A stretch of 64,000 nucleotides of DNA from Roseibium salinum (GTDB lineage: Bacteria; Pseudomonadota; Alphaproteobacteria; Rhizobiales; Stappiaceae), in contig NZ_JAPEVI010000003.1 in assembly GCF_026240905.1 (NCBI RefSeq), forward strand, positions 1,054,001 through 1,118,000. Reading direction: 5' to 3'. Below are positions 1 to 64,000 of this stretch, in pieces (the stretch's first letter is position 1; the number at the start of each line of letters is the position of its first letter). The notes below the pieces were generated by a model, which ran no database searches, was not told the DNA's origin, and worked only from the letters and a program-made list of their open reading frames with translations. Both the position numbers and the translations under genes were made by a program.

Positions 1-1
1 G

Positions 2-1480
2 CGCAATACGGGCTCCGGCCCGGCCGTGTTCATGGCCGGGCCGGCCCTTCGCGACATCTCCGACGACATCCGCCAGGCGTGGACGCCGGCGGCCGCCCGC
101 ACCATCGAGGCGCTGCAGAACAACGGCTGGATTGCCGGCGGCGTGGAGGCGGCGATCTCCACGATCATCGGCACGGGCCTTCAGTTGAACGCCACGCCGG
201 ATCACGAGGCCATCGGCATGACCGCGAGCGAGGCCGCCAAATGGGCGCGGCGGGTCGAGCGGCGGTATGAGGCGCGGTGCAGAAATGCATTCGAATGCGA
301 TGCCGGCGGACGCTGGACCGCAGGGCAGATGGAAGCGGCGCACCTGCGCCAGTTCTTTGCAACGGGCGAGGGGATCACGCAGTTTCTGATGTTTTCCCGG
401 CCGGGCGTTGAAAGCAGGACGCGTGCGCGGCTCCTGCCGTCCCATTGGCTTTGCCGGGACACCGACGTGTCGGAACGGTTGCATCAGGGCGTCCGCCTGG
501 ACAGGCACGGTGCTCCGGTTTCCTACCGCTTCCGGCTGAAGGACGGGAACGGCATCACCAGCGATGTCGAGTATCGCGCCCGCGACCGGTTCGGCCGGCC
601 GATCATCAAGCACATTTTCGATGGTCTTCCGGGCCAGCATCGCGGCATCACCGTATTCGCGCCCGTCCTGAAGACAATTCAGAACTATGACCGGCTGTCG
701 GGCTCGACGCTGGCGGCATCGTTTCTTCATGCGATGTTCGCGGCGACGATCGAGAGCGACTATCCGACCGAAGATGTCCTGTCCGCCATCGGGGGCGAGA
801 CGCCCATGACCGGCTTCATGAAAGAATTGACCGGGTGGCATAGCAACGTCGATATCAAGCTTGGCGACTACGGCCGAATTCCGCATCTGTTTGCGGGCGA
901 AAAGCTGAACCTCCAGGGGGCGAAATACCCCAATGCCAACTATGAGCCGCTGGCAAATTTCCTGCTCAGGGAAATCGCCCGGTGCCTTGGATGCCTCTTT
1001 GAGGATCTGACCGGCGACTATCGCGGCGCCACCTATTCCTCCTTGCAGAACGGCATCGCCAAAATCTGGCCGATCACGCAGTACCGCCGCAAGCACATCG
1101 CCGTTCCCTACAAGCAGGCCGATTACGAGGCCTGGCTCGAAGAGGAAATCGACACTGGCCGCACACCGTTCCCTGGCGGCATTCGTGGCTTTCTCAATAG
1201 CAAGGCGGCCGCCTGCCGGGCGGAATGGCGCGGGCCGCCGAAGCCCGTTGCCGACGAGCTGAAAGCCGCCCGCGCCGACGAGATCTATTACGGCCTCGGC
1301 GTCAAGACGCAGGGGCGCATTGCTGCCGATCGCGGCGACGATATCGAGGATATCCACGAGGGGCTGGAACGCGAGCGGCAGAGCCGCAACGAACGCAATC
1401 TGCCGCATCCGGGCGAACGCTCGGAAGACGCCAGGATCGGCACCGACAAGGCAATCGACGAGGAAAGGGACGAGAAATGA
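2..1480 (+). CDS. phage portal protein, lambda gpB family (5' end outside window)
   Basis: Forms the dodecameric ring at the capsid vertex through which DNA is packaged and to which the neck attaches. The reading frame is open from the first bases of the window, so the true start lies upstream and about 492 residues are visible. Lambda-type portal features include the early 'NNGWIAGGVEAAISTIIGTG' stretch, the central 'ISDDIRQAW' and 'GQHRGITVFAPVL' segments, and the 'DYRGATYSSLQNGI' motif near residue 340. The C-terminal tail is charged and probably flexible. Its stop overlaps the start of the next gene (ATGA), as in a packed head operon. Family assignment is from recognised motifs and gene order. 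Confidence 0.9.
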   Translation, partial: RNTGSGPAVFMAGPALRDISDDIRQAWTPAAARTIEALQNNGWIAGGVEAAISTIIGTGLQLNATPDHEAIGMTASEAAKWARRVERRYEARCRNAFECDAGGRWTAGQMEAAHLRQFFATGEGITQFLMFSRPGVESRTRARLLPSHWLCRDTDVSERLHQGVRLDRHGAPVSYRFRLKDGNGITSDVEYRARDRFGRPIIKHIFDGLPGQHRGITVFAPVLKTIQNYDRLSGSTLAASFLHAMFAATIESDYPTEDVLSAIGGETPMTGFMKELTGWHSNVDIKLGDYGRIPHLFAGEKLNLQGAKYPNANYEPLANFLLREIARCLGCLFEDLTGDYRGATYSSLQNGIAKIWPITQYRRKHIAVPYKQADYEAWLEEEIDTGRTPFPGGIRGFLNSKAAACRAEWRGPPKPVADELKAARADEIYYGLGVKTQGRIAADRGDDIEDIHEGLERERQSRNERNLPHPGERSEDARIGTDKAIDEERDEK

Positions 1481-1719
1481 GTTCGATCTTCGACGGGGTC
1501 GACATGAGCAACCCTTGCCTGGTCTATCCCAAACTTGAAGAGGTTCTGAACCGCTTGCTTGCCGGGGAAATGGTCGTGCGTGCGCGTGTTGGCGAGGACG
1601 AACGCCAGTGGCAGCAAAGCCAGATCCCGGCGCTCCAGGCGCGGATCCGGCAGCTCAAGAGCGAATGCGCCCGCAAGAGCGGGCAAAGGCCACCCCGCCG
1701 GGCGATCACCTTCGGATAG
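1477..1719 (+). CDS. gpW-like head-tail joining protein
   Basis: An 80-residue protein whose ATG overlaps the portal stop codon (ATGA), so it is translationally coupled. Lambda gpW is about 68 residues, sits between terminase and portal genes, and plugs the portal after packaging. This protein has the same layout: a short helix, a basic beta hairpin ('VRARVGEDERQWQQSQIPAL'), a second helix ('LQARIRQLKSECA') and a basic C-terminus ending in an RRAITFG-like tail. The gene sits after the portal rather than before it. The call rests on this pattern plus context. Confidence 0.65.
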   Translation: MSSIFDGVDMSNPCLVYPKLEEVLNRLLAGEMVVRARVGEDERQWQQSQIPALQARIRQLKSECARKSGQRPPRRAITFG

Positions 1720-1723
1720 TTTC

Positions 1724-3067
1724 ATGACCTTTCTTGCAAACCTTGCCGACAGGGTGCTCAACCGCCCCCTGCTGATCACGCCTGAGAAGGCGCAGGTCAT
1801 CATGTCCGTGCTCGGCGGGCGAATTGGCGTCAATGCGCCGTCTGCCGACCGCTTTGAAGGCGATCCCTACGAGCGGGACGAAGAGGGGCGGATCGAGCGG
1901 GACGCGTGGGGCTTTCCGGTCCTGGCGCCGTATCGCGTGACGGAAGACGGCGTCGGGATCATTTCGATCGTCGGCTCGCTCGTTCACCGCGGCGCCTATG
2001 TCGGCGCGTCTTCAGGCCTGGTCTCCTATGAGGGGGTGAAGCACCAGCTGAAGAAGGCGCGCGAGGACGATCGGTTGAAGGCGGCTATCCTCGATGTCAC
2101 ATCGCCTGGCGGCGAGGCCATCGGGGCATTCGAAACCGCCGCACTGGTGAGGGAACTTGCCGCTAAAAAGCCCGTCATTGCCGTCGTCAACGGCATGGCG
2201 GCATCGGCCGGCTACGCGATCGTGAGCGGAGCGACTGAGATCGTCACGACGCCGTCAGCGGTTTCCGGATCGATCGGCGTTGTCCTGCTGCATGCGGATA
2301 TTTCCAAGGCTCTGTCCGAAGAAGGCGTCAAGCCGACGCTGATTTTCTCCGGCCGGCACAAGGTCGATGGCAATCCCTTCGAGCCGCTGTCGGACGACGT
2401 GAGGGCCGGCCTCCAGGCGGAGGTGGACAGTCTTTATGAGCAATTCCTGAAAACCGTCGCCGCCGGCCGCGGCGATCGTCTTACGGAAGAAATGGCGCGC
2501 GCGACAGAAGCGCGAACCTTCTTCGGCACAACGGAAAATCCGGACCTGGACGCTGTCAAACACGGTCTCGTGGATCGTGTGGGCACGTTCGAATCGGTTC
2601 TGGAAGAACTCTCCCGCGCCCGTGGCGGGCGCTCAACCGTCCAAACGAGAGGAACTCAGATGGGCAATCAGACCAGCGCGCCCGCCGCTGAAAATGCGGG
2701 TATCCCCCAGGCCGATCACGATGCGGCCGTCGCCAATGCTGCTGCTGAGGGCCGTCGTGCAGGCGCATCGGCAGAGCGTGAACGCCTGATGGCCGTGCTG
2801 TCGGCCGAGGGGATCGCGGGCAACCCGGCCCGCATGAACCACGCGCTGGAGCTGGCTGCCGAAGCACCTGAGATGTCGGCCGAAAAAGTCGTGGCCATGA
2901 CGACGAAGCATGTCGGCGCCGCTGCCGATGCCTCCGCCGATCTGAGCCTCGACGCCCGCCAGTCGGATCAGGACCCGATCGGCGAGGCCGCTGGCGCTCA
3001 GAAGGCGGAAAGCGGCCTGTCGCGTACGCTCGGCGCCCAGATCGCGAGGATGGCCGGCGCCCAATAA
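1724..3067 (+). CDS. head maturation protease, S49 (SppA/lambda gpC-like), with C-terminal scaffold region
   Basis: A 447-residue protein starting at the ATG four bases after the gpW-like stop. Residues about 70-290 form an S49 (ClpP-fold, SppA-like) peptidase. Ser161 in 'NGMAASAGYA' is the likely nucleophile and Lys213 in 'SGRHKVDGNPF' the likely general base. Their spacing of 52 residues is normal for small SppA enzymes. The C-terminal 130 residues are Ala/Glu-rich and probably helical, as expected of a scaffold. The enzyme would act inside the prohead and cleave scaffold and itself during maturation. A possible internal in-frame start at 2660 is listed separately. Confidence 0.9.
   Translation: MTFLANLADRVLNRPLLITPEKAQVIMSVLGGRIGVNAPSADRFEGDPYERDEEGRIERDAWGFPVLAPYRVTEDGVGIISIVGSLVHRGAYVGASSGLVSYEGVKHQLKKAREDDRLKAAILDVTSPGGEAIGAFETAALVRELAAKKPVIAVVNGMAASAGYAIVSGATEIVTTPSAVSGSIGVVLLHADISKALSEEGVKPTLIFSGRHKVDGNPFEPLSDDVRAGLQAEVDSLYEQFLKTVAAGRGDRLTEEMARATEARTFFGTTENPDLDAVKHGLVDRVGTFESVLEELSRARGGRSTVQTRGTQMGNQTSAPAAENAGIPQADHDAAVANAAAEGRRAGASAERERLMAVLSAEGIAGNPARMNHALELAAEAPEMSAEKVVAMTTKHVGAAADASADLSLDARQSDQDPIGEAAGAQKAESGLSRTLGAQIARMAGAQ
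2660..3067 (+). CDS. probable nested scaffold protein (Nu3-like) from internal start
   Basis: An in-frame ATG inside the protease gene is preceded by a good ribosome-binding sequence (GAGAGGA, about 6 bases upstream). It would give a 135-residue Ala/Glu-rich helical protein starting MGNQTSAPAAENAG. In lambda, the scaffold Nu3 is made in exactly this way from the 3' part of gene C. Known: the lambda C/Nu3 arrangement. Seen: the start codon and ribosome-binding site. Inferred: that it is used. Confidence 0.55.
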   Translation: MGNQTSAPAAENAGIPQADHDAAVANAAAEGRRAGASAERERLMAVLSAEGIAGNPARMNHALELAAEAPEMSAEKVVAMTTKHVGAAADASADLSLDARQSDQDPIGEAAGAQKAESGLSRTLGAQIARMAGAQ

Positions 3068-3103
3068 GCCGATCCGCCGGAAACAGAAACGGAGTTTCTT
3101 CAC

Positions 3104-3805
3104 ATGCTTGCTACCTACAAATACACCGGCAAAAAGCGCCGGTCGCAGCTCGTAAAATCGGAGAGCAATCCCGAATTCACCCGCGAGACATTCACGCTCC
3201 TGGCCGGTTCGGGCGCCGCGCGTGCCGTCACGATCGGCACGCTTCTCGCCATGACCTACGGGGTTTCGGCCGTCGACGTTGCACAGGCCGCCGATGCCGG
3301 CAACACCGGCGACGGCGTGCTTACACTCTCCGATCCCGCCTACACCAACGCGGTCAAGCCGGGCGACTACACCGTCGTTTGCACGACCGGCGGTGCCGAT
3401 GGCGTTTCAAAATTCCGCGTCGAAGATCCCGATGGCAATCATGTCGGCACTGCGACTGGCGGCGCGGCATTCGCCAAGCAGGTCCGCTTTACCATCGCTG
3501 GCGGCGCGGCCGATTTCGTCGAAGGCGACAAGTTCGTCGTTTCCGTTGCGGTCGAACTCGGGGATGCCACCAACAAGGTCGTTGAGTGGGACCCGAATGC
3601 GGCAGACGGCACCGAACGCATTTGGGGCGTGTCGCTGGTTGAGCTGGAAGCGCAGGACGGCGCGGACGCTCCGGGCGGCCTGGCTCTGCGCCGCGGCGAC
3701 GTGATCCTTTACGGCGCGGAAATCGCGTGGCCTGCCGGCATCACCGATGCGCAGAAAGCGGCCGCGATCGTCGACTTGGAAAACATGCGGATGTTAGTGC
3801 GCTAA
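3104..3805 (+). CDS. head decoration protein, lambda gpD-like with inserted domain
   Basis: A 233-residue protein between the protease/scaffold and major capsid genes, the place of lambda gpD, which trimerises on the expanded capsid and stabilises it. The N-terminal part ('SESNPEFTRETFTLLAGSGA') and C-terminal part ('LALRRGDVILYGAEIAWPAG') match the decoration family. Residues about 65-150 are an extra beta-rich insert ('KPGDYTVVCTTGGADGVSKF'). This makes the protein about twice the length of gpD and may form an added surface lobe. A rho-independent terminator follows directly. Confidence 0.75.
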   Translation: MLATYKYTGKKRRSQLVKSESNPEFTRETFTLLAGSGAARAVTIGTLLAMTYGVSAVDVAQAADAGNTGDGVLTLSDPAYTNAVKPGDYTVVCTTGGADGVSKFRVEDPDGNHVGTATGGAAFAKQVRFTIAGGAADFVEGDKFVVSVAVELGDATNKVVEWDPNAADGTERIWGVSLVELEAQDGADAPGGLALRRGDVILYGAEIAWPAGITDAQKAAAIVDLENMRMLVR

Positions 3806-3816
3806 CACGAACCGGC

Positions 3817-3841
3817 AGCGGCCTCCTGGGGCCGCTTTTTT
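3817..3841 (+). terminator. rho-independent terminator after decoration gene
   Basis: Perfect 7-bp stem AGCGGCC/GGCCGCT with a 6-base loop, followed by six T. It lies between the decoration and major capsid genes. It may make read-through partial and so set the ratio of the two coat proteins. Confidence 0.8.
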
Positions 3842-3864
3842 GTTGATCCTCAAGAGGACCTGAT

Positions 3865-4911
3865 ATGGCTGAATTTGACTTCCTCTATACGAATTCGGAC
3901 CTCACCCAGGAGGTGAACCGAATTCCGAACCAGTTCGGGCTGCTGCACGCGCTCGGCATCGCGCCGTTCGAAACCAAGAACTCTCGCTTCGTGCGCATCG
4001 AGTTCAAGAACGGCAAGATCTACGTTCTGGCGGCGCGTCCGCGCGGTGCGCCCGGTACCGTCGGGCCGGACGAGACCGAGGGCGGCGTCATCTTCGAGAT
4101 CCCGCACTTCCCGCATCTGGAATACATTTCCGTCGACGATGTGGACGGTCTGCTCGAAGTGGTCAACGGCACGGTGACGCCGCGGTCCCTCGATCGCGAG
4201 CTGGCCCGCAAGCTCATGAACATCCGCAAGCATCATTCCATCACCCTGGAATTCATCCGCCTCGGCATGCTCAAGGGCCTGATCACCGACGGCGAGGGCA
4301 CCGTTCTTTACGATCTCTACGATCTCTTCGACATCACCAAAAAGACCGTCGATTTCAAGCTCGGCACGGCCGACACCGACATTCGAGCCAAATGCGAAGA
4401 GGTGGTCGATCATCAGATGAACAAGCTGCAGGGAGAGACCACGAACGGCGTGCAATCAGTGGTTTCGTCGAGTTTCTTCAACAAGTTCATCAGCCATGCA
4501 AAGGTCGAAAAGTTCTGGCTGCAGGCGCAGAACAGCTCGGAACACCGCGAGTTGAACCGCCAGATGATGGGCGGCAGCTGGGGCCGCGTCTTCGAATTCG
4601 GTGATATCCTGTTCCGCGAGTACAAGGGCGGCCTGCCGGTCAAACGGAAGGACGGTACGATCGAGACCGTCGCCAATGTCGAAGCCGGCAAAGGCCATGC
4701 TTATCCGGGTGGCACGCAGGATCTGATGAAGACCTTCGAGGCTCCGGTGCATCACATCGCCCATGCGAACGACGCGCCCGAACAGGACATGATCTTCATT
4801 TCCCGCAAGGAACTCGACCACGGTGAAGGCTTTGAGCTGAAGAGCCAGTCCAACCGGCTTGCCGTCTGCAAACAGCCGGAGTGCCTGGTCGAACTGGTGA
4901 CCTCAAACTGA
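3865..4911 (+). CDS. major capsid protein, lambda gpE family
   Basis: A 348-residue coat protein with the usual length and pattern of the gpE family (HK97 fold). The N-terminus 'TNSDLTQEVNRIPNQFG' is followed by the family's 'VRIEFKNGKIYVLAARPRGA' strand region. The C-terminus carries 'GGLPVKRKDGTIETV' and 'LDHGEGFELKSQSNRLAVCK'. The ATG has an AGAGGA ribosome-binding site. Its gene lies directly after the decoration protein, as in lambda. Confidence 0.93.
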   Translation: MAEFDFLYTNSDLTQEVNRIPNQFGLLHALGIAPFETKNSRFVRIEFKNGKIYVLAARPRGAPGTVGPDETEGGVIFEIPHFPHLEYISVDDVDGLLEVVNGTVTPRSLDRELARKLMNIRKHHSITLEFIRLGMLKGLITDGEGTVLYDLYDLFDITKKTVDFKLGTADTDIRAKCEEVVDHQMNKLQGETTNGVQSVVSSSFFNKFISHAKVEKFWLQAQNSSEHRELNRQMMGGSWGRVFEFGDILFREYKGGLPVKRKDGTIETVANVEAGKGHAYPGGTQDLMKTFEAPVHHIAHANDAPEQDMIFISRKELDHGEGFELKSQSNRLAVCKQPECLVELVTSN

Positions 4912-4930
4912 TTGAGGCCAGGGACTTATC

Positions 4931-5317
4931 ATGCCGATCGTTTCCGGCAATGCCGAGATAAACAGCGCCGTCATTGCCGGAAACGACAAGGAATTCGCAG
5001 AACGCGTGCGGATTTCGGGTTGGGTCCAGGGCCGGGAAGATCCGGACCGGGAGCCCCGGGAAATAGATGCCGTGCTGCGAACGAATACCCGCGCCGATCA
5101 GAACCTATCGGGCGACCGGTCGGGAACGTTTGCGACGGATATCCGAACCGGCGGGGCCACGCTCAGGATCGACCAGGTCGCTTATCCCGATCTGGATATC
5201 AGGAAGGGCGACACGGTTGTCGCTTTGGAGCGGCCAGGATTGCCGGAATGGGAAGTGTCCTCCGTCGATCCGCGCGGCCGCGGCCGCATGATCGTCAACC
5301 TCGGAGACAAGTCATGA
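4931..5317 (+). CDS. probable head-tail connector, lambda FII-like position
   Basis: A 128-residue protein located right after the major capsid gene. Residues 80-128 ('IRKGDTVVALERPGLPEWEV' then a 'PRGRGRMIVNLG' strand) resemble the beta-barrel part of lambda gpFII, the neck protein that receives the tail. The assignment leans on position and this short pattern. It could instead be an unrelated neck or stopper protein. The stop overlaps the next start (ATGA). Confidence 0.5.
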   Translation: MPIVSGNAEINSAVIAGNDKEFAERVRISGWVQGREDPDREPREIDAVLRTNTRADQNLSGDRSGTFATDIRTGGATLRIDQVAYPDLDIRKGDTVVALERPGLPEWEVSSVDPRGRGRMIVNLGDKS

Positions 5318-6126
5318 GCCTTATCCGCATTGCCTTGCGCCAGGCTGCCGTCCTGGCCCTCCGGAACCGCACGCTGGCCGAAGACAACGTGCTCGACAGT
5401 GAGATCGGCGTCCTGGCCGAAGACAGCACGGGGCTCAGGGTCAATCACAAGCAGCGGTTCATTGCAGTTTATACGGACGAAGCCGAGGGCAAGCCCGACG
5501 AACAGCGCTTGTTTCACGAAAATGGCCTGGTCAACCTCTGCATCGAATTCGGGGTTACGACAGCCATGGTCGAGCGTGTCGAGGATCCGGACAATCCCGG
5601 GCGGTTCATGCAGACCGTCATTCCGGGCATTCCCTTCACCAACAGGATGCCGGAGTTTTATCTCGATCTCCTCGGCCGTCAGATCCGCAGCTGCCTTTCC
5701 GATGGATCAAATGAAGCTGCGGAGGTCTTTCGCAGTCTTATCGGTCGTGTCGTCAAGGTGACTTGCGAGCGCGCAGGAAGCGCCCGCGAAAACGAGCGCG
5801 TTGCCGCTCAGAAACTGACTTTCTCCGTCCAGGCGCTGAGGGACCCGCAGTTCCTGAGCGACGTGCCGGAAGGGGCGCCGCTCGCCAGGTTCTTTGCCCT
5901 GTTAGAAGCCGGCAGCGCGGACGATCGGAAGCTCGCCGACCTGATGCGCGCGCAGATCCCGGCGACGCCCGACCACATCGAGGCAGCGCGCGCCCGGATC
6001 GGCCTGACGCTTTCCGAGCTGAAGGAGCTGGGGCTTGGGTTTATCGACGGTGCCGACGAAGCCTCCGTCATCGACACCGTGACGCTCGATGTATCCGGCG
6101 CCGAAAGCGTCGAGGTTGCAAGCTGA
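5314..6126 (+). CDS. phage virion-associated protein, tail completion position
   Basis: A 270-residue protein of unknown family. The start is the ATG overlapping the preceding stop. The frame is open further upstream through the connector gene, but that would overlap it entirely. The protein is mixed alpha/beta with no signal peptide or membrane segment. It lies between head genes and the baseplate spike gene, where P2 has tail completion genes R and S and lambda has Z and U. A neck or tail-terminator role is therefore plausible but not shown. Confidence 0.5.
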   Translation: MSLIRIALRQAAVLALRNRTLAEDNVLDSEIGVLAEDSTGLRVNHKQRFIAVYTDEAEGKPDEQRLFHENGLVNLCIEFGVTTAMVERVEDPDNPGRFMQTVIPGIPFTNRMPEFYLDLLGRQIRSCLSDGSNEAAEVFRSLIGRVVKVTCERAGSARENERVAAQKLTFSVQALRDPQFLSDVPEGAPLARFFALLEAGSADDRKLADLMRAQIPATPDHIEAARARIGLTLSELKELGLGFIDGADEASVIDTVTLDVSGAESVEVAS

Positions 6127-6674
6127 TGTTCGACATTATTACCGGTCAGGTTCTCGACCTGCAGATGCTCAAGACGCGTTTCGGCCAGATGGTCCGCGTC
6201 GGGCCGGTCGCGGAGATCGACGCGGCCAAAGGCTATCGGATCAAGCTGGCCGACACGGAAGATGGCCCATTGCTGTCGCCATGGCTGCCGCATCCGGAAA
6301 GCGGCGGCCAATCGTCTTCCTGGATGCCGCTATCCATTGGGCAGGTGGTCGGCATTCTCAGCCCGAACGGAGACATTCGCCAGGGTGTCTTGCTGCGCGG
6401 CGGGTTCACCGATGGCAACCAGCCGCCGAGCGCGGATCTTGCTGCCAACGTCCTGAAAGCCTTCGGCATCACGATCACGATGAAGGACGGTGAGGTCAAG
6501 ATCGAAGGCGACGTCACGATCAAGGGCGATGTGAAGATCGAAGGCGACCAGGAAGTCAGCGGCGATGTGGATTTCACCGAAGGCCATGTGCAGCACAACG
6601 GCATCGATATCGGCGACACGCACGTTCATGGCGGCGTCGTACCAGGCGGCGCCGATACGCAAGGCCCGCACTAG
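6126..6674 (+). CDS. baseplate assembly protein V, membrane-piercing spike (P2 gpV-like)
   Basis: A 182-residue protein; its ATG shares one base with the previous TGA. An N-terminal OB-like domain (about 1-100, with 'GQVVGILSPNGDIRQGVLL') leads into a short repetitive beta-helix ('VKIEGDVTIKGDVKIEGD'). It ends in the apex signature 'DTHVHGG...GPH'. In P2 and phi92 spikes an HxH pair binds iron at the tip. The trimer would puncture the outer membrane when the sheath contracts. A palindromic element begins on its stop codon. Confidence 0.93.
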   Translation: MFDIITGQVLDLQMLKTRFGQMVRVGPVAEIDAAKGYRIKLADTEDGPLLSPWLPHPESGGQSSSWMPLSIGQVVGILSPNGDIRQGVLLRGGFTDGNQPPSADLAANVLKAFGITITMKDGEVKIEGDVTIKGDVKIEGDQEVSGDVDFTEGHVQHNGIDIGDTHVHGGVVPGGADTQGPH

Positions 6675-6750
6675 AGCATGCTGCTCTAGCACTTTGAGGG
6701 CGATCAACTTTTCCGCCTTCAGGTGTGGCCTGAAGGCGGGTTGATCTAGA
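6671..6750. repeat. compound palindromic intergenic element
   Basis: Two nested structures sit in the 84-base gap after the spike gene. First is a perfect 8-bp inverted repeat CTAGAGCA-TGC-TGCTCTAG, overlapping the spike stop codon. Second is an 11-bp perfect stem CCGCCTTCAGG/CCTGAAGGCGG (6713-6739), extended by GATCAAC/GTTGATC across a TTTT bulge. The element ends in CTAGAG again. The CTAGAGCATG start recalls mosaic intergenic palindromes of rhizobia, but identity to a named family is not established. Confidence 0.6.
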
Positions 6751-6758
6751 GGGACATC

Positions 6759-6953
6759 ATGCAGAAGAAAACCTATTACGTTGCCGATGGTGTCGGCACG
6801 ATCAACGGCGCGCGCGTGCCGAGCTCCCGGACAGTGAAGCTGACGGACGCAGAGGCGCGCTATGACCTGGCGCTGGAGCGGATCTCGCCGAAAAAACCGA
6901 AGACCGGCGCGAAGCACAGCGAAGGCGGCGAGGGCGACGGAGCCGGGGACTGA
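6759..6953 (+). CDS. small phage protein of unknown function
   Basis: A 64-residue protein with a GAGGG ribosome-binding site supplied at the end of the palindromic element. The N-terminal half is a possible small beta domain ('KKTYYVADGVGTINGARVPS'). The C-terminal half is charged (Lys/Glu/Gly). It lies between spike V and baseplate W with tight spacing (3 bases to the next ATG), so it is probably expressed with the baseplate operon. Similar small genes occur at this place in related prophages; the function is unknown. Confidence 0.6.
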   Translation: MQKKTYYVADGVGTINGARVPSSRTVKLTDAEARYDLALERISPKKPKTGAKHSEGGEGDGAGD

Positions 6954-6956
6954 TCG

Positions 6957-7355
6957 ATGTCGGGGCTCGACCGCACCACCTTCCGGCTGACCGACAATCT
7001 GGCGCACACGCTGCAAAGCGTCGAAGTGATCCTGTCGACGAATATCGGATCGCGGGTCATGCGCCGGCCGTTCGGTGGCGGCGTTGCCGAGCTGCTCGGC
7101 CGCGCCATGCAACCGCGCCTCTTTGCGCTCATTCAGCAGTTGGTCGGCACCGCCATCGATCTGTGGGAGCCCCGTCTTTCTGTCCGGCGCGTCTCGTTCG
7201 CCGGCAGCGCCGACGAGGTGCGGCTCGGCTCCGCGACCATCGTCATTGAGGTCGACTATCGACCGCGCGGGCATCTCAGCGACTTCGCCGTCGAGCGCAA
7301 TCTGTCCTTCTCCGTGAACTTTGCGGGCGGCGCCGCTTCAGCATCCGTTCTTTGA
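6957..7355 (+). CDS. baseplate assembly protein W (gpW/gp25 family)
   Basis: A 132-residue protein of the T4 gp25/P2 gpW family, which links the baseplate to the first sheath ring. The diagnostic segment 'LSTNIGSRVMRRPFGGGV' is at residues 23-42. The fold continues through 'IDLWEPRLSVRRVSF' and a closing strand 'ATIVIEVDYRPRG'. The length is typical. It precedes J and I, as in P2. Confidence 0.92.
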   Translation: MSGLDRTTFRLTDNLAHTLQSVEVILSTNIGSRVMRRPFGGGVAELLGRAMQPRLFALIQQLVGTAIDLWEPRLSVRRVSFAGSADEVRLGSATIVIEVDYRPRGHLSDFAVERNLSFSVNFAGGAASASVL

Positions 7356-7364
7356 GGTTTCATC

Positions 7365-8216
7365 TTGATCGATCTTGCAAGCCTTCCCGATCCGGAAGTC
7401 ATCGAGGAGCTGTCTTTTGAGGCCGTCTTCCAGAGCATGCTGGCCGATGCTGTCGCGAAATTTGCCGCGGCCGGGATCGATTACGATGTGGGAGATCTCG
7501 AAACCGATCCGGTCGCGATCGTTCTGCAGGCCGCTGCTTATCGCGAAACGCTTCTGAGGGCGCGCGCCAACCATGTGGCGCGCAATCAGATCCTTGCCTT
7601 TTCGACCGGCAGCGATCTGGAGCATCTTGCTGCTCATTACGATGTTGCGCGCCTTGCTGGCGAAACGGACGAGCGTCTGCGCGAGCGCATTCAGCTCGCC
7701 AGTATCGGCCGCTCGCCAGGCGGCACGCACGAGCGGCTGAAAGCCGTTGCCATGGCGTCCAATGTCACGGTGCGGGACATCGCGACCTGGACAGAGGGCA
7801 GGGACCCGACCGTCAACGTCGCCGTTCTGTCGACCGATCTTGGCGGCGCCGCTTCGGCTCAGCTTTTGGCGACCGTACGCGCCGCAATCGAAGCGCCGAA
7901 CGTGCGCGTTGTTTCCGACCGATACAACGTGGTCTCGGCGGTGCAGACAGTTGTCGATCTCGACCTGTCGGTAACCCTTGCTCCGGACGCACCCGAAACG
8001 CTTCTGGACGCTCTGCCGGATACCATCAGGCAGGCGCGGGATCAGGAGGACCTGTTAGGGCTCGATCTCTTCCGCTCGTGGATCGCAAAGACAGCGATGG
8101 TTCCGGGCGTTTCCGACGTGGTGGTGAACGCGCCGCCCGATAACGTCGCAGCAGTGCCTTATGAGGCAATCAAGATCGGTGATGTCACGATCCAGTTTGC
8201 CGGGCGGGCGCGATGA
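7365..8216 (+). CDS. baseplate protein J (wedge)
   Basis: A 283-residue baseplate J-like protein. It starts at TTG with a GAGG ribosome-binding site 9 bases upstream; no ATG fits better. Characteristic features are 'DVGDLETDPVAIVLQAAAYR' and the alpha-helical 'FSTGSDLEHLAAHYDVAR', followed by a repeat-like C-terminal beta domain ('VQTVVDLDLSVTLAP'). It forms baseplate wedges together with W and I. The stop overlaps the gpI start. Confidence 0.92.
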   Translation: MIDLASLPDPEVIEELSFEAVFQSMLADAVAKFAAAGIDYDVGDLETDPVAIVLQAAAYRETLLRARANHVARNQILAFSTGSDLEHLAAHYDVARLAGETDERLRERIQLASIGRSPGGTHERLKAVAMASNVTVRDIATWTEGRDPTVNVAVLSTDLGGAASAQLLATVRAAIEAPNVRVVSDRYNVVSAVQTVVDLDLSVTLAPDAPETLLDALPDTIRQARDQEDLLGLDLFRSWIAKTAMVPGVSDVVVNAPPDNVAAVPYEAIKIGDVTIQFAGRAR

Positions 8217-9316
8217 CCGAAACATTGCTGCCGGCGAATGCAACGCCGATCGAAACCGCCCTCGATGAGGCGATCGATCCGGCAGCCGCAATCAATCCTG
8301 CGCTGGACTATATCTCCGGCTGGAAGCACAGCCTGCAGCCTTCCGACCTGAGGCCTTACCTGGTCCATGAATTCGGGATGGATGTGCTGTTGCCGTTCGT
8401 TTCGACCTATAGCGGTATTCTTGCACTGCGCCGGCCCTGGGGCGAAGTGAGGGGGACGCATGAGGCCGTCTATCAGGGGCTCGCAGTTGTCGGCTATTCC
8501 GGCACGCTGCTCGATCCGCCCGCCCGCCGACTGGCCTGGGCGGAGTTCCAGATCGATCTCGACCGCGTGCGGGACGAGCGCGCGGACCTCGACCGGATCG
8601 CCGGCATTGTCGATCTCAGCATTCCCGAGCGATCCAAGTTCCGGCGCGGCGTGCATGGCTATGATGTTCCGGCCGCCGAAGGCAGCCGGACGCGCTGGAG
8701 CGGTTCCAAATGGGCCAACGAGAGCGGCGTGCGCGTCAACGGCAAGGGACCGAAATGGTCCTTCGGCCGCTCCTATTCCCATGAGTACTCGCTGACGCAG
8801 GCGGACCTGACCGCGCTCGGCATCTGGATCCCGGAAATCGACAGCCAGCTTTGGGTCGACATGGACTTCCTCTGGACGACGGCGGACTTCCAGTGGTCGG
8901 ACGATGCCGAGCGCGCCAGGCGCGTGTCTCTGGCGACCAGCCTTCAGGAAATGCCGGTATGGCTGCGGTTCGCCGACAGCGGCGATCAGACGATCGGCTA
9001 TCGCAAGGCGGTCTGTCACGGCGTTGAGCAGGGCCTTAACGGCTATGCCTTCGGCACCGATTTCCTGACGCCAAGTCTTGTAAACCCGCTCGGTGTGCTC
9101 GTCTTCGCACGCACGGATTTCGGCGACGGTTTCGGCGCCGAGGCCGCATCCGTTTCCGTAGTCTTCGGCGCCACCGTCACCGACGCATCCCGGCCGGGCC
9201 GGCTCTGGCTTGATCCGGCCGGCCTTGTCGGTGGCACCGAAATCGCCCAGCTGCCGGTCTCGATCCTCTTTGGCGAGACGGTGCGCGAGCACGTCCAGTT
9301 CTTGATGAGGTTTTAA
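8213..9316 (+). CDS. tail protein I (P2 gpI-like, extended C-terminus)
   Basis: A 367-residue protein that starts by ATGA overlap with J. Residues 1-150 carry the P2 gpI pattern ('LLPANATPIETALDEAI', 'SDLRPYLVHEFGMDV', 'GTHEAVYQGLAVVGY'). P2 gpI is only about 175 residues. The added 200 residues are Trp/Asp-rich beta structure ('WVDMDFLWTTADFQW') and probably decorate the baseplate or receive the fibre protein encoded next. Confidence 0.85.
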   Translation: MTETLLPANATPIETALDEAIDPAAAINPALDYISGWKHSLQPSDLRPYLVHEFGMDVLLPFVSTYSGILALRRPWGEVRGTHEAVYQGLAVVGYSGTLLDPPARRLAWAEFQIDLDRVRDERADLDRIAGIVDLSIPERSKFRRGVHGYDVPAAEGSRTRWSGSKWANESGVRVNGKGPKWSFGRSYSHEYSLTQADLTALGIWIPEIDSQLWVDMDFLWTTADFQWSDDAERARRVSLATSLQEMPVWLRFADSGDQTIGYRKAVCHGVEQGLNGYAFGTDFLTPSLVNPLGVLVFARTDFGDGFGAEAASVSVVFGATVTDASRPGRLWLDPAGLVGGTEIAQLPVSILFGETVREHVQFLMRF

Positions 9317-12300
9317 ATGGCATTCGAACACGTCTCCGGCCTGCCCGCCGTTTTTGACCGCACGCCTCAGGCGCCTCATGAGCGGACGGCGCTGCTCTTT
9401 GCCGAGGACCGGCTTCTCCAGGCTGCGGAGTTCAATGAGCTTCAGGGGCTGGCCCGTCGCCGCTCTCAGGCCATCGGCAACCTGGTCGCGGCCAATGGCA
9501 ACCGGGTATCCGGTGCGGAAATCAAGATCGCGCTCGATATCGATCCCGAGAACCCGAATGTCACCCCGACCACCGCCAGCATCATCCTGCAGGCCGGCGA
9601 GATCTATATCGACGGCAATGTGCTTTCCGTTTCTGCGGCAACATTCGACAATGTCGCCATTGCCGGGGACGTGATTGTCGGCGTTCGCCGCGTCACCACC
9701 TATGTCGGCCATGAGGAAGATCCGTCGCTGGTCGGCCTGCAGCCAGGCAGCGATGCGGAAGGCGAGCCGGGAGCTTACCGCGTCAACGAGACCCTTGAAT
9801 GGGATCTGCTGCACCTGGGCGGCGACGGGGTGTTCGTTCAGGTCTATCAGGTCCGGGACGGCACGGTGGTCGATCAGACGGAGCCGCCCGCCCTGACAGG
9901 CGTCCTGGAGACTATCGCCCTTTATGACCGGGCGCGCGGACCGTACATCGTCTCGGGCTGCGACGTGACCGCGCTTGGCAGTGACGGCGAAGGCAAGCAG
10001 ATCTTTTCGATTTCCGCAGGCGAGGCCAACATTCAGGGCTGGCGGCGCACGCGGACCGATGCCTTTACCCTCTATCAGGCGGAAGATCCGGACCTGGAAC
10101 TTGTCTCGGCCGAGACCAAGACGTTTACCGATGGCGGCAGCGGCACGGCCGTCTTGACCGTTGGGCGGCCGCCGATCGACACCATCGTCTCGGCCGTCAT
10201 CACCAAGCAGGTCTCTGAAAACGTCACCCGTGGCCCGGTCCCCAACGGTCTCGACACGCTGCAAAAGGGATCGATCGTCCGCATCGAAAGCGTCACTCAG
10301 GGCGGAACCACATTCGATCCGTCCACCTATACGCTTGCCGGCGACGAGATCTCCTGGGCGCCTGCCGGCATTGAGCCGGCCTCGGGAAGCACCTATGTCG
10401 TCACGTATCTCTATTTCGAGCAGGTGGCCCCGGATGCCTTCGACGCCACGACGGTGACGCTGTCGGGCGGCGTCACAGATGAAACCGTGCTTTTGACCTA
10501 CAATTCCAGGATCCCGCGCAAGGATCTCATTTGCTTCAACGTCAACGGCATTCCGGAAATCATCAAGGGCATCTCCGCCCGCAAGGGCGCTCTGCCGCCG
10601 AAGGCTCCGGAGGGTCTTCTAAAGGTTGCCGAGATCCACAACACCTGGGACGGCACGCCCACGATCGTCAACAGCGGCACCAAGGTCGCGACCTATGAAG
10701 AGATCCGGGCGTATTTTGCACTGGTGCTGAAGGCGGTCGATCAGCTGAACCGGACGCTGATGGAACAGTCGGTTCCGGACAGCGCCGCGATCTCGGCGGA
10801 CGGCATCTTCACCGACAATTTTTTGAACGACTTCTATCGCGACGAGGGTGTGATCCAGACGGCGTCTGCCAACCAGGGCATCCTGCAGCTGCCGGTTTAT
10901 GAGGTCTTTGTCCAGTCCGTCGGCAGCCTGGAAATGCTGGACTATACGGAAGAGGTCATCATCTCTCAGCCGCTGGCAACCGGCATGATGAAGGTGAACC
11001 CCTACGCCAACTTCAATCCGATGCCGGGCGATCTGCTGCTCAATCCGAACGTGGATTTCTGGACGGAAACCGAAACGCAGTGGACGTCGGACGTGACGCG
11101 GGAGTTCACGGCCGCGCCCGGGCAGTCGCCGGGCCGGTCGACAATTACCGAGGAAGTCGATCAGTCCACCCGCGCAGCCGAATTCCTGCGGCAGCTCAAC
11201 GTCGATTTCGTTCTGGAAGGATTTGCGCCGAACGAGGAGCTGCAGAGCCTGTTCTTCGGCGGCCGGGATGTCACGCCGGCCGGTCCGCTGGTCGCGGACG
11301 GCACCGGGCAAATCACCGGCACGATCCAGATCCCGGCGCGCACGCCGGCCGGCACGCATGCGGTAACGGCGGAAGGCTCTGCGGGCGGCTTCGCCGAGGC
11401 CTCGTTTGTAGGTGCCGGCGAGATCACGGTTGAGGTCATGCGGCGCGTTCACCTGGTCACGCGATCGGCGCCGCCGCCGGTGATCAACATCATCAACAAC
11501 ATCACGCGCGTGGTGAACGTCACCAACACGCGGGTGAACGACAACATGGCCGGCAACGGCAGCGGCCGCGAAGGCGGAATGAACTCCGATCCGCTCGCCT
11601 GGACGTTCGTGCCGCCGTTCGACTGCTTCAACCTGGGCTTCGACGTCGAGGTTGCCGCAGTTGGGGACCCAAGCAACGGATTGCGCTGCCAGCTGGCCAC
11701 CACCCTCAACGGCTATCCGACAAACGAGGTGCTTGCGGATATCTTTGTTCCCATGGCCGGTGTCCAGGTTGGCGACGTCCTGAAACCGCGGTGGCGCATG
11801 CCACGGTTCACGAGTGCGTCTGAGAAATACTGCATCGTCATCATGACCGACGATCCGGACCACGCGCTGAAGGTCGCGACCCTGGGCGAAGTGGTTCCGG
11901 AAACCCAGCAGCTCGTCTCATCGCAGCCCTACACCAACGGCGTGCTCTATTCCGGGTCCAACCGGACCGAATGGGTGGCCCACCACGAAAAGGACCTGAA
12001 GGTCGATATCGTTGCCGCAAAGTTCTCTCCGACCACGAAGACGATCCAGCTTTATGAAGGCCCGGTCGAAGCGATCACGGATTTTCTTGTCCGTGGGACC
12101 GTCGAGCTGCAGTCGTCTGCGGCGCGGTTCCGCTACGAGCTGGAGCGGGCGAACGGCGAGGTCATTCGCCTGGCGCCGGGCCAGGCGCTTGAGTTCGACG
12201 ATTATGTTTCTGAGACGATCAAGCTGCGGGCGGTCCTTACCGGCACGGACTACTTGTCCCCGGTGCTCTGGCCCGGAACCACGATCATCGGCGGCCAGCT

Positions 12301-12601
12301 GCAGGAGCAGGCCGACTATGTCACCAAACACTTCACCATCGACGGCGGGATCGGCTTCCGGGCGCTCTTTGATCGGTTCCTGCCGGCCGGCGCGAACGTG
12401 ACGCTCTCGGTCGATGCCGGCGACGACAATTGGCAGGTCGTGCCGCAGGAGGCCGCGCGGGCGCTTGGGCAGGGCTGGACCGAACCCAAACACACGCTCG
12501 GCGGCTTCACCGCACCCAACGGCGGCCGCGTGAAAGTCACCCTGAACGGGACGCCTGCGGCCCGCCCGTCCATCGCGCGTCTGCGCGCCTACGGCTATTG
12601 A
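9317..12601 (+). CDS. large baseplate/tail fibre protein with DUF4815-like N-terminus
   Basis: A 1094-residue structural protein that begins one base after the gpI stop. The N-terminal 450 residues look like the DUF4815 phage family ('VSGLPAVFDRTPQAPHERTA', 'AAEFNELQGLARRRSQAIGN', 'AGEIYIDGNVLSVSAATFDN'). The middle and C-terminal parts are beta-rich and Gly/Thr-rich, with a short Asn-rich coiled stretch 'NIINNITRVVNVTNTRVND' that may trimerise. Position after I and before the fibre suggests a baseplate extension or fibre base. Domain identity is from memory of the family, not from a search. Confidence 0.75.
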   Translation: MAFEHVSGLPAVFDRTPQAPHERTALLFAEDRLLQAAEFNELQGLARRRSQAIGNLVAANGNRVSGAEIKIALDIDPENPNVTPTTASIILQAGEIYIDGNVLSVSAATFDNVAIAGDVIVGVRRVTTYVGHEEDPSLVGLQPGSDAEGEPGAYRVNETLEWDLLHLGGDGVFVQVYQVRDGTVVDQTEPPALTGVLETIALYDRARGPYIVSGCDVTALGSDGEGKQIFSISAGEANIQGWRRTRTDAFTLYQAEDPDLELVSAETKTFTDGGSGTAVLTVGRPPIDTIVSAVITKQVSENVTRGPVPNGLDTLQKGSIVRIESVTQGGTTFDPSTYTLAGDEISWAPAGIEPASGSTYVVTYLYFEQVAPDAFDATTVTLSGGVTDETVLLTYNSRIPRKDLICFNVNGIPEIIKGISARKGALPPKAPEGLLKVAEIHNTWDGTPTIVNSGTKVATYEEIRAYFALVLKAVDQLNRTLMEQSVPDSAAISADGIFTDNFLNDFYRDEGVIQTASANQGILQLPVYEVFVQSVGSLEMLDYTEEVIISQPLATGMMKVNPYANFNPMPGDLLLNPNVDFWTETETQWTSDVTREFTAAPGQSPGRSTITEEVDQSTRAAEFLRQLNVDFVLEGFAPNEELQSLFFGGRDVTPAGPLVADGTGQITGTIQIPARTPAGTHAVTAEGSAGGFAEASFVGAGEITVEVMRRVHLVTRSAPPPVINIINNITRVVNVTNTRVNDNMAGNGSGREGGMNSDPLAWTFVPPFDCFNLGFDVEVAAVGDPSNGLRCQLATTLNGYPTNEVLADIFVPMAGVQVGDVLKPRWRMPRFTSASEKYCIVIMTDDPDHALKVATLGEVVPETQQLVSSQPYTNGVLYSGSNRTEWVAHHEKDLKVDIVAAKFSPTTKTIQLYEGPVEAITDFLVRGTVELQSSAARFRYELERANGEVIRLAPGQALEFDDYVSETIKLRAVLTGTDYLSPVLWPGTTIIGGQLQEQADYVTKHFTIDGGIGFRALFDRFLPAGANVTLSVDAGDDNWQVVPQEAARALGQGWTEPKHTLGGFTAPNGGRVKVTLNGTPAARPSIARLRAYGY

Positions 12602-12612
12602 TGAGGTAACCG

Positions 12613-14433
12613 ATGCCGACAGATGCTGTAACGGTCCATAACCAGATCCCGAAGCCGGACGAGGCCAACACCCTCCAGTACGACATGGGCCGGCTGAAGC
12701 TGGCGATGGACCTGATCGATACGCTGATTTTCGCGCTCAACGGCGAGTTGGCGGCAAAGGCAGCTTCGGTCCACGGGCACGCAATCACCGATGTCACCGG
12801 CCTGCAGAACGAGCTGGATCAACTGTCCCAGCAGATCGCAAGCAAGCCGGGCACCCTGGCGGGCTTGAGCGACACGAACACCGCCGACGTCACCCATGGC
12901 ATGGTGCTGCAGTACCTGACCGGGGCATGGCAGGCGGTTGCCGCCAAGGCTTCGTTCTTCGCGGTCGATCCGATCTCGGGGCTCACGGCGAACAACGTCC
13001 AGGACGCCATTGCGGAACTGAAGGGCAATATTGTCAGCATCCTCGGTGCCGCGCCCGAGACCCTGGACACGCTGAACGAACTGGCGGCCGCTCTCGGCGA
13101 CGATCCCAATTTTGCCGCTACGGTCACCACGCAGCTCGGCCAGAAGGCAAACTCGGCGGATCTTGGAGCACATGCCACACAGGCTCCGGAACCGGCTCGG
13201 CAGACGCTCGGCGTCGAAGTCCAGACCAGGGTTACCGGCGACACGCCCGAGTTCTACGACCCGTCCTCCGCGACCTGGAAGAAATTCGGCAGCGGTGGCG
13301 GGGCTCCGGTCGGGTCGGTCATGCCCTGGTTCTCGGACACGCCGCCGAGCGATCTTTGGCTGATCATCAAGGATCAGAACCAGGTGTTCAGCCGGGCACT
13401 GTTCCCGCAGCTGTTTGATGTGCTTGCGCCGGAACGCACGGTCGTCTTCACCAACGGCTCTGCGGTCGTCACCGGCATCGGCTCGGACAACGGGTTCGCG
13501 CCAGGCATTCCGGTTGAAGGCGCGGGCATCCCGGCGGGGGCGACGATCCAGTCAGTCGATGGGCCCAGCCAAGTCACTCTGAGCGCCGCCGCAACTGCCG
13601 ACGGGACCACCTGCCGAGTGTTCCGGTATGGCAACGGTGACGGCAGCACGACGGCGGGTCTCCCGAACCTTGCTGGCCGCTATATGCGCGGTTGGGATCC
13701 GTCCGCTCTGATCAACGTGGATGCTGGCGGCGCGCTCGGGATCACGCAGGAACACGCCATCGAGAATATCACCGGTGAGGTGGGTTATCGTATCGAGAAT
13801 GACACCACGGCGCTCGGTGCCTTTTACAGGGACGATAGCAACAAGTGGCACTACACGAACTCAAGTGGTGACGGTGCTTCCGATGGTGCTGCCTTTGATG
13901 CCTCCCGCGTCGTCAACACCTCCGAGAGTGAAACACGCGGTAAAGAGGTCGTCGGCACCTGGATCATTAAAGTTGCCGATGGTGTGGATGACCCGGCGAT
14001 CCTGAACGCGAATGACGTTGTGCAGGACGTTGCCCAAAACACCGCGGACATTGCGCAGAATACGTCGGACATTGCCGCACTGCAGAGTTCCGCGCTGACC
14101 TATGTGGAGTTGGAGACCACCTCTTACACTTGGGGTGTTTGGTACACCATGGCGCACGGTCTGGGGAAACGCCCGAAGACCGTACAGCTTTTTGCAGAGT
14201 GCACAGTGGCCACCTCAGGCTACGCAGTCGGGGAGCGTGCGCTTCTCGGTACGGTGGACAGATCGAACAATGACGGCTCGGCCTACAACTACGGTATCGG
14301 CCTGTCCTATGACGAGACTTCCGTCCACTGGGCATCCGGATCGCAGGCCATGCGGATCACGCCACGAAACAGCGGGGGGACCATGGCTCCCTCATCTTCG
14401 AACTTCAAGATCGTTGCGGTGGTAGGTGCTTGA
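12613..14433 (+). CDS. tail fibre protein with collar-type domain
   Basis: A 606-residue receptor-binding fibre candidate (P2 gpH position). The N-terminal region has coiled-coil and repeat character ('AITDVTGLQNELDQLSQQIA'). A segment typical of phage fibres follows ('LDTLNELAAALGDDPNFAAT'), then a tail-collar-like domain ('GSVMPWFSDTPPSDLW ... LPNLAGRYMRGWDP'). The C-terminus (about 490-606) contains a short heptad run ('VAQNTADIAQNTSDIAAL') and an unrelated beta domain that probably contacts the host surface. The next gene overlaps its stop codon. Confidence 0.85.
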   Translation: MPTDAVTVHNQIPKPDEANTLQYDMGRLKLAMDLIDTLIFALNGELAAKAASVHGHAITDVTGLQNELDQLSQQIASKPGTLAGLSDTNTADVTHGMVLQYLTGAWQAVAAKASFFAVDPISGLTANNVQDAIAELKGNIVSILGAAPETLDTLNELAAALGDDPNFAATVTTQLGQKANSADLGAHATQAPEPARQTLGVEVQTRVTGDTPEFYDPSSATWKKFGSGGGAPVGSVMPWFSDTPPSDLWLIIKDQNQVFSRALFPQLFDVLAPERTVVFTNGSAVVTGIGSDNGFAPGIPVEGAGIPAGATIQSVDGPSQVTLSAAATADGTTCRVFRYGNGDGSTTAGLPNLAGRYMRGWDPSALINVDAGGALGITQEHAIENITGEVGYRIENDTTALGAFYRDDSNKWHYTNSSGDGASDGAAFDASRVVNTSESETRGKEVVGTWIIKVADGVDDPAILNANDVVQDVAQNTADIAQNTSDIAALQSSALTYVELETTSYTWGVWYTMAHGLGKRPKTVQLFAECTVATSGYAVGERALLGTVDRSNNDGSAYNYGIGLSYDETSVHWASGSQAMRITPRNSGGTMAPSSSNFKIVAVVGA

Positions 14434-14867
14434 TGATCAGAACATACGTAAACCCGGATGGTACGGACCCGGTTGTCGTCGTTCCGCAGGTGATCAACGG
14501 CAATCCCGTATACGCACCCGCGCCTGCGGGAAAGGTACTCGTTCCAGGCGAACCGAGCATCCCGAACCCGGTATGGGATTTCGAGGCGGAGGCGTTCGTG
14601 GAGCGGAAACTATCACGTGACGAGCTTCCTCCGCTGACGGCTCGCCGGTTCCGTCTGGGTCTCATCAGAGCCAAGCGCTCCCTGTCTGAGGTGGATGCGG
14701 CAATCGCAGCGATCCCGGATCAAGCCGAGCGGGAGGAAGCGGAAGTTGAGTGGATGTTTGCGACGAAGTTTGAACGGCTCCATCCCCTGATCGAGCGCCT
14801 CGCACCAGCCCTCAATTTCACGGACGAAGAGGTCGACACGCTCTGGCGCAGTGCCCTGCAGCTTTGA
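14433..14867 (+). CDS. putative tail fibre assembly chaperone
   Basis: A 144-residue protein whose ATG overlaps the fibre stop codon (TGATGA). The N-terminal third is Pro/Val-rich. The C-terminal two-thirds is helical ('LTARRFRLGLIRAKRSLSEV', 'EEAEVEWMFATKFERLHPLI') and ends FTDEEVDTLWRSALQL. Small genes with this ending commonly follow fibre genes in alphaproteobacterial phages, where a chaperone for fibre folding sits. The function is inferred from position. A relic of a second copy of its last 16 codons lies 600 bases downstream. Confidence 0.6.
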   Translation: MIRTYVNPDGTDPVVVVPQVINGNPVYAPAPAGKVLVPGEPSIPNPVWDFEAEAFVERKLSRDELPPLTARRFRLGLIRAKRSLSEVDAAIAAIPDQAEREEAEVEWMFATKFERLHPLIERLAPALNFTDEEVDTLWRSALQL

Positions 14868-15017
14868 AACAGATATCGCGCGTCGGTCTGACGGCCCTCA
14901 AAATTCGCAGATCCAAGTCGCCAAGCCGCTCCGATGAGTTTATACTTAATTGCCATATGAATAGGAATTCACTGCTCTGGTGCTTGCAATAGATCAATTA
15001 GCGTGGGAGGGGAGCTC

Positions 15018-15227
15018 ATGCCGTTGACTGCAGTTGTTGAACCCGAGGAACTGAAGAAGCTGACCAAGGTATTGGACGACTATTGCCTGGAACGCAACAT
15101 TCCTGCCGGCGACGGACGCGATAATGTCGCGTACCGAATTCTGGGACTATACAAGAACGGCGTGACAGACGCCGAGAACCTGAAGGCGGCTCTAGAGAAT
15201 TCTGGAAGCCTTGACGCCACTGGTTGA
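15018..15227 (+). CDS. small helical protein, probable phage cargo (moron)
   Basis: A 69-residue protein with a purine-rich ribosome-binding stretch (GGAGGGGAG) ahead of the ATG; a GTG at 15003 is in frame but lies before that site. The sequence is helical and acidic ('PEELKKLTKVLDDYCLERNI', 'ILGLYKNGVTDAENLKAALE'). It resembles small proteins found repeatedly on rhizobial chromosomes. It sits alone between the fibre chaperone and a strong terminator, an arrangement typical of a separately expressed cargo gene. The function is unknown. Confidence 0.6.
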   Translation: MPLTAVVEPEELKKLTKVLDDYCLERNIPAGDGRDNVAYRILGLYKNGVTDAENLKAALENSGSLDATG

Positions 15228-15324
15228 GCACACAAAGCTTCAAAATTCGAACTGACCTATCTGCACTGCCGTTGTGTGTATCGGGTCTATCTGGCAAGGT
15301 GGTGGGGCACGTCAACGTGCATCT

Positions 15325-15352
15325 GGGCTGACGACCGTCAGCCCCTTTTTTT
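15325..15352 (+). terminator. strong rho-independent terminator
   Basis: GGGCTGAC/GTCAGCCC perfect 8-bp stem with a 4-base loop and seven T. It closes the small cargo gene at 15018. Confidence 0.85.
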
Positions 15353-15458
15353 GCCCATTCCCCCGATGCCGACCGCTGTTTGAACCGCCCTTAAAGCCCC
15401 GGCCGGAGACAGCGAAGTTATGAGCGCAATCGTCCCAAATGTTGGTACCCGCGTCTGT

Positions 15459-15509
15459 TTCGCGGAAGAGGAAATCGACGCGCTTTGGCAGAGCACTTTG
15501 CAGCTCTGA
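15459..15509 (+). pseudogene. relic of a second fibre-chaperone gene (3' end only)
   Basis: The reading frame FAEEEIDALWQSTLQL-stop matches the last 16 residues of the chaperone ending at 14867 (FTDEEVDTLWRSALQL-stop) at 10 of 16 positions. No homologous sequence is visible upstream of it. It looks like the remaining 3' end of an earlier chaperone gene that was left behind when the preceding block was inserted or exchanged. Confidence 0.65.
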
Positions 15510-15535
15510 TTACCCCTACACGGCAAACCACACGC

Positions 15536-15558
15536 ACCGCCCTTGAGGCGGTTTTTTT
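15536..15558 (+). terminator. rho-independent terminator before sheath gene
   Basis: ACCGCC/GGCGGT stem with a 5-base loop followed by six T. It probably ended the original fibre-chaperone transcript, being placed just after the chaperone relic. Confidence 0.75.
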
Positions 15559-15582
15559 ATGCCTGCCCAGATGGAGTGAGAA

Positions 15583-16818
15583 ATGACGAAACCCATTTTC
15601 GGAATGTCGTTCACGCGTCCGGACGACGAGATCGTTCCGGCGCTTGGCGCGGATTTTTCGCAGACGCTGCTGATCGAAACGTCGGAAGACGCTTCCGCGG
15701 CTTCCTATCCGTTGGATACGCCGGTGCGGTTCTCCACCAGCGACGCGGCTGCAATGGCGGATCTCGGGACCGGTCTCCTGGCCGATGCCGTCAATGGCAT
15801 CCACGCCCAGCTGTCGGATCTCAATGCCGGTGCGGATGTGACAGTGGTTCGCGTTGCCGAAGGCGTTGACGCGGCCACGACCGCCGCCTCGATCGCCGCC
15901 ATCGTCGACGGCATTGCCGGCATTCCGTCCGCGGTCAACAAAACGCCGCGCATTGTCGTTGCGGGCCGGACGGCCTGGCGCCCGGATCTCGATACCACGA
16001 ACCCGGTCATTGCCGCGTTGGAAGCCAATCTCGGCAAGATCCTGGCTGTCGCCCCGGTGGATGTGGACGACACCTCGGCCGCGAACGCGATCGATGCCCG
16101 TGAAACCATGACCTCCGAACGCCTGATGCCGATCGGTGTTGCTGCCCGGGTGTGGGACGGCGCGCAGGTGGTCACCCGGCCGATGTCGCCCCGCGTTGCC
16201 GGCCTGATGATCCGGATCGACAACCAGGTCGGCGGGGGGCTGCCGTTCCATCCGTTTGCCAATCGGCCGATTTTCGGCCTGGCCGGCATCAGCCGCAAGA
16301 TCCCGTTTTCGACGCTGGACGGCTCAACGGAAGGCCAGCAGCTGCTGGCGGCCAATGTGTCGATCGTTGCCGAGGGCGAGACCGGCGTCGATGGCGCGGT
16401 CGCCGATGGCGGATACCGTTTCATCGGCACGGATAACGCGCACACCGGCGAGCTGTGGGAACAAATCCACCAGGTGCGCGGGACCGATTACATCGTCACG
16501 CAGATCATCGAAATCACCAACCAGTTCCTCGGCCGAAGGGTCTCCGCCGACACGGTCGAGGCCTGGATCAACTCCATCGCCTTTGCGCTTCGCGACCACG
16601 TCAACGCTGGCAACATCATCGGCTATACGCCGCGCAGTCAGATGTTCAAGGCCAGCCAGAACAGCCCTGAGAATATCCGCCTGGGTCATCTGAAGCTGGA
16701 TATCGGTATCGAGCCGTCCCCGGTCTTCAAGCTGGCGGAGCACGAGATCCGCCGCTGGCGGCCGGCCGTCGAGGGGCTGGTGAACGAGATCATCGCACGT
16801 CTCGCGAATGACGCCTGA
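15583..16818 (+). CDS. contractile tail sheath protein (P2 FI-like)
   Basis: A 411-residue sheath protein of normal length. Recognisable elements include the N-terminal 'FGMSFTRPDDEIVPALGADF', the Rossmann-like 'TPRIVVAGRTAWRPD' segment, 'RVWDGAQVVTRPMSPRVAGL', and the conserved C-terminal part 'QIHQVRGTDYIVTQIIEITN'. The sheath surrounds the tube and drives spike injection by contraction. The ATG has a GGAGTGAG ribosome-binding site. Confidence 0.95.
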   Translation: MTKPIFGMSFTRPDDEIVPALGADFSQTLLIETSEDASAASYPLDTPVRFSTSDAAAMADLGTGLLADAVNGIHAQLSDLNAGADVTVVRVAEGVDAATTAASIAAIVDGIAGIPSAVNKTPRIVVAGRTAWRPDLDTTNPVIAALEANLGKILAVAPVDVDDTSAANAIDARETMTSERLMPIGVAARVWDGAQVVTRPMSPRVAGLMIRIDNQVGGGLPFHPFANRPIFGLAGISRKIPFSTLDGSTEGQQLLAANVSIVAEGETGVDGAVADGGYRFIGTDNAHTGELWEQIHQVRGTDYIVTQIIEITNQFLGRRVSADTVEAWINSIAFALRDHVNAGNIIGYTPRSQMFKASQNSPENIRLGHLKLDIGIEPSPVFKLAEHEIRRWRPAVEGLVNEIIARLANDA

Positions 16819-16875
16819 TCGGGCGTCGCTCTCTTCATAACGCGTCCAAAAATCACGACAGATCAGGAACAGATC

Positions 16876-17388
16876 ATGCAGACGATTTACATGCTGACGG
16901 CCGTTGACGTTCGCCGGGCCGAAAAGGAAGGCACGTCGCGTGCAAATGCGATATCCAAGCTGACCATCCCGCCAGTCAAGTTCATCACCGCCAAACATAG
17001 CCCTGGCGGGGGCGTCATGGGTGTTGACTGGACGGTGCCGCGCATTGAGCCGCTGGAGCCTGCCTTCATGATCAGGGGGCTCGACAAGGAAATCTTCGTC
17101 GGGCTCGGCCATCGTGACCGTTGGGTCTTTGCAGGTTCCTATAAAGATTTGCGCACGGGCAAAAACGTCTCGGCCCGCGCAATCATCGAGGGGGCGATCG
17201 TCGAGTGGGAACCGGACGAGAGCGACCCGGAAGACTTCCAGGGCTGCAATCACGCGCTGAAGGAAGTCACGCATTTCGAGCTGATCCTCGACGGTGAAGA
17301 ACTCTACTACATCGACTTCTGGGAGCGGATCATGCGGCGGAACGGCGAGGATCTCTTCGAAGGCGTCCGCGGCGCCCTGGGCGCGTAG
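16876..17388 (+). CDS. major tail tube protein (P2 FII-like)
   Basis: A 170-residue tube protein that polymerises as hexameric rings inside the sheath. Family features are 'GGGVMGVDWTVPRIEPLEPA', 'KEIFVGLGHRDRWVFAGSYK', and 'HALKEVTHFELILDGEELYY'. It directly follows the sheath gene, as in P2, and ends before a terminator. Confidence 0.95.
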   Translation: MQTIYMLTAVDVRRAEKEGTSRANAISKLTIPPVKFITAKHSPGGGVMGVDWTVPRIEPLEPAFMIRGLDKEIFVGLGHRDRWVFAGSYKDLRTGKNVSARAIIEGAIVEWEPDESDPEDFQGCNHALKEVTHFELILDGEELYYIDFWERIMRRNGEDLFEGVRGALGA

Positions 17389-17419
17389 GCCACCCTTCAA
17401 TCACCAATCATTCCAGCAG

Positions 17420-17440
17420 CCGGGTCAAAGCCCGGTTTTT
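17420..17440 (+). terminator. rho-independent terminator between tube and E genes
   Basis: CCGGG/CCCGG stem with a 6-base loop and five T. It would reduce transcription of the assembly chaperone relative to the abundant sheath and tube. Confidence 0.65.
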
Positions 17441-17455
17441 CTTTCGAGGTAACCC

Positions 17456-17761
17456 ATGTCCAACAAGGTGAAATCCGTCGACGTACCGCTTGATGAGCCG
17501 GTCGAGCATGATGGCGTCAAATACGAAAAGCTCACGCTGCGCCGGATGAAAGCGGGCGATACGCTCGTGGCGGAAGGCGAGGAAAGCGAGGCGCGGGCAG
17601 GTTTCAAGCTGTATGCGGCTCTTGCAGGCGTGCCGTTCGAGGTAATTGCAGACCTCGATCTCGACGACTTCATGACGTTGGTCGAGAAGGCGGCGCCCCT
17701 TATGGGAAAGTCTGGCGCCGGCATGCTGGAGGATCTGAAGAAGGCGCTGGCAAAAGCGTAG
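17456..17761 (+). CDS. tail assembly chaperone E (P2 gpE-like)
   Basis: A 101-residue protein of the P2 gpE / FluMu gp41 type. It has an N-terminal beta part ('PVEHDGVKYEKLTLRRMKAG') and a helical C-terminus ('FMTLVEKAAPLMGKSGAGML'). It acts before tube polymerisation by binding the tape measure. Its last codons (GCA AAA GCG TAG) contain a run of four A where a -1 shift would enter the downstream E' frame. Confidence 0.88.
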   Translation: MSNKVKSVDVPLDEPVEHDGVKYEKLTLRRMKAGDTLVAEGEESEARAGFKLYAALAGVPFEVIADLDLDDFMTLVEKAAPLMGKSGAGMLEDLKKALAKA

Positions 17762-17919
17762 CCTGGCGAGACGTCATTCTCCAGACCGCGAGAGCAACAG
17801 GGACGCCCGTCAAGGATGCGGAGGAGTGGGAGGTCGACGATTTCCTGGCCTACTCGGAGAGTGCCGCCAGGGTCGTGCGGGCGGAGAACCGGTCAAGCAA
17901 GGGGCAGGGATCTCGTTAG
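17755..17919 (+). CDS. E' extension of tail assembly chaperone, reached by -1 frameshift
   Basis: A 54-codon frame without its own start codon, reading SVAWRDVILQTARATGTPVK and ending at TAG 17917-17919. It lies in the -1 frame relative to E and is coding-like throughout. In P2, lambda (G/GT) and most long-tailed phages the tail chaperone is made in two lengths by programmed frameshift at this place. The slip would occur at the AAAA around 17752-17755. Seen: the open frame and its position. Known: the conserved device. Inferred: the exact slip site. Confidence 0.75.
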   Translation, partial: SVAWRDVILQTARATGTPVKDAEEWEVDDFLAYSESAARVVRAENRSSKGQGSR

Positions 17920-18057
17920 TGGCCTGCTGTTCAACCTTCCGCGTGCATTTCAGTCGAAAGACTGGCGGTGAAAATTTGACACCTGGTACCCGAAACGGAA
18001 TGCCGTTTTCGGCCCTGAGCGGACATTCTCTCGCTGATACGCTGCTGCGGAGCAGTC

Positions 18058-18100
18058 CGCCGAAGCCGCCATTCATTGCATCTGCGAAGATGGGTGGCCG
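18058..18100. repeat. degenerate intergenic repeat, copy A
   Basis: The segment CCGAAGCCGCCATTCATTGC...GAAGATGGGTGGCCGC aligns with 19120-19160 at roughly three-quarters identity. It marks the left side of the cargo block between E' and the tape measure gene. Similar diffuse sequences are common between genes of marine alphaproteobacteria, which hints at a chromosomal origin of the block. Confidence 0.45.
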
Positions 18101-18153
18101 CCAGATGCCGGCAATGCGGGACGTTGCCGCCGTTGGAAAAATGAACTAGAAAC

Positions 18154-18897
18154 TCAGCTTTCGGTTTTCATTGACCAATCTTGCGCTTTGACTTCAAGGG
18201 TTTCATCCCTCAGATAAAAATGAAAATGCCGCCCCCCAGACCCTTCCATGGTGGTCCAAGGTGTGGGGTCCATATCGTCTCGAGTATCACCTGAAATTTC
18301 ATAGAATTCACCCCAGGAGGGTGCAAGCCCACTGAAACGGCACTGTCCCCCATACCAGCCATGGTCATTTACTGGTGTGACACGATACCTGGCGCAGCCG
18401 TCGAAGCGGACTGTAATTTCGGGTACTTTTTCGTATTCACGGTAGACGTAGGGGTTTGGCCTCATGTGGGCCAACAGCATCTGACCATGTTGTTCAATCT
18501 TGAGACGGACATCGTTTGGATGGGCATTCCAATCTTCGTTGAGGCGCTTGAAAGTCGGCAAATCGTTAGCTTGGAAGTGCCAAGGTAATTCGTCTCTAGG
18601 GGTCCAAGTGATCCAAAGACGATCTGGATGCTGGGCCAATGGACTTAGGTCGCCAGAAGGTTTGTTGACCAAGACGGCAATGCTGCCACGGCCAGCCATC
18701 TTACAACCAGTCAAGCAAGCTCGTATCCGCCGACCATCGACTTGAACAATGGGTAAAGTGTGGTCTGCAACCCGCAATATGTCACCTGCTTCGGGAACGT
18801 GCGTGAGCCGATCTAGCATAAGAACAGTTTGTGGCCTCCCAGATTCATCTTCTGGTAGGCTGAAAATGTCGGTCAAGCGACCTTGTGGTTTGCGCAC
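18154..18897 (-). CDS. unknown protein, cargo gene inserted in tail operon
   Basis: A 247-residue protein on the strand opposite to the whole phage operon. The start is taken at GTG; the ribosome-binding site is weak and the frame stays open about 20 codons upstream, so the N-terminus is uncertain. It has no signal peptide or membrane helix and is Trp/Pro/His-rich. The N-terminal third ('RPQTVLMLDRLTHVPEAGDI') looks beta-rich. I do not recognise the family. Its orientation, the flanking degenerate repeats and lack of a tail-gene counterpart suggest horizontally gained cargo. Confidence 0.7.
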   Translation of the reverse strand: MRKPQGRLTDIFSLPEDESGRPQTVLMLDRLTHVPEAGDILRVADHTLPIVQVDGRRIRACLTGCKMAGRGSIAVLVNKPSGDLSPLAQHPDRLWITWTPRDELPWHFQANDLPTFKRLNEDWNAHPNDVRLKIEQHGQMLLAHMRPNPYVYREYEKVPEITVRFDGCARYRVTPVNDHGWYGGQCRFSGLAPSWGEFYEISGDTRDDMDPTPWTTMEGSGGRHFHFYLRDETLEVKAQDWSMKTES

Positions 18898-19233
18898 GTT
18901 CTTTTTCCCAACGCCTTGTCTCGCTCGTAGGACTTCACTATATCGCGGCAGAGCTCAACTTTAAAAGCAGCCGTTCGTGCACTTCGCAGCATCGGTCAAC
19001 ATGGAACTCGGAACAGCCATGCGGCGCCGCCGCAGGCCGCCCGTATCCGATCGACTTCGCTGGCGTCGCTTCCGGCCCTTCCCGACATCCACCTGCCGAA
19101 ATGATGCCGCGGCGCAACCCGCCGAACCGGCCATTCGTTGCTCAGTCGAAGATGATTGCCGCAAGACAGCGGCTGTGCGGACAAAGCCGCCGTTGATTGT
19201 GTATGTTGGTCTCGTCAACGGCGGAGCAGCGAC
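18898..19233. other. gap between cargo genes
   Basis: A 336-base divergent gap between the unknown minus-strand gene and the ProC-like gene, so promoters for both are expected here. It contains the second copy of the degenerate repeat (19120-19160) and GC-rich low-complexity sequence. No convincing gene or RNA was found. Confidence 0.5.
19120..19160. repeat. degenerate intergenic repeat, copy B
   Basis: The segment CCGAACCGGCCATTCGTTGC...GAAGATGATTGCCGC matches copy A at 18058. A looser third relative (CCGTCATTCGTTCCGACCGC at about 20068) lies on the far side of the ProC-like gene. Confidence 0.45.
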
Positions 19234-19956
19234 ATGCGGATTGGGGTGATTGGATGTGGGACGATCGCGAGCGCCGTGATCCGGGGCATCGCGGAGGACG
19301 AGCATCAGATCACGGTTTCCGAACGCAGTGCCAGTCACGCCAGTGCACTCGCCAAGACCTACGAGAATGTCACCATTGCGGACAATCAGGGCGTCGCAGA
19401 TGCAAGTGACGTGATTTTCCTGGGGCTGATGGCCGAGGTTGCTCCGGAGGTTTTGGGAGCGCTGAAGTTTCGTGAAGGTCAAAGGATCATCACTTTCATG
19501 GCAGGTGCCACGCTGGAACAGGCGGACGCCATGGTGCGCCCTGCGCGTGCGGTCGCGATCATGATGCCGTTTCCCGGAATTTCCAGCGGAGGGACGCCTA
19601 TCATGATGCAGGGCGACGCAGTACTGGTAAATGAGCTTTTCGGCGCGCGAAACAGCATCTTCCCCCTGACGAACGGAAACGAGATGGCCGCCTACTTGTG
19701 TGCGCAAGCCGTGCTTTCGCCCGTCGCACGGATGGTGAGCGACGCAGCCGACTGGTTGGGAGAACGTGTTTCGGACAAGATGCAGGGCGAAGCTTTTCTG
19801 CGGGCACTTGTTGCCTCGAACCTGTCAGAGACCGAAAGCGTCACGCTTATCGAGGCTCTGAACACACCCGGTGGGTACAACCAACGTCTGAGGTTGCATA
19901 TGGAATCAAGCGGCATGGGCGATGCACTTGCGCGCGGACTGAACGAACTGGAGTAG
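19234..19956 (+). CDS. ProC-like NAD(P)-dependent oxidoreductase (pyrroline-5-carboxylate reductase family)
   Basis: A 240-residue Rossmann protein. The N-terminal dinucleotide-binding motif is 'MRIGVIGCGTIASAVIRGIA'. The middle region ('ASDVIFLGLMAEVAPEVLGA', 'FMAGATLEQAD') and the helical C-terminus ('LSETESVTLIEALNTPGGYN') follow the ProC plan. ProC reduces pyrroline-5-carboxylate to proline. At 240 residues this is shorter than usual (about 270), and the substrate could differ. The ATG has GGAG upstream. It interrupts the normal E'-to-tape-measure junction and is best read as cargo. Confidence 0.8.
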   Translation: MRIGVIGCGTIASAVIRGIAEDEHQITVSERSASHASALAKTYENVTIADNQGVADASDVIFLGLMAEVAPEVLGALKFREGQRIITFMAGATLEQADAMVRPARAVAIMMPFPGISSGGTPIMMQGDAVLVNELFGARNSIFPLTNGNEMAAYLCAQAVLSPVARMVSDAADWLGERVSDKMQGEAFLRALVASNLSETESVTLIEALNTPGGYNQRLRLHMESSGMGDALARGLNELE

Positions 19957-20160
19957 CCGCGTTGCACGCGGGGACTTGGTCGCTCCGGGCTCAAACCCGC
20001 CTTGCGGCGGCGCGAGGCACCAGTCCATACCCTGGCTAGTGCTTGGTCGACACAAACGGCCCCTTTCCGTCATTCGTTCCGACCGCAGCGAAAGGCAGCT
20101 CTCCGCCCGTTCGAGTCATTCGCCTCCGGTCTCAAGCATCAAATTTTCACCACTAGTTCG

Positions 20161-20185
20161 CCTGGCAGCCTTTGTTGCTGCCGGG
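20161..20185 (+). other. hairpin just upstream of the tape measure gene
   Basis: CCTGGCAGC/GCTGCCGGG stem (one T-G pair) with a 7-base loop, ending about 6 bases before the GAGAGG ribosome-binding site. There is no T-run, so it is not a clear terminator. It could affect translation initiation or RNA processing. Confidence 0.4.
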
Positions 20186-20203
20186 TACGAGAGGTATGGT
20201 CCC

Positions 20204-22573
20204 GTGGCAACCCTCACGTCTCAACTCATTGTCTCGCTACTCGACCGGGTCTCGCGACCCGCCCGCGTCGTCAACAAGAGCCTTGCGCAAATGCGTCTGC
20301 GGGCCGAGGCGAATGCCCGCGCCATGGATGCGGCGCGCGGCCGGATGCTGGACGCTGTCGGTGTTGGATACGCCCTCGCCAAGGCGATTGCTTCGCCGGT
20401 CAATGCCGCCCGCGAATTCCAGTCCGTCATGGCGGATGTCAACAAGGTGGTCGATTTCGACACGCCGGACGGCCTTCAGAAGATGAGCACCAGTATTCTG
20501 GCGTTGAGCCGGGAGATCCCGGTTGCGGCGAGCGGCATCGGCGAGATCGTCGCGGCGGCCGGCCAGGCAGGGATGGCGGGCGACGAGCTTCTGGAGTTTG
20601 CCCAGATTGCCGCAAAAGTCGGGGTTGCGTTTGATCTGACCGCGGCGGAGACGGGCGAAAGCCTCGCCAAGATCAAGACGGCGCTCGGTCTTACCGTTGA
20701 ACAGACGTCCGAACTGGCCGACGTTCTCAACCATCTTTCCAACACCTCTGCGTCGTCCGCGTCGGATCTACTCAACTTCATGAGGCGTGTCGGCAGTGCC
20801 GGCACGGCAATGGGCTTCTCGGCACGGGAGACGGCCGCCATCGGTTCGGCAATGGTTGCGGCCGGCGCGCAGGCGGATGTCGCCGCGACCTCGTTCCGGA
20901 ACGTCGCCAAGACGTTGGCGCGCGGGGACTCAGCGTCCAAGCGCCAGCACCTTGCCTATAAGAAGCTCGGCCTTTCGGCGACGGACGTTGCAAGCCGGCT
21001 GCAGAAGGATGCCGTTGGCACGCTGCAGGATGTCATTGCGAGGATCCGGGCACTGCCGAAGGAAGTGCAGGCCGCGACGATTACCGACTTGTTCGGTGAT
21101 GAGGCGCGGGCGGTCATGCCGCTGATCGAGAACGCGAAGCTCCTGACCAATTCACTCGGCCAGGTGACGGACGAGACCAAATATCTCGGATCGGCTCAAA
21201 AGGAATTCGAGGTCCGGTCTCAGACGTTCGATGCGAAGCTGCAAAGCTTTCAGAACCGCATGACGGAAATTGCAATCGTCATCGGAAACGCTCTCCTGCC
21301 GGCACTGACGGAGATCATGGAAACGATCATGCCGATGATCACCTCCGTGGCGGATCTGGCTGCCGCCTATCCGGAGGTGACCGCGGCCGTAGTCGGCACG
21401 ACTGCCGCTCTTGTAGCGCTCAATATCGTGGCGATCGCCAGCCGGTATGCGTTCCTCTTCCTGAAAGGCGGTGTTCTGGATACTGCGATCGTAATCGCCC
21501 GCGGCGCGGGGCTGATCACATCTGCGATGAAACGCCTTCGTGTCGCGGTTTTTGCAGCCGGCATGCTCGCGGCCGTGGGTGGAGGTGGAACGATCTTCGG
21601 CATTCTGGCAACCGCAGCGACTGCCGCCGTTGGCGTAATCAAAGGGGCCGCAGCCGCGATCGGAGGCGCGATCCTCGGGATTTCTTGGCCGATCGCGGCC
21701 GTGATCGCCGCAGTGGCCGCCCTGGGGATTGCGATCTATCGCTATTGGGAGCCGATCCGGGAATTCACGCTCGGCTTTGCTGATGCTGTCGGCGCCGGCC
21801 TTTCTGCTGCCATGACGGCCATCACCGGCTTTGTCAGCGAGCTTACATCCAAGTTGTCGGGCTGGGCTGCCGACCGACTGGTCGATATCGGCGCCATCCT
21901 CGGTATTGAAGAAGCGCCGATCCGGGCCGGCCTGGATACGGCGAAGGCGCTGATTTTCGGCACGCTCGACGCCATCGTCGATGCTGTCCTGGCGCTGCCG
22001 GCCCGGATAGGAAGCTGGATCTCCGACATCTTCACCCAAGAGGATTATTCGGCAAAGGCAGAGGCAGGGTTCAGGGACGCGGGTCGCAGGGCCGGTCAGG
22101 CGTTGGTCGACGCAATCATTGACGCGTTCAGCCAGCTTTGGGAATTCCTTCGCTCGATCCCGGAACGAGTGGTCGATGCCATCGGCAAGATCGACCTGTC
22201 CAATATCTTCAGGTGGCCGTCAATGCCTGGTTGGCTTGGCGGCGGCGCTCCCGCGCCCGCGAAAGCAGCGCTCGATGGTGCCCGGGCTGCCGGCGGACCG
22301 GTGGTTGGCGGCCGGACCTATCAAGTGGCTGAAAAAGGCAGTGAACTGTTCACGCCAGATCGTGACGGGTTCATTCACAGTGCACAGGCCACGCGGCGCA
22401 TTCTCACCGGAAGCGACGCTGCGGAGGCATCTCGCGGACAGGTCAGCATTTCCTTTGGCGATATCATCATCAAGGAAGCGTCAAACGCCCGAGAGATCGC
22501 GCGGCAGCTCGGCGACGAGATCCGATCGGAACTGGAGGGCATCCAGGCCGACACGGAATGGACCATAGCGTAA
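20204..22573 (+). CDS. tail tape measure protein
   Basis: A 789-residue protein that sets tail length. The start is placed at GTG 20204 (GAGAGG ribosome-binding site), because the protein then begins MATLTSQLIVSLLDRVSRPA as tape measures do; the frame upstream runs through non-coding-looking DNA. The N-terminal half is the classic TP901-type core ('FQSVMADVNKVVDFDTPDGL', 'AASGIGEIVAAAGQAGM', 'TSASSASDLLNFMRRVGSAG'). Several hydrophobic Ala/Gly-rich helices lie at about 380-520. The C-terminus has the usual 'YQVAEKGSELFTPDRDGFIH' block. Confidence 0.95.
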   Translation: MATLTSQLIVSLLDRVSRPARVVNKSLAQMRLRAEANARAMDAARGRMLDAVGVGYALAKAIASPVNAAREFQSVMADVNKVVDFDTPDGLQKMSTSILALSREIPVAASGIGEIVAAAGQAGMAGDELLEFAQIAAKVGVAFDLTAAETGESLAKIKTALGLTVEQTSELADVLNHLSNTSASSASDLLNFMRRVGSAGTAMGFSARETAAIGSAMVAAGAQADVAATSFRNVAKTLARGDSASKRQHLAYKKLGLSATDVASRLQKDAVGTLQDVIARIRALPKEVQAATITDLFGDEARAVMPLIENAKLLTNSLGQVTDETKYLGSAQKEFEVRSQTFDAKLQSFQNRMTEIAIVIGNALLPALTEIMETIMPMITSVADLAAAYPEVTAAVVGTTAALVALNIVAIASRYAFLFLKGGVLDTAIVIARGAGLITSAMKRLRVAVFAAGMLAAVGGGGTIFGILATAATAAVGVIKGAAAAIGGAILGISWPIAAVIAAVAALGIAIYRYWEPIREFTLGFADAVGAGLSAAMTAITGFVSELTSKLSGWAADRLVDIGAILGIEEAPIRAGLDTAKALIFGTLDAIVDAVLALPARIGSWISDIFTQEDYSAKAEAGFRDAGRRAGQALVDAIIDAFSQLWEFLRSIPERVVDAIGKIDLSNIFRWPSMPGWLGGGAPAPAKAALDGARAAGGPVVGGRTYQVAEKGSELFTPDRDGFIHSAQATRRILTGSDAAEASRGQVSISFGDIIIKEASNAREIARQLGDEIRSELEGIQADTEWTIA

Positions 22574-22587
22574 GCGGGGTTGCTTGA

Positions 22588-23025
22588 ATGCTCTACATGA
22601 TTGGCGCCATTGAAATCGACACGTTCCCGTTTTCGGTCGACGGCGTGACGCGCACAGCGTCGGCCGACATCGCCACCAAACCTTTGCTCAACGGGTTGAA
22701 GGGTGCGGAGTTCATGGGGGAGGGGGACGACAAGCTATATCTGCGCGGGCAGATCCTCCCCTCGAAGATCGGCGGGCTGACCGAGCTGGAAGCATTGCAT
22801 GAGCACATGCGGCAAGGCGCGGCGTTGCCGGTGATGCGGGGTGACGGCCGGAGGCTTGGAACCTTTGCGATTACCGATATTCGGGAGACGCACCAGGAGC
22901 TGCTTCGGGATGGCGTTGGTTACGTCGTGCGTCACAGTATCACGCTGAAAAAGGTTCCGCCGCAGCGCGAGGCCGGCAACCAGGTGGTTTCGTATCTTCT
23001 GCAACTCTTCGACGCCCTGAGATGA
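22588..23025 (+). CDS. tail protein U (P2 gpU-like)
   Basis: A 145-residue protein of the P2 gpU family, a tail-terminating/length-related component. The pattern 'MIGAIEIDTFPFSVDGVTRT', 'KGAEFMGEGDDKLYLRGQIL' and 'YVVRHSITLKKV' is typical. It lies between tape measure and X, as in P2. The stop codon overlaps the X start. Confidence 0.92.
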   Translation: MLYMIGAIEIDTFPFSVDGVTRTASADIATKPLLNGLKGAEFMGEGDDKLYLRGQILPSKIGGLTELEALHEHMRQGAALPVMRGDGRRLGTFAITDIRETHQELLRDGVGYVVRHSITLKKVPPQREAGNQVVSYLLQLFDALR

Positions 23026-23243
23026 TCATGCCGCAAGCAATAAATGTCGTGGGCGATAATCTGACGCTCGACCTAATCCTTTGGCGCAAGTACGGCGTCC
23101 GCGGTCAAGCTCTGGTCGAAGAGACCATGGCGCTCAATCCGGACCTGCGCGGCCCCTTCCTGCCGGTTGGCGCCGTTGTCACCCTACCGGATCTGCCGAG
23201 TGAGCAAACCGCGACCCGTGAAGTCGTGACACTGTTCGGATAA
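23022..23243 (+). CDS. tail protein X (LysM-like)
   Basis: A 73-residue LysM-like tail protein ('VVGDNLTLDLILWRKYGVRG', 'LNPDLRGPFLPVGAVVTLPD'). The ATGA overlap with U is used as the start; a second ATG two codons later is also possible. P2 gpX is a small essential tail protein at the same position; the LysM fold suggests it helps seat the hub on the baseplate. Confidence 0.92.
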   Translation: MIMPQAINVVGDNLTLDLILWRKYGVRGQALVEETMALNPDLRGPFLPVGAVVTLPDLPSEQTATREVVTLFG

Positions 23244-23247
23244 TCAC

Positions 23248-24264
23248 ATGGCATGGAAAACCAGATGGGCCGTCTCAGTTGGCGGACAGGATATGTCGTC
23301 GGAAATGGCGCCGTATCTGGAAACGATCACTGTGACCGACAAGGCCGGGGCATCGTCGGACAGTTCCAGTCTGGTGCTTGACGATACGGGCGGCAGGATC
23401 CGGTTGCCGCAACCCGGCAGCAGTATCGTGGTGCGTCTCAACGGGGTGCAGGTCTTCTCCGGAGTGATTGACAGTGTAAAGTCGTCGGGCTCGCGATCGG
23501 CCGGACGGGGATTGTCGGTTTCTGCCAAGGGTTTCGATGTGCAGGGAAAGGCCAAGGAACCGCAGCGCCTGCATCTGGACGATGGGACGATCGGCGATTT
23601 CCTCACGAAAGTCGCTAAGCGGGCAGGGTTCGATATGAAGATCGATCCCGCTCTCGCTAATATCGCGCGCGACTATATCGCTGCAGATGGCGAGAGTTTC
23701 CTCCATGTCGGTGAAAAGCTTGCCCGTGAACTCGGCGGAACCTTCAAGTTGCGGGGACCGCTGGCGGTCCTGGCAAAGCACGGCCAGGATTTCGGGCTGC
23801 CGCTGATCAAGGGTTTCTTCACCGGCGACAGCAGCGGCAATCTGATTTCATGGGACATCGAGCCGGTTTCGACCAGGTCCGTCTTCAAGTCGGTCGAGGT
23901 GCCCTATTTCGATCGTAAGAAAGGCGAGCCGAAGACCCACAAGACCGAAAGCGGGGCGGCCGGGGAGCGGTCCGAAGCGGTGAACGTTGTCCGTCATGTC
24001 GCGTACGATGAAAGGCAGGCCAGGGACATCGCCGAGGCGCGCAAACAGCAGATAGAACGCGAAGGCGGGACCGGGCGGGTTAAACTGGATCTGATGCCGG
24101 AAGCACAGGTCGAGGCACTGTTTCAATTGAGCGGCACCCGGCCAGGCGTCGACGGCACCTATCGGATCGTTTCCGTCATGCATTCCGCCAGCCGGTCAGG
24201 CGGCGCGACAACTTCGCTGGAGCTGCAACAGCCGCAGGACGGCGCCGGCAGCGACAGCCGCTAA
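23248..24264 (+). CDS. late control / baseplate hub protein D (P2 gpD-like)
   Basis: A 338-residue protein of the P2 gpD / T4 gp27 hub family that trimerises under the spike. It shows 'TRWAVSVGGQDMSSEMAPYL', 'ITVTDKAGASSDSSSLVLDD', and the C-terminal 'PGVDGTYRIVSVMHSASRSG'. It closes the tail operon before a terminator, matching the end of the P2 tail cluster. Confidence 0.92.
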   Translation: MAWKTRWAVSVGGQDMSSEMAPYLETITVTDKAGASSDSSSLVLDDTGGRIRLPQPGSSIVVRLNGVQVFSGVIDSVKSSGSRSAGRGLSVSAKGFDVQGKAKEPQRLHLDDGTIGDFLTKVAKRAGFDMKIDPALANIARDYIAADGESFLHVGEKLARELGGTFKLRGPLAVLAKHGQDFGLPLIKGFFTGDSSGNLISWDIEPVSTRSVFKSVEVPYFDRKKGEPKTHKTESGAAGERSEAVNVVRHVAYDERQARDIAEARKQQIEREGGTGRVKLDLMPEAQVEALFQLSGTRPGVDGTYRIVSVMHSASRSGGATTSLELQQPQDGAGSDSR

Positions 24265-24292
24265 GCGACATCAGATCAGAGCTTTCAACCAA

Positions 24293-24315
24293 CCCGCCAC
24301 TTCGGCGGGTTTTTT
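24293..24315 (+). terminator. rho-independent terminator after tail operon
   Basis: CCCGCC/GGCGGG perfect stem, 5-base loop, six T. It separates the tail operon from the lysis operon. An in-frame ATG at 24317 lies right after the T-run and so is unlikely to be the endolysin start. Confidence 0.85.
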
Positions 24316-24340
24316 CATGCCCAACGACGAGGAGGGTGAC

Positions 24341-25066
24341 GTGAGCAAATTGACCTTTGAACAGTGGCTGCAAAGCCGTCTGACTGCGCATGGTTTCGCG
24401 TGCGGCGAGATCGACGGCATTATCGGCCCGAAGACGTTGCACGCCCTGCGGGCTTTCCAGCGGGCAAAAGGGCTGGCGGAAACCAGCCGCGCCGACGAAG
24501 CAACGGTGACCGCTCTCAGGCAACCGAGTTCACGGGTTCCGGCCGAGGTGAGCGGCTTCATTCCGGATCGTGACAAGGACGAACCGGAGGACGGTCGGCG
24601 CTCCGTTTGGCCCCGGCAGAAAGATGCCATGTCATTCTTCGGTGCACCCGGAACCAACCTGGCCCGCGTTGAGGTGCCCTGGAACATGCGGCTTGCCTGG
24701 GACAAGGACGTGACCGTTCGCCGGATTACCGTGAACGCCAAGGCCGCGGCTTCCGCCGAGCGGGTGTTTCACAAGGTTCGCGGGCTCTACTCGGACAAAG
24801 AGATCAAGGATCTCGGTCTGGATCTCTTCGGCGGTTCGCTGAACATTCGACGGATGCGGGGCGGCAGTCGTCTGTCCATGCATGCCTTCTCCATCGCGAT
24901 CGACTTCGATCCTTTGCGCAATCAACTGTCGTGGAAACGGCCGCAGGCGCGTCTGTCGCTCGACGATGCAATTCCGTTCTGGCGGGCATGGGAGGCCGAA
25001 GGCTGGGTTTCGCTCGGCCGCGCCCGCAATTTCGACTGGATGCACGTCCAAGCGGCTCGCCTCTAA
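24341..25066 (+). CDS. endolysin: peptidoglycan-binding domain plus M15/VanY-type peptidase
   Basis: A 241-residue enzyme starting at GTG 24341, which has a strong GAGGAGGGTGAC ribosome-binding site. Residues 1-65 form a peptidoglycan-binding repeat ('GEIDGIIGPKTLHALRAFQR'). Residues about 95-241 look like a zinc D-Ala-D-Ala peptidase: 'RLSMHAFSIAIDFDP' gives the HxxxxxxD pair and 'FDWMHVQ' the C-terminal His. It would cut peptide cross-links of murein for host lysis. There is no signal peptide, so export depends on the holin. Confidence 0.85.
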   Translation: MSKLTFEQWLQSRLTAHGFACGEIDGIIGPKTLHALRAFQRAKGLAETSRADEATVTALRQPSSRVPAEVSGFIPDRDKDEPEDGRRSVWPRQKDAMSFFGAPGTNLARVEVPWNMRLAWDKDVTVRRITVNAKAAASAERVFHKVRGLYSDKEIKDLGLDLFGGSLNIRRMRGGSRLSMHAFSIAIDFDPLRNQLSWKRPQARLSLDDAIPFWRAWEAEGWVSLGRARNFDWMHVQAARL

Positions 25067-25146
25067 CCGGCGAACAAGATCCGGCCGAGCGGCCCGGGCG
25101 TTTCGAAAGCCGCTTCTTCCTCACCCTGACAATCGGAGATCTGATT

Positions 25147-25614
25147 ATGATCCGCTTCGCATTTGCGGCGCTGATGGCGCTGTGCATTCTCCCGACCGCG
25201 GCTTATGCGGCCGACACCACTGTCGACCTTACGATCCTGACGGGCAACGTCCTGGAACTCGTTCTGACCGGTCTTTCTGCCGTTGCCCTCTGGCTCGTCC
25301 GCAAGGGCATCGACGCGCTGCGGGAGCGCACCGGGCTTGAGTTGGACGATCAGCTGAAGAGCAGGATCGACGACGCCCTGTTCCAGGCGCTCCAGTACGG
25401 CAAATCGAAAGTGCTGACGGCGCTGCAGGAGCAAACCTTGACCGTCGACGTCCGAAACGAAGTCGTGAAGCATGCGATCGACTATGCGCAGGCCTCCGTC
25501 CCCGGCGCGCTCGACTATTTCGATATCAGCCCCGCACGGCTGGTCGACATGCTCGAAGCACGGCTCGGTCTCGACCTGGACCTTGACGGTGACATTGCCG
25601 GCCGGGCTGCATGA
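25147..25614 (+). CDS. LLH-type phage holin candidate
   Basis: A 155-residue protein with an N-terminal hydrophobic signal-like segment ('FAFAALMALCILPTAAYA') and a second membrane span ('LVLTGLSAVALWLV'). A long amphipathic/coiled region follows ('RERTGLELDDQLKSRIDDAL'). This matches the LL-H family holin layout. It follows the endolysin, and its stop overlaps the next start (ATGA). It probably makes inner-membrane holes that let the endolysin reach the wall. Confidence 0.7.
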   Translation: MIRFAFAALMALCILPTAAYAADTTVDLTILTGNVLELVLTGLSAVALWLVRKGIDALRERTGLELDDQLKSRIDDALFQALQYGKSKVLTALQEQTLTVDVRNEVVKHAIDYAQASVPGALDYFDISPARLVDMLEARLGLDLDLDGDIAGRAA

Positions 25615-25838
25615 GCACGCTGCTTGCGGCTTTGAAGGCCATTCTAGTCGATTGGCTTGCCGGCATTGCCGGCGAGCTGTTCCGCCAGTGGCGCCATGAC
25701 CGAACGGTCAAGCAGAACGCCATCCTGAAAGCGCAACTGAAATCCCGAAAGGCGATCGATCGTGCTCAGAAAACGACTGCTCAGCGCTCTCTTGATGCTG
25801 TCCGCGACCGCCTGCGCCAGCACGCAGGGCGGCGGTAA
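25611..25838 (+). CDS. possible inner-membrane spanin (Rz-like)
   Basis: A 75-residue protein with a hydrophobic N-terminal helix ('LLAALKAILVDWLAGIAG') and a long basic helix ('QNAILKAQLKSRKAIDRAQK') suitable for a periplasmic coiled coil. It is coupled by ATGA to the holin and overlapped out of frame by a lipoprotein gene. The Rz/Rz1 arrangement is the basis for the call; the sequence itself is not diagnostic. Confidence 0.5.
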   Translation: MSTLLAALKAILVDWLAGIAGELFRQWRHDRTVKQNAILKAQLKSRKAIDRAQKTTAQRSLDAVRDRLRQHAGRR

Positions 25839-26016
25839 CGTAATTTCCGGCGTGTTGGCATCCGTCTCGGCGCCGGAGGCCAAAGAGGTCGGCGACATTT
25901 GCGCGGCCCTCGCAAGGATCAAATGGTCGGAAGACGATCCGGACCACATCTCCGAAAGTCTCGCCAGGTCGCTTGACCTGGTCCTCGAAATGGAACGGGA
26001 GCACAGCTGCGAATGA
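25762..26016 (+). CDS. small lipoprotein, possible outer-membrane spanin (Rz1-like)
   Basis: An 84-residue protein starting at GTG inside the preceding gene in another frame (77 bases of overlap). The N-terminus MLRKRLLSALLMLSATACAS is a lipoprotein signal with Cys18 as the likely lipidated residue; Ala at -3 is a slightly weak lipobox. Overlapping i-spanin/o-spanin genes are a known feature of phage lysis cassettes. The body lacks the Pro-rich character of lambda Rz1. Confidence 0.55.
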   Translation: MLRKRLLSALLMLSATACASTQGGGNVISGVLASVSAPEAKEVGDICAALARIKWSEDDPDHISESLARSLDLVLEMEREHSCE

Positions 26017-26342
26017 GACAGCTTTCTGATTGGTTTTGGGACTTGCCGCTGTCAAAGATGGCTGTCATCGCAGCGTTTGCGGCGATCGGGGCGGCACTGC
26101 CGAAGGATCTTTCGACGCGCGACAGGCTCATGACATTTTTCGTCGGGTTCATTCTCGCGCTCGTCTTCGGTGAACCGATGCGTGAGCAACTGGGTTTGTC
26201 GGAAAGCTGGGCCTTCGGTATGGCCGGCATTCTTGCCATGACCGGCAGAAATCTCGCGGTCTTCATCATCCGCGCCAGCCGCGACCCGAAGGCATTTGCG
26301 AAGGATCTGATGGAAGTGTGGCGCGGAATATGGGGAAACTAG
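26013..26342 (+). CDS. second holin-like small membrane protein
   Basis: A 109-residue protein with three hydrophobic stretches ('MAVIAAFAAIGAALP', 'MTFFVGFILALVFG', 'AFGMAGILAMTGRNLAVFII') and a charged C-terminus. Its ATG overlaps the lipoprotein stop (ATGA), so it belongs to the lysis operon. It could be a class I-like holin, an antiholin, or a partner to the LLH-like protein. Its stop is the last recognisable phage-structural or lysis coding sequence. Confidence 0.6.
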   Translation: MRQLSDWFWDLPLSKMAVIAAFAAIGAALPKDLSTRDRLMTFFVGFILALVFGEPMREQLGLSESWAFGMAGILAMTGRNLAVFIIRASRDPKAFAKDLMEVWRGIWGN

Positions 26343-26610
26343 GAACAGTTACGACGACGATTCATGCCTGAAATAGTAATAATAGAATTGCACGAAGGCC
26401 ATGCAGTGGTAAACCTACGCATTGATCAGGAAAACAATTGCGGATCGAACATGGAAAGATAAAGGTTAAGTTGGCCGTCACCAGGGTCAGCAACGCTGTC
26501 ACATTCCTCCGGTCAGTAAAGCGCAACTTCACTCCGAATGGATGATTAAAAGCCAAAATTAACTTCCGTGGTAGAGTTTCAAAGGAAATCGGATAAGGTG
26601 ATTGAGATTA

Positions 26611-27111
26611 ATGCTTGATTATATTCACAGCTATTTGTTGTCTCATAAAGATTTTATCGAGACATTCGCATACTTAGCGACAGTATTCGCGTTTCTTGTC
26701 CCTCTACCAGCTTTCGTGATCACAGCATCGATCAAAGTGTACAGCGAAAAGAGAGATCGGGCATTCGGCCTTTTGGACAGAATGAATACGAATGATTCCA
26801 CAAATTTAAGAAATCAAGTTTCAAAGATTTTCGCAGAGAACGAACAATTTGGAGCATGTGAATTCGAAAAATTGAAATTTGAAGATGCAATGGTACTGCA
26901 TGCCTACCTAAATGAAAATGAACTAATCGCGCTGCAGCTAAATACCTCTCGAGTAGAGAGGAGGTTATTTTATAGATATTGGCGATCAGAATACATAGGA
27001 GATTGGAATAAAATCAGCAAATATATTTATTGGCTCAGGAAGTTTTTAAATAATGATAAAATAGCTAATGAATGGGAACTTGCAGCAAAGGCGGCAAAAA
27101 AGGCGAAGTGA
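26611..27111 (+). CDS. membrane protein of unknown function in accessory zone
   Basis: A 166-residue protein in AT-rich DNA clearly unlike the phage genes before it. It starts at ATG behind AAGGTG. One long hydrophobic segment near the N-terminus ('TFAYLATVFAFLVPLPAFVI') anchors it. The remainder is charged and helical and likely cytoplasmic, ending in a Lys-rich tail ('AAKAAKKAK'). The layout (short membrane anchor plus cytoplasmic helical domain) is seen in some exclusion or abortive-infection proteins, but no family is recognised. Confidence 0.65.
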   Translation: MLDYIHSYLLSHKDFIETFAYLATVFAFLVPLPAFVITASIKVYSEKRDRAFGLLDRMNTNDSTNLRNQVSKIFAENEQFGACEFEKLKFEDAMVLHAYLNENELIALQLNTSRVERRLFYRYWRSEYIGDWNKISKYIYWLRKFLNNDKIANEWELAAKAAKKAK

Positions 27112-27484
27112 GTGACACCTGCCGATGTTTGTCAAATGGCATCGCCACATCGCAAGGACGAGCATACGAAGAATACGGTCTGAGTGTAATTCTTACATTG
27201 GTCAGCTGTGCGGTATTGCGGTTCGAGTCGGGGAAAAACGGACTCGTGCCTTGAAAAAGCACGCATAATGGTGCTAATTTGGTATTGCTCGAGTTATCCT
27301 AGCTTTCAAGCACCTGTATTCGGTGCCTTTTCTATCGCTATACTAGCGTTCTTCAGCTTTACTATTTTCCCTATCTTCGAGTGCAAGCTCAGTGCATGCT
27401 CTTGAGGAGAAAGCAGCTCCTCGTCTGCATTTCGGATTCTGTCCGAGCACTGGTCATCAAAACCATGTTTGAGGAGCGGGCCTT
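27112..27484. other. non-coding stretch upstream of the 34-residue peptide gene
   Basis: A 373-base AT-rich stretch without a convincing larger gene. A weak hairpin GCACC/GGTGC followed by CTTTTCT lies at 27310-27331. From 27404 it forms the leader of the small peptide gene, holding two GAGGAG copies and one GCTCCTC. Confidence 0.5.
27404..27477 (+). promoter_or_regulatory. possible Shine-Dalgarno switch ahead of small peptide gene
   Basis: GCTCCTC (27416-27422) is the exact complement of the ribosome-binding sequence GAGGAGC (27471-27477). The same CTCCTC can instead pair with an upstream GAGGAG (27404-27409) in a tight hairpin. The two pairings exclude each other: the first hides, the second frees the ribosome-binding site. 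Seen: the complementarity. Inferred: regulation. Confidence 0.45.
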
Positions 27485-27589
27485 ATGGATCTGTTTTCTG
27501 AAATCGCTACTATTATCACCGTAGCCGCGAGTCTGTGCACGCTGGGTCAATTCGGATTCAAATGGTGGAGCCGACTAAAGATCAGATAG
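27485..27589 (+). CDS. 34-residue hydrophobic peptide, type I toxin-like
   Basis: The frame MDLFSEIATIITVAASLCTL-GQFGFKWWSRLKIR has a very good GAGGAG ribosome-binding site 8 bases upstream. It has an acidic start, one hydrophobic helix, and a Trp-Trp/basic end. That is the layout of Ldr-type membrane toxins (about 35 residues, single span, WW plus basic tail), though sequence identity is low. It is too short for routine gene finders. It could equally be a small regulatory membrane peptide or chance. Confidence 0.4.
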   Translation: MDLFSEIATIITVAASLCTLGQFGFKWWSRLKIR

Positions 27590-27724
27590 CGAAAGCGGCT
27601 TTTCAGAAAAATGTGGTGAATACTGAACATGACGGATCGCGCTGAGCACGCGAGTGGTGCGGTCCGTCACCAGATTTCCACGTCATCGACTCGTTTCATC
27701 TTGGCGGATCTGATGACTGTTATA

Positions 27725-27735
27725 CCCCCCCCCCC
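27725..27735 (+). repeat. run of eleven C
   Basis: A homopolymer of eleven C in an otherwise mixed sequence. It lies between the small peptide gene and the IS630 relic and in no supported gene. It is a likely slippage site or a sequencing-length uncertainty. Confidence 0.8.
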
Positions 27736-27845
27736 ATTTCTCGGTGACTTACAGTCGGGCTTTCGTCTTAGGGCAAATCATGATTCACGATGGGAAACAG
27801 GGGGGCATGGGTGGTCGCACTTCACTCCGCAAAAATTTTGACGCC

Positions 27846-28160
27846 GGAACGCTACGCGGTCTGGCAGGGCAGGCAAAGGGATGTAGGTCACCCGTTCCAA
27901 TGCCGCCATAATGCAGCACCTCGATGAAGTCGCAGCCCCGGTCGCCCCCGGAACCTTGATGATGGACCGGGCCGCCAGGCACATGACCGGAAAGTTTCAG
28001 GTGCCGGACAACATCACGATCCTGCCTTTGGCCCCAAGGCCCCGAGGTCAAACCGGTCGAGAACATCTGGCAATTCATGCGCGAAAACTGGCTCTCGAAC
28101 CGGAAACGGGCACATGGGTTCTGATCAATTGGAACTGGTATAAAGTCCGCAGATAGGAAC
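27846..28160 (+). pseudogene. IS630-family transposase relic (3' part, frameshifted)
   Basis: Broken frames spell out the DDE region and C-terminus of an IS630 transposase: 'MQHLDEVAAPVAPGTLMMD' then 'KFQVPDNITILPLAP', and, after a one-base shift, 'PEVKPVENIWQFMRENWLSN'. The upstream part contains a stop (TAG after 'GQAKGM') and the 3' end is degraded. No clear terminal repeats were found. It shows past transposition into the accessory zone. Confidence 0.8.
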
Positions 28161-28318
28161 AATTCGCCAAGTTCTGCACAATGGTCCGCTGCACCGACAA
28201 AGCAGTCAGCTCCGAGACAATTCTACGGTTGGACTATTGACATCGCTTCACACGATGATCGACTTTATAAATAGTATTTTTCTGTAGGCCTATTCAAAAT
28301 CGCTGGGGGGCGTTTCTT

Positions 28319-29053
28319 TTGTCTGATTCAATTTCATCCGTCGGAGAGTTGATTGAAGCGATTCGAGCAGAGAGAGACCGCGAAGAAGGGGCGGTATGGT
28401 ACCGCGGTCAATCGAAGGCAAGCTGGCCACTCTTGCCTGGCTTCTTCCGCCAGGAGAACAAAATGTCTGAGGCTAGCTTACTGGCAAGGTTCAAGCAGAG
28501 TGCAGCCTTACTCACCGTGACAAAACCTAACAGTTCATTCGACTGGATCTTCTTAATGCAACACTATGGTATGCCAACGCGCCTCTTGGACTGGAGTGAG
28601 AATCCATTGGTTGCATTGTACTTTTCTGTAGACAAAAGCCATCAGGATGACGATGCCGCTCTGTGGACGCTGCGCCCGAATAAGTTGAATACCCATGCAC
28701 ACATAAATGACAAGGATGAGCCGGACTACATCCCCTCATTTGATGATGATGAGGTTCAAAGCTATTCGACTGAGCGGGTCCGAATTGATAAGAGGATGCA
28801 GCTTTTCCCAATTGCGACAATTGCCACTAGAAACAACCCAAGAATTCAGGCGCAGTTAGGAACATTTACCATACACCACAACGACCGAACTCCTATTGAG
28901 GACGTCGGAACAGGCGCGCAATGCAAGAAGTTTGTAATTCCGGCAGACGCCAAGGGGGTGTTACGCGAGGAGCTCTTCCTCCTCGGAATTAACAAACTGA
29001 GCCTTTTTCCGGAAATCGCAAGCATTAGCGAAACACTTAAGGAAATTGTGTAA
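28319..29053 (+). CDS. FRG-domain protein, first gene of candidate defence pair
   Basis: A 244-residue protein starting at TTG with a GGGGGG-type ribosome-binding site. It has the FRG family signature: 'AVWYRGQSKASWPLLPGFFR' at residues 25-44, 'FLMQHYGMPTRLLDWSENPL' with the conserved Gln-His-x-Gly-x-Pro-Thr-Arg-Leu-Leu-Asp-Trp run, then 'ALYFSV'. FRG proteins are widespread in mobile and defence islands; their biochemistry is largely open. Its TAA overlaps the ATG of the DUF262 gene, so both are made together. A perfect TTGACA lies at 28237, but spacing to TATAAA is too long for a confident promoter. Confidence 0.9.
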   Translation: MSDSISSVGELIEAIRAERDREEGAVWYRGQSKASWPLLPGFFRQENKMSEASLLARFKQSAALLTVTKPNSSFDWIFLMQHYGMPTRLLDWSENPLVALYFSVDKSHQDDDAALWTLRPNKLNTHAHINDKDEPDYIPSFDDDEVQSYSTERVRIDKRMQLFPIATIATRNNPRIQAQLGTFTIHHNDRTPIEDVGTGAQCKKFVIPADAKGVLREELFLLGINKLSLFPEIASISETLKEIV

Positions 29054-30144
29054 TGGCTTATGTTCAGACTTCTACGCTAAAAAACGCAACCATCATGCTT
29101 CTTTACGCGGAGAGAGATGAGATAAAGCTTGACCCCGAATACCAAAGAAGCGGTGGAGTCTGGACCTTAAATAAACGTCGCCTACTGATCGATTCTATCC
29201 TTAACGACTATGATATACCAAAGCTATATTTTCACGACTTGGGCGAAGGGGAGGTGAGCGAGGGCGGTAAGAGGTATTCGGTCATCGATGGTCGACAACG
29301 TCTTGAGACAATTTGGTCTTTTATGGACGGAGAATTCACGCTTTCTGAAGACTTTGAGTATCAGAGAGATAACGATGTAGCTATGGGCGGGTTCACATAC
29401 GAGGATATTGCAAAGAAATACCCAAAAATCAGAATTAAGTTTGATTCATTTGTGCTTCCAGTTGTTCTAGTCTCCGTGACAGAAGATGATATTGATCTAA
29501 TCGAGGATATGTTTTCCAGGCTCAATGAGGCGGTTCCGCTGAACGCCGCCGAGAAACGGAATGCGATAGGAGGCGATTTGGTCGCCGCAATCAACGAGGT
29601 ATCTCGGCATTGTTACTTTACGGATTGCGTGAAGTTTAACGACGCGCGCTACAAGCACCGTGAAGTAGCAGCTCGACTTCTACTTTTGGAGGAATCCCTT
29701 GAAGATCGCGGATCTCTCATTGATACAAAAAGAGAGTATCTCGACGGCTTGGCGAGAAGACTTAGAACTGGGAACGAGCAGAAAGTTCAGTTTTTGAAAG
29801 AGAATGTGGTTTCCACTCTCGATGTCATGACCTCAGTCTTCGCCAGAAAAGATGATCTGTTATTGGCGCAGGGTATTCAGACGGTTTACTATCTCCTATT
29901 CAGAAGCGCCAAGAGATTTGGTGAATTGGGTCGGGTGGACCGCCCTGGATTAGTAGCCTTCAGAAAATCCCTGGCCGAGAATCGTGAAATCGCCGCCTCT
30001 GACTACGAAAAGGCCAGTTTTGATCTTCTTGAGTTTGACCGACTGAACCAACAAGGCACCAATGACGCGAGCAGCATTAAAGAGCGGTATTCTATAATCT
30101 GCAATCACTTCAAGGTTTCGCTCGACCCATTAATAGCGGCGTAA
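29053..30144 (+). CDS. DUF262 (GmrS/ParB-like) protein, second gene of candidate defence pair
   Basis: A 363-residue protein. N-terminal DUF262 motifs are clear: 'LDPEYQRSGGVWTLNKRRLL' (residues 27-46), 'YSVIDGRQRLETIWSFMDGE' (the Asp-Gly-x-Gln-Arg motif), and 'DMFSRLNEAVPLNAAEKRNA'. In GmrSD and SspE these motifs belong to an NTP-dependent ParB-like domain. No DUF1524 HNH nuclease motif is visible in the C-terminal half, so this is a DUF262-only form. Overlap with the FRG gene (TAATG) implies a common task. Confidence 0.9.
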   Translation: MAYVQTSTLKNATIMLLYAERDEIKLDPEYQRSGGVWTLNKRRLLIDSILNDYDIPKLYFHDLGEGEVSEGGKRYSVIDGRQRLETIWSFMDGEFTLSEDFEYQRDNDVAMGGFTYEDIAKKYPKIRIKFDSFVLPVVLVSVTEDDIDLIEDMFSRLNEAVPLNAAEKRNAIGGDLVAAINEVSRHCYFTDCVKFNDARYKHREVAARLLLLEESLEDRGSLIDTKREYLDGLARRLRTGNEQKVQFLKENVVSTLDVMTSVFARKDDLLLAQGIQTVYYLLFRSAKRFGELGRVDRPGLVAFRKSLAENREIAASDYEKASFDLLEFDRLNQQGTNDASSIKERYSIICNHFKVSLDPLIAA

Positions 30145-30519
30145 GGTATGTCATGTCACCCGACGCACTTGTCTATGCAATCAGACTTCAATCGGTCGCT
30201 CCGCGTTAAAGCACGACAAGTGCGCTTGACCTGTTTCTGGTCGAAGGACCTTTCATTAACGTACGCAATGTGCTGAGGGCCGGTTAGTTAGTTATGGCGG
30301 GACCGACGGTCAGCTTAGGGCTGGGAGGGCCAAGTTGAACACTTTGGGTGGACGTCTGGCTACCCCCGGTTGCTGTAAGCCGCAAGTCTGCTTACGTGAA
30401 GAGTTTCGGATGCTGTCAGGCGGACAAAAGCCCCCGAGGACCGAAGCAAACGACCAGTCCACATCCTTTTGGGGCAAATTCACCTTTCCCCTGTACGTTA
30501 GAAGAGGTGCGACGACGTC
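30145..30519. other. gap between DUF262 gene and hicB
   Basis: A 375-base convergent gap. Short open frames here overlap the hicB gene on the opposite strand or lack ribosome-binding sites. No terminator with a clear T-run or RNA gene was identified. Confidence 0.5.
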
Positions 30520-30912
30520 TCAGAACATGATATCGCGGCGGGCAAGGTCAGCCAAATACGCGGAACGTGTCAAACCGCGGGTCTTTGCAGTCTGATCTAC
30601 GGCGTCCAGTAGCCCGGCATCCATCGTGATATTCGCTTTCACGGTTCGGCCTGTGAGTGTGATGAGCGGCACGGCGATCAGGAACGCGCCATCCGCGAGT
30701 TCTTTCGCCACGTATTCGTTTAGGCGAATATCAGTCAACGAGCGGGAAGGCGGAAGGGCTTCGCCTTCGAGGTGCAGAGCAAGAGCTTCAGAAGCGTTAT
30801 TTACGAGTTGATCGAGATCGTCCGCGGAAGAAAAGCAGCCCGGTACATCCGGGAACTGAACACCATAAGAGCTGTCCCCATCTTGATGAGCAAGCGCGAT
30901 ATAGTTACGCAT
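30520..30912 (-). CDS. hicB: HicB-family antitoxin without intact HicA
   Basis: A 130-residue antitoxin. The N-terminal RNase H-like HicB domain has 'HQDGDSSYGVQFPDVPGCFS' and 'ASEALALHLEGEALPPS'. The C-terminal part is a ribbon-helix-helix DNA-binding domain ('KANITMDAGLLDAVDQTAKT', 'GLTRSAYLADLA'). Normally HicB neutralises the HicA RNase encoded just upstream. Here only 137 bases separate hicB from the integrase stop, too little for hicA. The ribosome-binding site is AGGAGGG. Confidence 0.9.
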   Translation of the reverse strand: MRNYIALAHQDGDSSYGVQFPDVPGCFSSADDLDQLVNNASEALALHLEGEALPPSRSLTDIRLNEYVAKELADGAFLIAVPLITLTGRTVKANITMDAGLLDAVDQTAKTRGLTRSAYLADLARRDIMF

Positions 30913-30975
30913 ATTTTCCCTCCTTTAATGCCCATCCAGCTTTTTTTGATCTTGCGGCTGCTTGTTTCCATCTAC
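30905..30975 (-). pseudogene. possible hicA remnant
   Basis: A short frame ending WKQAAARSKKAGWALKEGKYA-stop runs into the hicB start, as a hicA gene normally would. Its KKAGW resembles the common HicA C-terminus (RSIAKQAGW-type). The HicA catalytic GSHxxF motif is absent and no full-length frame exists. The match is short, so this is tentative. Confidence 0.35.
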
Positions 30976-30999
30976 CATGCCCCAAGGTGGGCGTATTTA

Positions 31000-31051
31000 T
31001 ATGCGCATACTTGTATGAATGACAATCTTGGTGCGAAACATAATGCGCATT
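31000..31051. promoter_or_regulatory. pair of palindromes upstream of hicB, candidate operators
   Basis: TATGCGCATA (31000-31009) and AATGCGCATT (31042-31051) are perfect 10-bp palindromes sharing the core ATGCGCAT. Their centres are 42 bp apart, about four helical turns. They lie upstream of hicB, whose ribbon-helix-helix domain would bind such sites as dimers. The second overlaps the integrase stop codon. Confidence 0.5.
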
Positions 31052-32378
31052 AAAAGGCTGCGATGCGCCCCTCAACGTCGGACAGAAGATCATCGATCGC
31101 TTCGGCAACTGCGCGTTTGACCGTCAGGTATTCGGCCCGGTCATAATGTTTGCGCGCGACGTCTGCAGCCCGGCCGTGATTGTGCCAGACGTCGATCCAA
31201 TCTCGGTTCAGATTTGGATTCCGATCGATCAGTAGCGTTTTGATGGTCCGGCGAAGGTCCCGGGGTTGAAAGGGCTCGGCCTTTTGCCTGGCACACCACT
31301 TTCGGGCTGCCTGACTAATGCTGTTCAGGGTCTGCGGCTCGTCCGGCTGATGGCTTTTGGGGAACAGGTATGGGCTGCCAGCATCTGAGATCAACATTGC
31401 CGCTTCATAGACAGCTTCCGCCATCCTGGTCAAAGGAAGGTCGTGCGGGTGATTGTTTTTGGTTTTCGGCAAAGCTATCCAGCGCCCCAGCGGTCGTTCC
31501 TGGTACCAACTCTTCTGACTGCGGACGATTTCGGAAATGCGTACACCGCCCATACTTATAATGAGTCGGAAGGTCAGTTTCATTTGGGGGCTGACTCCAC
31601 GGCCGTGATAGCCGTGCCAGAAATCGATCAGCTCCTGCATGGACAACGTCCGATCGCGCGCCTTGCCTTTCATTTTGCCGCCGACATGCGTAACCGGATT
31701 AGCGGTTAAGTTGAAGCGTATGTTCGGGTTCGGATTGGTCGGGTCATAATCGGCCGATAGGCCACGGCTAAAGGCGGCGGACAGATAGGCGCGCGGGTGT
31801 CCGGTCAGAGCGCCGGCCTCGTGGAACTTCCTCAGCCACCTGGTCACGTCGTCGGGCGTCACGCTGTTTGCGGGAATATCGTTTCCTTCATCGTCGAGAC
31901 CAATGACGTTGAGCGCACTGTCTTCCCGTTTGATTAGGTAGTTCTCGTATTCGTCTGCGGTCGCAACTTTCTCGGCGCGCATCTGGCCGATTACGAAGCT
32001 GAACAGGTCACGCACTGTGCCGACCCTATGGTCGTGTTCGGGTGCCCCTTTTGGCTGCGTCGAGCGAGCTTCATCGGCTGCGTCTGCGGCTCGCTGGCGC
32101 GCTTCCTTGAGCCCCATTGCTGGATACTTGCCGAGGGCTATTCTTTTCCTTCCTTCCGGGCCTCTGACCAGGACGGACCACGCCATTGATCGCGAGCCAA
32201 CGCGCAACCGAAGACCTGGAGATAGACTGTCAGCAAATTCTTGTCGGGTGTCGGCCGGCCTCAGGGACTGAAGCCAGCGATCAGTCATCTTCAGGGTTTC
32301 CAAGGCAGATCCTCCGGAACCCAATACGGAACCCAAATCGTTGAGAGTGTCAATCTCTGGGTTCCAAGTGTCATGCAA
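31050..32378 (-). CDS. tyrosine integrase of the prophage
   Basis: Up to 442 residues; a start at 32288 (protein beginning MTDRWLQSLRPADTRQEFAD) is more typical of P4-like integrases. An N-terminal DUF4102-type arm-binding domain ('SLSPGLRLRVGSRS', 'ALGKYPAMGLKEARQRAADA') is followed by a core-binding and a catalytic domain. Catalytic residues are Arg in 'MGGVRISEIVR', Lys in 'LPKTKNN', box II 'QPRDLRRTIKT', His in 'WHNHGRAADVARKHYDR', and the Tyr in the same run. Box II shows Arg where His is usual (HxxR). It lies at the 3' end of tRNA-Lys and runs away from it, the classical position. Confidence 0.92.
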   Translation of the reverse strand: MHDTWNPEIDTLNDLGSVLGSGGSALETLKMTDRWLQSLRPADTRQEFADSLSPGLRLRVGSRSMAWSVLVRGPEGRKRIALGKYPAMGLKEARQRAADAADEARSTQPKGAPEHDHRVGTVRDLFSFVIGQMRAEKVATADEYENYLIKREDSALNVIGLDDEGNDIPANSVTPDDVTRWLRKFHEAGALTGHPRAYLSAAFSRGLSADYDPTNPNPNIRFNLTANPVTHVGGKMKGKARDRTLSMQELIDFWHGYHGRGVSPQMKLTFRLIISMGGVRISEIVRSQKSWYQERPLGRWIALPKTKNNHPHDLPLTRMAEAVYEAAMLISDAGSPYLFPKSHQPDEPQTLNSISQAARKWCARQKAEPFQPRDLRRTIKTLLIDRNPNLNRDWIDVWHNHGRAADVARKHYDRAEYLTVKRAVAEAIDDLLSDVEGRIAAF

Positions 32379-32401
32379 GGGATTGTTTTTTCTGGAATTT
32401 T

Positions 32402-32477
32402 TGGTGAGCCGACAGGGGCTCGAACCCTGGACCTACTGATTAAAAGTCAGTTGCTCTACCAGCTGAGCTATCGGCTC
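32402..32477 (-). tRNA. tRNA-Lys (anticodon TTT), likely attachment site
   Basis: 76 bases including an encoded CCA. The acceptor stem GAGCCGA/TCGGCTC is perfect, the D arm reads AGCTCAGCTGGTAGAGC, the anticodon loop is CTTTTAA, and the T arm is AGGGTTCGAGCCCCT-like. The 3' end faces the integrase gene, so integration probably used the tRNA 3' half as core site. No second copy of that segment occurs in the window; it should lie beyond the left edge. Confidence 0.97.
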
Positions 32478-32848
32478 TCACCAAATTTCCGGTGCAGATG
32501 AGCGCCTTGATTGCTGCGCCATCGCGTTGGTGGCGTGTGTTTAGGCCGACATAGAGGACATTGCAAGAGGCAATTTGGATTTTTTCAACAGGCCCGGGGA
32601 AACAGCATTTTCGAAGTGTTGGCTTTGAAATCACAAATTTTCAACCTGATCGCACCGAGATTTATCTAGTATTGTGCCATTGAATAGAATACCGGATGGT
32701 AATAATCCAAAGAACAGCCCAAAATATTTTTACGGTGCTAATTTACTATGTTCATTTTTAAGAAATTAGGGTCTATTCTCCTGCAAAAACTGTCAGGTAG
32801 CGCGGAAAAGCTTTGTGGGGTAACGTTATCCGGCACATGAGAGGTTAC
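32478..32848. other. gap between tRNA-Lys and next gene
   Basis: A 371-base divergent gap, AT-richer than its surroundings. It holds the likely tRNA promoter and leads into the small chromosomal gene at 32849. It marks the chromosome side of the prophage boundary. No further gene was seen. Confidence 0.5.
32538..32566 (-). promoter_or_regulatory. possible tRNA-Lys promoter
   Basis: On the minus strand TTGCAA, a 17-base spacer and TAAACA precede the tRNA by about 60 bases. The match is moderate and no start site evidence exists. Confidence 0.35.
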
Positions 32849-33142
32849 ATGCACACTACGACGATGGACACTGAAACGAACTCCGTGGAGTTCGATTTCG
32901 TGAAGGGACATATCGCTGCGACGATGACCCTGATTCACGGGTTGATAGACCAAGGCCTGATCGACCGGGATCACCTGGATGCCTTTTTCGCATCTTTCAT
33001 CGGCGATCTTCCGCACAATCGCGAAACCCTGGGACTGCGGCTGATCCTGGATCAGTGGCGGCAGGGTTTGCGGAACGGCGAGGATGAAGAGGAGCTGAAC
33101 GGCAAGCTTTTTGAAGTCATCAATGGCGGCCGGAACAGCTGA
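32849..33142 (+). CDS. small conserved-looking protein of unknown function
   Basis: A 97-residue cytoplasmic helical protein. ATG 32849 has GAGAGG upstream; the frame is open earlier but without a ribosome-binding site. Segments 'FDFVKGHIAATMTLIHGLID' and 'LGLRLILDQWRQGLRNGEDE' are helical; there is no signal or membrane span. It has its own terminator, so it is a single-gene unit. The family is not recognised. Confidence 0.65.
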   Translation: MHTTTMDTETNSVEFDFVKGHIAATMTLIHGLIDQGLIDRDHLDAFFASFIGDLPHNRETLGLRLILDQWRQGLRNGEDEEELNGKLFEVINGGRNS

Positions 33143-33204
33143 AAATACCTGGATATGACCGGCCGGAGCAGGCCGGAACATATCCTGACCGAAGATCGAT
33201 TGTG

Positions 33205-33225
33205 AGGCGCGTTGGCGCCTTTTTT
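33205..33225 (+). terminator. rho-independent terminator
   Basis: AGGCGC/GCGCCT stem with a GTTG loop and six T, 60 bases after the small gene. Confidence 0.8.
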
Positions 33226-33431
33226 GATTCCCGGATTCTCGGGAGCGACCAGCCGGGCACAAGTCCTGTCGGGCGCTGCCTGTGGCGCATGCCGCGCTGC
33301 GTGCGACCGCCGGACCTGCATACAGGTGAGTGAACCTGAATGCCGGTCGCTGTGGAAAACGTTGCGACGGCATGTCTATCCTGCCAAATACTGTGTCAGG
33401 TGACAGAGGGGGTAGGGGCTTGTCCAGGCGC

Positions 33432-34478
33432 ATGTTCAACGGCATCAATCGGTCTCATCGGAACATTTCATATTCGCGCGGCAGGTTTGCGCTCAGGGTC
33501 CTTGGTTGCATGGCCGCCTTGCTATGCGCTTTCCCGTTCGTCCAGACCGCAGGGCATGCTCAGGAGCAGGTCTTCATCACGATCGGAACAGGCGGCGTTA
33601 CGGGCGTCTATTATCCGTCCGGCCGTGCGGTGTGCCAGATGGTGAACAAGGAGCGGGCGCGCCACGGCGTTCGTTGTTCGGCGGAAGCGACGCTTGGATC
33701 GGTTGCAAACATCGAACAAATCCGCTCGGCCATACTGGATTTCGGCTTCGTTCAGTCCGACTGGCAGCATCATGCGTATCACGGCACGTCGGCGTTTGAG
33801 GAGGATGGACCGTTCGAACAGCTTCGCTCGGTCGCGTCCTTGCATTCGGAAGTCGCGACGATTGTCGTGAGGGCAGATTCCGCCTTCCTCGAATTTGATG
33901 GCCTGAAATCCGCGAAGGTCAATGTCGGCGGCAAGGGATCCGGTTCGCAAGCATCCTGGGAGGCGCTGATAAGCCGACTGGGCTGGGAGACAAAGGATCT
34001 GCAGCATGTGTCATATCTCAAGACATCAGAGTTGGCGGATGCCCTGTGCACCGGTGAGATCGACGCTTATTTTGAACTTATCGGCCATCCCGCAAGCCTG
34101 ATCGAGGAAACGCAGGCACAGTGCGCAATCCGGCTGATCGGCATTGAAAGCAAGGCGGTGGACGCATTGCTGCGGGAAGCACCGTATTACGTGAACGCGG
34201 CCATACCCGCGGAGCTGTACGGCTTTCGGGACCCGGTCGCCTCCTTCGGCGTTGTTGCCACGATCGTGACCTCGGCAAATATGCCGGAGACGATCGCCTA
34301 TACGCTGGTTGAGGCGGTGGTGGAGCATTTCGAAAGTTTCAAACGCCTGGACCCGGCCCTCAACCGGCTGACGCTGGACGGCATCGTTTCCGATCGAATG
34401 CCCGCGCCGCTACATCCTGGCGCATTGAAGTTTTTCCAGGAACAGGGCCTTTTACCTGCTAACAGTCAGGCCCAATAA
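33432..34478 (+). CDS. TAXI-family TRAP transporter solute-binding protein
   Basis: A 348-residue periplasmic binding protein. The start is placed at the ATG giving a signal peptide ('FALRVLGCMAALLCAFPFVQ', cleavage likely after GHA). The mature N-terminus 'FITIGTGGVTGVYYPSGRAV' is the TAXI signature. Later segments 'EATLGSVANIEQI' and 'VNVGGKGSGSQASWEAL' also fit. TAXI proteins deliver organic acids or amino acids such as glutamate to a fused TRAP membrane protein. No TRAP permease gene is adjacent, so the partner must be encoded elsewhere. Confidence 0.88.
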   Translation: MFNGINRSHRNISYSRGRFALRVLGCMAALLCAFPFVQTAGHAQEQVFITIGTGGVTGVYYPSGRAVCQMVNKERARHGVRCSAEATLGSVANIEQIRSAILDFGFVQSDWQHHAYHGTSAFEEDGPFEQLRSVASLHSEVATIVVRADSAFLEFDGLKSAKVNVGGKGSGSQASWEALISRLGWETKDLQHVSYLKTSELADALCTGEIDAYFELIGHPASLIEETQAQCAIRLIGIESKAVDALLREAPYYVNAAIPAELYGFRDPVASFGVVATIVTSANMPETIAYTLVEAVVEHFESFKRLDPALNRLTLDGIVSDRMPAPLHPGALKFFQEQGLLPANSQAQ

Positions 34479-34493
34479 TCGCGAGGCCAGTGA

Positions 34494-34526
34494 CCGCTCG
34501 CCAAAAGGTGAGCGGCAATTGTTTTT
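34494..34526 (+). terminator. probable terminator after TAXI gene
   Basis: CCGCTCGCC/GGTGAGCGG stem (one G-T pair) with an AAAA loop; a T-run follows after six bases. Confidence 0.55.
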
Positions 34527-34607
34527 GCGAAGGGTCTTGATCGGACTAATCAGAGTTCTGACATCCCGGGCAGCCGGGAAATATCGCTTACCAATGCCGG
34601 GAACCAA

Positions 34608-35351
34608 ATGATTCAGGATGTGACAATTATCGGCGCCGTGCTGGCTGGAATTCTTTCCTTCATCTCCCCTTGTGTCCTGCCGTTGGTTCCGCCGTATCTC
34701 GGCTTTCTGGCGGGCGTCTCGCTGGAGCAGCTTGCGGGACAGGACAGCAGCGACGGGCGGGCGGCTTCACGGCGCGTGTTCTTCAGCGCCCTGGCTTTCG
34801 TGCTCGGCTTTTCGACGGTGTTTGTCCTTCTTGGAGCGACGGCGAGCTTTTTCGGTCAGTTCATCCGCCACTATCTGGACTATCTCGGCTACATCGCCGG
34901 TGCGGCGATTATCGTGATGGGCCTGCATTTTCTGGGCGTTTTCCGGATCGGGATTCTCTATCGGGAGGCCCGGGTGCATGTTGAAAAGAAACCGGCCGGA
35001 CCGATCGGGGCCTATGTCATCGGACTGGCGTTCGGGTTCGGCTGGACCCCATGCGTCGGGCCGATCCTGGCTGCAATCCTGTTCGTCGCCGGTGCCAAGG
35101 ACACAGTCGGGCAGGGGGCCTTGCTGTTGAGCGCATATGCCCTTGGTCTCGGCGTTCCCTTTCTGCTGGCAGCGCTTTTTGCCGCGCCGTTCCTGAAGTT
35201 CATGAAGCGGTTTCGCGGGCACATGGGAACCGTGGAAAAAGCGATGGGCGGCGTGCTCGTGCTGACCGGCATCATGTTCCTGACGGGACAGATGGCCGTC
35301 CTGTCCTACTGGCTTCTGGAGACATTCCCGGTGCTGCAGACGGTGGGCTGA
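34608..35351 (+). CDS. ccdA: CcdA-type cytochrome c biogenesis / thiol-disulfide membrane protein
   Basis: A 247-residue membrane protein with six predicted spans and the two CcdA cysteines: 'ISPCVLPLVPPYLGFLAG' in the first span and 'GFGWTPCVGPILAAILF' in the fourth. It moves reducing equivalents from cytoplasmic thioredoxin to periplasmic thiol proteins, for example for cytochrome c maturation. The large DsbD domains are absent, so it is the short form. It stands alone, with no thioredoxin-like partner next to it. Confidence 0.92.
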   Translation: MIQDVTIIGAVLAGILSFISPCVLPLVPPYLGFLAGVSLEQLAGQDSSDGRAASRRVFFSALAFVLGFSTVFVLLGATASFFGQFIRHYLDYLGYIAGAAIIVMGLHFLGVFRIGILYREARVHVEKKPAGPIGAYVIGLAFGFGWTPCVGPILAAILFVAGAKDTVGQGALLLSAYALGLGVPFLLAALFAAPFLKFMKRFRGHMGTVEKAMGGVLVLTGIMFLTGQMAVLSYWLLETFPVLQTVG

Positions 35352-35421
35352 CGCGTCTTGAGGAGCGTCTCTCATCGAACCGGGAGTCCCGCCAAAGCCG
35401 CCGAAGGCAATCTCCGAAATC

Positions 35422-36579
35422 TCAGAAAGCCGAATCCCGGAACCTGGCCGCTGAAACCAGCGGGTCGCCCGCATAGATCGCGGGATGGCAGAGCTCAGTG
35501 ACATCGAGAAGCTGCAGACAGGCAAGAGATGCATCGGCGGCATTTCCGAATGGGCCGACCATCAGCGCGATCCCGCCTTCGGGCGCCGTTCTTTGCAACA
35601 GCAGCGGCCGGAGATCGCCCATGCGTTCTTCGTTCTGTTCCTTGAAATCCGCCCAGGCTTTTGCAGCCGCCGCGGATGTGCTGTAGCGGCCGATCACCGC
35701 GCCGAAATCGCTGCGCTTCAGCTGATTTTCCCCGCTGCTTCCGTGCAGCCGCCCCACTGCATCGGAGGGGGCGATCATCGTCGGCTTTGAGGTCGTGCTC
35801 GTCCGCGTCGCGGCAAAGGCCTCGGGATCCTGGTCAGCTCCGCTTCCCTGGGGAGGAATGGAGCCCGTCGCCAAAGGTTCACCATCCGGATCGGGCAGTT
35901 CCACAATCCGGACCGGCTCCTGCGCCTGGGTCTGGGCGTTGTGGCCGGGGGCAGGAATTTCCGGTTTGCTGTCCGTTGGGACGTCGCCCGAGGGCGCCAT
36001 TTTGGAGACAGGAACAGGTGGCGCCGGCGCCTTCGTCTTTTGCTCTGCGGCTTCGGGCGCCGGCTCGGTAATGATAACGCCGGGCTCCGGCTCCAGCGCG
36101 GGCTTTGCTTCAGCAGGGCCGCTACCGGCGTTGCCGGCGAGCCCGGCGGCAGCTACCTGCTCTTCAAGAGCGGCGATACGGCGCGAATAGGTCAGATTCT
36201 GTTCGGACAGGGCGCTCAGCCGGCGGCGCAGGCCGATGATCTCGCGCTGGAGAACCTCGATCTGGCTTCCGGTGAGTTCGCTATCGGACGCCGTGTTGCC
36301 GGACCGCGGCATCTGCATGATTTCGACCGGCAAGGATTTGCTGGCAGAACCGATGGACGCCGTGGTCGTCACATCGCCGCCGGATGGCAGAGGCAGACCG
36401 GGAATCGCCAGCCGGGACGGGGAATGCATAACTGACCGGCTGCCGAACTGATAGGAGGCGAGCCCGACCGTGCCCATGATGACGGCCGCAAAAGCCCACG
36501 ACAACAGACCGACACGCGAGGGCGTGAAGGTGTCCCGGACGATTTCCCGGAAGGTCTTTTTAGGCTGCGGCTCCAACAA
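35422..36579 (-). CDS. SPOR-domain membrane-anchored protein
   Basis: A 385-residue protein with a short cytoplasmic start, one membrane span ('SWAFAAVIMGTVGLASYQFG', residues 28-47), and a coiled coil at about 105-140 ('VLQREIIGLRRRLSALSEQN'). A long Pro/Ala/Glu-rich linker leads to a C-terminal SPOR-like domain ('FGAVIGRYSTSAAAAKAWAD', 'GIALMVGPFGNAADASLACL'). SPOR domains bind denuded septal glycan, so a role at the division site is likely. It is transcribed divergently from glmU. Confidence 0.75.
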   Translation of the reverse strand: MLEPQPKKTFREIVRDTFTPSRVGLLSWAFAAVIMGTVGLASYQFGSRSVMHSPSRLAIPGLPLPSGGDVTTTASIGSASKSLPVEIMQMPRSGNTASDSELTGSQIEVLQREIIGLRRRLSALSEQNLTYSRRIAALEEQVAAAGLAGNAGSGPAEAKPALEPEPGVIITEPAPEAAEQKTKAPAPPVPVSKMAPSGDVPTDSKPEIPAPGHNAQTQAQEPVRIVELPDPDGEPLATGSIPPQGSGADQDPEAFAATRTSTTSKPTMIAPSDAVGRLHGSSGENQLKRSDFGAVIGRYSTSAAAAKAWADFKEQNEERMGDLRPLLLQRTAPEGGIALMVGPFGNAADASLACLQLLDVTELCHPAIYAGDPLVSAARFRDSAF

Positions 36580-36744
36580 GCGCCTTTTCCCGACTCCGAA
36601 TGCGAATCTGATGCACGATAGCGTATCCGTCGTTAATTATGGTTAACGAAACGCAAACCGGAACGGATGATCAGTCAGATCTTTCAATGTTCTGTGGATC
36701 GGGGCATATAGGCGCAATCTGGATCTAACGACATCGGGACTTCC

Positions 36745-38100
36745 ATGACTGCTCGCTCTTGCCTTTCCATCGTTCTCGCCGCCGGTTTGGGAACCCGCAT
36801 GAAGTCCGATCTGCCCAAGGTGATGCATGAAGTCGGGGGATTACCGCTGGTCGGACATGTGCTGAAGGCACTCAAGGAGGCCGGTTCTGACCGGATTTCC
36901 GTGGTTACCGGCACTGATATGCCGACCCTGGACCAGCTCGTAAACAAACTCGCGCCAACCGCGCAGTGCCATGTTCAGCAAGACAGGCTCGGCACCGCGC
37001 ATGCCGCCCTTGCTGCAAAACCTGCTCTTGAAATCGAAACCGACGATGTCCTGATCCTGTTCGGGGATACGCCGCTGGTGACGCCGGAAACTGTCGGCAG
37101 GGTCCGCCGGGCCCTGGAAGACGGAGCGGATCTGGTCGTGCTCGGGTTCGAAACCGGCAATCCGTTCGGCTACGGGCGGCTTTTGACGGAAAACGACCGG
37201 CTTGTCGCCATCCGCGAAGAAAAAGATGCGACCGAGGCGGAGCGTCAGGTCACGTTCTGCAATTCCGGGATCATGGGCTTTGCCGGCCAGCACGCGCTGT
37301 CCCTGATGGAGGCAATCGGCAACAGCAACGCAAAAGCCGAATATTATCTGACCGATGCGGTCGAAATCGCGAATGCGCGCGGGCTGAAGGTCGTTGCCGT
37401 TACGGGCTCGGAAGTCGAGACCCAGGGGATCAACACGCGTGCGCAACTGGCTGCCTGCGAAGCGGATTTTCAGGAAAGAATGCGCCTGGCCGCAATGGAC
37501 GGCGGCTGCACGCTGCTGGCGCCCCAGACCGTCTTTTTCTCCCACGATACCAGGCTGGAGCCGGATGTCGTGGTTGAGCAGAACGTCGTCTTCGGTCCGG
37601 GAGTGAAGGTGGCAACGGGCGCCCGGATCCGAGCATTCAGCCACCTGGAAGGGGCAAGCGTCGGTACCGGCAGCGTGGTTGGGCCCTATGCGCGCCTGCG
37701 CCCAGGCGCGGTGCTCGGCGCCGATACGCGCGTCGGGAACTTCGTCGAGGTCAAGAACGCCACTTTCGGCGCGGGCGCCAAGGCAAACCATCTCAGCTAT
37801 ATCGGCGATGCAAGCGTCGGATCCAAATCGAATATCGGCGCGGGAACCATCACCTGCAACTATGATGGTTATCTGAAGCACCGCACCGAGATCGGGGCGG
37901 GCAGCTTCGTGGGGTCGAACTCCACGCTTGTCGCCCCGGTCAGGCTGGGAAACGGCGTGTTCGTTGCCGCTGGAAGCGTGATCACCAAGGACGCGCAGAA
38001 GGATGCCCTGACATTCGGGCGCTCCCGCCAGGTCGTCAAGGATGGCGGGGCCAAGAAGCTGCGTGATCGGCTGCAGGCGAAAAAGGATGCCAAATCATAG
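36745..38100 (+). CDS. glmU: bifunctional GlmU: glucosamine-1-P acetyltransferase / UDP-GlcNAc pyrophosphorylase
   Basis: A 451-residue enzyme making UDP-N-acetylglucosamine for murein and lipopolysaccharide. The N-terminal uridylyltransferase domain has 'LAAGLGTRMKSDLPKVMHEV' (GxGTRM...K) and 'LFGDTPLVTPETV'. The C-terminal acetyltransferase is a left-handed beta helix with 'FVEVKNATFGAGAKANHLSY' and 'SNIGAGTITCNYDGYLKHRT', including the conserved catalytic His. The length is normal. It is followed by glmS, which supplies the same pathway. Confidence 0.97.
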   Translation: MTARSCLSIVLAAGLGTRMKSDLPKVMHEVGGLPLVGHVLKALKEAGSDRISVVTGTDMPTLDQLVNKLAPTAQCHVQQDRLGTAHAALAAKPALEIETDDVLILFGDTPLVTPETVGRVRRALEDGADLVVLGFETGNPFGYGRLLTENDRLVAIREEKDATEAERQVTFCNSGIMGFAGQHALSLMEAIGNSNAKAEYYLTDAVEIANARGLKVVAVTGSEVETQGINTRAQLAACEADFQERMRLAAMDGGCTLLAPQTVFFSHDTRLEPDVVVEQNVVFGPGVKVATGARIRAFSHLEGASVGTGSVVGPYARLRPGAVLGADTRVGNFVEVKNATFGAGAKANHLSYIGDASVGSKSNIGAGTITCNYDGYLKHRTEIGAGSFVGSNSTLVAPVRLGNGVFVAAGSVITKDAQKDALTFGRSRQVVKDGGAKKLRDRLQAKKDAKS

Positions 38101-38216
38101 TATCGGATATTTAAACCATTCCTTGTCATCTTCTGAAACAGGGATTGATTTCAGCATTCTATGGTCTGTCGTCTAAAGCAGACGGCTGATTGAGACCGTC
38201 GTCAAAGGGTATTTCC

Positions 38217-40043
38217 ATGTGTGGGATTGTTGGCATTCTGGGCAAGGTGGACGCTGCTCCGAGGATCGTGGATTCTCTCAAGCGGCTGGAATACCGCGGC
38301 TATGACTCCGCAGGTGTCGCCACCCTGGTCGACGGGGCCCTTGTCCGGCGCAGGGCCGAAGGAAAGCTCCGCAACCTGGAAGCCGTTCTGGAAAAGTCGC
38401 CCTTGCAGGGCACGTCCGGCATCGGCCACACGAGATGGGCGACCCATGGCGCGCCGACCGTTTCCAATGCTCATCCGCATCAGGCCGGCTCCGTGGCGGT
38501 GGTCCACAATGGTATCATTGAAAACTATCTGGACCTGCGGGATGAGGTGACGGCTGCCGGCGCCGTGCTTGCAACGGAGACGGACACGGAAGTTGTCGCA
38601 CACCTGATCGACCTGGCGATTTCCAGAGGACTTTCTCCCCAGGAGGCGGTTGCCGAGGTCCTGCCGCGCCTGAAAGGGGCGTTTGCCCTGGCAATCCTGT
38701 TTGCGGGTGAAGAGGATCTGCTGATTGGCGCCCGCAAAGGATCACCCCTGGCGATTGGACATGGCGACGGCGAAATGTTCTTCGGCTCCGACGCAATTGC
38801 GCTCTCCCCCTTTACCGACCGGATCACCTATCTGGAAGAGGGGGACTGGGCGGCGCTCACGCGGTCCGGCGCCAGGATTTTCGATCAGGGCAACCGGCCG
38901 GTGGAAAGGCCGGAGGCGAAATCCTCGGTCACGTCCAGCCTGATGGACAAGGGCAATTACAAGCACTTCATGGCCAAGGAAATCCAAGAGCAGCCGGAAG
39001 TTCTCGGCCACACGCTGTCGCGCTATTTCGACTACGTTACGAACGAGGCGAAGGTCGCCGGCGCCGAGCATCTCAAGTTCAAGGATCTCTCGCGCCTGAT
39101 CGTCACGGCCTGCGGCACGGCGTATCTGGCCGGGCTCGTTTCCAAATACTGGTTTGAGAAATATGCGCGCCTGCCGGTGGAAATCGATATCGCCAGCGAA
39201 TTCCGCTATCGCGAGACACCGGTCAGCAGCAGGGACACCGCGCTGTTCATTTCTCAGTCGGGCGAAACGGCGGACACGCTTGCCTCGCTGCGCTATTGCA
39301 AGACCAACGGCGCCGCGACCGGTGCGATCGTGAACGTGCCGGAAAGCACGATCGCGCGGGAAGCCGACGTGGTTTTTCCCACGATTGCCGGGCCGGAAAT
39401 CGGCGTTGCATCGACAAAGGCCTTTACCTGTCAGCTTGCGGTGCTTGCAGCCCTTGCCTTGCAGGCCGGACGGGAGCGCGGCGTCCTGTCGGCCGAGCGG
39501 GAACGGGAACTGGTGCTTGAACTGACCGAGGTCCCCAGCCTCGCGCTGAAGGCGCTCGCCGCGGAGAGCGAAATCGAAAAGCTGTCCCAGCCCCTGTCGA
39601 AGGCCAGCAATGCGCTTTATCTCGGACGGGCAACCAGCTTTCCGCTCGCGCTGGAAGGCGCCTTGAAGCTGAAGGAGCTATCCTACATCCATGCGGAGGG
39701 CTACGCCGCCGGTGAACTGAAGCACGGGCCTATCGCGCTGATCGACGAGAACATGCCGGTCTTCGTCATTGCGCCGTATGACGGCATATTCGAAAAGACC
39801 GTCTCCAACATGCAGGAAGTGGCCGCCCGCGGCGGCCGGATCGTGCTCATTACCGACGAACGCGGAGCCGCGGAGAGCGGCAATGCCGCGGAGCACGTTG
39901 TCATCCTGCCGGGGATGTCGGACATCGTTGCGCCGATCATCTATGCGCTGCCGGTCCAGTTGATTGCCTATCACACGGCCGTCTTCATGGGGACCGATGT
40001 CGACCAGCCGCGCAATCTGGCAAAGTCCGTAACGGTCGAATAA
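38217..40043 (+). CDS. glmS: GlmS: glutamine-fructose-6-phosphate aminotransferase
   Basis: A 608-residue enzyme that makes glucosamine-6-phosphate. The start is the ATG followed directly by Cys (MCGIVGILGK), since Cys2 must become the N-terminal nucleophile. The glutaminase domain (1-240) has 'RWATHGAPTVSNAHPH'. Two SIS domains follow, with 'ISQSGETADTLASLR' and 'SYIHAEGYAAGELKHGPIAL'. No glmS ribozyme is expected in Gram-negative bacteria and none was seen. It is next to glmU, in the same pathway. Confidence 0.97.
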   Translation: MCGIVGILGKVDAAPRIVDSLKRLEYRGYDSAGVATLVDGALVRRRAEGKLRNLEAVLEKSPLQGTSGIGHTRWATHGAPTVSNAHPHQAGSVAVVHNGIIENYLDLRDEVTAAGAVLATETDTEVVAHLIDLAISRGLSPQEAVAEVLPRLKGAFALAILFAGEEDLLIGARKGSPLAIGHGDGEMFFGSDAIALSPFTDRITYLEEGDWAALTRSGARIFDQGNRPVERPEAKSSVTSSLMDKGNYKHFMAKEIQEQPEVLGHTLSRYFDYVTNEAKVAGAEHLKFKDLSRLIVTACGTAYLAGLVSKYWFEKYARLPVEIDIASEFRYRETPVSSRDTALFISQSGETADTLASLRYCKTNGAATGAIVNVPESTIAREADVVFPTIAGPEIGVASTKAFTCQLAVLAALALQAGRERGVLSAERERELVLELTEVPSLALKALAAESEIEKLSQPLSKASNALYLGRATSFPLALEGALKLKELSYIHAEGYAAGELKHGPIALIDENMPVFVIAPYDGIFEKTVSNMQEVAARGGRIVLITDERGAAESGNAAEHVVILPGMSDIVAPIIYALPVQLIAYHTAVFMGTDVDQPRNLAKSVTVE

Positions 40044-40047
40044 GCCC

Positions 40048-40479
40048 ATGGCAACGGACCTCAGAATAGTCCGGTACGAGGAGCGTTTCCGGGCCGAGAT
40101 CATCGCCTTGTGGGAGACCTGCGGCCTGATCCGGCCCTGGAACGATCCCGGCAAGGATATCGACCGAAAGCTGACAGACCGGAATGGCGCCTTTTTCGTG
40201 CTGCTGAAATCCGGTGACGTTGTCGGCTCCGTCATGACCGGTTACGACGGCCATCGCGGATCGGTTTATTATCTCAGCATCCATCCGGACCACCAGTCGG
40301 CTGGGCTCGGGCAGATGCTGATGAAGCATTGCGAGGATTTCCTCATCGAACTCGGCTGTCCAAAGATCAACCTGTTCGTGCGCCGGGACAACGAAGCGGT
40401 AATGCGCTTTTACGAACAGCTCGGCTATTCGGAAGAGGCGGCCGTGCCGCTTGGAAAAAGGCTTATTCCGGATACCTGA
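40048..40479 (+). CDS. GNAT acetyltransferase, YpeA-like
   Basis: A 143-residue GNAT. It has the acetyl-CoA loop 'SIHPDHQSAGLGQMLMKH' (Q/RxxGxG/A) and the C-terminal 'NLFVRRDNEAVMRFYEQLGY' seen in YpeA. 'CGLIRPWNDPGKDI' near the start is also a YpeA mark. The substrate is unknown. It begins 4 bases after glmS and may be co-transcribed. Confidence 0.85.
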   Translation: MATDLRIVRYEERFRAEIIALWETCGLIRPWNDPGKDIDRKLTDRNGAFFVLLKSGDVVGSVMTGYDGHRGSVYYLSIHPDHQSAGLGQMLMKHCEDFLIELGCPKINLFVRRDNEAVMRFYEQLGYSEEAAVPLGKRLIPDT

Positions 40480-40512
40480 GGGCGCTGCGTCCGAATGCCG
40501 GGATTACGGACG

Positions 40513-40932
40513 TCAGGACTCGTTGGAACATTCATCCAAGGAAGGGTCTTTCGGGCCGGAAGGGCGGGTGGCGACATAGACGGCGCTGGCAATGATGGCG
40601 AGTGCCACGACGACGGCGAGCCACAGGACAGGCTGTGTCACCAGCAGAAAGACGGCATATCCGATTGCCATGCCGACCAGAGCAAATACCTTGGCCTTGA
40701 GCGGGATCGCGCCATATTTGCGCCAGGCAAGGACGGGAGGTCCGACGACGGGATGCTTCAGAATTCTGGCTTCGAGGGCTGGTGAGGAGCGGGCGAAACT
40801 GGCGGCGGCCAGTATGAAAAAGATCGTACTGGGCAAAAGCGGTAAAAACGCACCGGCAATACCAAGGCCAACACATCCGATGCCGAGCAGTTTGAATGTG
40901 GTTCGCCGCAAAATTGCCTCCGACATCGGCAT
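40513..40932 (-). CDS. DUF454 (YbaN-like) inner-membrane protein
   Basis: A 139-residue protein with the YbaN mark 'GIAGAFLPLLPSTIFFILAA' followed by 'SFARSSPALEARILKHPVVG'. It has three membrane spans. Starts at 40932 or 40926 fit the family; a longer frame would overlap the divergent DUF502 gene. The function is unknown. Confidence 0.8.
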   Translation of the reverse strand: MPMSEAILRRTTFKLLGIGCVGLGIAGAFLPLLPSTIFFILAAASFARSSPALEARILKHPVVGPPVLAWRKYGAIPLKAKVFALVGMAIGYAVFLLVTQPVLWLAVVVALAIIASAVYVATRPSGPKDPSLDECSNES

Positions 40933-41054
40933 TTTTCGGATATACCGCTGAAAAATAAACCACGCGAAGGATACCGCGCTGCGATAAAGATGCTTATCTA
41001 AGTGCGGAGCTGGTGGAAAGACAAATCTCAAAGGAATCTGATCGGGTCTCGCCT

Positions 41055-41789
41055 ATGAGTCGGAATAAGCAGAAATCAGACAATCCGCAGATCGGCCATC
41101 GGCACGGTGCGGCAACACGCTTGCGGAACTATTTTCTGACAGGCCTGGTGATCACCGGCCCCATCGGCATCACTCTTTGGCTGACCTGGACATTCATCAA
41201 ATGGGTGGACGGCTGGGTGAAGCCGTTTGTTCCCAAGGTCTATAATCCGGACACCTATCTGCCGTTCGCCGTTCCGGGGTTCGGGCTGATCGTCGCCGTT
41301 TTCGTTTTGACGATCGTCGGGTTCCTGGCAGCCAACTTCCTCGGCCGGAGCCTGATTTCTATCGGCGATAAAATCGTCGGTCGGATGCCGCTTGTTCGCA
41401 ATATCTACAATGGCTTGAAGCAGATTTTTGAGACTATTCTTGAAGAACGGGGCGCCAATTTCAATAAGGCCGCGCTGATCGAATATCCGAGAAAGGGCCT
41501 TTGGGCGATCGTTTTCATCTCGACAGATACCAAGGGCGAAGTATCCAGGCGTCTGAAGGATGTGGCGGACACGGTTTCGGTGTTTCTGCCGACGACGCCC
41601 AACCCGACGTCAGGCTTCCTGCTTTTCGTGCCCAAGAAAGATATCATCGAACTCACAATGAGCATCGAAGATGCCGCCAAGCTGGTCATTTCCGCCGGTC
41701 TGGTGAATCCGAAATACCCGGAAATCCTCGAGGACGCGATCGCGGACCCGGAAAAGATGGAAAAGGTCCGCAAGTCCGAAGATGCCTGA
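41055..41789 (+). CDS. DUF502 membrane protein
   Basis: A 244-residue protein with two N-terminal spans ('YFLTGLVITGPIGITLWLTW' and 'GLIVAVFVLTIVGFLAANF'), then 'RMPLVRNIYNGLKQIFETIL' and a soluble domain ('VSVFLPTTPNPTSGFLLFVP'). All are typical of DUF502. ATG 41055 is chosen to avoid overlap with the divergent gene; an in-frame start at 41013 is possible. Its TGA abuts the recG stop, which is convergent. The function is unknown. Confidence 0.85.
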   Translation: MSRNKQKSDNPQIGHRHGAATRLRNYFLTGLVITGPIGITLWLTWTFIKWVDGWVKPFVPKVYNPDTYLPFAVPGFGLIVAVFVLTIVGFLAANFLGRSLISIGDKIVGRMPLVRNIYNGLKQIFETILEERGANFNKAALIEYPRKGLWAIVFISTDTKGEVSRRLKDVADTVSVFLPTTPNPTSGFLLFVPKKDIIELTMSIEDAAKLVISAGLVNPKYPEILEDAIADPEKMEKVRKSEDA

Positions 41790-43892
41790 TCAGCCGGCTC
41801 TCAGCAGCCGGATCGCGGCATCCCGCCCGAAAAGGTAGAGCAGGCAGCGCAACGCCTCGCCGCGCCTTGATTTGAGCTCCGGGTCGGTTTCCAGGATCAG
41901 CCTGGCATCGTCCCGGGCGACTTCCATCAGATCGGCATGCTCCTCCGCCCGGGCAATGCGGAAACCCGGCGTGCCGGACTGGCGCGTGCCCAGGATTTCA
42001 CCGCCGCCCCGCAGTTTCAGGTCTTCCTCCGCAATCAGGAAGCCGTCATTGGTCTCGCGCATGATGTTGAGGCGTGCGCCGGCGGTTTCCCCCAGCGGGC
42101 CCTTGTAAAGAAGGACGCAGGAGGACGGCTTGTCGCCCCGGCCGACGCGGCCGCGAAGCTGGTGAAGCTGCGCAAGGCCGAAGCGTTCCGCATGTTCTAT
42201 GACGATGATGGTTGCATCCGGCACGTCGACACCGACTTCGATGACGGTCGTCGCGACCAGGATCTTGGTGACGCCCGATTTGAAATCCGCCATCGCAGCG
42301 TCTTTGTCGGCGGCGCTCATCCTGCCATGGACGAGCGATATCCGCTGTGAGAGCTCCTGTTCCAGGACCCTGTGGCGTTCTTCAACCGCGGCCAGGTCAA
42401 TCTTTTCCGATTCTTCGACGAGCGGACAGACCCAGTAGACCTTCTGCCCTTGCGCAACGGCCGCGCCCACACGGGCAATGATCTCATCCAGACGGTCCAG
42501 CGACACGGAAACGGTCTTGACGGGTTTGCGTCCCGCGGGTTTGCCGGTCAAGCGTGAGACGTCCATGTCGCCGAAGCAGGTCAGGACGAGGGTTCGCGGT
42601 ATGGGCGTTGCCGTCATCACCAGGACATCGACACCCTGTCCCTTGGCTGACAAGGCCAGACGCTGGTGGACACCGAAACGATGCTGCTCGTCAACGACCA
42701 CCATGCCGAGATTCTTGAAACCGACCGTTCCCTGAAAAAGGGCATGAGTTCCCACAACAAGGTCGGTCTCGCCGGCCTCCAGCTGCTCCTGGCGGATGCG
42801 TCTTTCCTTTTGACTGTCCTTGCCGGTAACCAAGGCGATGCGAATGCCCGCCTTTTCGCAAAGCGGCCCCATCGATGCGAAGTGCTGGCGGGCAAGAATT
42901 TCGGTCGGTGCCATGATCGCGCCCTGCGCGCCGGTTTCGATCACCTGGGCAAGGGCCGCCAGGGCCACGACGGTCTTTCCGGCCCCGACATCCCCTTGAA
43001 GAAGACGCAGCATCCGAACGGGTTTTGCGAGGTCCTCGTTGATTTCCCTGATAGCTGCCGCCTGGCTTTCCGTGAGTTGGAAGGGCAGGGCGTCGATGAC
43101 GGCCTTCTGCAGGTTTCCACTCGGGACGCGGGCGATGCCGCCGAGCGTGCGCATATGCGCCCGGACCATCGCCAGCGCAAGCTGGCTGGCAAGCAGCTCA
43201 TCGTAGGCGAGCCGCTCCATATAGAGAGAATGAGGCTCGATGTCGGTTCGCTCCTGCGGCACATGCAGCGTGCGCAGGCTTTCAGCGAAATCCGGCCAGC
43301 CGGTCTTGTGCAAATGGGGTTCGTTCAGCCATTGCGGCAGGTCCGGGACTTTCTCCAGCGCCGCGTGAATGGCCTTTTGCAGCGTCTTGGAGGGAAGGCC
43401 CGCCGTCAGCGGGTAAACCGGTTCGAGTACCGGCATCGTGGCGGCCTCTTCCGGCTTCAGCGAATAGTCCGGGTGCACCATCTGGGGGCGATCGTTGAAC
43501 CAGTCGACCTTGCCGGAGACGATTCTCCTTTCCCCTTCCGGAAACGTCTTCTCCAGCCAGTCCCGGCGCGGATGAAAGAAGACGAAGGTGATCTGCCCGG
43601 TCTCGTCATGGGCCGGAATCCTGTAGGGGGCCTTGGAGTGCCGGGGTGGAGGCATGTGCCTCCCGATGGTGACGTCCAGTGTGACGATATCGCCATTTTC
43701 CGAATAGGCGATGCCGGGCTTGTGACGCCGGTCGATCACGCTCTGCGGAATGTGAAACAGGAGATCGGCAACCGTCGCATCCCTGTCCGGCTGGCCGCCG
43801 ACCAGTCCGGAAACCAGCTTGGCGATTTTCGGTCCGATCCCGGGAAGCGTTGAAACCGGAGCAAACAGGGGATCGAGGACCGGCGGGCGCAT
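41790..43892 (-). CDS. recG: ATP-dependent DNA helicase RecG
   Basis: A 700-residue helicase that remodels stalled forks and Holliday junctions. ATG 43892 gives MRPPVLDPLFAPVSTLPGIG and the normal length. The N-terminal wedge domain includes 'GQITFVFFHPRRDWLEKTFP'. Helicase motifs are 'LLQGDVGAGKTVVALAALAQ' (Walker A), 'MVVVDEQHRFGVHQR' (DEQH), 'VMTATPIPRT', and 'HQLRGRVGRGDKPS' (motif VI). The frame stays open upstream into sdhE but is not RecG-like there. It is divergent from sdhE and mfd. Confidence 0.97.
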   Translation of the reverse strand: MRPPVLDPLFAPVSTLPGIGPKIAKLVSGLVGGQPDRDATVADLLFHIPQSVIDRRHKPGIAYSENGDIVTLDVTIGRHMPPPRHSKAPYRIPAHDETGQITFVFFHPRRDWLEKTFPEGERRIVSGKVDWFNDRPQMVHPDYSLKPEEAATMPVLEPVYPLTAGLPSKTLQKAIHAALEKVPDLPQWLNEPHLHKTGWPDFAESLRTLHVPQERTDIEPHSLYMERLAYDELLASQLALAMVRAHMRTLGGIARVPSGNLQKAVIDALPFQLTESQAAAIREINEDLAKPVRMLRLLQGDVGAGKTVVALAALAQVIETGAQGAIMAPTEILARQHFASMGPLCEKAGIRIALVTGKDSQKERRIRQEQLEAGETDLVVGTHALFQGTVGFKNLGMVVVDEQHRFGVHQRLALSAKGQGVDVLVMTATPIPRTLVLTCFGDMDVSRLTGKPAGRKPVKTVSVSLDRLDEIIARVGAAVAQGQKVYWVCPLVEESEKIDLAAVEERHRVLEQELSQRISLVHGRMSAADKDAAMADFKSGVTKILVATTVIEVGVDVPDATIIVIEHAERFGLAQLHQLRGRVGRGDKPSSCVLLYKGPLGETAGARLNIMRETNDGFLIAEEDLKLRGGGEILGTRQSGTPGFRIARAEEHADLMEVARDDARLILETDPELKSRRGEALRCLLYLFGRDAAIRLLRAG

Positions 43893-44117
43893 ATTCAGGC
43901 AAAAACCTCTGGATGTCGGCAGCACATTCGGCGAATGGGAAGCTTGTTCTGCCACGAACCCGGCCACATGCGCAACAATCGGAACATTCTGTGAACTCGG
44001 GCGCTGACAAGCCGGAAGACTGACGCTATATATCCGGCACGTTTCCGACCGGGCCGCGTTCTGTTGAATTCCGATTGTCTCCAGCGCGTCTCCGGCAATG
44101 CTCCAGATAGGTTCCTC

Positions 44118-44429
44118 ATGTCCGAAACTTCCGGCACGAATATCGAGACTCAGGAGGCAAGGGATCCGAGGCTCAAGAAGATCCTGTTCCGGTGCTGGCA
44201 CCGGGGCATGAAGGAGATGGATCTGCTGCTGGGCGGTTTCGCCAATGCCGAGATCGACCGGCTTTGCGAAGAGGAACTCCTGGAACTGGAACATCTTCTG
44301 ACCGCCAATGACCAGGATCTCTATGCCTGGATGACCGGCCGGAAACCTTTGCCCGAAGAATGGAATGGCCCGCTTTATCGCCGGATCATCGACTATCACA
44401 AAATCTCCGGCGCGGCCGGGGACGCCTGA
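44118..44429 (+). CDS. sdhE: SdhE: succinate dehydrogenase flavinylation factor
   Basis: A 103-residue protein with the conserved 'ILFRCWHRGMKEMDLLLGGF' motif (RG..E/D) and a C-terminal 'LYAWMTGRKPLPEEWNGPLY'. It helps attach FAD to SdhA. ATG 44118 is used; the upstream in-frame ATG at 44064 would add a non-conserved tail. It precedes mfd by 23 bases, a frequent alphaproteobacterial neighbour. Confidence 0.93.
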   Translation: MSETSGTNIETQEARDPRLKKILFRCWHRGMKEMDLLLGGFANAEIDRLCEEELLELEHLLTANDQDLYAWMTGRKPLPEEWNGPLYRRIIDYHKISGAAGDA

Positions 44430-44452
44430 CAAGAAAAACAAGGACGGTAGCT

Positions 44453-47400
44453 GTGTTTGACAGCCTGCTCAAAGACCAGGCCAACGTCACGCTGGCCGGC
44501 GTGCCCGATGGTGCTGAAAGCTATGCGCTTGCCAGGCTGCTGAGCGAAAGCGCGAGGACGGGCCTGGCGCTCGTGTTCGTTGCCCGTGATGCCACCCGCA
44601 TGACGATGATCAGCGAAGCGCTGAGCTTTTTTGACCCGAGCGTCGACATTCTTCAGCTTCCGGCCTGGGACTGTCTTCCCTATGACCGCGTCTCTCCCAA
44701 CCCGGCCATCAGCGCGCGCCGCCTGCTGGCGCTGGGGCAGCTTGCCCGCGGTATCCCCGAAGGCCGGAAGACGGTTCTGCTGACGACGGTCAACGCCGCT
44801 CTTCAACGGGTGCCCGAACGGTCTTTCATGGCTGACCAGACCTTTTCCGTGGCTCCCGGCAACCAGGTCGACATGGCCGCCATTGCCGGCTGGCTGGAAA
44901 TGAACGGCTTTTCGCGCACGCCAACCGTGCGGGAGACGGGCGAATATGCTGTTCGCGGCGGTATCGTCGACCTGTTCGCCCCCGGGTCGGAAGAACCGGT
45001 GCGTCTGGATTTCTTTGGCGACACTCTGGAATCGATACGGTCGTTCAACGCCGAAACGCAGCGGACCTCCAGGCAGCTCAAGCGGCTGGATCTGGTGCCG
45101 ATGAGCGAAGTGGTGCTGTCGGAAAGCGCGATTTCGCGCTTTCGCCGGTCCTATCTGGCGAATTTCGGTGCGGCCAGCCGGGAAGACGTGCTGTATCAAT
45201 CGATCAGCGATGGCCGCCGCTATGCCGGTATGGAGCACTGGCTGCCGATGTTCCATGAGCGGCTGGAGACGCTGTTCGATTATATCGGCGACACGCCGGT
45301 GGTGCTCGATGCAAGCACGCCGGATGCGGTGCGCGAGCGTACCGAACAGGTGAGCGACTATTACCGGGCCCGGCAGGAGGCCCGGGAGACGGGGATGAGT
45401 GCCGGGACCGTTCCCTACATGCCGGTTGAACCGGAAAGCCTTTATTTTTCGAAAAACGAGTGGTCGGCAACGATCGCCGACCGGGCAAGCGCCACGCTCG
45501 ATCCCTTTACGCCGCCGCCGGGCAGCGGCAAGACCGTCATCGAACTGGGCGGCCGCCAGGGCCGCAGTTTCGCGGCGGAAAGGGCTGCAGGCGACATCAA
45601 CATATTCGACGCTCTGACGGCCCATGTACGTGACCTGCAAAAGGCCGGAAAGCGCACGGTCATCGCCTGCTGGTCCGAGGGATCGCGCGACCGTCTGGGG
45701 CAGATCCTGGGCGACCATGGCCTCGGTCCGGTACAGGAAGTCGATACATTGAAGGACGCGGAGGCGCTGCCGGCCAAGACGTCCGCGCTTTGTATCCTGG
45801 GCATCGAGCACGGCTTCGAACTCACGGATATCGCGTTTATCGGCGAACAGGACATTCTCGGCGACCGGCTGGTGCGCAAGACGCGCCGGAAGGCGAAGGG
45901 CGCCAATGTCATCACGGAGGCGACGGGACTTTCGGAAGGCGACCTGGTCGTTCACGTCGACCACGGGATCGGCCGCTTCATCGGCCTCAAGACCATTGAG
46001 GCCGTGGGAGCGCCGCACGACTGCCTGGAGCTGCAATATGCAGGCGGCGACAAGCTTTATCTGCCGGTCGAAAACATCGAGCTGCTGTCCCGCTACGGAT
46101 CGGAAGACCAGGAAAGCCAGCTCGACAAGCTGGGCGGTGGTGCGTGGCAGGCAAGGAAGGCCAAGCTCAAGAAGCGCATCCTGGAAATTGCCGACGGCCT
46201 CATCAAGACGGCCGCCGCACGCGCGCTGAAGACCGCACCGGTGGTGGAAACGCCCGAGGGGGTCTATGACGAATTCGCCACCCGTTTCCCCTATGAGGAG
46301 ACGGAAGATCAGCTCGGCGCCATCGATTCGGTCTTTGAAGATCTCTCGTCCGGCCGCCCCATGGACAGGCTCGTTTGCGGCGATGTCGGCTTCGGCAAGA
46401 CCGAGGTCGCGCTTCGTGCGGCATTCATAGCGGCAATGTCCGGCCGCCAGGTGGCTGTCGTCGTGCCGACGACGCTGCTGGCGCGCCAGCACTACAAGAC
46501 CTTTTCCGAACGGTTTCACGGCCTGCCGATCAATGTCGCCCACGCCTCGCGCCTGGTGCCGGCCCGTGAACTGGTGCAGACGAAGAACGGCCTTACCGAC
46601 GGATCCGTCGATATCGTCGTCGGAACGCATGCGCTCCTTGGAAAGTCGATCCAGTTCCGCGATCTGGGCCTGCTGATCATCGATGAGGAACAGCATTTCG
46701 GCGTGAAGCACAAAGAGCGGCTGAAGGAGCTGAAGTCGGATGTACATGTTCTGACACTCTCGGCAACGCCGATACCGAGAACCCTGCAGCTTGCCCTAAC
46801 GGGTGTACGGGAACTCTCCCTGATCGCGACACCGCCTGTGGACAGGCTCGCCGTGCGCACGTTCGTGTCGCCCTACGACCCGCTGGTGGTCCGTGAAGCC
46901 CTGCTTCGCGAGCACTATCGCGGCGGTCAGAGTTTCTACGTCTGTCCGCGCGTGTCGGATCTGGCGGAACGGCGTGAGTTCCTGGAGGAAAACCTTCCGG
47001 AACTGAAAGTCGCCGTCGCCCACGGGCAGATGCCTGCGGGTGAGCTGGAAGACGTGATGAATGCCTTTTACGAAGGCAAATACAACGTGCTTCTGTCGAC
47101 GACGATCGTTGAATCGGGCCTGGACATTCCGACGGCCAACACCCTGATCGTTCACCGCGCGGACATGTTCGGCCTTTCGCAGCTCTACCAGCTTCGCGGC
47201 CGGGTCGGCCGGTCGAAGGTGCGCGCCTACGCCCTCTTCACCGTACCCGCCAACAAGACACTGACGGCTACGGCGGAGCGCCGGCTGAAGGTGCTGCAAT
47301 CGCTTGAAACGCTCGGGGCGGGCTTCCAGCTTGCGAGCCACGATCTGGACATTCGCGGAGCGGGCAACCTGCTTGGCGAGGAACAGTCCGGGCACATCAA

Positions 47401-47941
47401 GGAAGTCGGATTCGAGCTCTACCAGCAGATGCTGGAAGAAGCCGTGGCTCAGCTGAGGGATGGCGGTGCCGATCTTGGCCAGGAGCAATGGTCCCCGCAG
47501 ATCAATATCGGAACACCGGTGCTTATTCCGGAGGACTATGTTGCCGATCTTCAGCTGCGCCTGCAGCTTTACCGGCGACTGGGCGATGTTACGGAAGCCG
47601 AAGAGATCGATGCCTTCGGTGCGGAACTAATCGACCGGTTCGGGCAGATGCCCGAAGAAGTCCAGCATCTTCTGAAGATCGTCTACATCAAAGGGCTGTG
47701 CCGCAAGGCGAATGTGGAGAAAGTCGATGCCGGGCCGAAGGGTGTCGTCATATCCTTCCGCAACAGCGAGTTCGCCAATCCGGCGGCTCTCGTATCCTAC
47801 ATTGCCGAGCAGGGCGTTCTGGCCAAGATCCGTCCGGACCAGAGGGTGGTTCTCAGCCGGGACTGGGACAAGACGGACGACAGGCTGAAGGGCACGGCGA
47901 CGATTCTGACGAAGCTGGCGAGACTGGCCGTGGCCGCCTGA
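44453..47941 (+). CDS. mfd: transcription-repair coupling factor Mfd
   Basis: A 1162-residue translocase starting at GTG with an AGGACGG ribosome-binding site. It frees RNA polymerase stalled at lesions and recruits UvrA. The UvrB-like N-terminal part has 'LPAWDCLPYDRVSPNP'. The RNA polymerase interaction domain has 'EGDLVVHVDHGIGRFIGL'. The RecG-like motor has 'LVCGDVGFGKTEVALRAAFI', 'LLIIDEEQHFGVKHK', 'LSATPIPRTLQ' and 'QLYQLRGRVGRSKVRAYALF'. The C-terminal UvrA-masking domain ends near 'RDWDKTDDRLKGTATILTKL'. Confidence 0.97.
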   Translation: MFDSLLKDQANVTLAGVPDGAESYALARLLSESARTGLALVFVARDATRMTMISEALSFFDPSVDILQLPAWDCLPYDRVSPNPAISARRLLALGQLARGIPEGRKTVLLTTVNAALQRVPERSFMADQTFSVAPGNQVDMAAIAGWLEMNGFSRTPTVRETGEYAVRGGIVDLFAPGSEEPVRLDFFGDTLESIRSFNAETQRTSRQLKRLDLVPMSEVVLSESAISRFRRSYLANFGAASREDVLYQSISDGRRYAGMEHWLPMFHERLETLFDYIGDTPVVLDASTPDAVRERTEQVSDYYRARQEARETGMSAGTVPYMPVEPESLYFSKNEWSATIADRASATLDPFTPPPGSGKTVIELGGRQGRSFAAERAAGDINIFDALTAHVRDLQKAGKRTVIACWSEGSRDRLGQILGDHGLGPVQEVDTLKDAEALPAKTSALCILGIEHGFELTDIAFIGEQDILGDRLVRKTRRKAKGANVITEATGLSEGDLVVHVDHGIGRFIGLKTIEAVGAPHDCLELQYAGGDKLYLPVENIELLSRYGSEDQESQLDKLGGGAWQARKAKLKKRILEIADGLIKTAAARALKTAPVVETPEGVYDEFATRFPYEETEDQLGAIDSVFEDLSSGRPMDRLVCGDVGFGKTEVALRAAFIAAMSGRQVAVVVPTTLLARQHYKTFSERFHGLPINVAHASRLVPARELVQTKNGLTDGSVDIVVGTHALLGKSIQFRDLGLLIIDEEQHFGVKHKERLKELKSDVHVLTLSATPIPRTLQLALTGVRELSLIATPPVDRLAVRTFVSPYDPLVVREALLREHYRGGQSFYVCPRVSDLAERREFLEENLPELKVAVAHGQMPAGELEDVMNAFYEGKYNVLLSTTIVESGLDIPTANTLIVHRADMFGLSQLYQLRGRVGRSKVRAYALFTVPANKTLTATAERRLKVLQSLETLGAGFQLASHDLDIRGAGNLLGEEQSGHIKEVGFELYQQMLEEAVAQLRDGGADLGQEQWSPQINIGTPVLIPEDYVADLQLRLQLYRRLGDVTEAEEIDAFGAELIDRFGQMPEEVQHLLKIVYIKGLCRKANVEKVDAGPKGVVISFRNSEFANPAALVSYIAEQGVLAKIRPDQRVVLSRDWDKTDDRLKGTATILTKLARLAVAA

Positions 47942-48213
47942 CGGCACAGGCGGAGAGCCCGTCGTAGGGTTTTTGCATGTTGTGGGCGGAGCGGCTATGC
48001 AGGCCGATCAGCGGCACGCGGGCAACCGGACCCGGATCTCCCGTCGCCGGGTCGGCTTCGTAAACGCCTGAAGTCCGCCCGTTTTCCTACGGTCATCGCC
48101 GGTCATCTGCAAATTTAACGTGCATTTGATCGGCCGCCTCAAGACTCTATTAAGCCTAGCAACGCATAGTGACGGGACTAAGAGACCAAGAGTGAAGCGT
48201 TAAGGTCCGGAAC

Positions 48214-48555
48214 GTGCACCGAGCAGCTACCCGTCAGCGAAAACAGTCCATCCTCCGTCGGCTGATCACGCCTGCAATCGCCATTGCGGCGCTTGGTTAT
48301 TTCGGCTTCCATGCCATGAGCGGCGAGCTGGGCATGGTCGGCCGCGCCCTGATCGAGAGCCAGGTTTCCGAACTGGAAGCCGAACTTGCACAGGTGAGTG
48401 CGGAGCGCCGGGAGCTCGTTTCCCGGGTCAGCCTGCTGCGTCCGGAAAGCCTCGATCCCGACATGCTGGATGAGCGCGCGCGGCTCCATCTCAATCTCGT
48501 GCATGGCGACGAACTTGTCGTTTTGCGTCCGGGGCATCAATACGGTGTGAACTGA
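48214..48555 (+). CDS. ftsB: FtsB/DivIC-like septum formation protein
   Basis: A 113-residue protein starting at GTG. It has a basic cytoplasmic start, one membrane span ('LITPAIAIAALGYFGFHAM'), a coiled coil ('ESQVSELEAELAQVSAERRE') and the family's 'SLDPDMLDERARLHLNLVHG' end. FtsB bridges FtsQ and FtsL in the divisome. Placement upstream of pdhA is standard in alphaproteobacteria. A short palindrome TGAACTGA-TTT-TCAGTTCA spans the stop codon. Confidence 0.85.
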   Translation: MHRAATRQRKQSILRRLITPAIAIAALGYFGFHAMSGELGMVGRALIESQVSELEAELAQVSAERRELVSRVSLLRPESLDPDMLDERARLHLNLVHGDELVVLRPGHQYGVN

Positions 48556-48626
48556 TTTTCAGTTCATTATTGCCACTTAATCAAAATCCGGTTAACAACT
48601 AAATGAGCGCGTAACTTCAACGTGTT

Positions 48627-48644
48627 GCATCGATTTTGCGATGC
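48627..48644. promoter_or_regulatory. palindrome upstream of pdhA, possible operator
   Basis: GCATCG-ATTTTG-CGATGC is a perfect 6-bp inverted repeat about 75 bases before pdhA. It may bind a regulator of the pyruvate dehydrogenase operon, or be chance. There is no T-run to suggest a terminator. Confidence 0.3.
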
Positions 48645-48720
48645 GAGACGCACGGATTGGATTGACAAGGACAACAGTATAAGTTGCTCCTACCTTTCTT
48701 AGGGGAAACGTCACGCCGAG

Positions 48721-49779
48721 ATGAGGGTTATGGCCGCAGCATCAAAGACCACCTCCGCTAGCTCGAAGAGCACCAGCCGGACCCGCAGCACCGCCAAGAA
48801 GGCGAAACCTGCGATCGCAGAGTTCGACAAGGACCAGGAACTCCACGCCTACCGCGAAATGCTTCTGATCCGCCGATTTGAGGAAAAAGCCGGGCAGTTA
48901 TACGGCATGGGCCTCATCGGCGGGTTCTGTCATCTGTATATCGGGCAGGAAGCTGTCGTCGTCGGTATGCAGATGGCCAAGAAGGACGGTGACCAGATGA
49001 TCACCGGCTACCGCGACCACGGCCACATGCTGGCAATGGATCTCGACCCGAAGGGCGTCATGGCCGAACTGACCGGCCGCCGGGGCGGCCTGTCGAAAGG
49101 CAAGGGCGGCTCCATGCACATGTTTTCCAAGGAAAAACACTTCTATGGCGGCCACGGCATCGTCGGCGCGCAGGTGTCGCTCGGTACCGGTCTCGGCTTT
49201 GCCAACCAGTACCGCGAGAACGGCAACGTCGCGATGACGTTTTTCGGGGACGGCGCGTCCAACCAGGGCCAGGTCTACGAGAGCTTCAACATGGCCGCGC
49301 TCTGGAAGCTTCCGGTCGTTTTCGTGATCGAGAACAACAAGTACGGCATGGGCACCAGCGTGGCGCGCGCTTCGGCCAACGTCGATCTTTCCCAGCGTGG
49401 CGCCTCCTTCGGCATTCCTGGCGAACAGGTTGACGGCATGGACGTGCGCGCCGTCAAGGCGGCGTCCGAGACGGCCCTCGAGCGGTGCCGTGCGGGCAAG
49501 GGGCCGTACATCCTGGAAATGATCACCTACCGCTATCGCGGCCACTCCATGTCCGACCCGGCGAAGTACCGCTCCAAGGACGAAGTTCAGAAGATGCGCA
49601 CCGAGCACGATCCGATCGAGCAGGTCCGCAAGCGTCTCGTGGACAACGGATGGGCTTCCGAAGACGACCTCAAGGCCGTGGACAAGAGTGTCCGGGCCCG
49701 TGTCGCAGAAGCTGCGGAATTCGCTCAGAACGATCCGGAGCCGGATACGTCTGAACTCTACACCGACATTTTGATCTGA
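48721..49779 (+). CDS. pdhA: pyruvate dehydrogenase E1 alpha subunit
   Basis: A 352-residue E1 alpha; a start at the second ATG (48730) is also possible. After a Ser/Lys-rich N-terminal extension come '[20 protein letters not shown]', the thiamine diphosphate motif '[20 protein letters not shown]', and the phosphorylation-loop-like '[20 protein letters not shown]'. With PdhB it decarboxylates pyruvate and reductively acetylates the lipoyl groups. First gene of pdhA-pdhB-pdhC. Confidence 0.97.
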
Positions 49780-49792
49780 GCCGGGGGTTTTC

Positions 49793-51175
49793 ATGCCGAT
49801 CGATATTTTGATGCCGGCGCTCTCGCCGACGATGGAAGAAGGCAAGCTCGCGAAGTGGCTGAAGGCCGAGGGCGACACCGTATCCGCAGGCGATGTAATC
49901 GCCGAAATTGAAACCGACAAAGCCACCATGGAAGTCGAAGCGGTCGATGAAGGCACGCTCGGCAAGATCCTGATTGCGGAAGGCACGGACAACGTCAAGG
50001 TCAATGAGAAGATAGCCGTTCTTCTGGCCGAAGGTGAAGATGCCAGCGCTGTCGATGCTTCGCCGGCTCCGGCTGCTCCGACGCCGGCCGAGGCAAAGGC
50101 TCCGAGCGCACCGGCTGTCGCCTCCGCTCCGACGCCGCAGGCGCCTGCTCCCGAAACCGCCGAAGATCCGGAAATTCCGGCGGGCACGACCATGAAGAGC
50201 TCCACCGTCCGTGAAGCGCTGCGCGATGCCATGGCGGAAGAGATGCGCCGCGACCCGGACGTCTTCGTGATGGGTGAGGAAGTCGCCGAATACCAGGGCG
50301 CCTACAAGATCACCCAAGGCTTGCTGGACGAATTCAGTGCCAAGCGCGTCATCGATACGCCGATCACCGAGCACGGGTTCGCCGGTCTCGGCGTCGGCGC
50401 CGCAATGGCGGGCCTCAGGCCGATCGTCGAATTCATGACGTTCAACTTCGCCATGCAGGCAGTCGACCAGATCATCAACTCCGCTGCCAAGACGCTTTAC
50501 ATGTCGGGCGGACAGATGGGCGCGCCGATCGTCTTCCGCGGTCCCAACGGTGCCGCGGCACGAGTGGGTGCACAGCATTCCCAGGACTTCGCGTCCTGGT
50601 ACGCACATGTGCCGGGCCTGAAGGTCGTCCAGCCCTATTCTGCGGCCGATGCCAAGGGCCTCCTGAAGGCTGCCATCCGCGATCCGAACCCGGTCATCTT
50701 CCTGGAAAACGAAATCCTCTACGGGCATTCCTTCGAAATCCCCGACATGGACGATTTCGTGCTGCCTATCGGCAAGGCCAAGGTGGAACGCGGCGGGACG
50801 GATGTCACGCTGGTGTCCTGGGGCATCGGCATGACCTATACCATGAAGGCAGCCGAAGAGCTGGCAGGTATCGGCATCTCCGCCGAAGTCATCAACCTGC
50901 GCACCATCCGGCCGCTCGATATCGATACCGTGCTGGCCTCCGTGCGCAAGACGGGGCGGATCGTAACGGTCGAAGAAGCCTTCCCGATGTGCTCGGTGTC
51001 TTCGGAAATCGCCTATCAGGTTCAGGAAAAAGCCTTCGACTATCTCGATGCGCCGATCCTGCGCGTAACCGGCAAGGACGTTCCAATGCCTTATGCCGCA
51101 AATCTGGAAAAGCTCGCTCTGCCGAGCGTTCCGGAAGTCATCGATGCGGTCAAGGCCGTAACCTACACAGCCTGA
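49793..51175 (+). CDS. pdhB: pyruvate dehydrogenase E1 beta subunit with N-terminal lipoyl domain
   Basis: A 460-residue E1 beta that carries its own lipoyl domain (residues 1-80, lipoyl Lys in '[14 protein letters not shown]'), joined by an Ala/Pro-rich linker (80-130) to the transketolase-like domain ('[20 protein letters not shown]', '[20 protein letters not shown]'). Rhizobial and related PdhB proteins share this extra domain. Thirteen bases separate it from pdhA. Confidence 0.97.
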
Positions 51176-51191
51176 GGCGAGGGAGGCGGAC

Positions 51192-52535
51192 ATGCCAATC
51201 AATATTACCATGCCGGCCCTTTCTCCGACCATGGAAGAGGGCAACCTGGCCAAATGGCTGGTCAAGGAGGGCGATCAGGTTTCCGCGGGCGACGTGATCG
51301 CCGAGATCGAAACCGACAAGGCCACGATGGAAGTGGAAGCGGTGGACGAGGGCACGATCGGCAAGATCGTCGTGGCCGAGGGAACCGCGGGCGTGAAGGT
51401 CAACGAGCTGATCGCCGTGCTTCTGGAAGAGGGGGAAGACGCGAGCGCGATCGGCACGTCCGGCAACGGCGCAGCTTCCAGCGCTCCGTCCGGCGGGGAA
51501 AAGACACCGGCGGTTCCGGAAAGCTCTGCTGCAATTGAAGTCGGCGCGAAAGCCGCCTCGACCGGTCCGGTCCCGGCGCCGAAAGGCTCCGACGGGTCAC
51601 GGGTGTTTTCCTCGCCTCTGGCACGCCGTCTGGCCCAGTTGAACGGCCTCGATCTGAAAGCGCTTTCCGGGTCCGGTCCACACGGCCGGATTGTCAAGCG
51701 GGACATCGAGGCGGCTCTGGCGGCCGGTGCAGGCAAGGCGGCTCCGGCCGCAGCTGCTGCGGAAGCACCGAAGGCGGCAGCTCCGGCGACCGGCCCGTCC
51801 GCGGACCAGGTCCTCAAGCTATTCGCGGAAGGGTCTTACGAGCTCGTGCCGCATGACGGCATGCGCAAGACGATTGCCAAGCGTCTCACCGAATCCAAGC
51901 AGACCATCCCGCATTTCTACGTGTCGGTGGACGTGGAACTGGATGCGCTCCTGGCGCTGCGGGTCCAGCTCAACGATGCTGCGGCCAAGGACAAGGACGG
52001 CAAGCCGGCCTACAAGCTGTCGGTCAATGACATGACCATCAAGGCACTGGCGCTGGCGCTCAGGGATGTTCCGGAGGCAAATGTTTCCTGGACGGACGAT
52101 GCCATGGTCAAGCACAAGCACGCAGACGTGGGCGTGGCTGTTTCCATCCCGGGCGGATTGATCACGCCGATCGTACGCCGGGCGGAAGAAAAGCCGCTGT
52201 CCGTCATTTCCAACGAAATGAAGGATCTCGGCAAACGCGCCAAGGAACGCAAGCTGAAGCCGGAAGAGTACCAGGGCGGCACCACCGCGGTGTCCAACAT
52301 GGGCATGATGGGCGTGAAGAATTTCGCCGCCGTTGTGAACCCGCCCCATGCAACGATCCTGGCCGTCGGTGCCGGTGAAAAGCGGCCCGTCGTGAAAGAC
52401 GGCGAGCTGGCGGTTGCCACCGTCATGTCCCTGACGCTCTCCACCGACCACCGCTGTGTGGACGGCGCGCTCGGCGCGGAACTGCTTGCGGCCTTCAAGG
52501 GCTACATCGAAAATCCGATGAGCATGCTGGTCTGA
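51192..52535 (+). CDS. pdhC: dihydrolipoamide acetyltransferase E2 of pyruvate dehydrogenase
   Basis: A 447-residue E2. One lipoyl domain (1-80, '[20 protein letters not shown]') is almost identical to that of PdhB. The peripheral subunit-binding domain is 'RVFSSPLARRLAQLNGLDLK'. The catalytic domain has 'HFYVSVDVELDALLALRVQL' and the active-site end 'LSTDHRCVDGALGAELLAAF' (His in DHRxxDG). It forms the core of the complex and makes acetyl-CoA. A strong terminator follows. Confidence 0.97.
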   Translation: MPINITMPALSPTMEEGNLAKWLVKEGDQVSAGDVIAEIETDKATMEVEAVDEGTIGKIVVAEGTAGVKVNELIAVLLEEGEDASAIGTSGNGAASSAPSGGEKTPAVPESSAAIEVGAKAASTGPVPAPKGSDGSRVFSSPLARRLAQLNGLDLKALSGSGPHGRIVKRDIEAALAAGAGKAAPAAAAAEAPKAAAPATGPSADQVLKLFAEGSYELVPHDGMRKTIAKRLTESKQTIPHFYVSVDVELDALLALRVQLNDAAAKDKDGKPAYKLSVNDMTIKALALALRDVPEANVSWTDDAMVKHKHADVGVAVSIPGGLITPIVRRAEEKPLSVISNEMKDLGKRAKERKLKPEEYQGGTTAVSNMGMMGVKNFAAVVNPPHATILAVGAGEKRPVVKDGELAVATVMSLTLSTDHRCVDGALGAELLAAFKGYIENPMSMLV

Positions 52536-52545
52536 AGCAGCTCTC

Positions 52546-52577
52546 CGGCGCGGCGGTACCAACGCCGCGCCGTTTTT
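52546..52577 (+). terminator. rho-independent terminator after pdhC
   Basis: CGGCGCGGCG/CGCCGCGCCG perfect 10-bp stem, 7-base loop, five T. It separates pdhABC from lpdA, so lpdA may also have its own promoter. Confidence 0.9.
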
Positions 52578-52609
52578 GAATGATGACTTCTTTCGCCGGG
52601 GAAAACACC

Positions 52610-54052
52610 ATGGCCGACACCAATTACGACGTGATCATCATCGGCTCCGGTCCGGGTGGTTACGTGACCGCCATCCGGTCCGCCCAGCTGGGCCTCAAAA
52701 CCGCAATCGTCGAACGCGAACATATGGGCGGCATCTGCCTCAACTGGGGCTGCATTCCGACCAAGGCGCTGCTGCGCTCCGCCGAAATCTACCACTACAT
52801 GCAGCACGCCAAGGATTACGGCCTGTCGGCGGAAAAGATCTCGTTTGATCCGGCCGCCGTGGTCACGCGCTCGCGCGGTGTTTCCGGCCAGCTCAATGGC
52901 GGCATCGGCTTCCTGATGAAGAAGAACAAGGTCGACATCATCTGGGGCGAAGGCAAGATCTCCAAGGCCGGTGAAGTCACGGTTTCCAAAACCGCCAAGA
53001 AGGCCATGGAGCCCCAGCACCCGGCGCCGAAAGGCACCAAGGGAGAGGGCGTCTACAAGGCCAAGCACATCATCCTGGCAACCGGCGCACGTCCGCGCGT
53101 CATTCCGGGCATCGAGCCGGACGGCAAGGACATCTGGACCTATTTCGAAGCCATGGTCCCGCCCTCCATGCCGAAATCCCTGATCGTGATGGGCTCCGGC
53201 GCCATCGGCATCGAGTTCGCATCATTCTACAAGACAATGGGCGCTGACGTCACCGTCATCGAAATGATGCCGACCATCATGCCGGTCGAAGACCCGGAAA
53301 TTTCCGGCATGGCCAAGAAGATGATGGAAAAGCAGGGTCTCAAATTCCTGACGGAGGCCAAGGTTTCCGCCGTCAAGAAGGGCTCCGGCGGCGTGACCGC
53401 AACGGTCGAGACCAAGGATGGCAAAAAGCAGGACCTGACCGCCGAGAAAATGATTTCCGCCGTCGGGGTGGTCGGCAATATCGAGAATCTCGGCCTGGAG
53501 GAACTCGGCGTAAAAACCGACCGGGGCTGCGTCGTGATCGATGGATACGGCCGGACCAATGTTCCGGGCGTCTATGCGATCGGCGATGTGGCTGGTCCTC
53601 CCATGCTCGCGCACAAGGCCGAGCATGAAGGCGTGATCTGTGTGGAGAAGATCGCCGGCAAGGATGTCCATCCGATGGACAAGTCCATGATCCCGGGCTG
53701 CACCTACTGTCAGCCGCAGGTTGCCTCCGTCGGCCTGACGGAGCCGAAGGCGAAAGAGGCCGGATACGAGATCAAGGTCGGACGGTTCCCGTTCATGGGC
53801 AATGGCAAGGCAATCGCGCTCGGTGAGCCCGAGGGTCTCGTCAAGACGATCTTCGACGCCAAGACCGGACAACTGCTCGGCGCCCACATGGTCGGCGCGG
53901 AAGTGACGGAACTTATTCAGGGCTATGTGGTTGCCATGAACCTGGAAACCACCGAAGAAGACCTGATGCACACGGTGTTCCCGCATCCGACCCTTTCTGA
54001 GATGATGAAGGAGTCCGTGCTGGACGCTTATGGTCGCGTGCTGAACATGTAG
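52610..54052 (+). CDS. lpdA: dihydrolipoamide dehydrogenase (E3)
   Basis: A 480-residue flavoprotein that reoxidises lipoamide with NAD. The ATG with GGGG upstream gives MADTNYDVIIIGSGPGGYVT. The redox disulfide is 'GGICLNWGCIPTKALLR'. The NAD-binding fold is 'SLIVMGSGAIGIEFASFY', and 'YAIGDVAGPPMLAHKAEHEG' follows. The C-terminal His-Glu pair is in 'VFPHPTLSEMM'. Residues 120-150 contain a Lys/Pro-rich insert ('AMEPQHPAPKGTKGEG') compared with the shortest forms. Confidence 0.97.
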   Translation: MADTNYDVIIIGSGPGGYVTAIRSAQLGLKTAIVEREHMGGICLNWGCIPTKALLRSAEIYHYMQHAKDYGLSAEKISFDPAAVVTRSRGVSGQLNGGIGFLMKKNKVDIIWGEGKISKAGEVTVSKTAKKAMEPQHPAPKGTKGEGVYKAKHIILATGARPRVIPGIEPDGKDIWTYFEAMVPPSMPKSLIVMGSGAIGIEFASFYKTMGADVTVIEMMPTIMPVEDPEISGMAKKMMEKQGLKFLTEAKVSAVKKGSGGVTATVETKDGKKQDLTAEKMISAVGVVGNIENLGLEELGVKTDRGCVVIDGYGRTNVPGVYAIGDVAGPPMLAHKAEHEGVICVEKIAGKDVHPMDKSMIPGCTYCQPQVASVGLTEPKAKEAGYEIKVGRFPFMGNGKAIALGEPEGLVKTIFDAKTGQLLGAHMVGAEVTELIQGYVVAMNLETTEEDLMHTVFPHPTLSEMMKESVLDAYGRVLNM

Positions 54053-54140
54053 CCAGAATTACCTATAAGGACTGGATCGATACAGCGAATGCGCTTACGT
54101 GTGGCTGTACGAGTGTGGGGCATCAAAGGAGCCTACAGTT

Positions 54141-54389
54141 ATGGATGTAAAAGCAATTTTGATCTGGATTGCCATTGGCATCATTGCGGGCTGGCTTGCC
54201 AGCGTCATCGTTGGCGGCGGCGGTCTGATACGCTACCTGATTACCGGCCTGATCGGTGCGTTCGTCGGCGGGTTCCTCTTCAAGATGGCCGGCATCAACA
54301 TCAACCTCGGCAATCCCTACATCAATGAGATCGTCGTGGCGGCGATCGGTGCCATCGTCGTGGTGCTGTTGGCCCGGCTGATTGCCTGA
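54141..54389 (+). CDS. GlsB/YeaQ/YmgE-family membrane protein (first of pair)
   Basis: An 82-residue protein; ATG 54141 has an AAAGGAGCC ribosome-binding site. Three hydrophobic Gly-rich helices ('ILIWIAIGIIAGWLASVIVG', 'LITGLIGAFVGGFLF', 'IVVAAIGAIVVVLLARLI') are typical of this transglycosylase-associated family, which is often linked to envelope or general stress. Adjacent to a second member. Confidence 0.85.
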   Translation: MDVKAILIWIAIGIIAGWLASVIVGGGGLIRYLITGLIGAFVGGFLFKMAGININLGNPYINEIVVAAIGAIVVVLLARLIA

Positions 54390-54408
54390 GGTCTGACAGG
54401 AGCCCGCG

Positions 54409-54648
54409 ATGGGATGGATCATTACAATCATCATCGGTCTTGTCGCGGGTGCCGTCGCCCACAGGGTTCTGGGTAGCAGGGGCGGGTTTCTGGGAAGCCT
54501 GGTTGTCGGTCTGGTCGGCGCGCTTATCGGCGGTGAATTGGCGTCTTTGCTCGATCTGAACGTGACAGGCGGTATCCTTGACCGGCTCGTGATTGCGGTG
54601 CTGGGCTCCATACTGTTCCTGTTCGTCTGGAAAAAGATGTTCAAGTGA
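54409..54648 (+). CDS. GlsB/YeaQ/YmgE-family membrane protein (second of pair)
   Basis: A 79-residue paralogue of the preceding gene ('GWIITIIIGLVAGAVAHRVL', 'GGFLGSLVVGLVGALIGGEL', 'LVIAVLGSILFLFVWKKMFK'). A tandem duplication followed by divergence is likely. The ribosome-binding site is AGGAG. Its stop overlaps the start region of the thioesterase gene. Confidence 0.85.
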   Translation: MGWIITIIIGLVAGAVAHRVLGSRGGFLGSLVVGLVGALIGGELASLLDLNVTGGILDRLVIAVLGSILFLFVWKKMFK

Positions 54649-55085
54649 CGATGGCAGCGAGCAACTTCACAGACGTCGCCGATTTCCCTCTCAGAACAAG
54701 CGACAAACTCCGCTACGCCGACACGGATCGGCAGGGACACGTCAACAATGCGGTATTCGCGACGTTTCTGGAAACCGGCCGGGTGGAACTCATTGCCGGC
54801 GACGCCCTCGCAGATGAGGGGGCGGCGTTCGTGATCGCCCGTCTGGAACTTGACTTCCTGTCGGAAGTGAGCTGGCCGGGGACCGTTGACATCGGTACGG
54901 CGGTCAGCGAGGTCGGGCGAAGTTCCTTCAAGCTGGTCCAAAAGGTCTTTCAGGATGGCAGGGCCGTCGCGCAAGCCGTGACGGTCATCGTGCAGATGAA
55001 CGAAGCAACCCGCAAATCGCATCCACTTTCCGAAAACGCCCGGCAGAGGCTGCTGGAGCTGGTCAGGCCTGCACCAGGCACATAG
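54645..55085 (+). CDS. hotdog-fold acyl-CoA thioesterase (4HBT)
   Basis: A 146-residue hotdog protein. The motif 'LRYADTDRQGHVNNAVFATF' holds the catalytic Asp and His-Val-Asn-Asn of the 4-hydroxybenzoyl-CoA thioesterase type. It starts by GTGA overlap with the preceding gene, or at ATG 54651. It hydrolyses acyl-CoA; the substrate is unknown. Confidence 0.85.
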   Translation: MTMAASNFTDVADFPLRTSDKLRYADTDRQGHVNNAVFATFLETGRVELIAGDALADEGAAFVIARLELDFLSEVSWPGTVDIGTAVSEVGRSSFKLVQKVFQDGRAVAQAVTVIVQMNEATRKSHPLSENARQRLLELVRPAPGT

Positions 55086-55141
55086 CTGGCTCAACCGGTT
55101 TATGGCTTGACCTTTTACGGGAATAACGACACTTAAGGCCC

Positions 55142-56116
55142 ATGGTTACGATCGTCGACACGCTCAATCGCCCGCAGGAAAATTCCGAGGCGCGTCCTCG
55201 TCATCCGGAGAAGGCGCATCGCCCGGATAATCCGGTTCAGCGCAAACCGAAATGGATTCGCGTCAAGGCGCCGACGTCACCGGTCTATCGCGAAACCCAG
55301 AATGTGGTGCGCGAGAACAACCTCGTAACCGTGTGCGAAGAGGCCGGCTGCCCGAATATTGGCGAATGCTGGTCCAAGAAGCACGCCAGCTTCATGATTC
55401 TGGGCGATACCTGCACACGAGCCTGCGCTTTCTGCAACGTGCGTACGGGCATGCCCGGTCCGGTCGATCCGAAAGAAGCCCAGGGCGTTGCCGATGCCGT
55501 CGCGGCCATGGGGCTTGAGCATGTGGTGATCACATCTGTCGACCGGGACGATCTCGACGACGGTGGTGCCCGGCATTTTGCGGATGTGATCAATGCGATC
55601 CGCAAGACGTCGCCGTCAACCACAGTGGAAGTCCTGACCCCGGACTTCCTGCGCAAGGACGGCGCGCTGGAAATCGTCGTTGCCGCCAGGCCGGATGTGT
55701 TCAACCACAATCTGGAGACCGTGCCGTCGAAATACCTGACCGTCCGGCCGGGAGCCCGTTATTTCCATTCCATCCGCCTTCTCCAGAAGGTGAAGGAACT
55801 TGATCCGGAAATGTTCACCAAGTCCGGCATCATGGTGGGGCTTGGCGAGGTGCGCAACGAAGTGCTTCAGCTGATGGACGATCTTCGGGCCGCCGAGGTG
55901 GACTTCCTGACCGTTGGCCAGTACCTGCAGCCGTCGAAGAAACACCATCCGGTGGTGTCCTTCGTGACCCCGGAAGAGTTCAAGGGATATGAGCGGATTG
56001 CCTATGCCAAGGGCTTCCTGAAGGTCTCGGCCAGCCCGCTCACGCGCTCGTCGCACCATGCGGGAGAAGATTTCGCCGACCTGCGCGCAGCCCGCAAGGC
56101 CAAGCTCGGCCGTTAG
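55142..56116 (+). CDS. lipA: lipoyl synthase LipA
   Basis: A 324-residue radical SAM enzyme that inserts two sulfurs into octanoyl groups of lipoyl proteins. The auxiliary cluster motif is '[12 protein letters not shown]', the radical SAM cluster is '[10 protein letters not shown]', and the closing '[20 protein letters not shown]' carries the conserved RSSxHA. It serves the lipoyl domains of PdhB and PdhC encoded just upstream. Confidence 0.97.
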
Positions 56117-56176
56117 AACATCCCGAGTGTGCAGGCAGGTTGATTGGATAATCCGGAACGCGATAAGCTGAAGAGC

Positions 56177-56635
56177 ATGCCCAGTTTTTCATCCAACCAT
56201 AAGGTCAATCACAAAGCGGACGAGATGTTCCGACTTGTCGCTGATGTGGAGCGGTATCCGGAGTTCGTGCCGCTGTGCCAGGGTCTGCATGTGCGCGGGC
56301 GCAAGGATCTGGATGATGGCCGTACCGTTCTCATCGCGGACATGACCGTTGCCTACAAGCTTTTCAAGGAAACCTTCACCAGCCGCGTGGAGCTGCGCCC
56401 CGAGGAGCGCACAATCCACGTTGAATATCTCGACGGACCGTTCAAACATCTTGAAAATACGTGGACGTTCGAAGAAGCAGGCGAGGGGAGCTGTATGGTT
56501 GGGTTCTACATCTCCTATGAGTTCCGCAGCCGCACGCTGGGGTCCCTCATGGGTGTGATGTTCGACAAGGCGTTCAGGAAGTTTTCCAGCGCGTTCGAGG
56601 CGCGGGCCGACCAGGTCTATGGGACCATATCCTAG
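56177..56635 (+). CDS. RatA/COQ10-type START-like protein
   Basis: A 152-residue protein with 'KADEMFRLVADVERYPEFVP' at the start, 'TVAYKLFKETFTSRVEL' in the middle and 'FEYRSRTLG'-like 'YEFRSRTLGSLMGVMFDKAF' at the end. It belongs to the COQ10/SRPBCC group. Such proteins bind ubiquinone or, as RatA, have been described to block ribosome association; COQ10-like function seems more likely here. ATG 56177 is chosen by homology. Confidence 0.88.
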   Translation: MPSFSSNHKVNHKADEMFRLVADVERYPEFVPLCQGLHVRGRKDLDDGRTVLIADMTVAYKLFKETFTSRVELRPEERTIHVEYLDGPFKHLENTWTFEEAGEGSCMVGFYISYEFRSRTLGSLMGVMFDKAFRKFSSAFEARADQVYGTIS

Positions 56636-56665
56636 AAGCTGACAAGCCGCCGAACTGCAATTCAC

Positions 56666-57109
56666 TCACTGCTCATTCTTGAAGTGCTTGAACGCATCCC
56701 GGATGGTGCGGATACGTCCCGACTTCATATCAAGTGACTGATTGTTATTGCGGATTCGCTCGATTTCCCGCGGTTTCAACCCCAGATCATCGAGCGTCGC
56801 AAAAGCCGCATAGTCCTGGCAGACGATCCGCCTCTCCGGACCGGTGTTTTCTTCCAGAACGAGGCGCCGCCCGGCGGATGCCTGCTCTTCCGTCCACACG
56901 ACTGTGCCTGAAGAGACCCAGAAAGTCTGATCGCAATACCGTGCGGCATAATAGCCGTCTTTCGGTTCGGTCAGGATTTCGTGTGAGCCGGTGAAGCGGC
57001 CATTGGAATAAAGGGAACGGATATAGAAGTCGCTCTGAGCGTGCGCCGTCTCGGCCAGAAAACAGCCGGCGGCAATTGTCACCATTAGGAACGCCAAACC
57101 GTATTTCAT
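56666..57109 (-). CDS. secreted protein, tandem family member 1
   Basis: A 147-residue protein with a signal peptide ('YGLAFLMVTIAAGCFLAETA', cleavage likely after HAQ). It shares with the next two upstream proteins the order GSHEI - YCDQTFW - VVWTEE - IVC - LDDLGL. It is the most diverged of the three and lacks the WRPIC form. Two conserved Cys could form a disulfide in the periplasm. Ribosome-binding site GAGGA. The family is not recognised. Confidence 0.75.
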   Translation of the reverse strand: MKYGLAFLMVTIAAGCFLAETAHAQSDFYIRSLYSNGRFTGSHEILTEPKDGYYAARYCDQTFWVSSGTVVWTEEQASAGRRLVLEENTGPERRIVCQDYAAFATLDDLGLKPREIERIRNNNQSLDMKSGRIRTIRDAFKHFKNEQ

Positions 57110-57297
57110 TTCGGACGTCCTCGCTCTGGATCAATCCTCTGTCTCGTCTGCCGACCTGACCTGCCAGGGAGTTGATCACCTTCTTGAGCAGCTTGCGGGC
57201 GTTCCTGCGAACGCGGGATCTCCAGTGTTCCTTCTACCCCAGAATTATCCAAGTTTACGTTACAGGCCTTACCTGAGCCTTACCTTGCCGCCCGGGG

Positions 57298-57780
57298 CTA
57301 TGGCTGTCCGTCATGATAGGTCGGTATGGCCGGTTCGCGCGCGATCGGTTCAAAGGCCTTGCGAATGACGGCGAAGCGATTGACCCGTTGGCTCGAAATG
57401 CTATCGCTGTGGGCCACGATCCGCGGATCGTCCGTAATTCCCAGGTTTTGCAGGCTTACCTGACGGGCTGGATTTTCGCAGATCGGGCGCCAACCTTTGC
57501 CCCGGTTGAATTCGACGCGCACAGCATAGTCCCGCTCCGTCTCCAGTTGGGTCCATGCAATCGTCGCATAACGGACCCAGTAGGAACGGCCGCAGTATTC
57601 AACTGCGATAAGACCGTCCGACATCCTGTCATAAATTTGATGAGAGCCGCGGAACCCGTGGTTGCTGTCGCGCGAAATGATATAGGTGTCGCCGTCTTTC
57701 GGCAGATCACCCCCGGCGAAGGAGGTTGCCCCGGCAAGAAAGAAGGCTCCGACCGCAAGAGCCATGCGTTGGACTGACAT
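57298..57780 (-). CDS. secreted protein, tandem family member 2
   Basis: A 160-residue protein; the start at 57780 has AGGA upstream, while an in-frame ATG at 57807 has none. The signal peptide 'MALAVGAFFLAGATSFAG' is followed by GSHQI, YCGRSYWVR, IAWTQLETER, WRPICENPARQVSLQNLG. The last two blocks are very close to member 3. It ends in a Pro-rich tail. Function unknown. Confidence 0.75.
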   Translation of the reverse strand: MSVQRMALAVGAFFLAGATSFAGGDLPKDGDTYIISRDSNHGFRGSHQIYDRMSDGLIAVEYCGRSYWVRYATIAWTQLETERDYAVRVEFNRGKGWRPICENPARQVSLQNLGITDDPRIVAHSDSISSQRVNRFAVIRKAFEPIAREPAIPTYHDGQP

Positions 57781-57956
57781 ATTCCGGATCCTGTGACGCG
57801 AACTCATTTCGCGAGAACTATCTTGGCGAGCAGGATCATAAGGACAGATGCTGTAAAAGCCATTTCGTCCAGAATCAGTATTTTATTAGAATTTTATGCG
57901 TCGGTGTACCTGCGGAATACGGTCTGCTCGAAAGCGATCAGGGCACTCAATTCCAT

Positions 57957-58424
57957 CTAGCGTGTGTGGTAGGTGCTAGGTTCGTCCTCGGGACCGCCGG
58001 TCCCAAATATCCTGCTTACGGCGGACAGGCGGCCCTGCCGCTTTGAGCTTTCATCGGCCGATTGCAGGACCTCCTGCGCGCTCATGCTGACACCGATGTC
58101 CTGCAGCGTGACCTGGCGTTCCGGGTTGTCGCAAATCGGCCGCCAGCCGCGACCGTAGTTCAGTTCTATGCGCACAACGTGGCCGCGTTCGCTCTCCAAC
58201 TGGGTCCAGGCGACCGTTTTGCTACGGATATAGTAGTCGCGGTTGCAGTAGGAAACCTTCTTCAAACCATCGGAATCCTGCAGAAACAGTTTGTGGCTCC
58301 CGACAAAAAGACCAAAGCGGTCACGGGACATCAGGACAAAATCGCCAGATTGAGAAATCGGTCCTGCAAATGCTGTGCCGCAGAAACACGCGAATGCGCC
58401 CAGCGTAGCGATGAATTTTTTCAT
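57957..58424 (-). CDS. secreted protein, tandem family member 3
   Basis: A 155-residue protein from ATG 58424, giving a clean signal peptide ('MKKFIATLGAFACFCGTAFA'). It shares GSHKL, YCNRDYYIR, VAWTQLESER, WRPICDNPERQVTLQDIG with member 2. Being first in the direction of transcription, it may lead an operon, although gaps of about 180 bases between members suggest separate promoters. Confidence 0.75.
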   Translation of the reverse strand: MKKFIATLGAFACFCGTAFAGPISQSGDFVLMSRDRFGLFVGSHKLFLQDSDGLKKVSYCNRDYYIRSKTVAWTQLESERGHVVRIELNYGRGWRPICDNPERQVTLQDIGVSMSAQEVLQSADESSKRQGRLSAVSRIFGTGGPEDEPSTYHTR

Positions 58425-58620
58425 ATTTTTTGCGCACTTCTGTTTTTCTGGACCTGCCATCCGTCGTGCATAATGGGCAACGGCAGGTCGTTCGTTTCTG
58501 AGCAGCCTTTGGTTCGGATGAACCTGAGGGAGGCTGCAAGCGGTCGTTTCGTGCCAGACTATACGCACACGCCCAAGGCGAGCACAGCGGGAAGTCGGGG
58601 CAGGCTTAACGACCGTTTAC

Positions 58621-59142
58621 TCAGGAAATCGCATTTAGAATTGATGTCAAGGCAGTCTGCACTGTCTCCAGCCGGATTGCCTGGCGGCCGCGATTGGCGA
58701 ACCAGCAGTGGACATGTTCCGTCGGTTTGCTCTTGCAGGCGACGGCGATGTGAACGGTGCCGACGGGCTTTTCTTCAGTGCCGCCGTCCGGGCCTGCAAT
58801 GCCCGTGACCGAGACCGCGACATCGGCTTTGGAGCGGGTCAATGCGCCCTCCGCCATGGCGACGGCCACTTCCTTGCTCACGGCTCCTGCCTTTCGGATC
58901 AGCTCTGCGGGCACGCCCAGCAGTTCCGTCTTGGCTTCGTTGGAATAGGTGACAAATCCGCGATCGACCGCGGAGGCCGAGCCCGAGATTTCGGTCAAGG
59001 CCCCGCAAATCAGACCGCCGGTGCAGGACTCGGCCGTTGCCACCATTTTCCCCTTGGCCTTCAGTGCGTTCAGCACCGTGACGGTGAGCGCGGTGAGATC
59101 GTCCAGACTTCTCGGTGCCTTGTCATTCATAGCAAGCCTCAT
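58621..59142 (-). CDS. pncC: CinA C-terminal domain protein / nicotinamide-nucleotide amidohydrolase (PncC)
   Basis: A 173-residue protein with the PncC marks '[20 protein letters not shown]' (Ser/Lys-type active site region) and '[20 protein letters not shown]'. It converts NMN to nicotinate mononucleotide in NAD recycling. The ATG overlaps the ispDF stop; a second in-frame ATG lies four codons later. Co-transcribed with ispDF, as is usual in this order. Confidence 0.93.
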
Positions 59143-60389
59143 TCACCTTCTTCAAAGGGCAGCCGGACCGTTACGCTGGCAAGGGCGGCGATGCCTTCCT
59201 TGCGGCCGGTAAAGCCCAGTCTTTCGGACGTGGTTGCCTTTACCGACACGCGGGAGACCGGCAGCGAGCATATTGCCGCGATCGAAGCACGGATGCGCTC
59301 CCTGTGAGGTCCGATCTTCGGTTCCTCGCACACGATCGTCACATCAATATGGGCAATCCGGCCGCCGAGCTCTTCCAGCCTGCGCAAGGCTTCCGTTTGA
59401 AACCTGTCAGAGGAGGCCCCTTTCCACTGCGGATCGCTCGGTGGAAAATGCTGGCCGATATCGCCGTCGCCGATAGCGCCGAGCGTTGCGTCTGTAATGG
59501 CGTGCAGCACGACATCGGCATCCGAATGGCCCTTGAGTTTACAGGTATGAGGAACGCTCGTTCCGCCAAGAATGACCGCATCTCCATCTTCAAACGCGTG
59601 AACGTCATATCCGATCCCTGTACGGACATCAGTCAATTCCGAGAGGGGGCGGCTTCTGGATGCAGTGTCGGACATGGAAAACAGCTTTGCCTGTTGCTCA
59701 GCGCGTTTGAGATCCGCCGCGGTCGTGATCTTGAAATTCGCAGCGTCCCCGTCGCTCAGGGAGATTGTCATACCGGTCCACTCCGCAAGACCCGTATCGT
59801 CGGTGAAATCCAGCCGTCCGGCACGAGCTGCCTTTTCATGGGCTTCCGCAAGCCGTTGCAGCGGGAAAGCCTGAGGTGTCTGCGCCGCCCAAAGCCCACG
59901 CCGGTCGACTGTCTCAAGAGCTTTGCCGGCAGCCGCCTGCTTCTTGAGCGTATCGACAATCTGGATTGCCGCAAGTGCGCCTTCTGCACCGGCGTCGAGC
60001 TGAAACAGAAGCCGGTCGATCACATCGGTTGCCAGGAACGGACGCGCCGCGTCGTGGACCAGAACATAGTCGCAGTCCACCTCGCAGAGCGCCTTGAGGC
60101 CCTCGTGGACGGATCTCTGGCGCGTGTCACCGCCGAAAACGGGATCCATCAGCTTATGCTTCCAGCTCCCGTCCACAGACGAGGCGGCTTGTTCGTAGAG
60201 CCGGACATCCTCCGGGTGGATGACGGTCACGATCTGTGTGATCCGGAGGTGAATCCCCAGGGCGTTCAGTGTATGGGTCAGCACCGGACGGCCGACCAGG
60301 AGCCGGTATTGTTTGGGCACCGCGCCAGGATCCGCCAGGCGCGTTCCACGCCCGGCAGCAACAACGAGGGCTGCCGCTGTTTTTGCCAT
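59139..60389 (-). CDS. ispDF: bifunctional IspD/IspF of the MEP isoprenoid pathway
   Basis: A 416-residue fusion. IspD (1-235) has '[20 protein letters not shown]' and '[20 protein letters not shown]'. IspF (about 255-416) has '[20 protein letters not shown]', the metal ligands in DVH, '[20 protein letters not shown]', and '[20 protein letters not shown]'. It catalyses the cytidylyltransfer and cyclisation steps. The fusion is typical of alpha- and epsilonproteobacteria. Divergent from dusB. Confidence 0.97.
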
Positions 60390-60545
60390 TGACGGTCTCC
60401 ATGCGGGTGGTTGTTCGGAAGCCTTTGTTCGTCTTTAACGAAGAACTTGTTCAGACTGCAAATTTTGACTTGTTGCATTGCATTATTTGTCTACAATATA
60501 GGCAACTTCAAGATTGCACAGGTAATAAGCAGAGAAGAGAGCCTT

Positions 60546-61550
60546 GTGTCGCCGCTGAAGAATCCGCTGCCGGTCGGGCAGCATCAATTATCCAATCGGG
60601 CCGTGCTCGCTCCGATGTCCGGGGTCACCGATCTGCCGTTCCGCAGGCTTGCGGCCCGGTATGGCGCGGGCATGGTCGTTAGCGAGATGGTCGCCAGCGA
60701 ATCCTTTGTAAAGGGAGACGCGGAGACGCAGATGCGTGCCGAGTCCCAGGACAAGGGCCTGCATGTGGTTCAGCTAGCGGGCCGGGAGGCCCGGTGGATG
60801 GGCGAGGCTGCCCGGGTCGTTGCCGGCCTCGGGGCCGATGTCATCGATATCAACATGGGCTGCCCGGCGAAAAAGGTGACTTCCGGCTATTCCGGCTCTG
60901 CGCTGATGCGGGATCTGGATCATGCGCTTGAGTTGGTCGAAGCGACCGTGGCGGCCGTCAGTATTCCCGTAACCCTGAAGATGCGGCTTGGCTGGGATGA
61001 CAAGTCGATCAACGCACCTGAGCTGGCGCGGCGCGCCGAGGCCGCCGGTGTTCGGCTGATGACGGTGCATGGCCGAACCCGATGCCAGTTCTACAAGGGA
61101 GCCGCAGACTGGGCCGCCATTGCCAAAGTCAGGGAGGCGATCTCCGTGCCGCTGATCGCCAATGGCGACTGCAGGGGCTTTGACGACGCTATCAACATGC
61201 TGGAAGCCTCGAAGGCCGACGGTGTGATGGTCGGCAGAGGCGCTTACGGCCGTCCGTGGCTGCCGGGTCATATCGGCCATTTTCTGGCTACGGGCGAACG
61301 TCTGGAAGCGCCGTCGGGCCAGGAACTGTCGGATCTGGTGGTGGAGCATTACGAAGCCATTCTGAGCCAGTACGGACAAGCGCAAGGGATCCGCATCGCG
61401 CGCAAACATCTTGGCTGGTACATGGATGAAGCCGGCGGTGAAGCACCCGGTGCGATTAGAAAAACTCTCATGACTTCCAGTCAGCCCTCGGAGGTCATTC
61501 GCCTTGCGAGCGACTGGTTCTCCTCCTCGAATGAACGGAAAGCTGCGTGA
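60546..61550 (+). CDS. dusB: tRNA-dihydrouridine synthase DusB (NifR3)
   Basis: A 334-residue flavoenzyme reducing uridines in tRNA. GTG 60546 is selected; the frame upstream is open but AT-rich and unlike the family. Motifs: '[20 protein letters not shown]', '[20 protein letters not shown]' (catalytic Cys), '[19 protein letters not shown]', and '[13 protein letters not shown]'. The dusB-ntrB-ntrC order is a classic alphaproteobacterial operon. The stop overlaps ntrB (GTGA). Confidence 0.95.
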
Positions 61551-62678
61551 CGGAAACTGAGTCTGCGACGGGCCGGACGGCCGCACTTGCCAGTGACGGG
61601 CCGACGATTCTTGATGCGCTGCCGCATCCGGTCCTGCTGGTTGCCCCGGACGGCGTCATCGAGTCGGCCAACATGGCTGCGGAAATCTTCTTGCGTTCGA
61701 GCATATCTTTCCTGCGGCGCCACCCGATCAGCGATTTCGTTCCGTTCGGCAGTCCGCTGCTGACCCTGATCGAGCAGGTGCGTGAGCGCGGAGCCCCCGT
61801 CAACGAGTACAAGGTGGATATCGGCTCTCCGCGCATTGGTGCACCCCGGGTCGTAGACATCAACGCCGCGCCCGTGGCCGATCGGCCCGGAGCTGTTGTG
61901 CTGATGTTTCAGGAACGCACGATGGCCGAAAAGATCGATCGTCAGCTGACCTCCCGAGGTGCGGCCCGTACCGTGACGGGCCTTGCGGCGATGCTGGCGC
62001 ACGAGATCAAGAATCCGCTTTCGGGCATTCGCGGCGCCGCACAGCTGATCGAACAGTCGGTGCCGAGCGAGGATCGCGCGCTCACCCGGCTCATCATGGA
62101 CGAAACCGACCGGATCGTGAAACTGGTCGACCGGATGGAAGTCTTTTCCGACGAGCGGCCGATAGAGCGCGAGCCGGTGAACATCCATGTGGTGCTCGAC
62201 CACGTGAAACGGCTTGCGGACAGCGGGTTTGCCAGGAACAAGCGGATCGTCGAGATCTATGATCCGTCCCTGCCGCCGGTCTACGCCAACAAGGACCAGC
62301 TCATCCAGGTTTTCCTGAACCTGATCAAGAATGCCAGTGAGGCGATCGGAAACGATCCGGACGGCGAGATCTCGGATTTCAACCGCTTTCAGGCCCGGTG
62401 TCAGGCTGTCCGTTCCCGGAACGGCCGAAAAAGTCAGCCTGCCGCTGGAATTTTGCGTGCAGGACAACGGTCCGGGGGTTCCGGAAGACCTGCTGCCGCA
62501 CCTGTTCGAGCCATTTATCACTACGAAGACCAACGGATCGGGCCTGGGCCTGGCGCTTGTCGCCAAGATCATCGGCGACCACGGGGGCGTCATCGAGTGT
62601 GACAGCCAGCGCCATAAAACCGTGTTCCGGATCCTGATGCCGGCCTTTTCGGGCGACGGGCCGGTTTATTCCGAATAG
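61547..62678 (+). pseudogene. ntrB: nitrogen sensor kinase NtrB, apparent one-base frameshift
   Basis: Sensor kinase/phosphatase for NtrC. The GTG start overlaps dusB. A PAS domain ('[20 protein letters not shown]') is followed by the H-box '[20 protein letters not shown]' (His152) and N-box '[15 protein letters not shown]'. After 'DPDGEI' the frame breaks. Dropping one base at 62371 or 62372 restores '[20 protein letters not shown]', then G-boxes '[11 protein letters not shown]' and '[18 protein letters not shown]', ending at 62678. As read, the protein would stop at 62602 without the ATP-binding G-boxes. It could be a true mutation or a sequence error. Confidence 0.9.
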
Positions 62679-62698
62679 CACAGAGGGACTGATTGACC

Positions 62699-64000
62699 AT
62701 GCCGACAGGCACGATCCTAGTTGCAGATGATGACGCAGCGATCCGCACCGTTCTCAATCAGGCCCTTTCGCGGGCTGGCTACACCGTCCGCCTGACTTCC
62801 AACGCCTCGACGCTGTGGCGATGGGTGTCTTCAGGGGATGGCGATCTCGTCATCACGGACGTGGTGATGCCGGACGAGAATATCTTCGACGTATTGCCGC
62901 GCATGAAAAAGATGCGGCCGGACCTGCCGGTTCTGGTGATGAGCGCGCAGAACACGTTCATGACGGCGATCAAGGCGTCCGAAAAGGGTGCTTACGAATA
63001 TCTGCCCAAACCGTTTGACCTGAAAGAGCTGACAAGCATCGTCCAGCGCGCCCTGGAAGAGCCGAAGAAGCGGGTGGCGGTGGAACTGGAAGACGCGGGT
63101 GAGGGCATGCCGCTGGTCGGACGTTCCCCGGCCATGCAGGAGATCTACCGGGTTCTCGCGCGTCTGATGCAGACCGACCTGACCGTCATGATCAACGGGG
63201 AGTCGGGGACCGGCAAGGAATTGGTGGCGCGGGCGTTGCACGATTACGGCAAACGGCGCAACGGTCCCTTTGTGGCAATCAATATGGCGGCAATTCCGCG
63301 AGACCTGATCGAAGCGGAGCTGTTCGGTCACGAAAAGGGTGCCTTTACGGGGGCGCAAAACCGCAGTTCCGGCCGCTTTGAGCAGGCTGATGGTGGAACC
63401 TTGTTTCTGGATGAAATCGGCGACATGCCGATGGAGGCCCAGACGCGGCTTCTCAGGGTTCTTCAACAGGGCGAATATACCACGGTGGGCGGACGCACGC
63501 CGATCAAGACAGATGTCAGGATCATCGCGGCGACCAATAAGGACCTGCGCCACCTGATCAATCAGGGGCTGTTCCGGGAGGATCTCTATTTCCGGCTGAA
63601 CGTGGTCCCGATCCGCTTGCCACCGCTTCGCGAGCGCGTGGAAGATATACCTGATCTCGTCCGGCACTTCTTTGCACTTGTGGAGAAGGAAGGCCTGCCG
63701 TCGAAACAGATCGATCAGGGGGCCCTGAACCTGCTGCGCCGCTACCGCTGGCCCGGCAACGTGCGGGAACTTGAAAACCTGGTCCGGAGACTGGCCGCGC
63801 TCTACCCGCAGGACGTGATCAGCGAAAGCCTGCTTGAACACGAACTCAGCCAGCCGACCGTTTCCGCGATGGAAGAGGAAGCGCCGGAAACGGTCAATCT
63901 CGGCGGGTCGGTCGAACGTTATCTGTCCGGCTATTTCGACACGTTCGGCGAGGCGCTGCCACCTCCCGGTCTCTATCACCGCATCTTGCGCGAAGTTGAA
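62699..64000 (+). CDS. ntrC: nitrogen regulation response regulator NtrC (3' end outside window)
   Basis: 434 codons are visible from ATG 62699. The receiver domain has acidic '[10 protein letters not shown]', the phospho-Asp in '[14 protein letters not shown]', and 'YLPKPFDL'. The sigma-54 AAA+ domain has '[20 protein letters not shown]', the GAFTGA loop in '[20 protein letters not shown]', '[10 protein letters not shown]' and '[19 protein letters not shown]'. The Fis-type DNA-binding end is cut by the window edge. It activates sigma-54 promoters under nitrogen limitation. The gene is intact, unlike ntrB before it. Confidence 0.97.

Follow-up and report, generated by a model that had tools for sequence, protein, structure and literature searches.

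The window, a 64,000-nucleotide stretch of the Roseibium salinum genome (contig NZ_JAPEVI010000003.1, positions 1,054,001 to 1,118,000), carries overlapping genes for an FRG-domain protein and a DUF262 protein. The two probably constitute one two-gene defence system that moves horizontally and travels here as prophage cargo, with the DUF262 protein sensing the state of DNA and the FRG protein serving as an NAD-using effector. The case for this explanation, which we judge reasonably good, draws on the pairing of the genes across genomes and viruses, the correlated divergence of the proteins, their predicted folds, the shortness of the FRG protein, the cytosine-C5 methylases that neighbour related pairs, the HsdR, HsdS, HsdM and PrrC matches on the same prophage, and the modified-DNA triggers of DUF262 proteins already characterised. 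The pair is laid out as follows.

28319..29053, + strand: gene for the FRG-domain protein (TTG start, 244 aa), the proposed effector, with a predicted ADP-ribosyltransferase-like fold
29053..30144, + strand: gene for the DUF262 (GmrSD_N) protein (ATG start, 363 aa), the proposed NTP-dependent sensor or regulator of DNA state
29051..29055, + strand: TAATG stop/start overlap of the two genes, 1 base being common to both

The base common to both frames is the second A of TAATG, as the initial annotation had read it, and from its sequence this overlap likely couples translation of the two genes. The FRG protein matches PF08867 (E 6.8e-27, 94.7 bits against a cut-off of 25) and its partner matches GmrSD_N, the current Pfam name of DUF262 (PF03235, E 4.5e-18, above cut-off). 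These matches bear out the family assignments first made from the motifs YRGQ and QHYGMPTRLLDW in the FRG protein and DGRQR, within VIDGRQR, in the DUF262 protein. Residues D79, G80, Q82 and R83 of the DUF262 nucleotide motif are kept in 73/73 pairs. Neither protein has a Pfam match to a DUF1524/HNH nuclease, in agreement with the initial annotation, and a hidden HNH nuclease was rejected on this basis. Against the PADLOC models, the FRG protein resembles the candidate PDC-S15, which is made up of FRG proteins: the PDC-S15 models are its sole matches at E<=0.1 (profile E 3.9e-56), it scores above the FRG cut-off, and it has its core residues in common with 39 other FRG proteins. Some FRG residues, N124 and R171 among them, are invariant across the pairs without being so in the remaining FRG proteins. 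The DUF262 protein matches NsnA best (2.9e-31) and then PD-T4-2_A (3.3e-18). A search of NCBIfam gave no match for either protein, no entry for a two-gene FRG and DUF262 system was found in PADLOC 2023, and no meaning of the name NsnA was found in our literature search. The genome holds one FRG match and one DUF262 match (E<=0.001). Promoter and terminator scans returned about as many predictions as in shuffled sequence.

The left 26 kb of the window is prophage, with portal, tail sheath, tail and endolysin genes. The pair had been placed in AT-rich DNA between the lysis genes and the integrase, and this is where it lies: its G+C content is 0.49 (FRG gene) and 0.46 (DUF262 gene) versus 0.62 in the left 26.3 kb of the window, with an endolysin gene upstream (PHROG 17001, E 5e-84) and the integrase downstream. 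The remaining features of the site are these.

30520..30912, - strand: HicB-like antitoxin gene, a neighbour outside the pair (PF15919 E 1.6e-25; PHROG 497)
31050..32378, - strand: integrase of the element carrying the pair (PF13356 E 3.5e-10; PHROG 1 integrase E 6.4e-27)
32401..32448, no strand: attR, a 48-bp exact direct repeat in tRNA-Lys, with its partner attL outside the window at genome C3:1032796-1032843

The integrase gene abuts tRNA-Lys (32402-32477), and the 48-bp att repeats, which substantiate the prophage setting, bound 53,653 b and put the pair near the right end of this 53.6-kb prophage. A repeat search in 26.3-34 kb yielded no att candidate, the partner repeat being located beyond the window; a pattern search found it. 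The hicB-like gene, which accounts for the toxin–antitoxin remnant noticed earlier, is the sole gene between the pair and the integrase, from which it is separated by 137 b, too short for the usual hicA. The insertion-sequence relic proposed beside the pair was not confirmed: a 26-aa fragment that we take to resemble the end of an IS630 transposase had no Pfam match. Between the lysis genes and the pair, a DUF4760 protein (window 26602-27111, PF15956 E 2.1e-9, G+C 0.37) is possibly further cargo.

Beyond the window, immediately on the inner side of the left att site, genome C3:1033128-1040201 (L323:19128-20000 and L322:1-6201) contains frames that match HsdR, HsdS, PrrC and HsdM, so that both ends of the prophage carry defence-like cargo. 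PrrC is an anticodon nuclease. It is a suicide effector linked to a type Ic restriction–modification (R-M) cassette, and its match shares the prophage with the pair, but PrrC and the pair are not known to be homologous. Circularisation of the phage would bring the type I R-M/PrrC frames into the vicinity of the FRG-DUF262 pair, on the far side of the att site. The pair is not confined to this prophage, since its nearest relative (L107) sits among ordinary regulators and a peptidase.

Recurrence of the two families as neighbours had been set beforehand as a test of whether they form one system, and it was observed for the subfamilies present in the window. An early viral-contig scan, made with the DUF262 protein as sole query, found two relatives, each immediately preceded by FRG. 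Among 87 genomes of the window's taxonomic family, 6 have a DUF262 match and 16 an FRG match; both occur in the window's genome and in one other (G005), where they are also adjacent. We then scanned widely with an alignment of five DUF262 members, taking one genome per GTDB species; of the 316 relatives found, the best 80 were kept. In 79/80 of these loci FRG immediately precedes DUF262 on the same strand, a count obtained with five seeds that all had FRG adjoining, two of them (G005 and a Hymenobacter plasmid) chosen after the pair had already been seen. The FRG frame is short, split or over-long in 8 of the 79. At the sole unpaired locus (L046), 364 b of contig precede DUF262, and these presumably derive from the end of an IS66-type transposase. 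The best 80 loci are spread over 12 named phyla: 43 are from Pseudomonadota, 18 from Bacteroidota, 5 from Acidobacteriota, 3 from Campylobacterota, 2 each from Verrucomicrobiota and Actinomycetota, and one each from Thermodesulfobacteriota, Omnitrophota, Bacillota, Chloroflexota, Planctomycetota and Myxococcota, with one lacking a phylum label; because many are metagenome bins, single labels may be wrong.

In 71 curated pairs, with the DUF262-frame start nearest the FRG stop taken, 48 have a 4-b overlap and 9 a 1-b overlap, and the spacing is <=11 b in all except one, at 115 b. Distances among the FRG proteins follow those among the DUF262 proteins over 73 pairs (r 0.88; 0/2000 permutations reach this value, maximum 0.24), where r is computed on raw distances that include shared species history; the tree of the pairs mixes phyla. 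Separate searches of 398 Pseudomonadota genomes with each alignment gave the same five adjacent pairs as the top five places for FRG and for DUF262. These are set off by sharp gaps in E value, at 5e-105 or better versus 6e-38 for the next DUF262 place and at 1e-64 or better versus 2.5e-40 for the next FRG place. As the five include the window, a seed and apparently L100 and L055, this search adds a denominator more than new pairs.

The pair is also carried on viral contigs and a plasmid. On viral contigs, FRG lies upstream in 15 of 28 DUF262 loci, exactly those with E 1e-88 or better, two of the 15 being seeds and two resembling near-copies; no FRG was seen at the 13 weaker loci (E 5e-36 or weaker). 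On one viral contig (IMGVR_UViG_3300036790_000821, L031/L114), the pair sits as a moron in an apparent run of tail genes, shortly before a 1313-aa tape-measure-like frame. Together, the 79/80 genome loci, the 15/15 close viral loci (two of them seeds) and the 5/5 pairs in 398 genomes uphold the proposal that the two genes form one system. Chance adjacency is ruled out by the 79/80 loci and the five matching pairs.

For the broad families, the same recurrence test came out negative. With our own profiles (E<=1e-8, flanks up to 4.5 kb), both families were found together in 0/40 distant DUF262 loci and in 0/40 other FRG loci, all of them from Pseudomonadota. Of 41 viral FRG loci, 12 adjoin the DUF262 subfamily, 2 end at a contig edge and 27 are not adjacent, 2 of these 27 having a DUF262 match elsewhere on the locus. 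These controls, together with the E-value gaps and the split among viral loci, delimit a sharply bounded subfamily of each protein; a general pairing of all FRG or all DUF262 proteins is ruled out by the two control sets and the viral loci.

Structure prediction gives the FRG protein an ADP-ribosyltransferase (ART)-like fold, and an excerpt of PMC9503650 likewise places Frg in the ART superfamily. The DUF262 model is BrxU/SspE/ParB-like, aligns to residues 1-422 of BrxU in the 580-residue chain 7p9k and includes a large helical domain; in the model, the protein corresponds to BrxU's sensor half and lacks the nuclease part of that restriction enzyme. Its relatives in the 71 curated pairs are 327-380 aa long (frames under 300 aa having been excluded beforehand) versus 580 in that chain. 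The FRG open frames are 255-304 aa in the five pairs from the 398 genomes, whereas 45 other listed places have a median of 307 aa. A short FRG leaves little room for a sensor within the FRG protein, while the DUF262 partner has its large helical domain. When solved structures were searched by sequence, the best FRG match had E 0.029 and DUF262 had no match.

The pair is best read as a nuclease-free relative of GmrSD and SspE. Like GmrSD and BrxU, the window's DUF262 protein has the DUF262 domain with its (I/V)DGxQR nucleotide motif; unlike them, the pair has no DUF1524/HNH match, and a separate FRG protein fills the effector slot. It differs from SspE, the DUF262-DUF1524 protein of the phosphorothioate Ssp system, in that no nuclease domain was found and in that the modification adjoining pairs in other branches is cytosine-C5 methylation. 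No Ssp model matched either of the two window proteins at E<=0.1. In an excerpt of PMC10952713, the DUF262 proteins of characterised systems are nucleotide binders that answer to a modification of DNA, namely modified cytosine for GmrSD and BrxU, phosphorothioate for SspE and likely methylated DNA for Dazbog. The same excerpt describes PD-T4-2, Menshen and Dazbog as having DUF262 but no DUF1524, as in our pair, with a HEPN domain as partner in PD-T4-2 and a predicted OLD nuclease in Menshen (PMC10952713). The window's DUF262 protein matches PD-T4-2_A but scores better on NsnA, and the FRG protein matches no PD-T4-2 or Nsn model. Other FRG proteins differ from ours in having no DUF262 of the paired kind within 4.5 kb in 40 loci.

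A link of pairs outside the window's branch to cytosine-C5 R-M cassettes is a new observation that the initial annotation had missed. Among 149 upstream neighbours, Pfam searches (E<=1e-6) gave 7 C5-cytosine methylases, 4 Eco29kI endonucleases and 3 Vsr matches; among 150 downstream neighbours the counts were 9, 6 and 3. No N6 or N4 DNA methylation family was among those matched by at least two neighbours. We divided the pair tree into a 54-row branch holding the window and 19 rows outside it, which are deep only under the midpoint rooting used for drawing. A C5 methylase lies within 4.5 kb in 15/19 loci outside the window's branch versus 5/52 genome loci inside it (Fisher p 4.6e-8, with the kinship of loci left in), and in 2/40 distant DUF262 and 1/40 other FRG control loci, all from Pseudomonadota. 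On the tree, the R-M label requires 8 changes versus a shuffled mean of 18.5. The R-M-linked pairs outside the branch are L089, L093, L096-L103, L105, L106 and L108-L111, which have C5 methylase or Eco29kI-type genes; these loci often have what we take, by its motif, to be Vsr. At L238 and L245, long DUF262 proteins (about 670-680 aa) from a different subfamily are encoded directly next to a C5 methylase gene, so that the C5 link may reach some DUF262 proteins beyond the paired kind.

The endonucleases narrow this link. An Eco29kI-like enzyme is present in 15 of the 19 outside loci and a weakly NotI-like one in 1; inside the window's branch, EcoRII occurs in one locus (L085) and an Eco29kI-like enzyme in one, and a HinP1I match without locus assignment is also found among the pair neighbours. 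We therefore dropped the idea that the endonuclease varies while the C5 methylase is constant, as 15/16 R-M-linked loci outside the branch have the Eco29kI-like enzyme, and a single kind of C5 R-M cassette, encountered again and again, accounts for most of the link. The window's pair differs from the pairs in this type II R-M association (15/19 outside its branch), as its genome has no match to the C5 methylase family PF00145.

These data allow us to propose a mechanism for what is probably an anti-virus system. The initial annotation allowed for a DUF262 sensor and an FRG effector or the reverse; we infer that sensing more probably falls to DUF262 and the effector role to FRG. As modelled, the DUF262 protein combines a ParB-like nucleotide-binding domain with the helical domain of BrxU-type proteins, without a nuclease; it would read either infection or the state of DNA, with cytosine modification as the probable signal in the latter case, and NTP binding or hydrolysis would be the switch. 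It would then release or activate FRG, which as an ART-fold enzyme may use NAD+, depleting it or ADP-ribosylating a target, and phage growth would be stopped, abortive infection being the likeliest route. The adjoining methylase may set the DNA state in the R-M-linked branches, while the window's branch would need another trigger, such as a phage modification or a phage protein. Observed are the near-obligate pairing, the order and overlap of the genes, the correlated divergence, the two modelled folds, the lack of a nuclease match, the prophage location and the C5 R-M link of other branches; the roles of the two proteins, the ligand or trigger, the NAD chemistry and the defence phenotype are inferred.

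A more specific version is possible but doubtful: the DUF262 protein would be a modification-reading, GmrSD/SspE-like NTPase with a ParB fold, in which an ADP-ribosyltransferase has taken over from the nuclease, with the R-M-linked lineages guarding C5 R-M and the window's lineage free-standing, prophage-borne and answering to another trigger. We lowered our estimate of it because the Eco29kI-like enzyme dominates the R-M-linked loci. That dominance also bears on an unlikely alternative in which guarding is the main role, the pair monitoring methylation or R-M integrity and killing or arresting the cell when a phage or plasmid disables R-M. PrrC is a guard or suicide effector of this kind, tied to type Ic R-M, and on the same unlikely reading the window's pair would either work alone or guard the type I R-M/PrrC cassette near the opposite prophage end. 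A guard role would fit the frequency of C5 methylases near pairs outside the window's branch relative to those inside it and to both control sets, as well as the order and strand of the R-M genes, the endonuclease included, which differ between loci and suggest repeated association instead of one frozen cassette. However, with the link mostly to one cassette type, co-inheritance may explain it in place of a tie to C5 methylation as such; the window's branch mostly lacks an R-M link, its genome lacks a C5 methylase, and the cassette at the far end of the prophage is type I, whose modification is N6-adenine. In its favour, SspE, itself a DUF262 protein, reportedly appears to arrest growth without its modification partner, as given in an excerpt of PMC12707154.

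The tight, overlapping operon and the correlated divergence of its products would also suit a toxin–antitoxin style module, in which DUF262 keeps an FRG toxin inactive and the pair's main service is to stabilise prophages, plasmids and R-M cassettes, defence being a by-product. That the pair is carried by a prophage, by viral contigs and by a plasmid agrees with such a role, and the hicB-like gene nearby suggests turnover of toxin–antitoxin genes at the site. We regard this too as improbable, to about the same degree as a guard role: at 363 aa the DUF262 protein, whose nucleotide pocket is invariant and whose architecture resembles BrxU, greatly exceeds usual antitoxins in size, and a plain toxin–antitoxin pair would not predict the C5 R-M link. 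Least likely by some distance is that the genes are a common accessory pair that travels along with mobile DNA and serves something other than defence, such as the metabolism of NAD or DNA. Ordinary chromosomal genes do neighbour the two closely inspected relatives (L107 and L036), but its occurrence in 12 named phyla, on viral contigs and on a plasmid, the R-M neighbours and the matches of both proteins to defence-model libraries all argue against it. A defence system with a DUF262 sensor and an FRG effector remains our preferred explanation.

Our literature search found no paper with both FRG and DUF262, Burroughs and Aravind 2020 (J. Bacteriol.) being beyond its reach; the papers found with FRG alone are, by title, not about the pair, and the word FRG is absent from the main text of the 2015 GmrSD phylogenomics paper. 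The search likewise found no paper working out what an FRG protein does. In an excerpt of PMC9503650, Burroughs and Aravind 2020 is cited for Frg as a candidate immune effector, and Frg is once listed among characterised NAD-processing signal enzymes and elsewhere called merely a possible NADase. FRG proteins are widespread, and a subfamily tied, at almost all loci examined, to one DUF262 partner offers a compact, cloneable system for FRG chemistry with a likely trigger, for which the C5 R-M link provides a concrete hypothesis. If the doubtful version with the replaced nuclease is true, invading or wrongly modified DNA would lead to NAD+ loss or ADP-ribosylation instead of cutting, and the R-M-linked lineages would arrest the cell once methylation or restriction had been subverted. 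The C5 R-M link would join modification-dependent restriction, the suicide response of R-M guards and NAD-based immunity.
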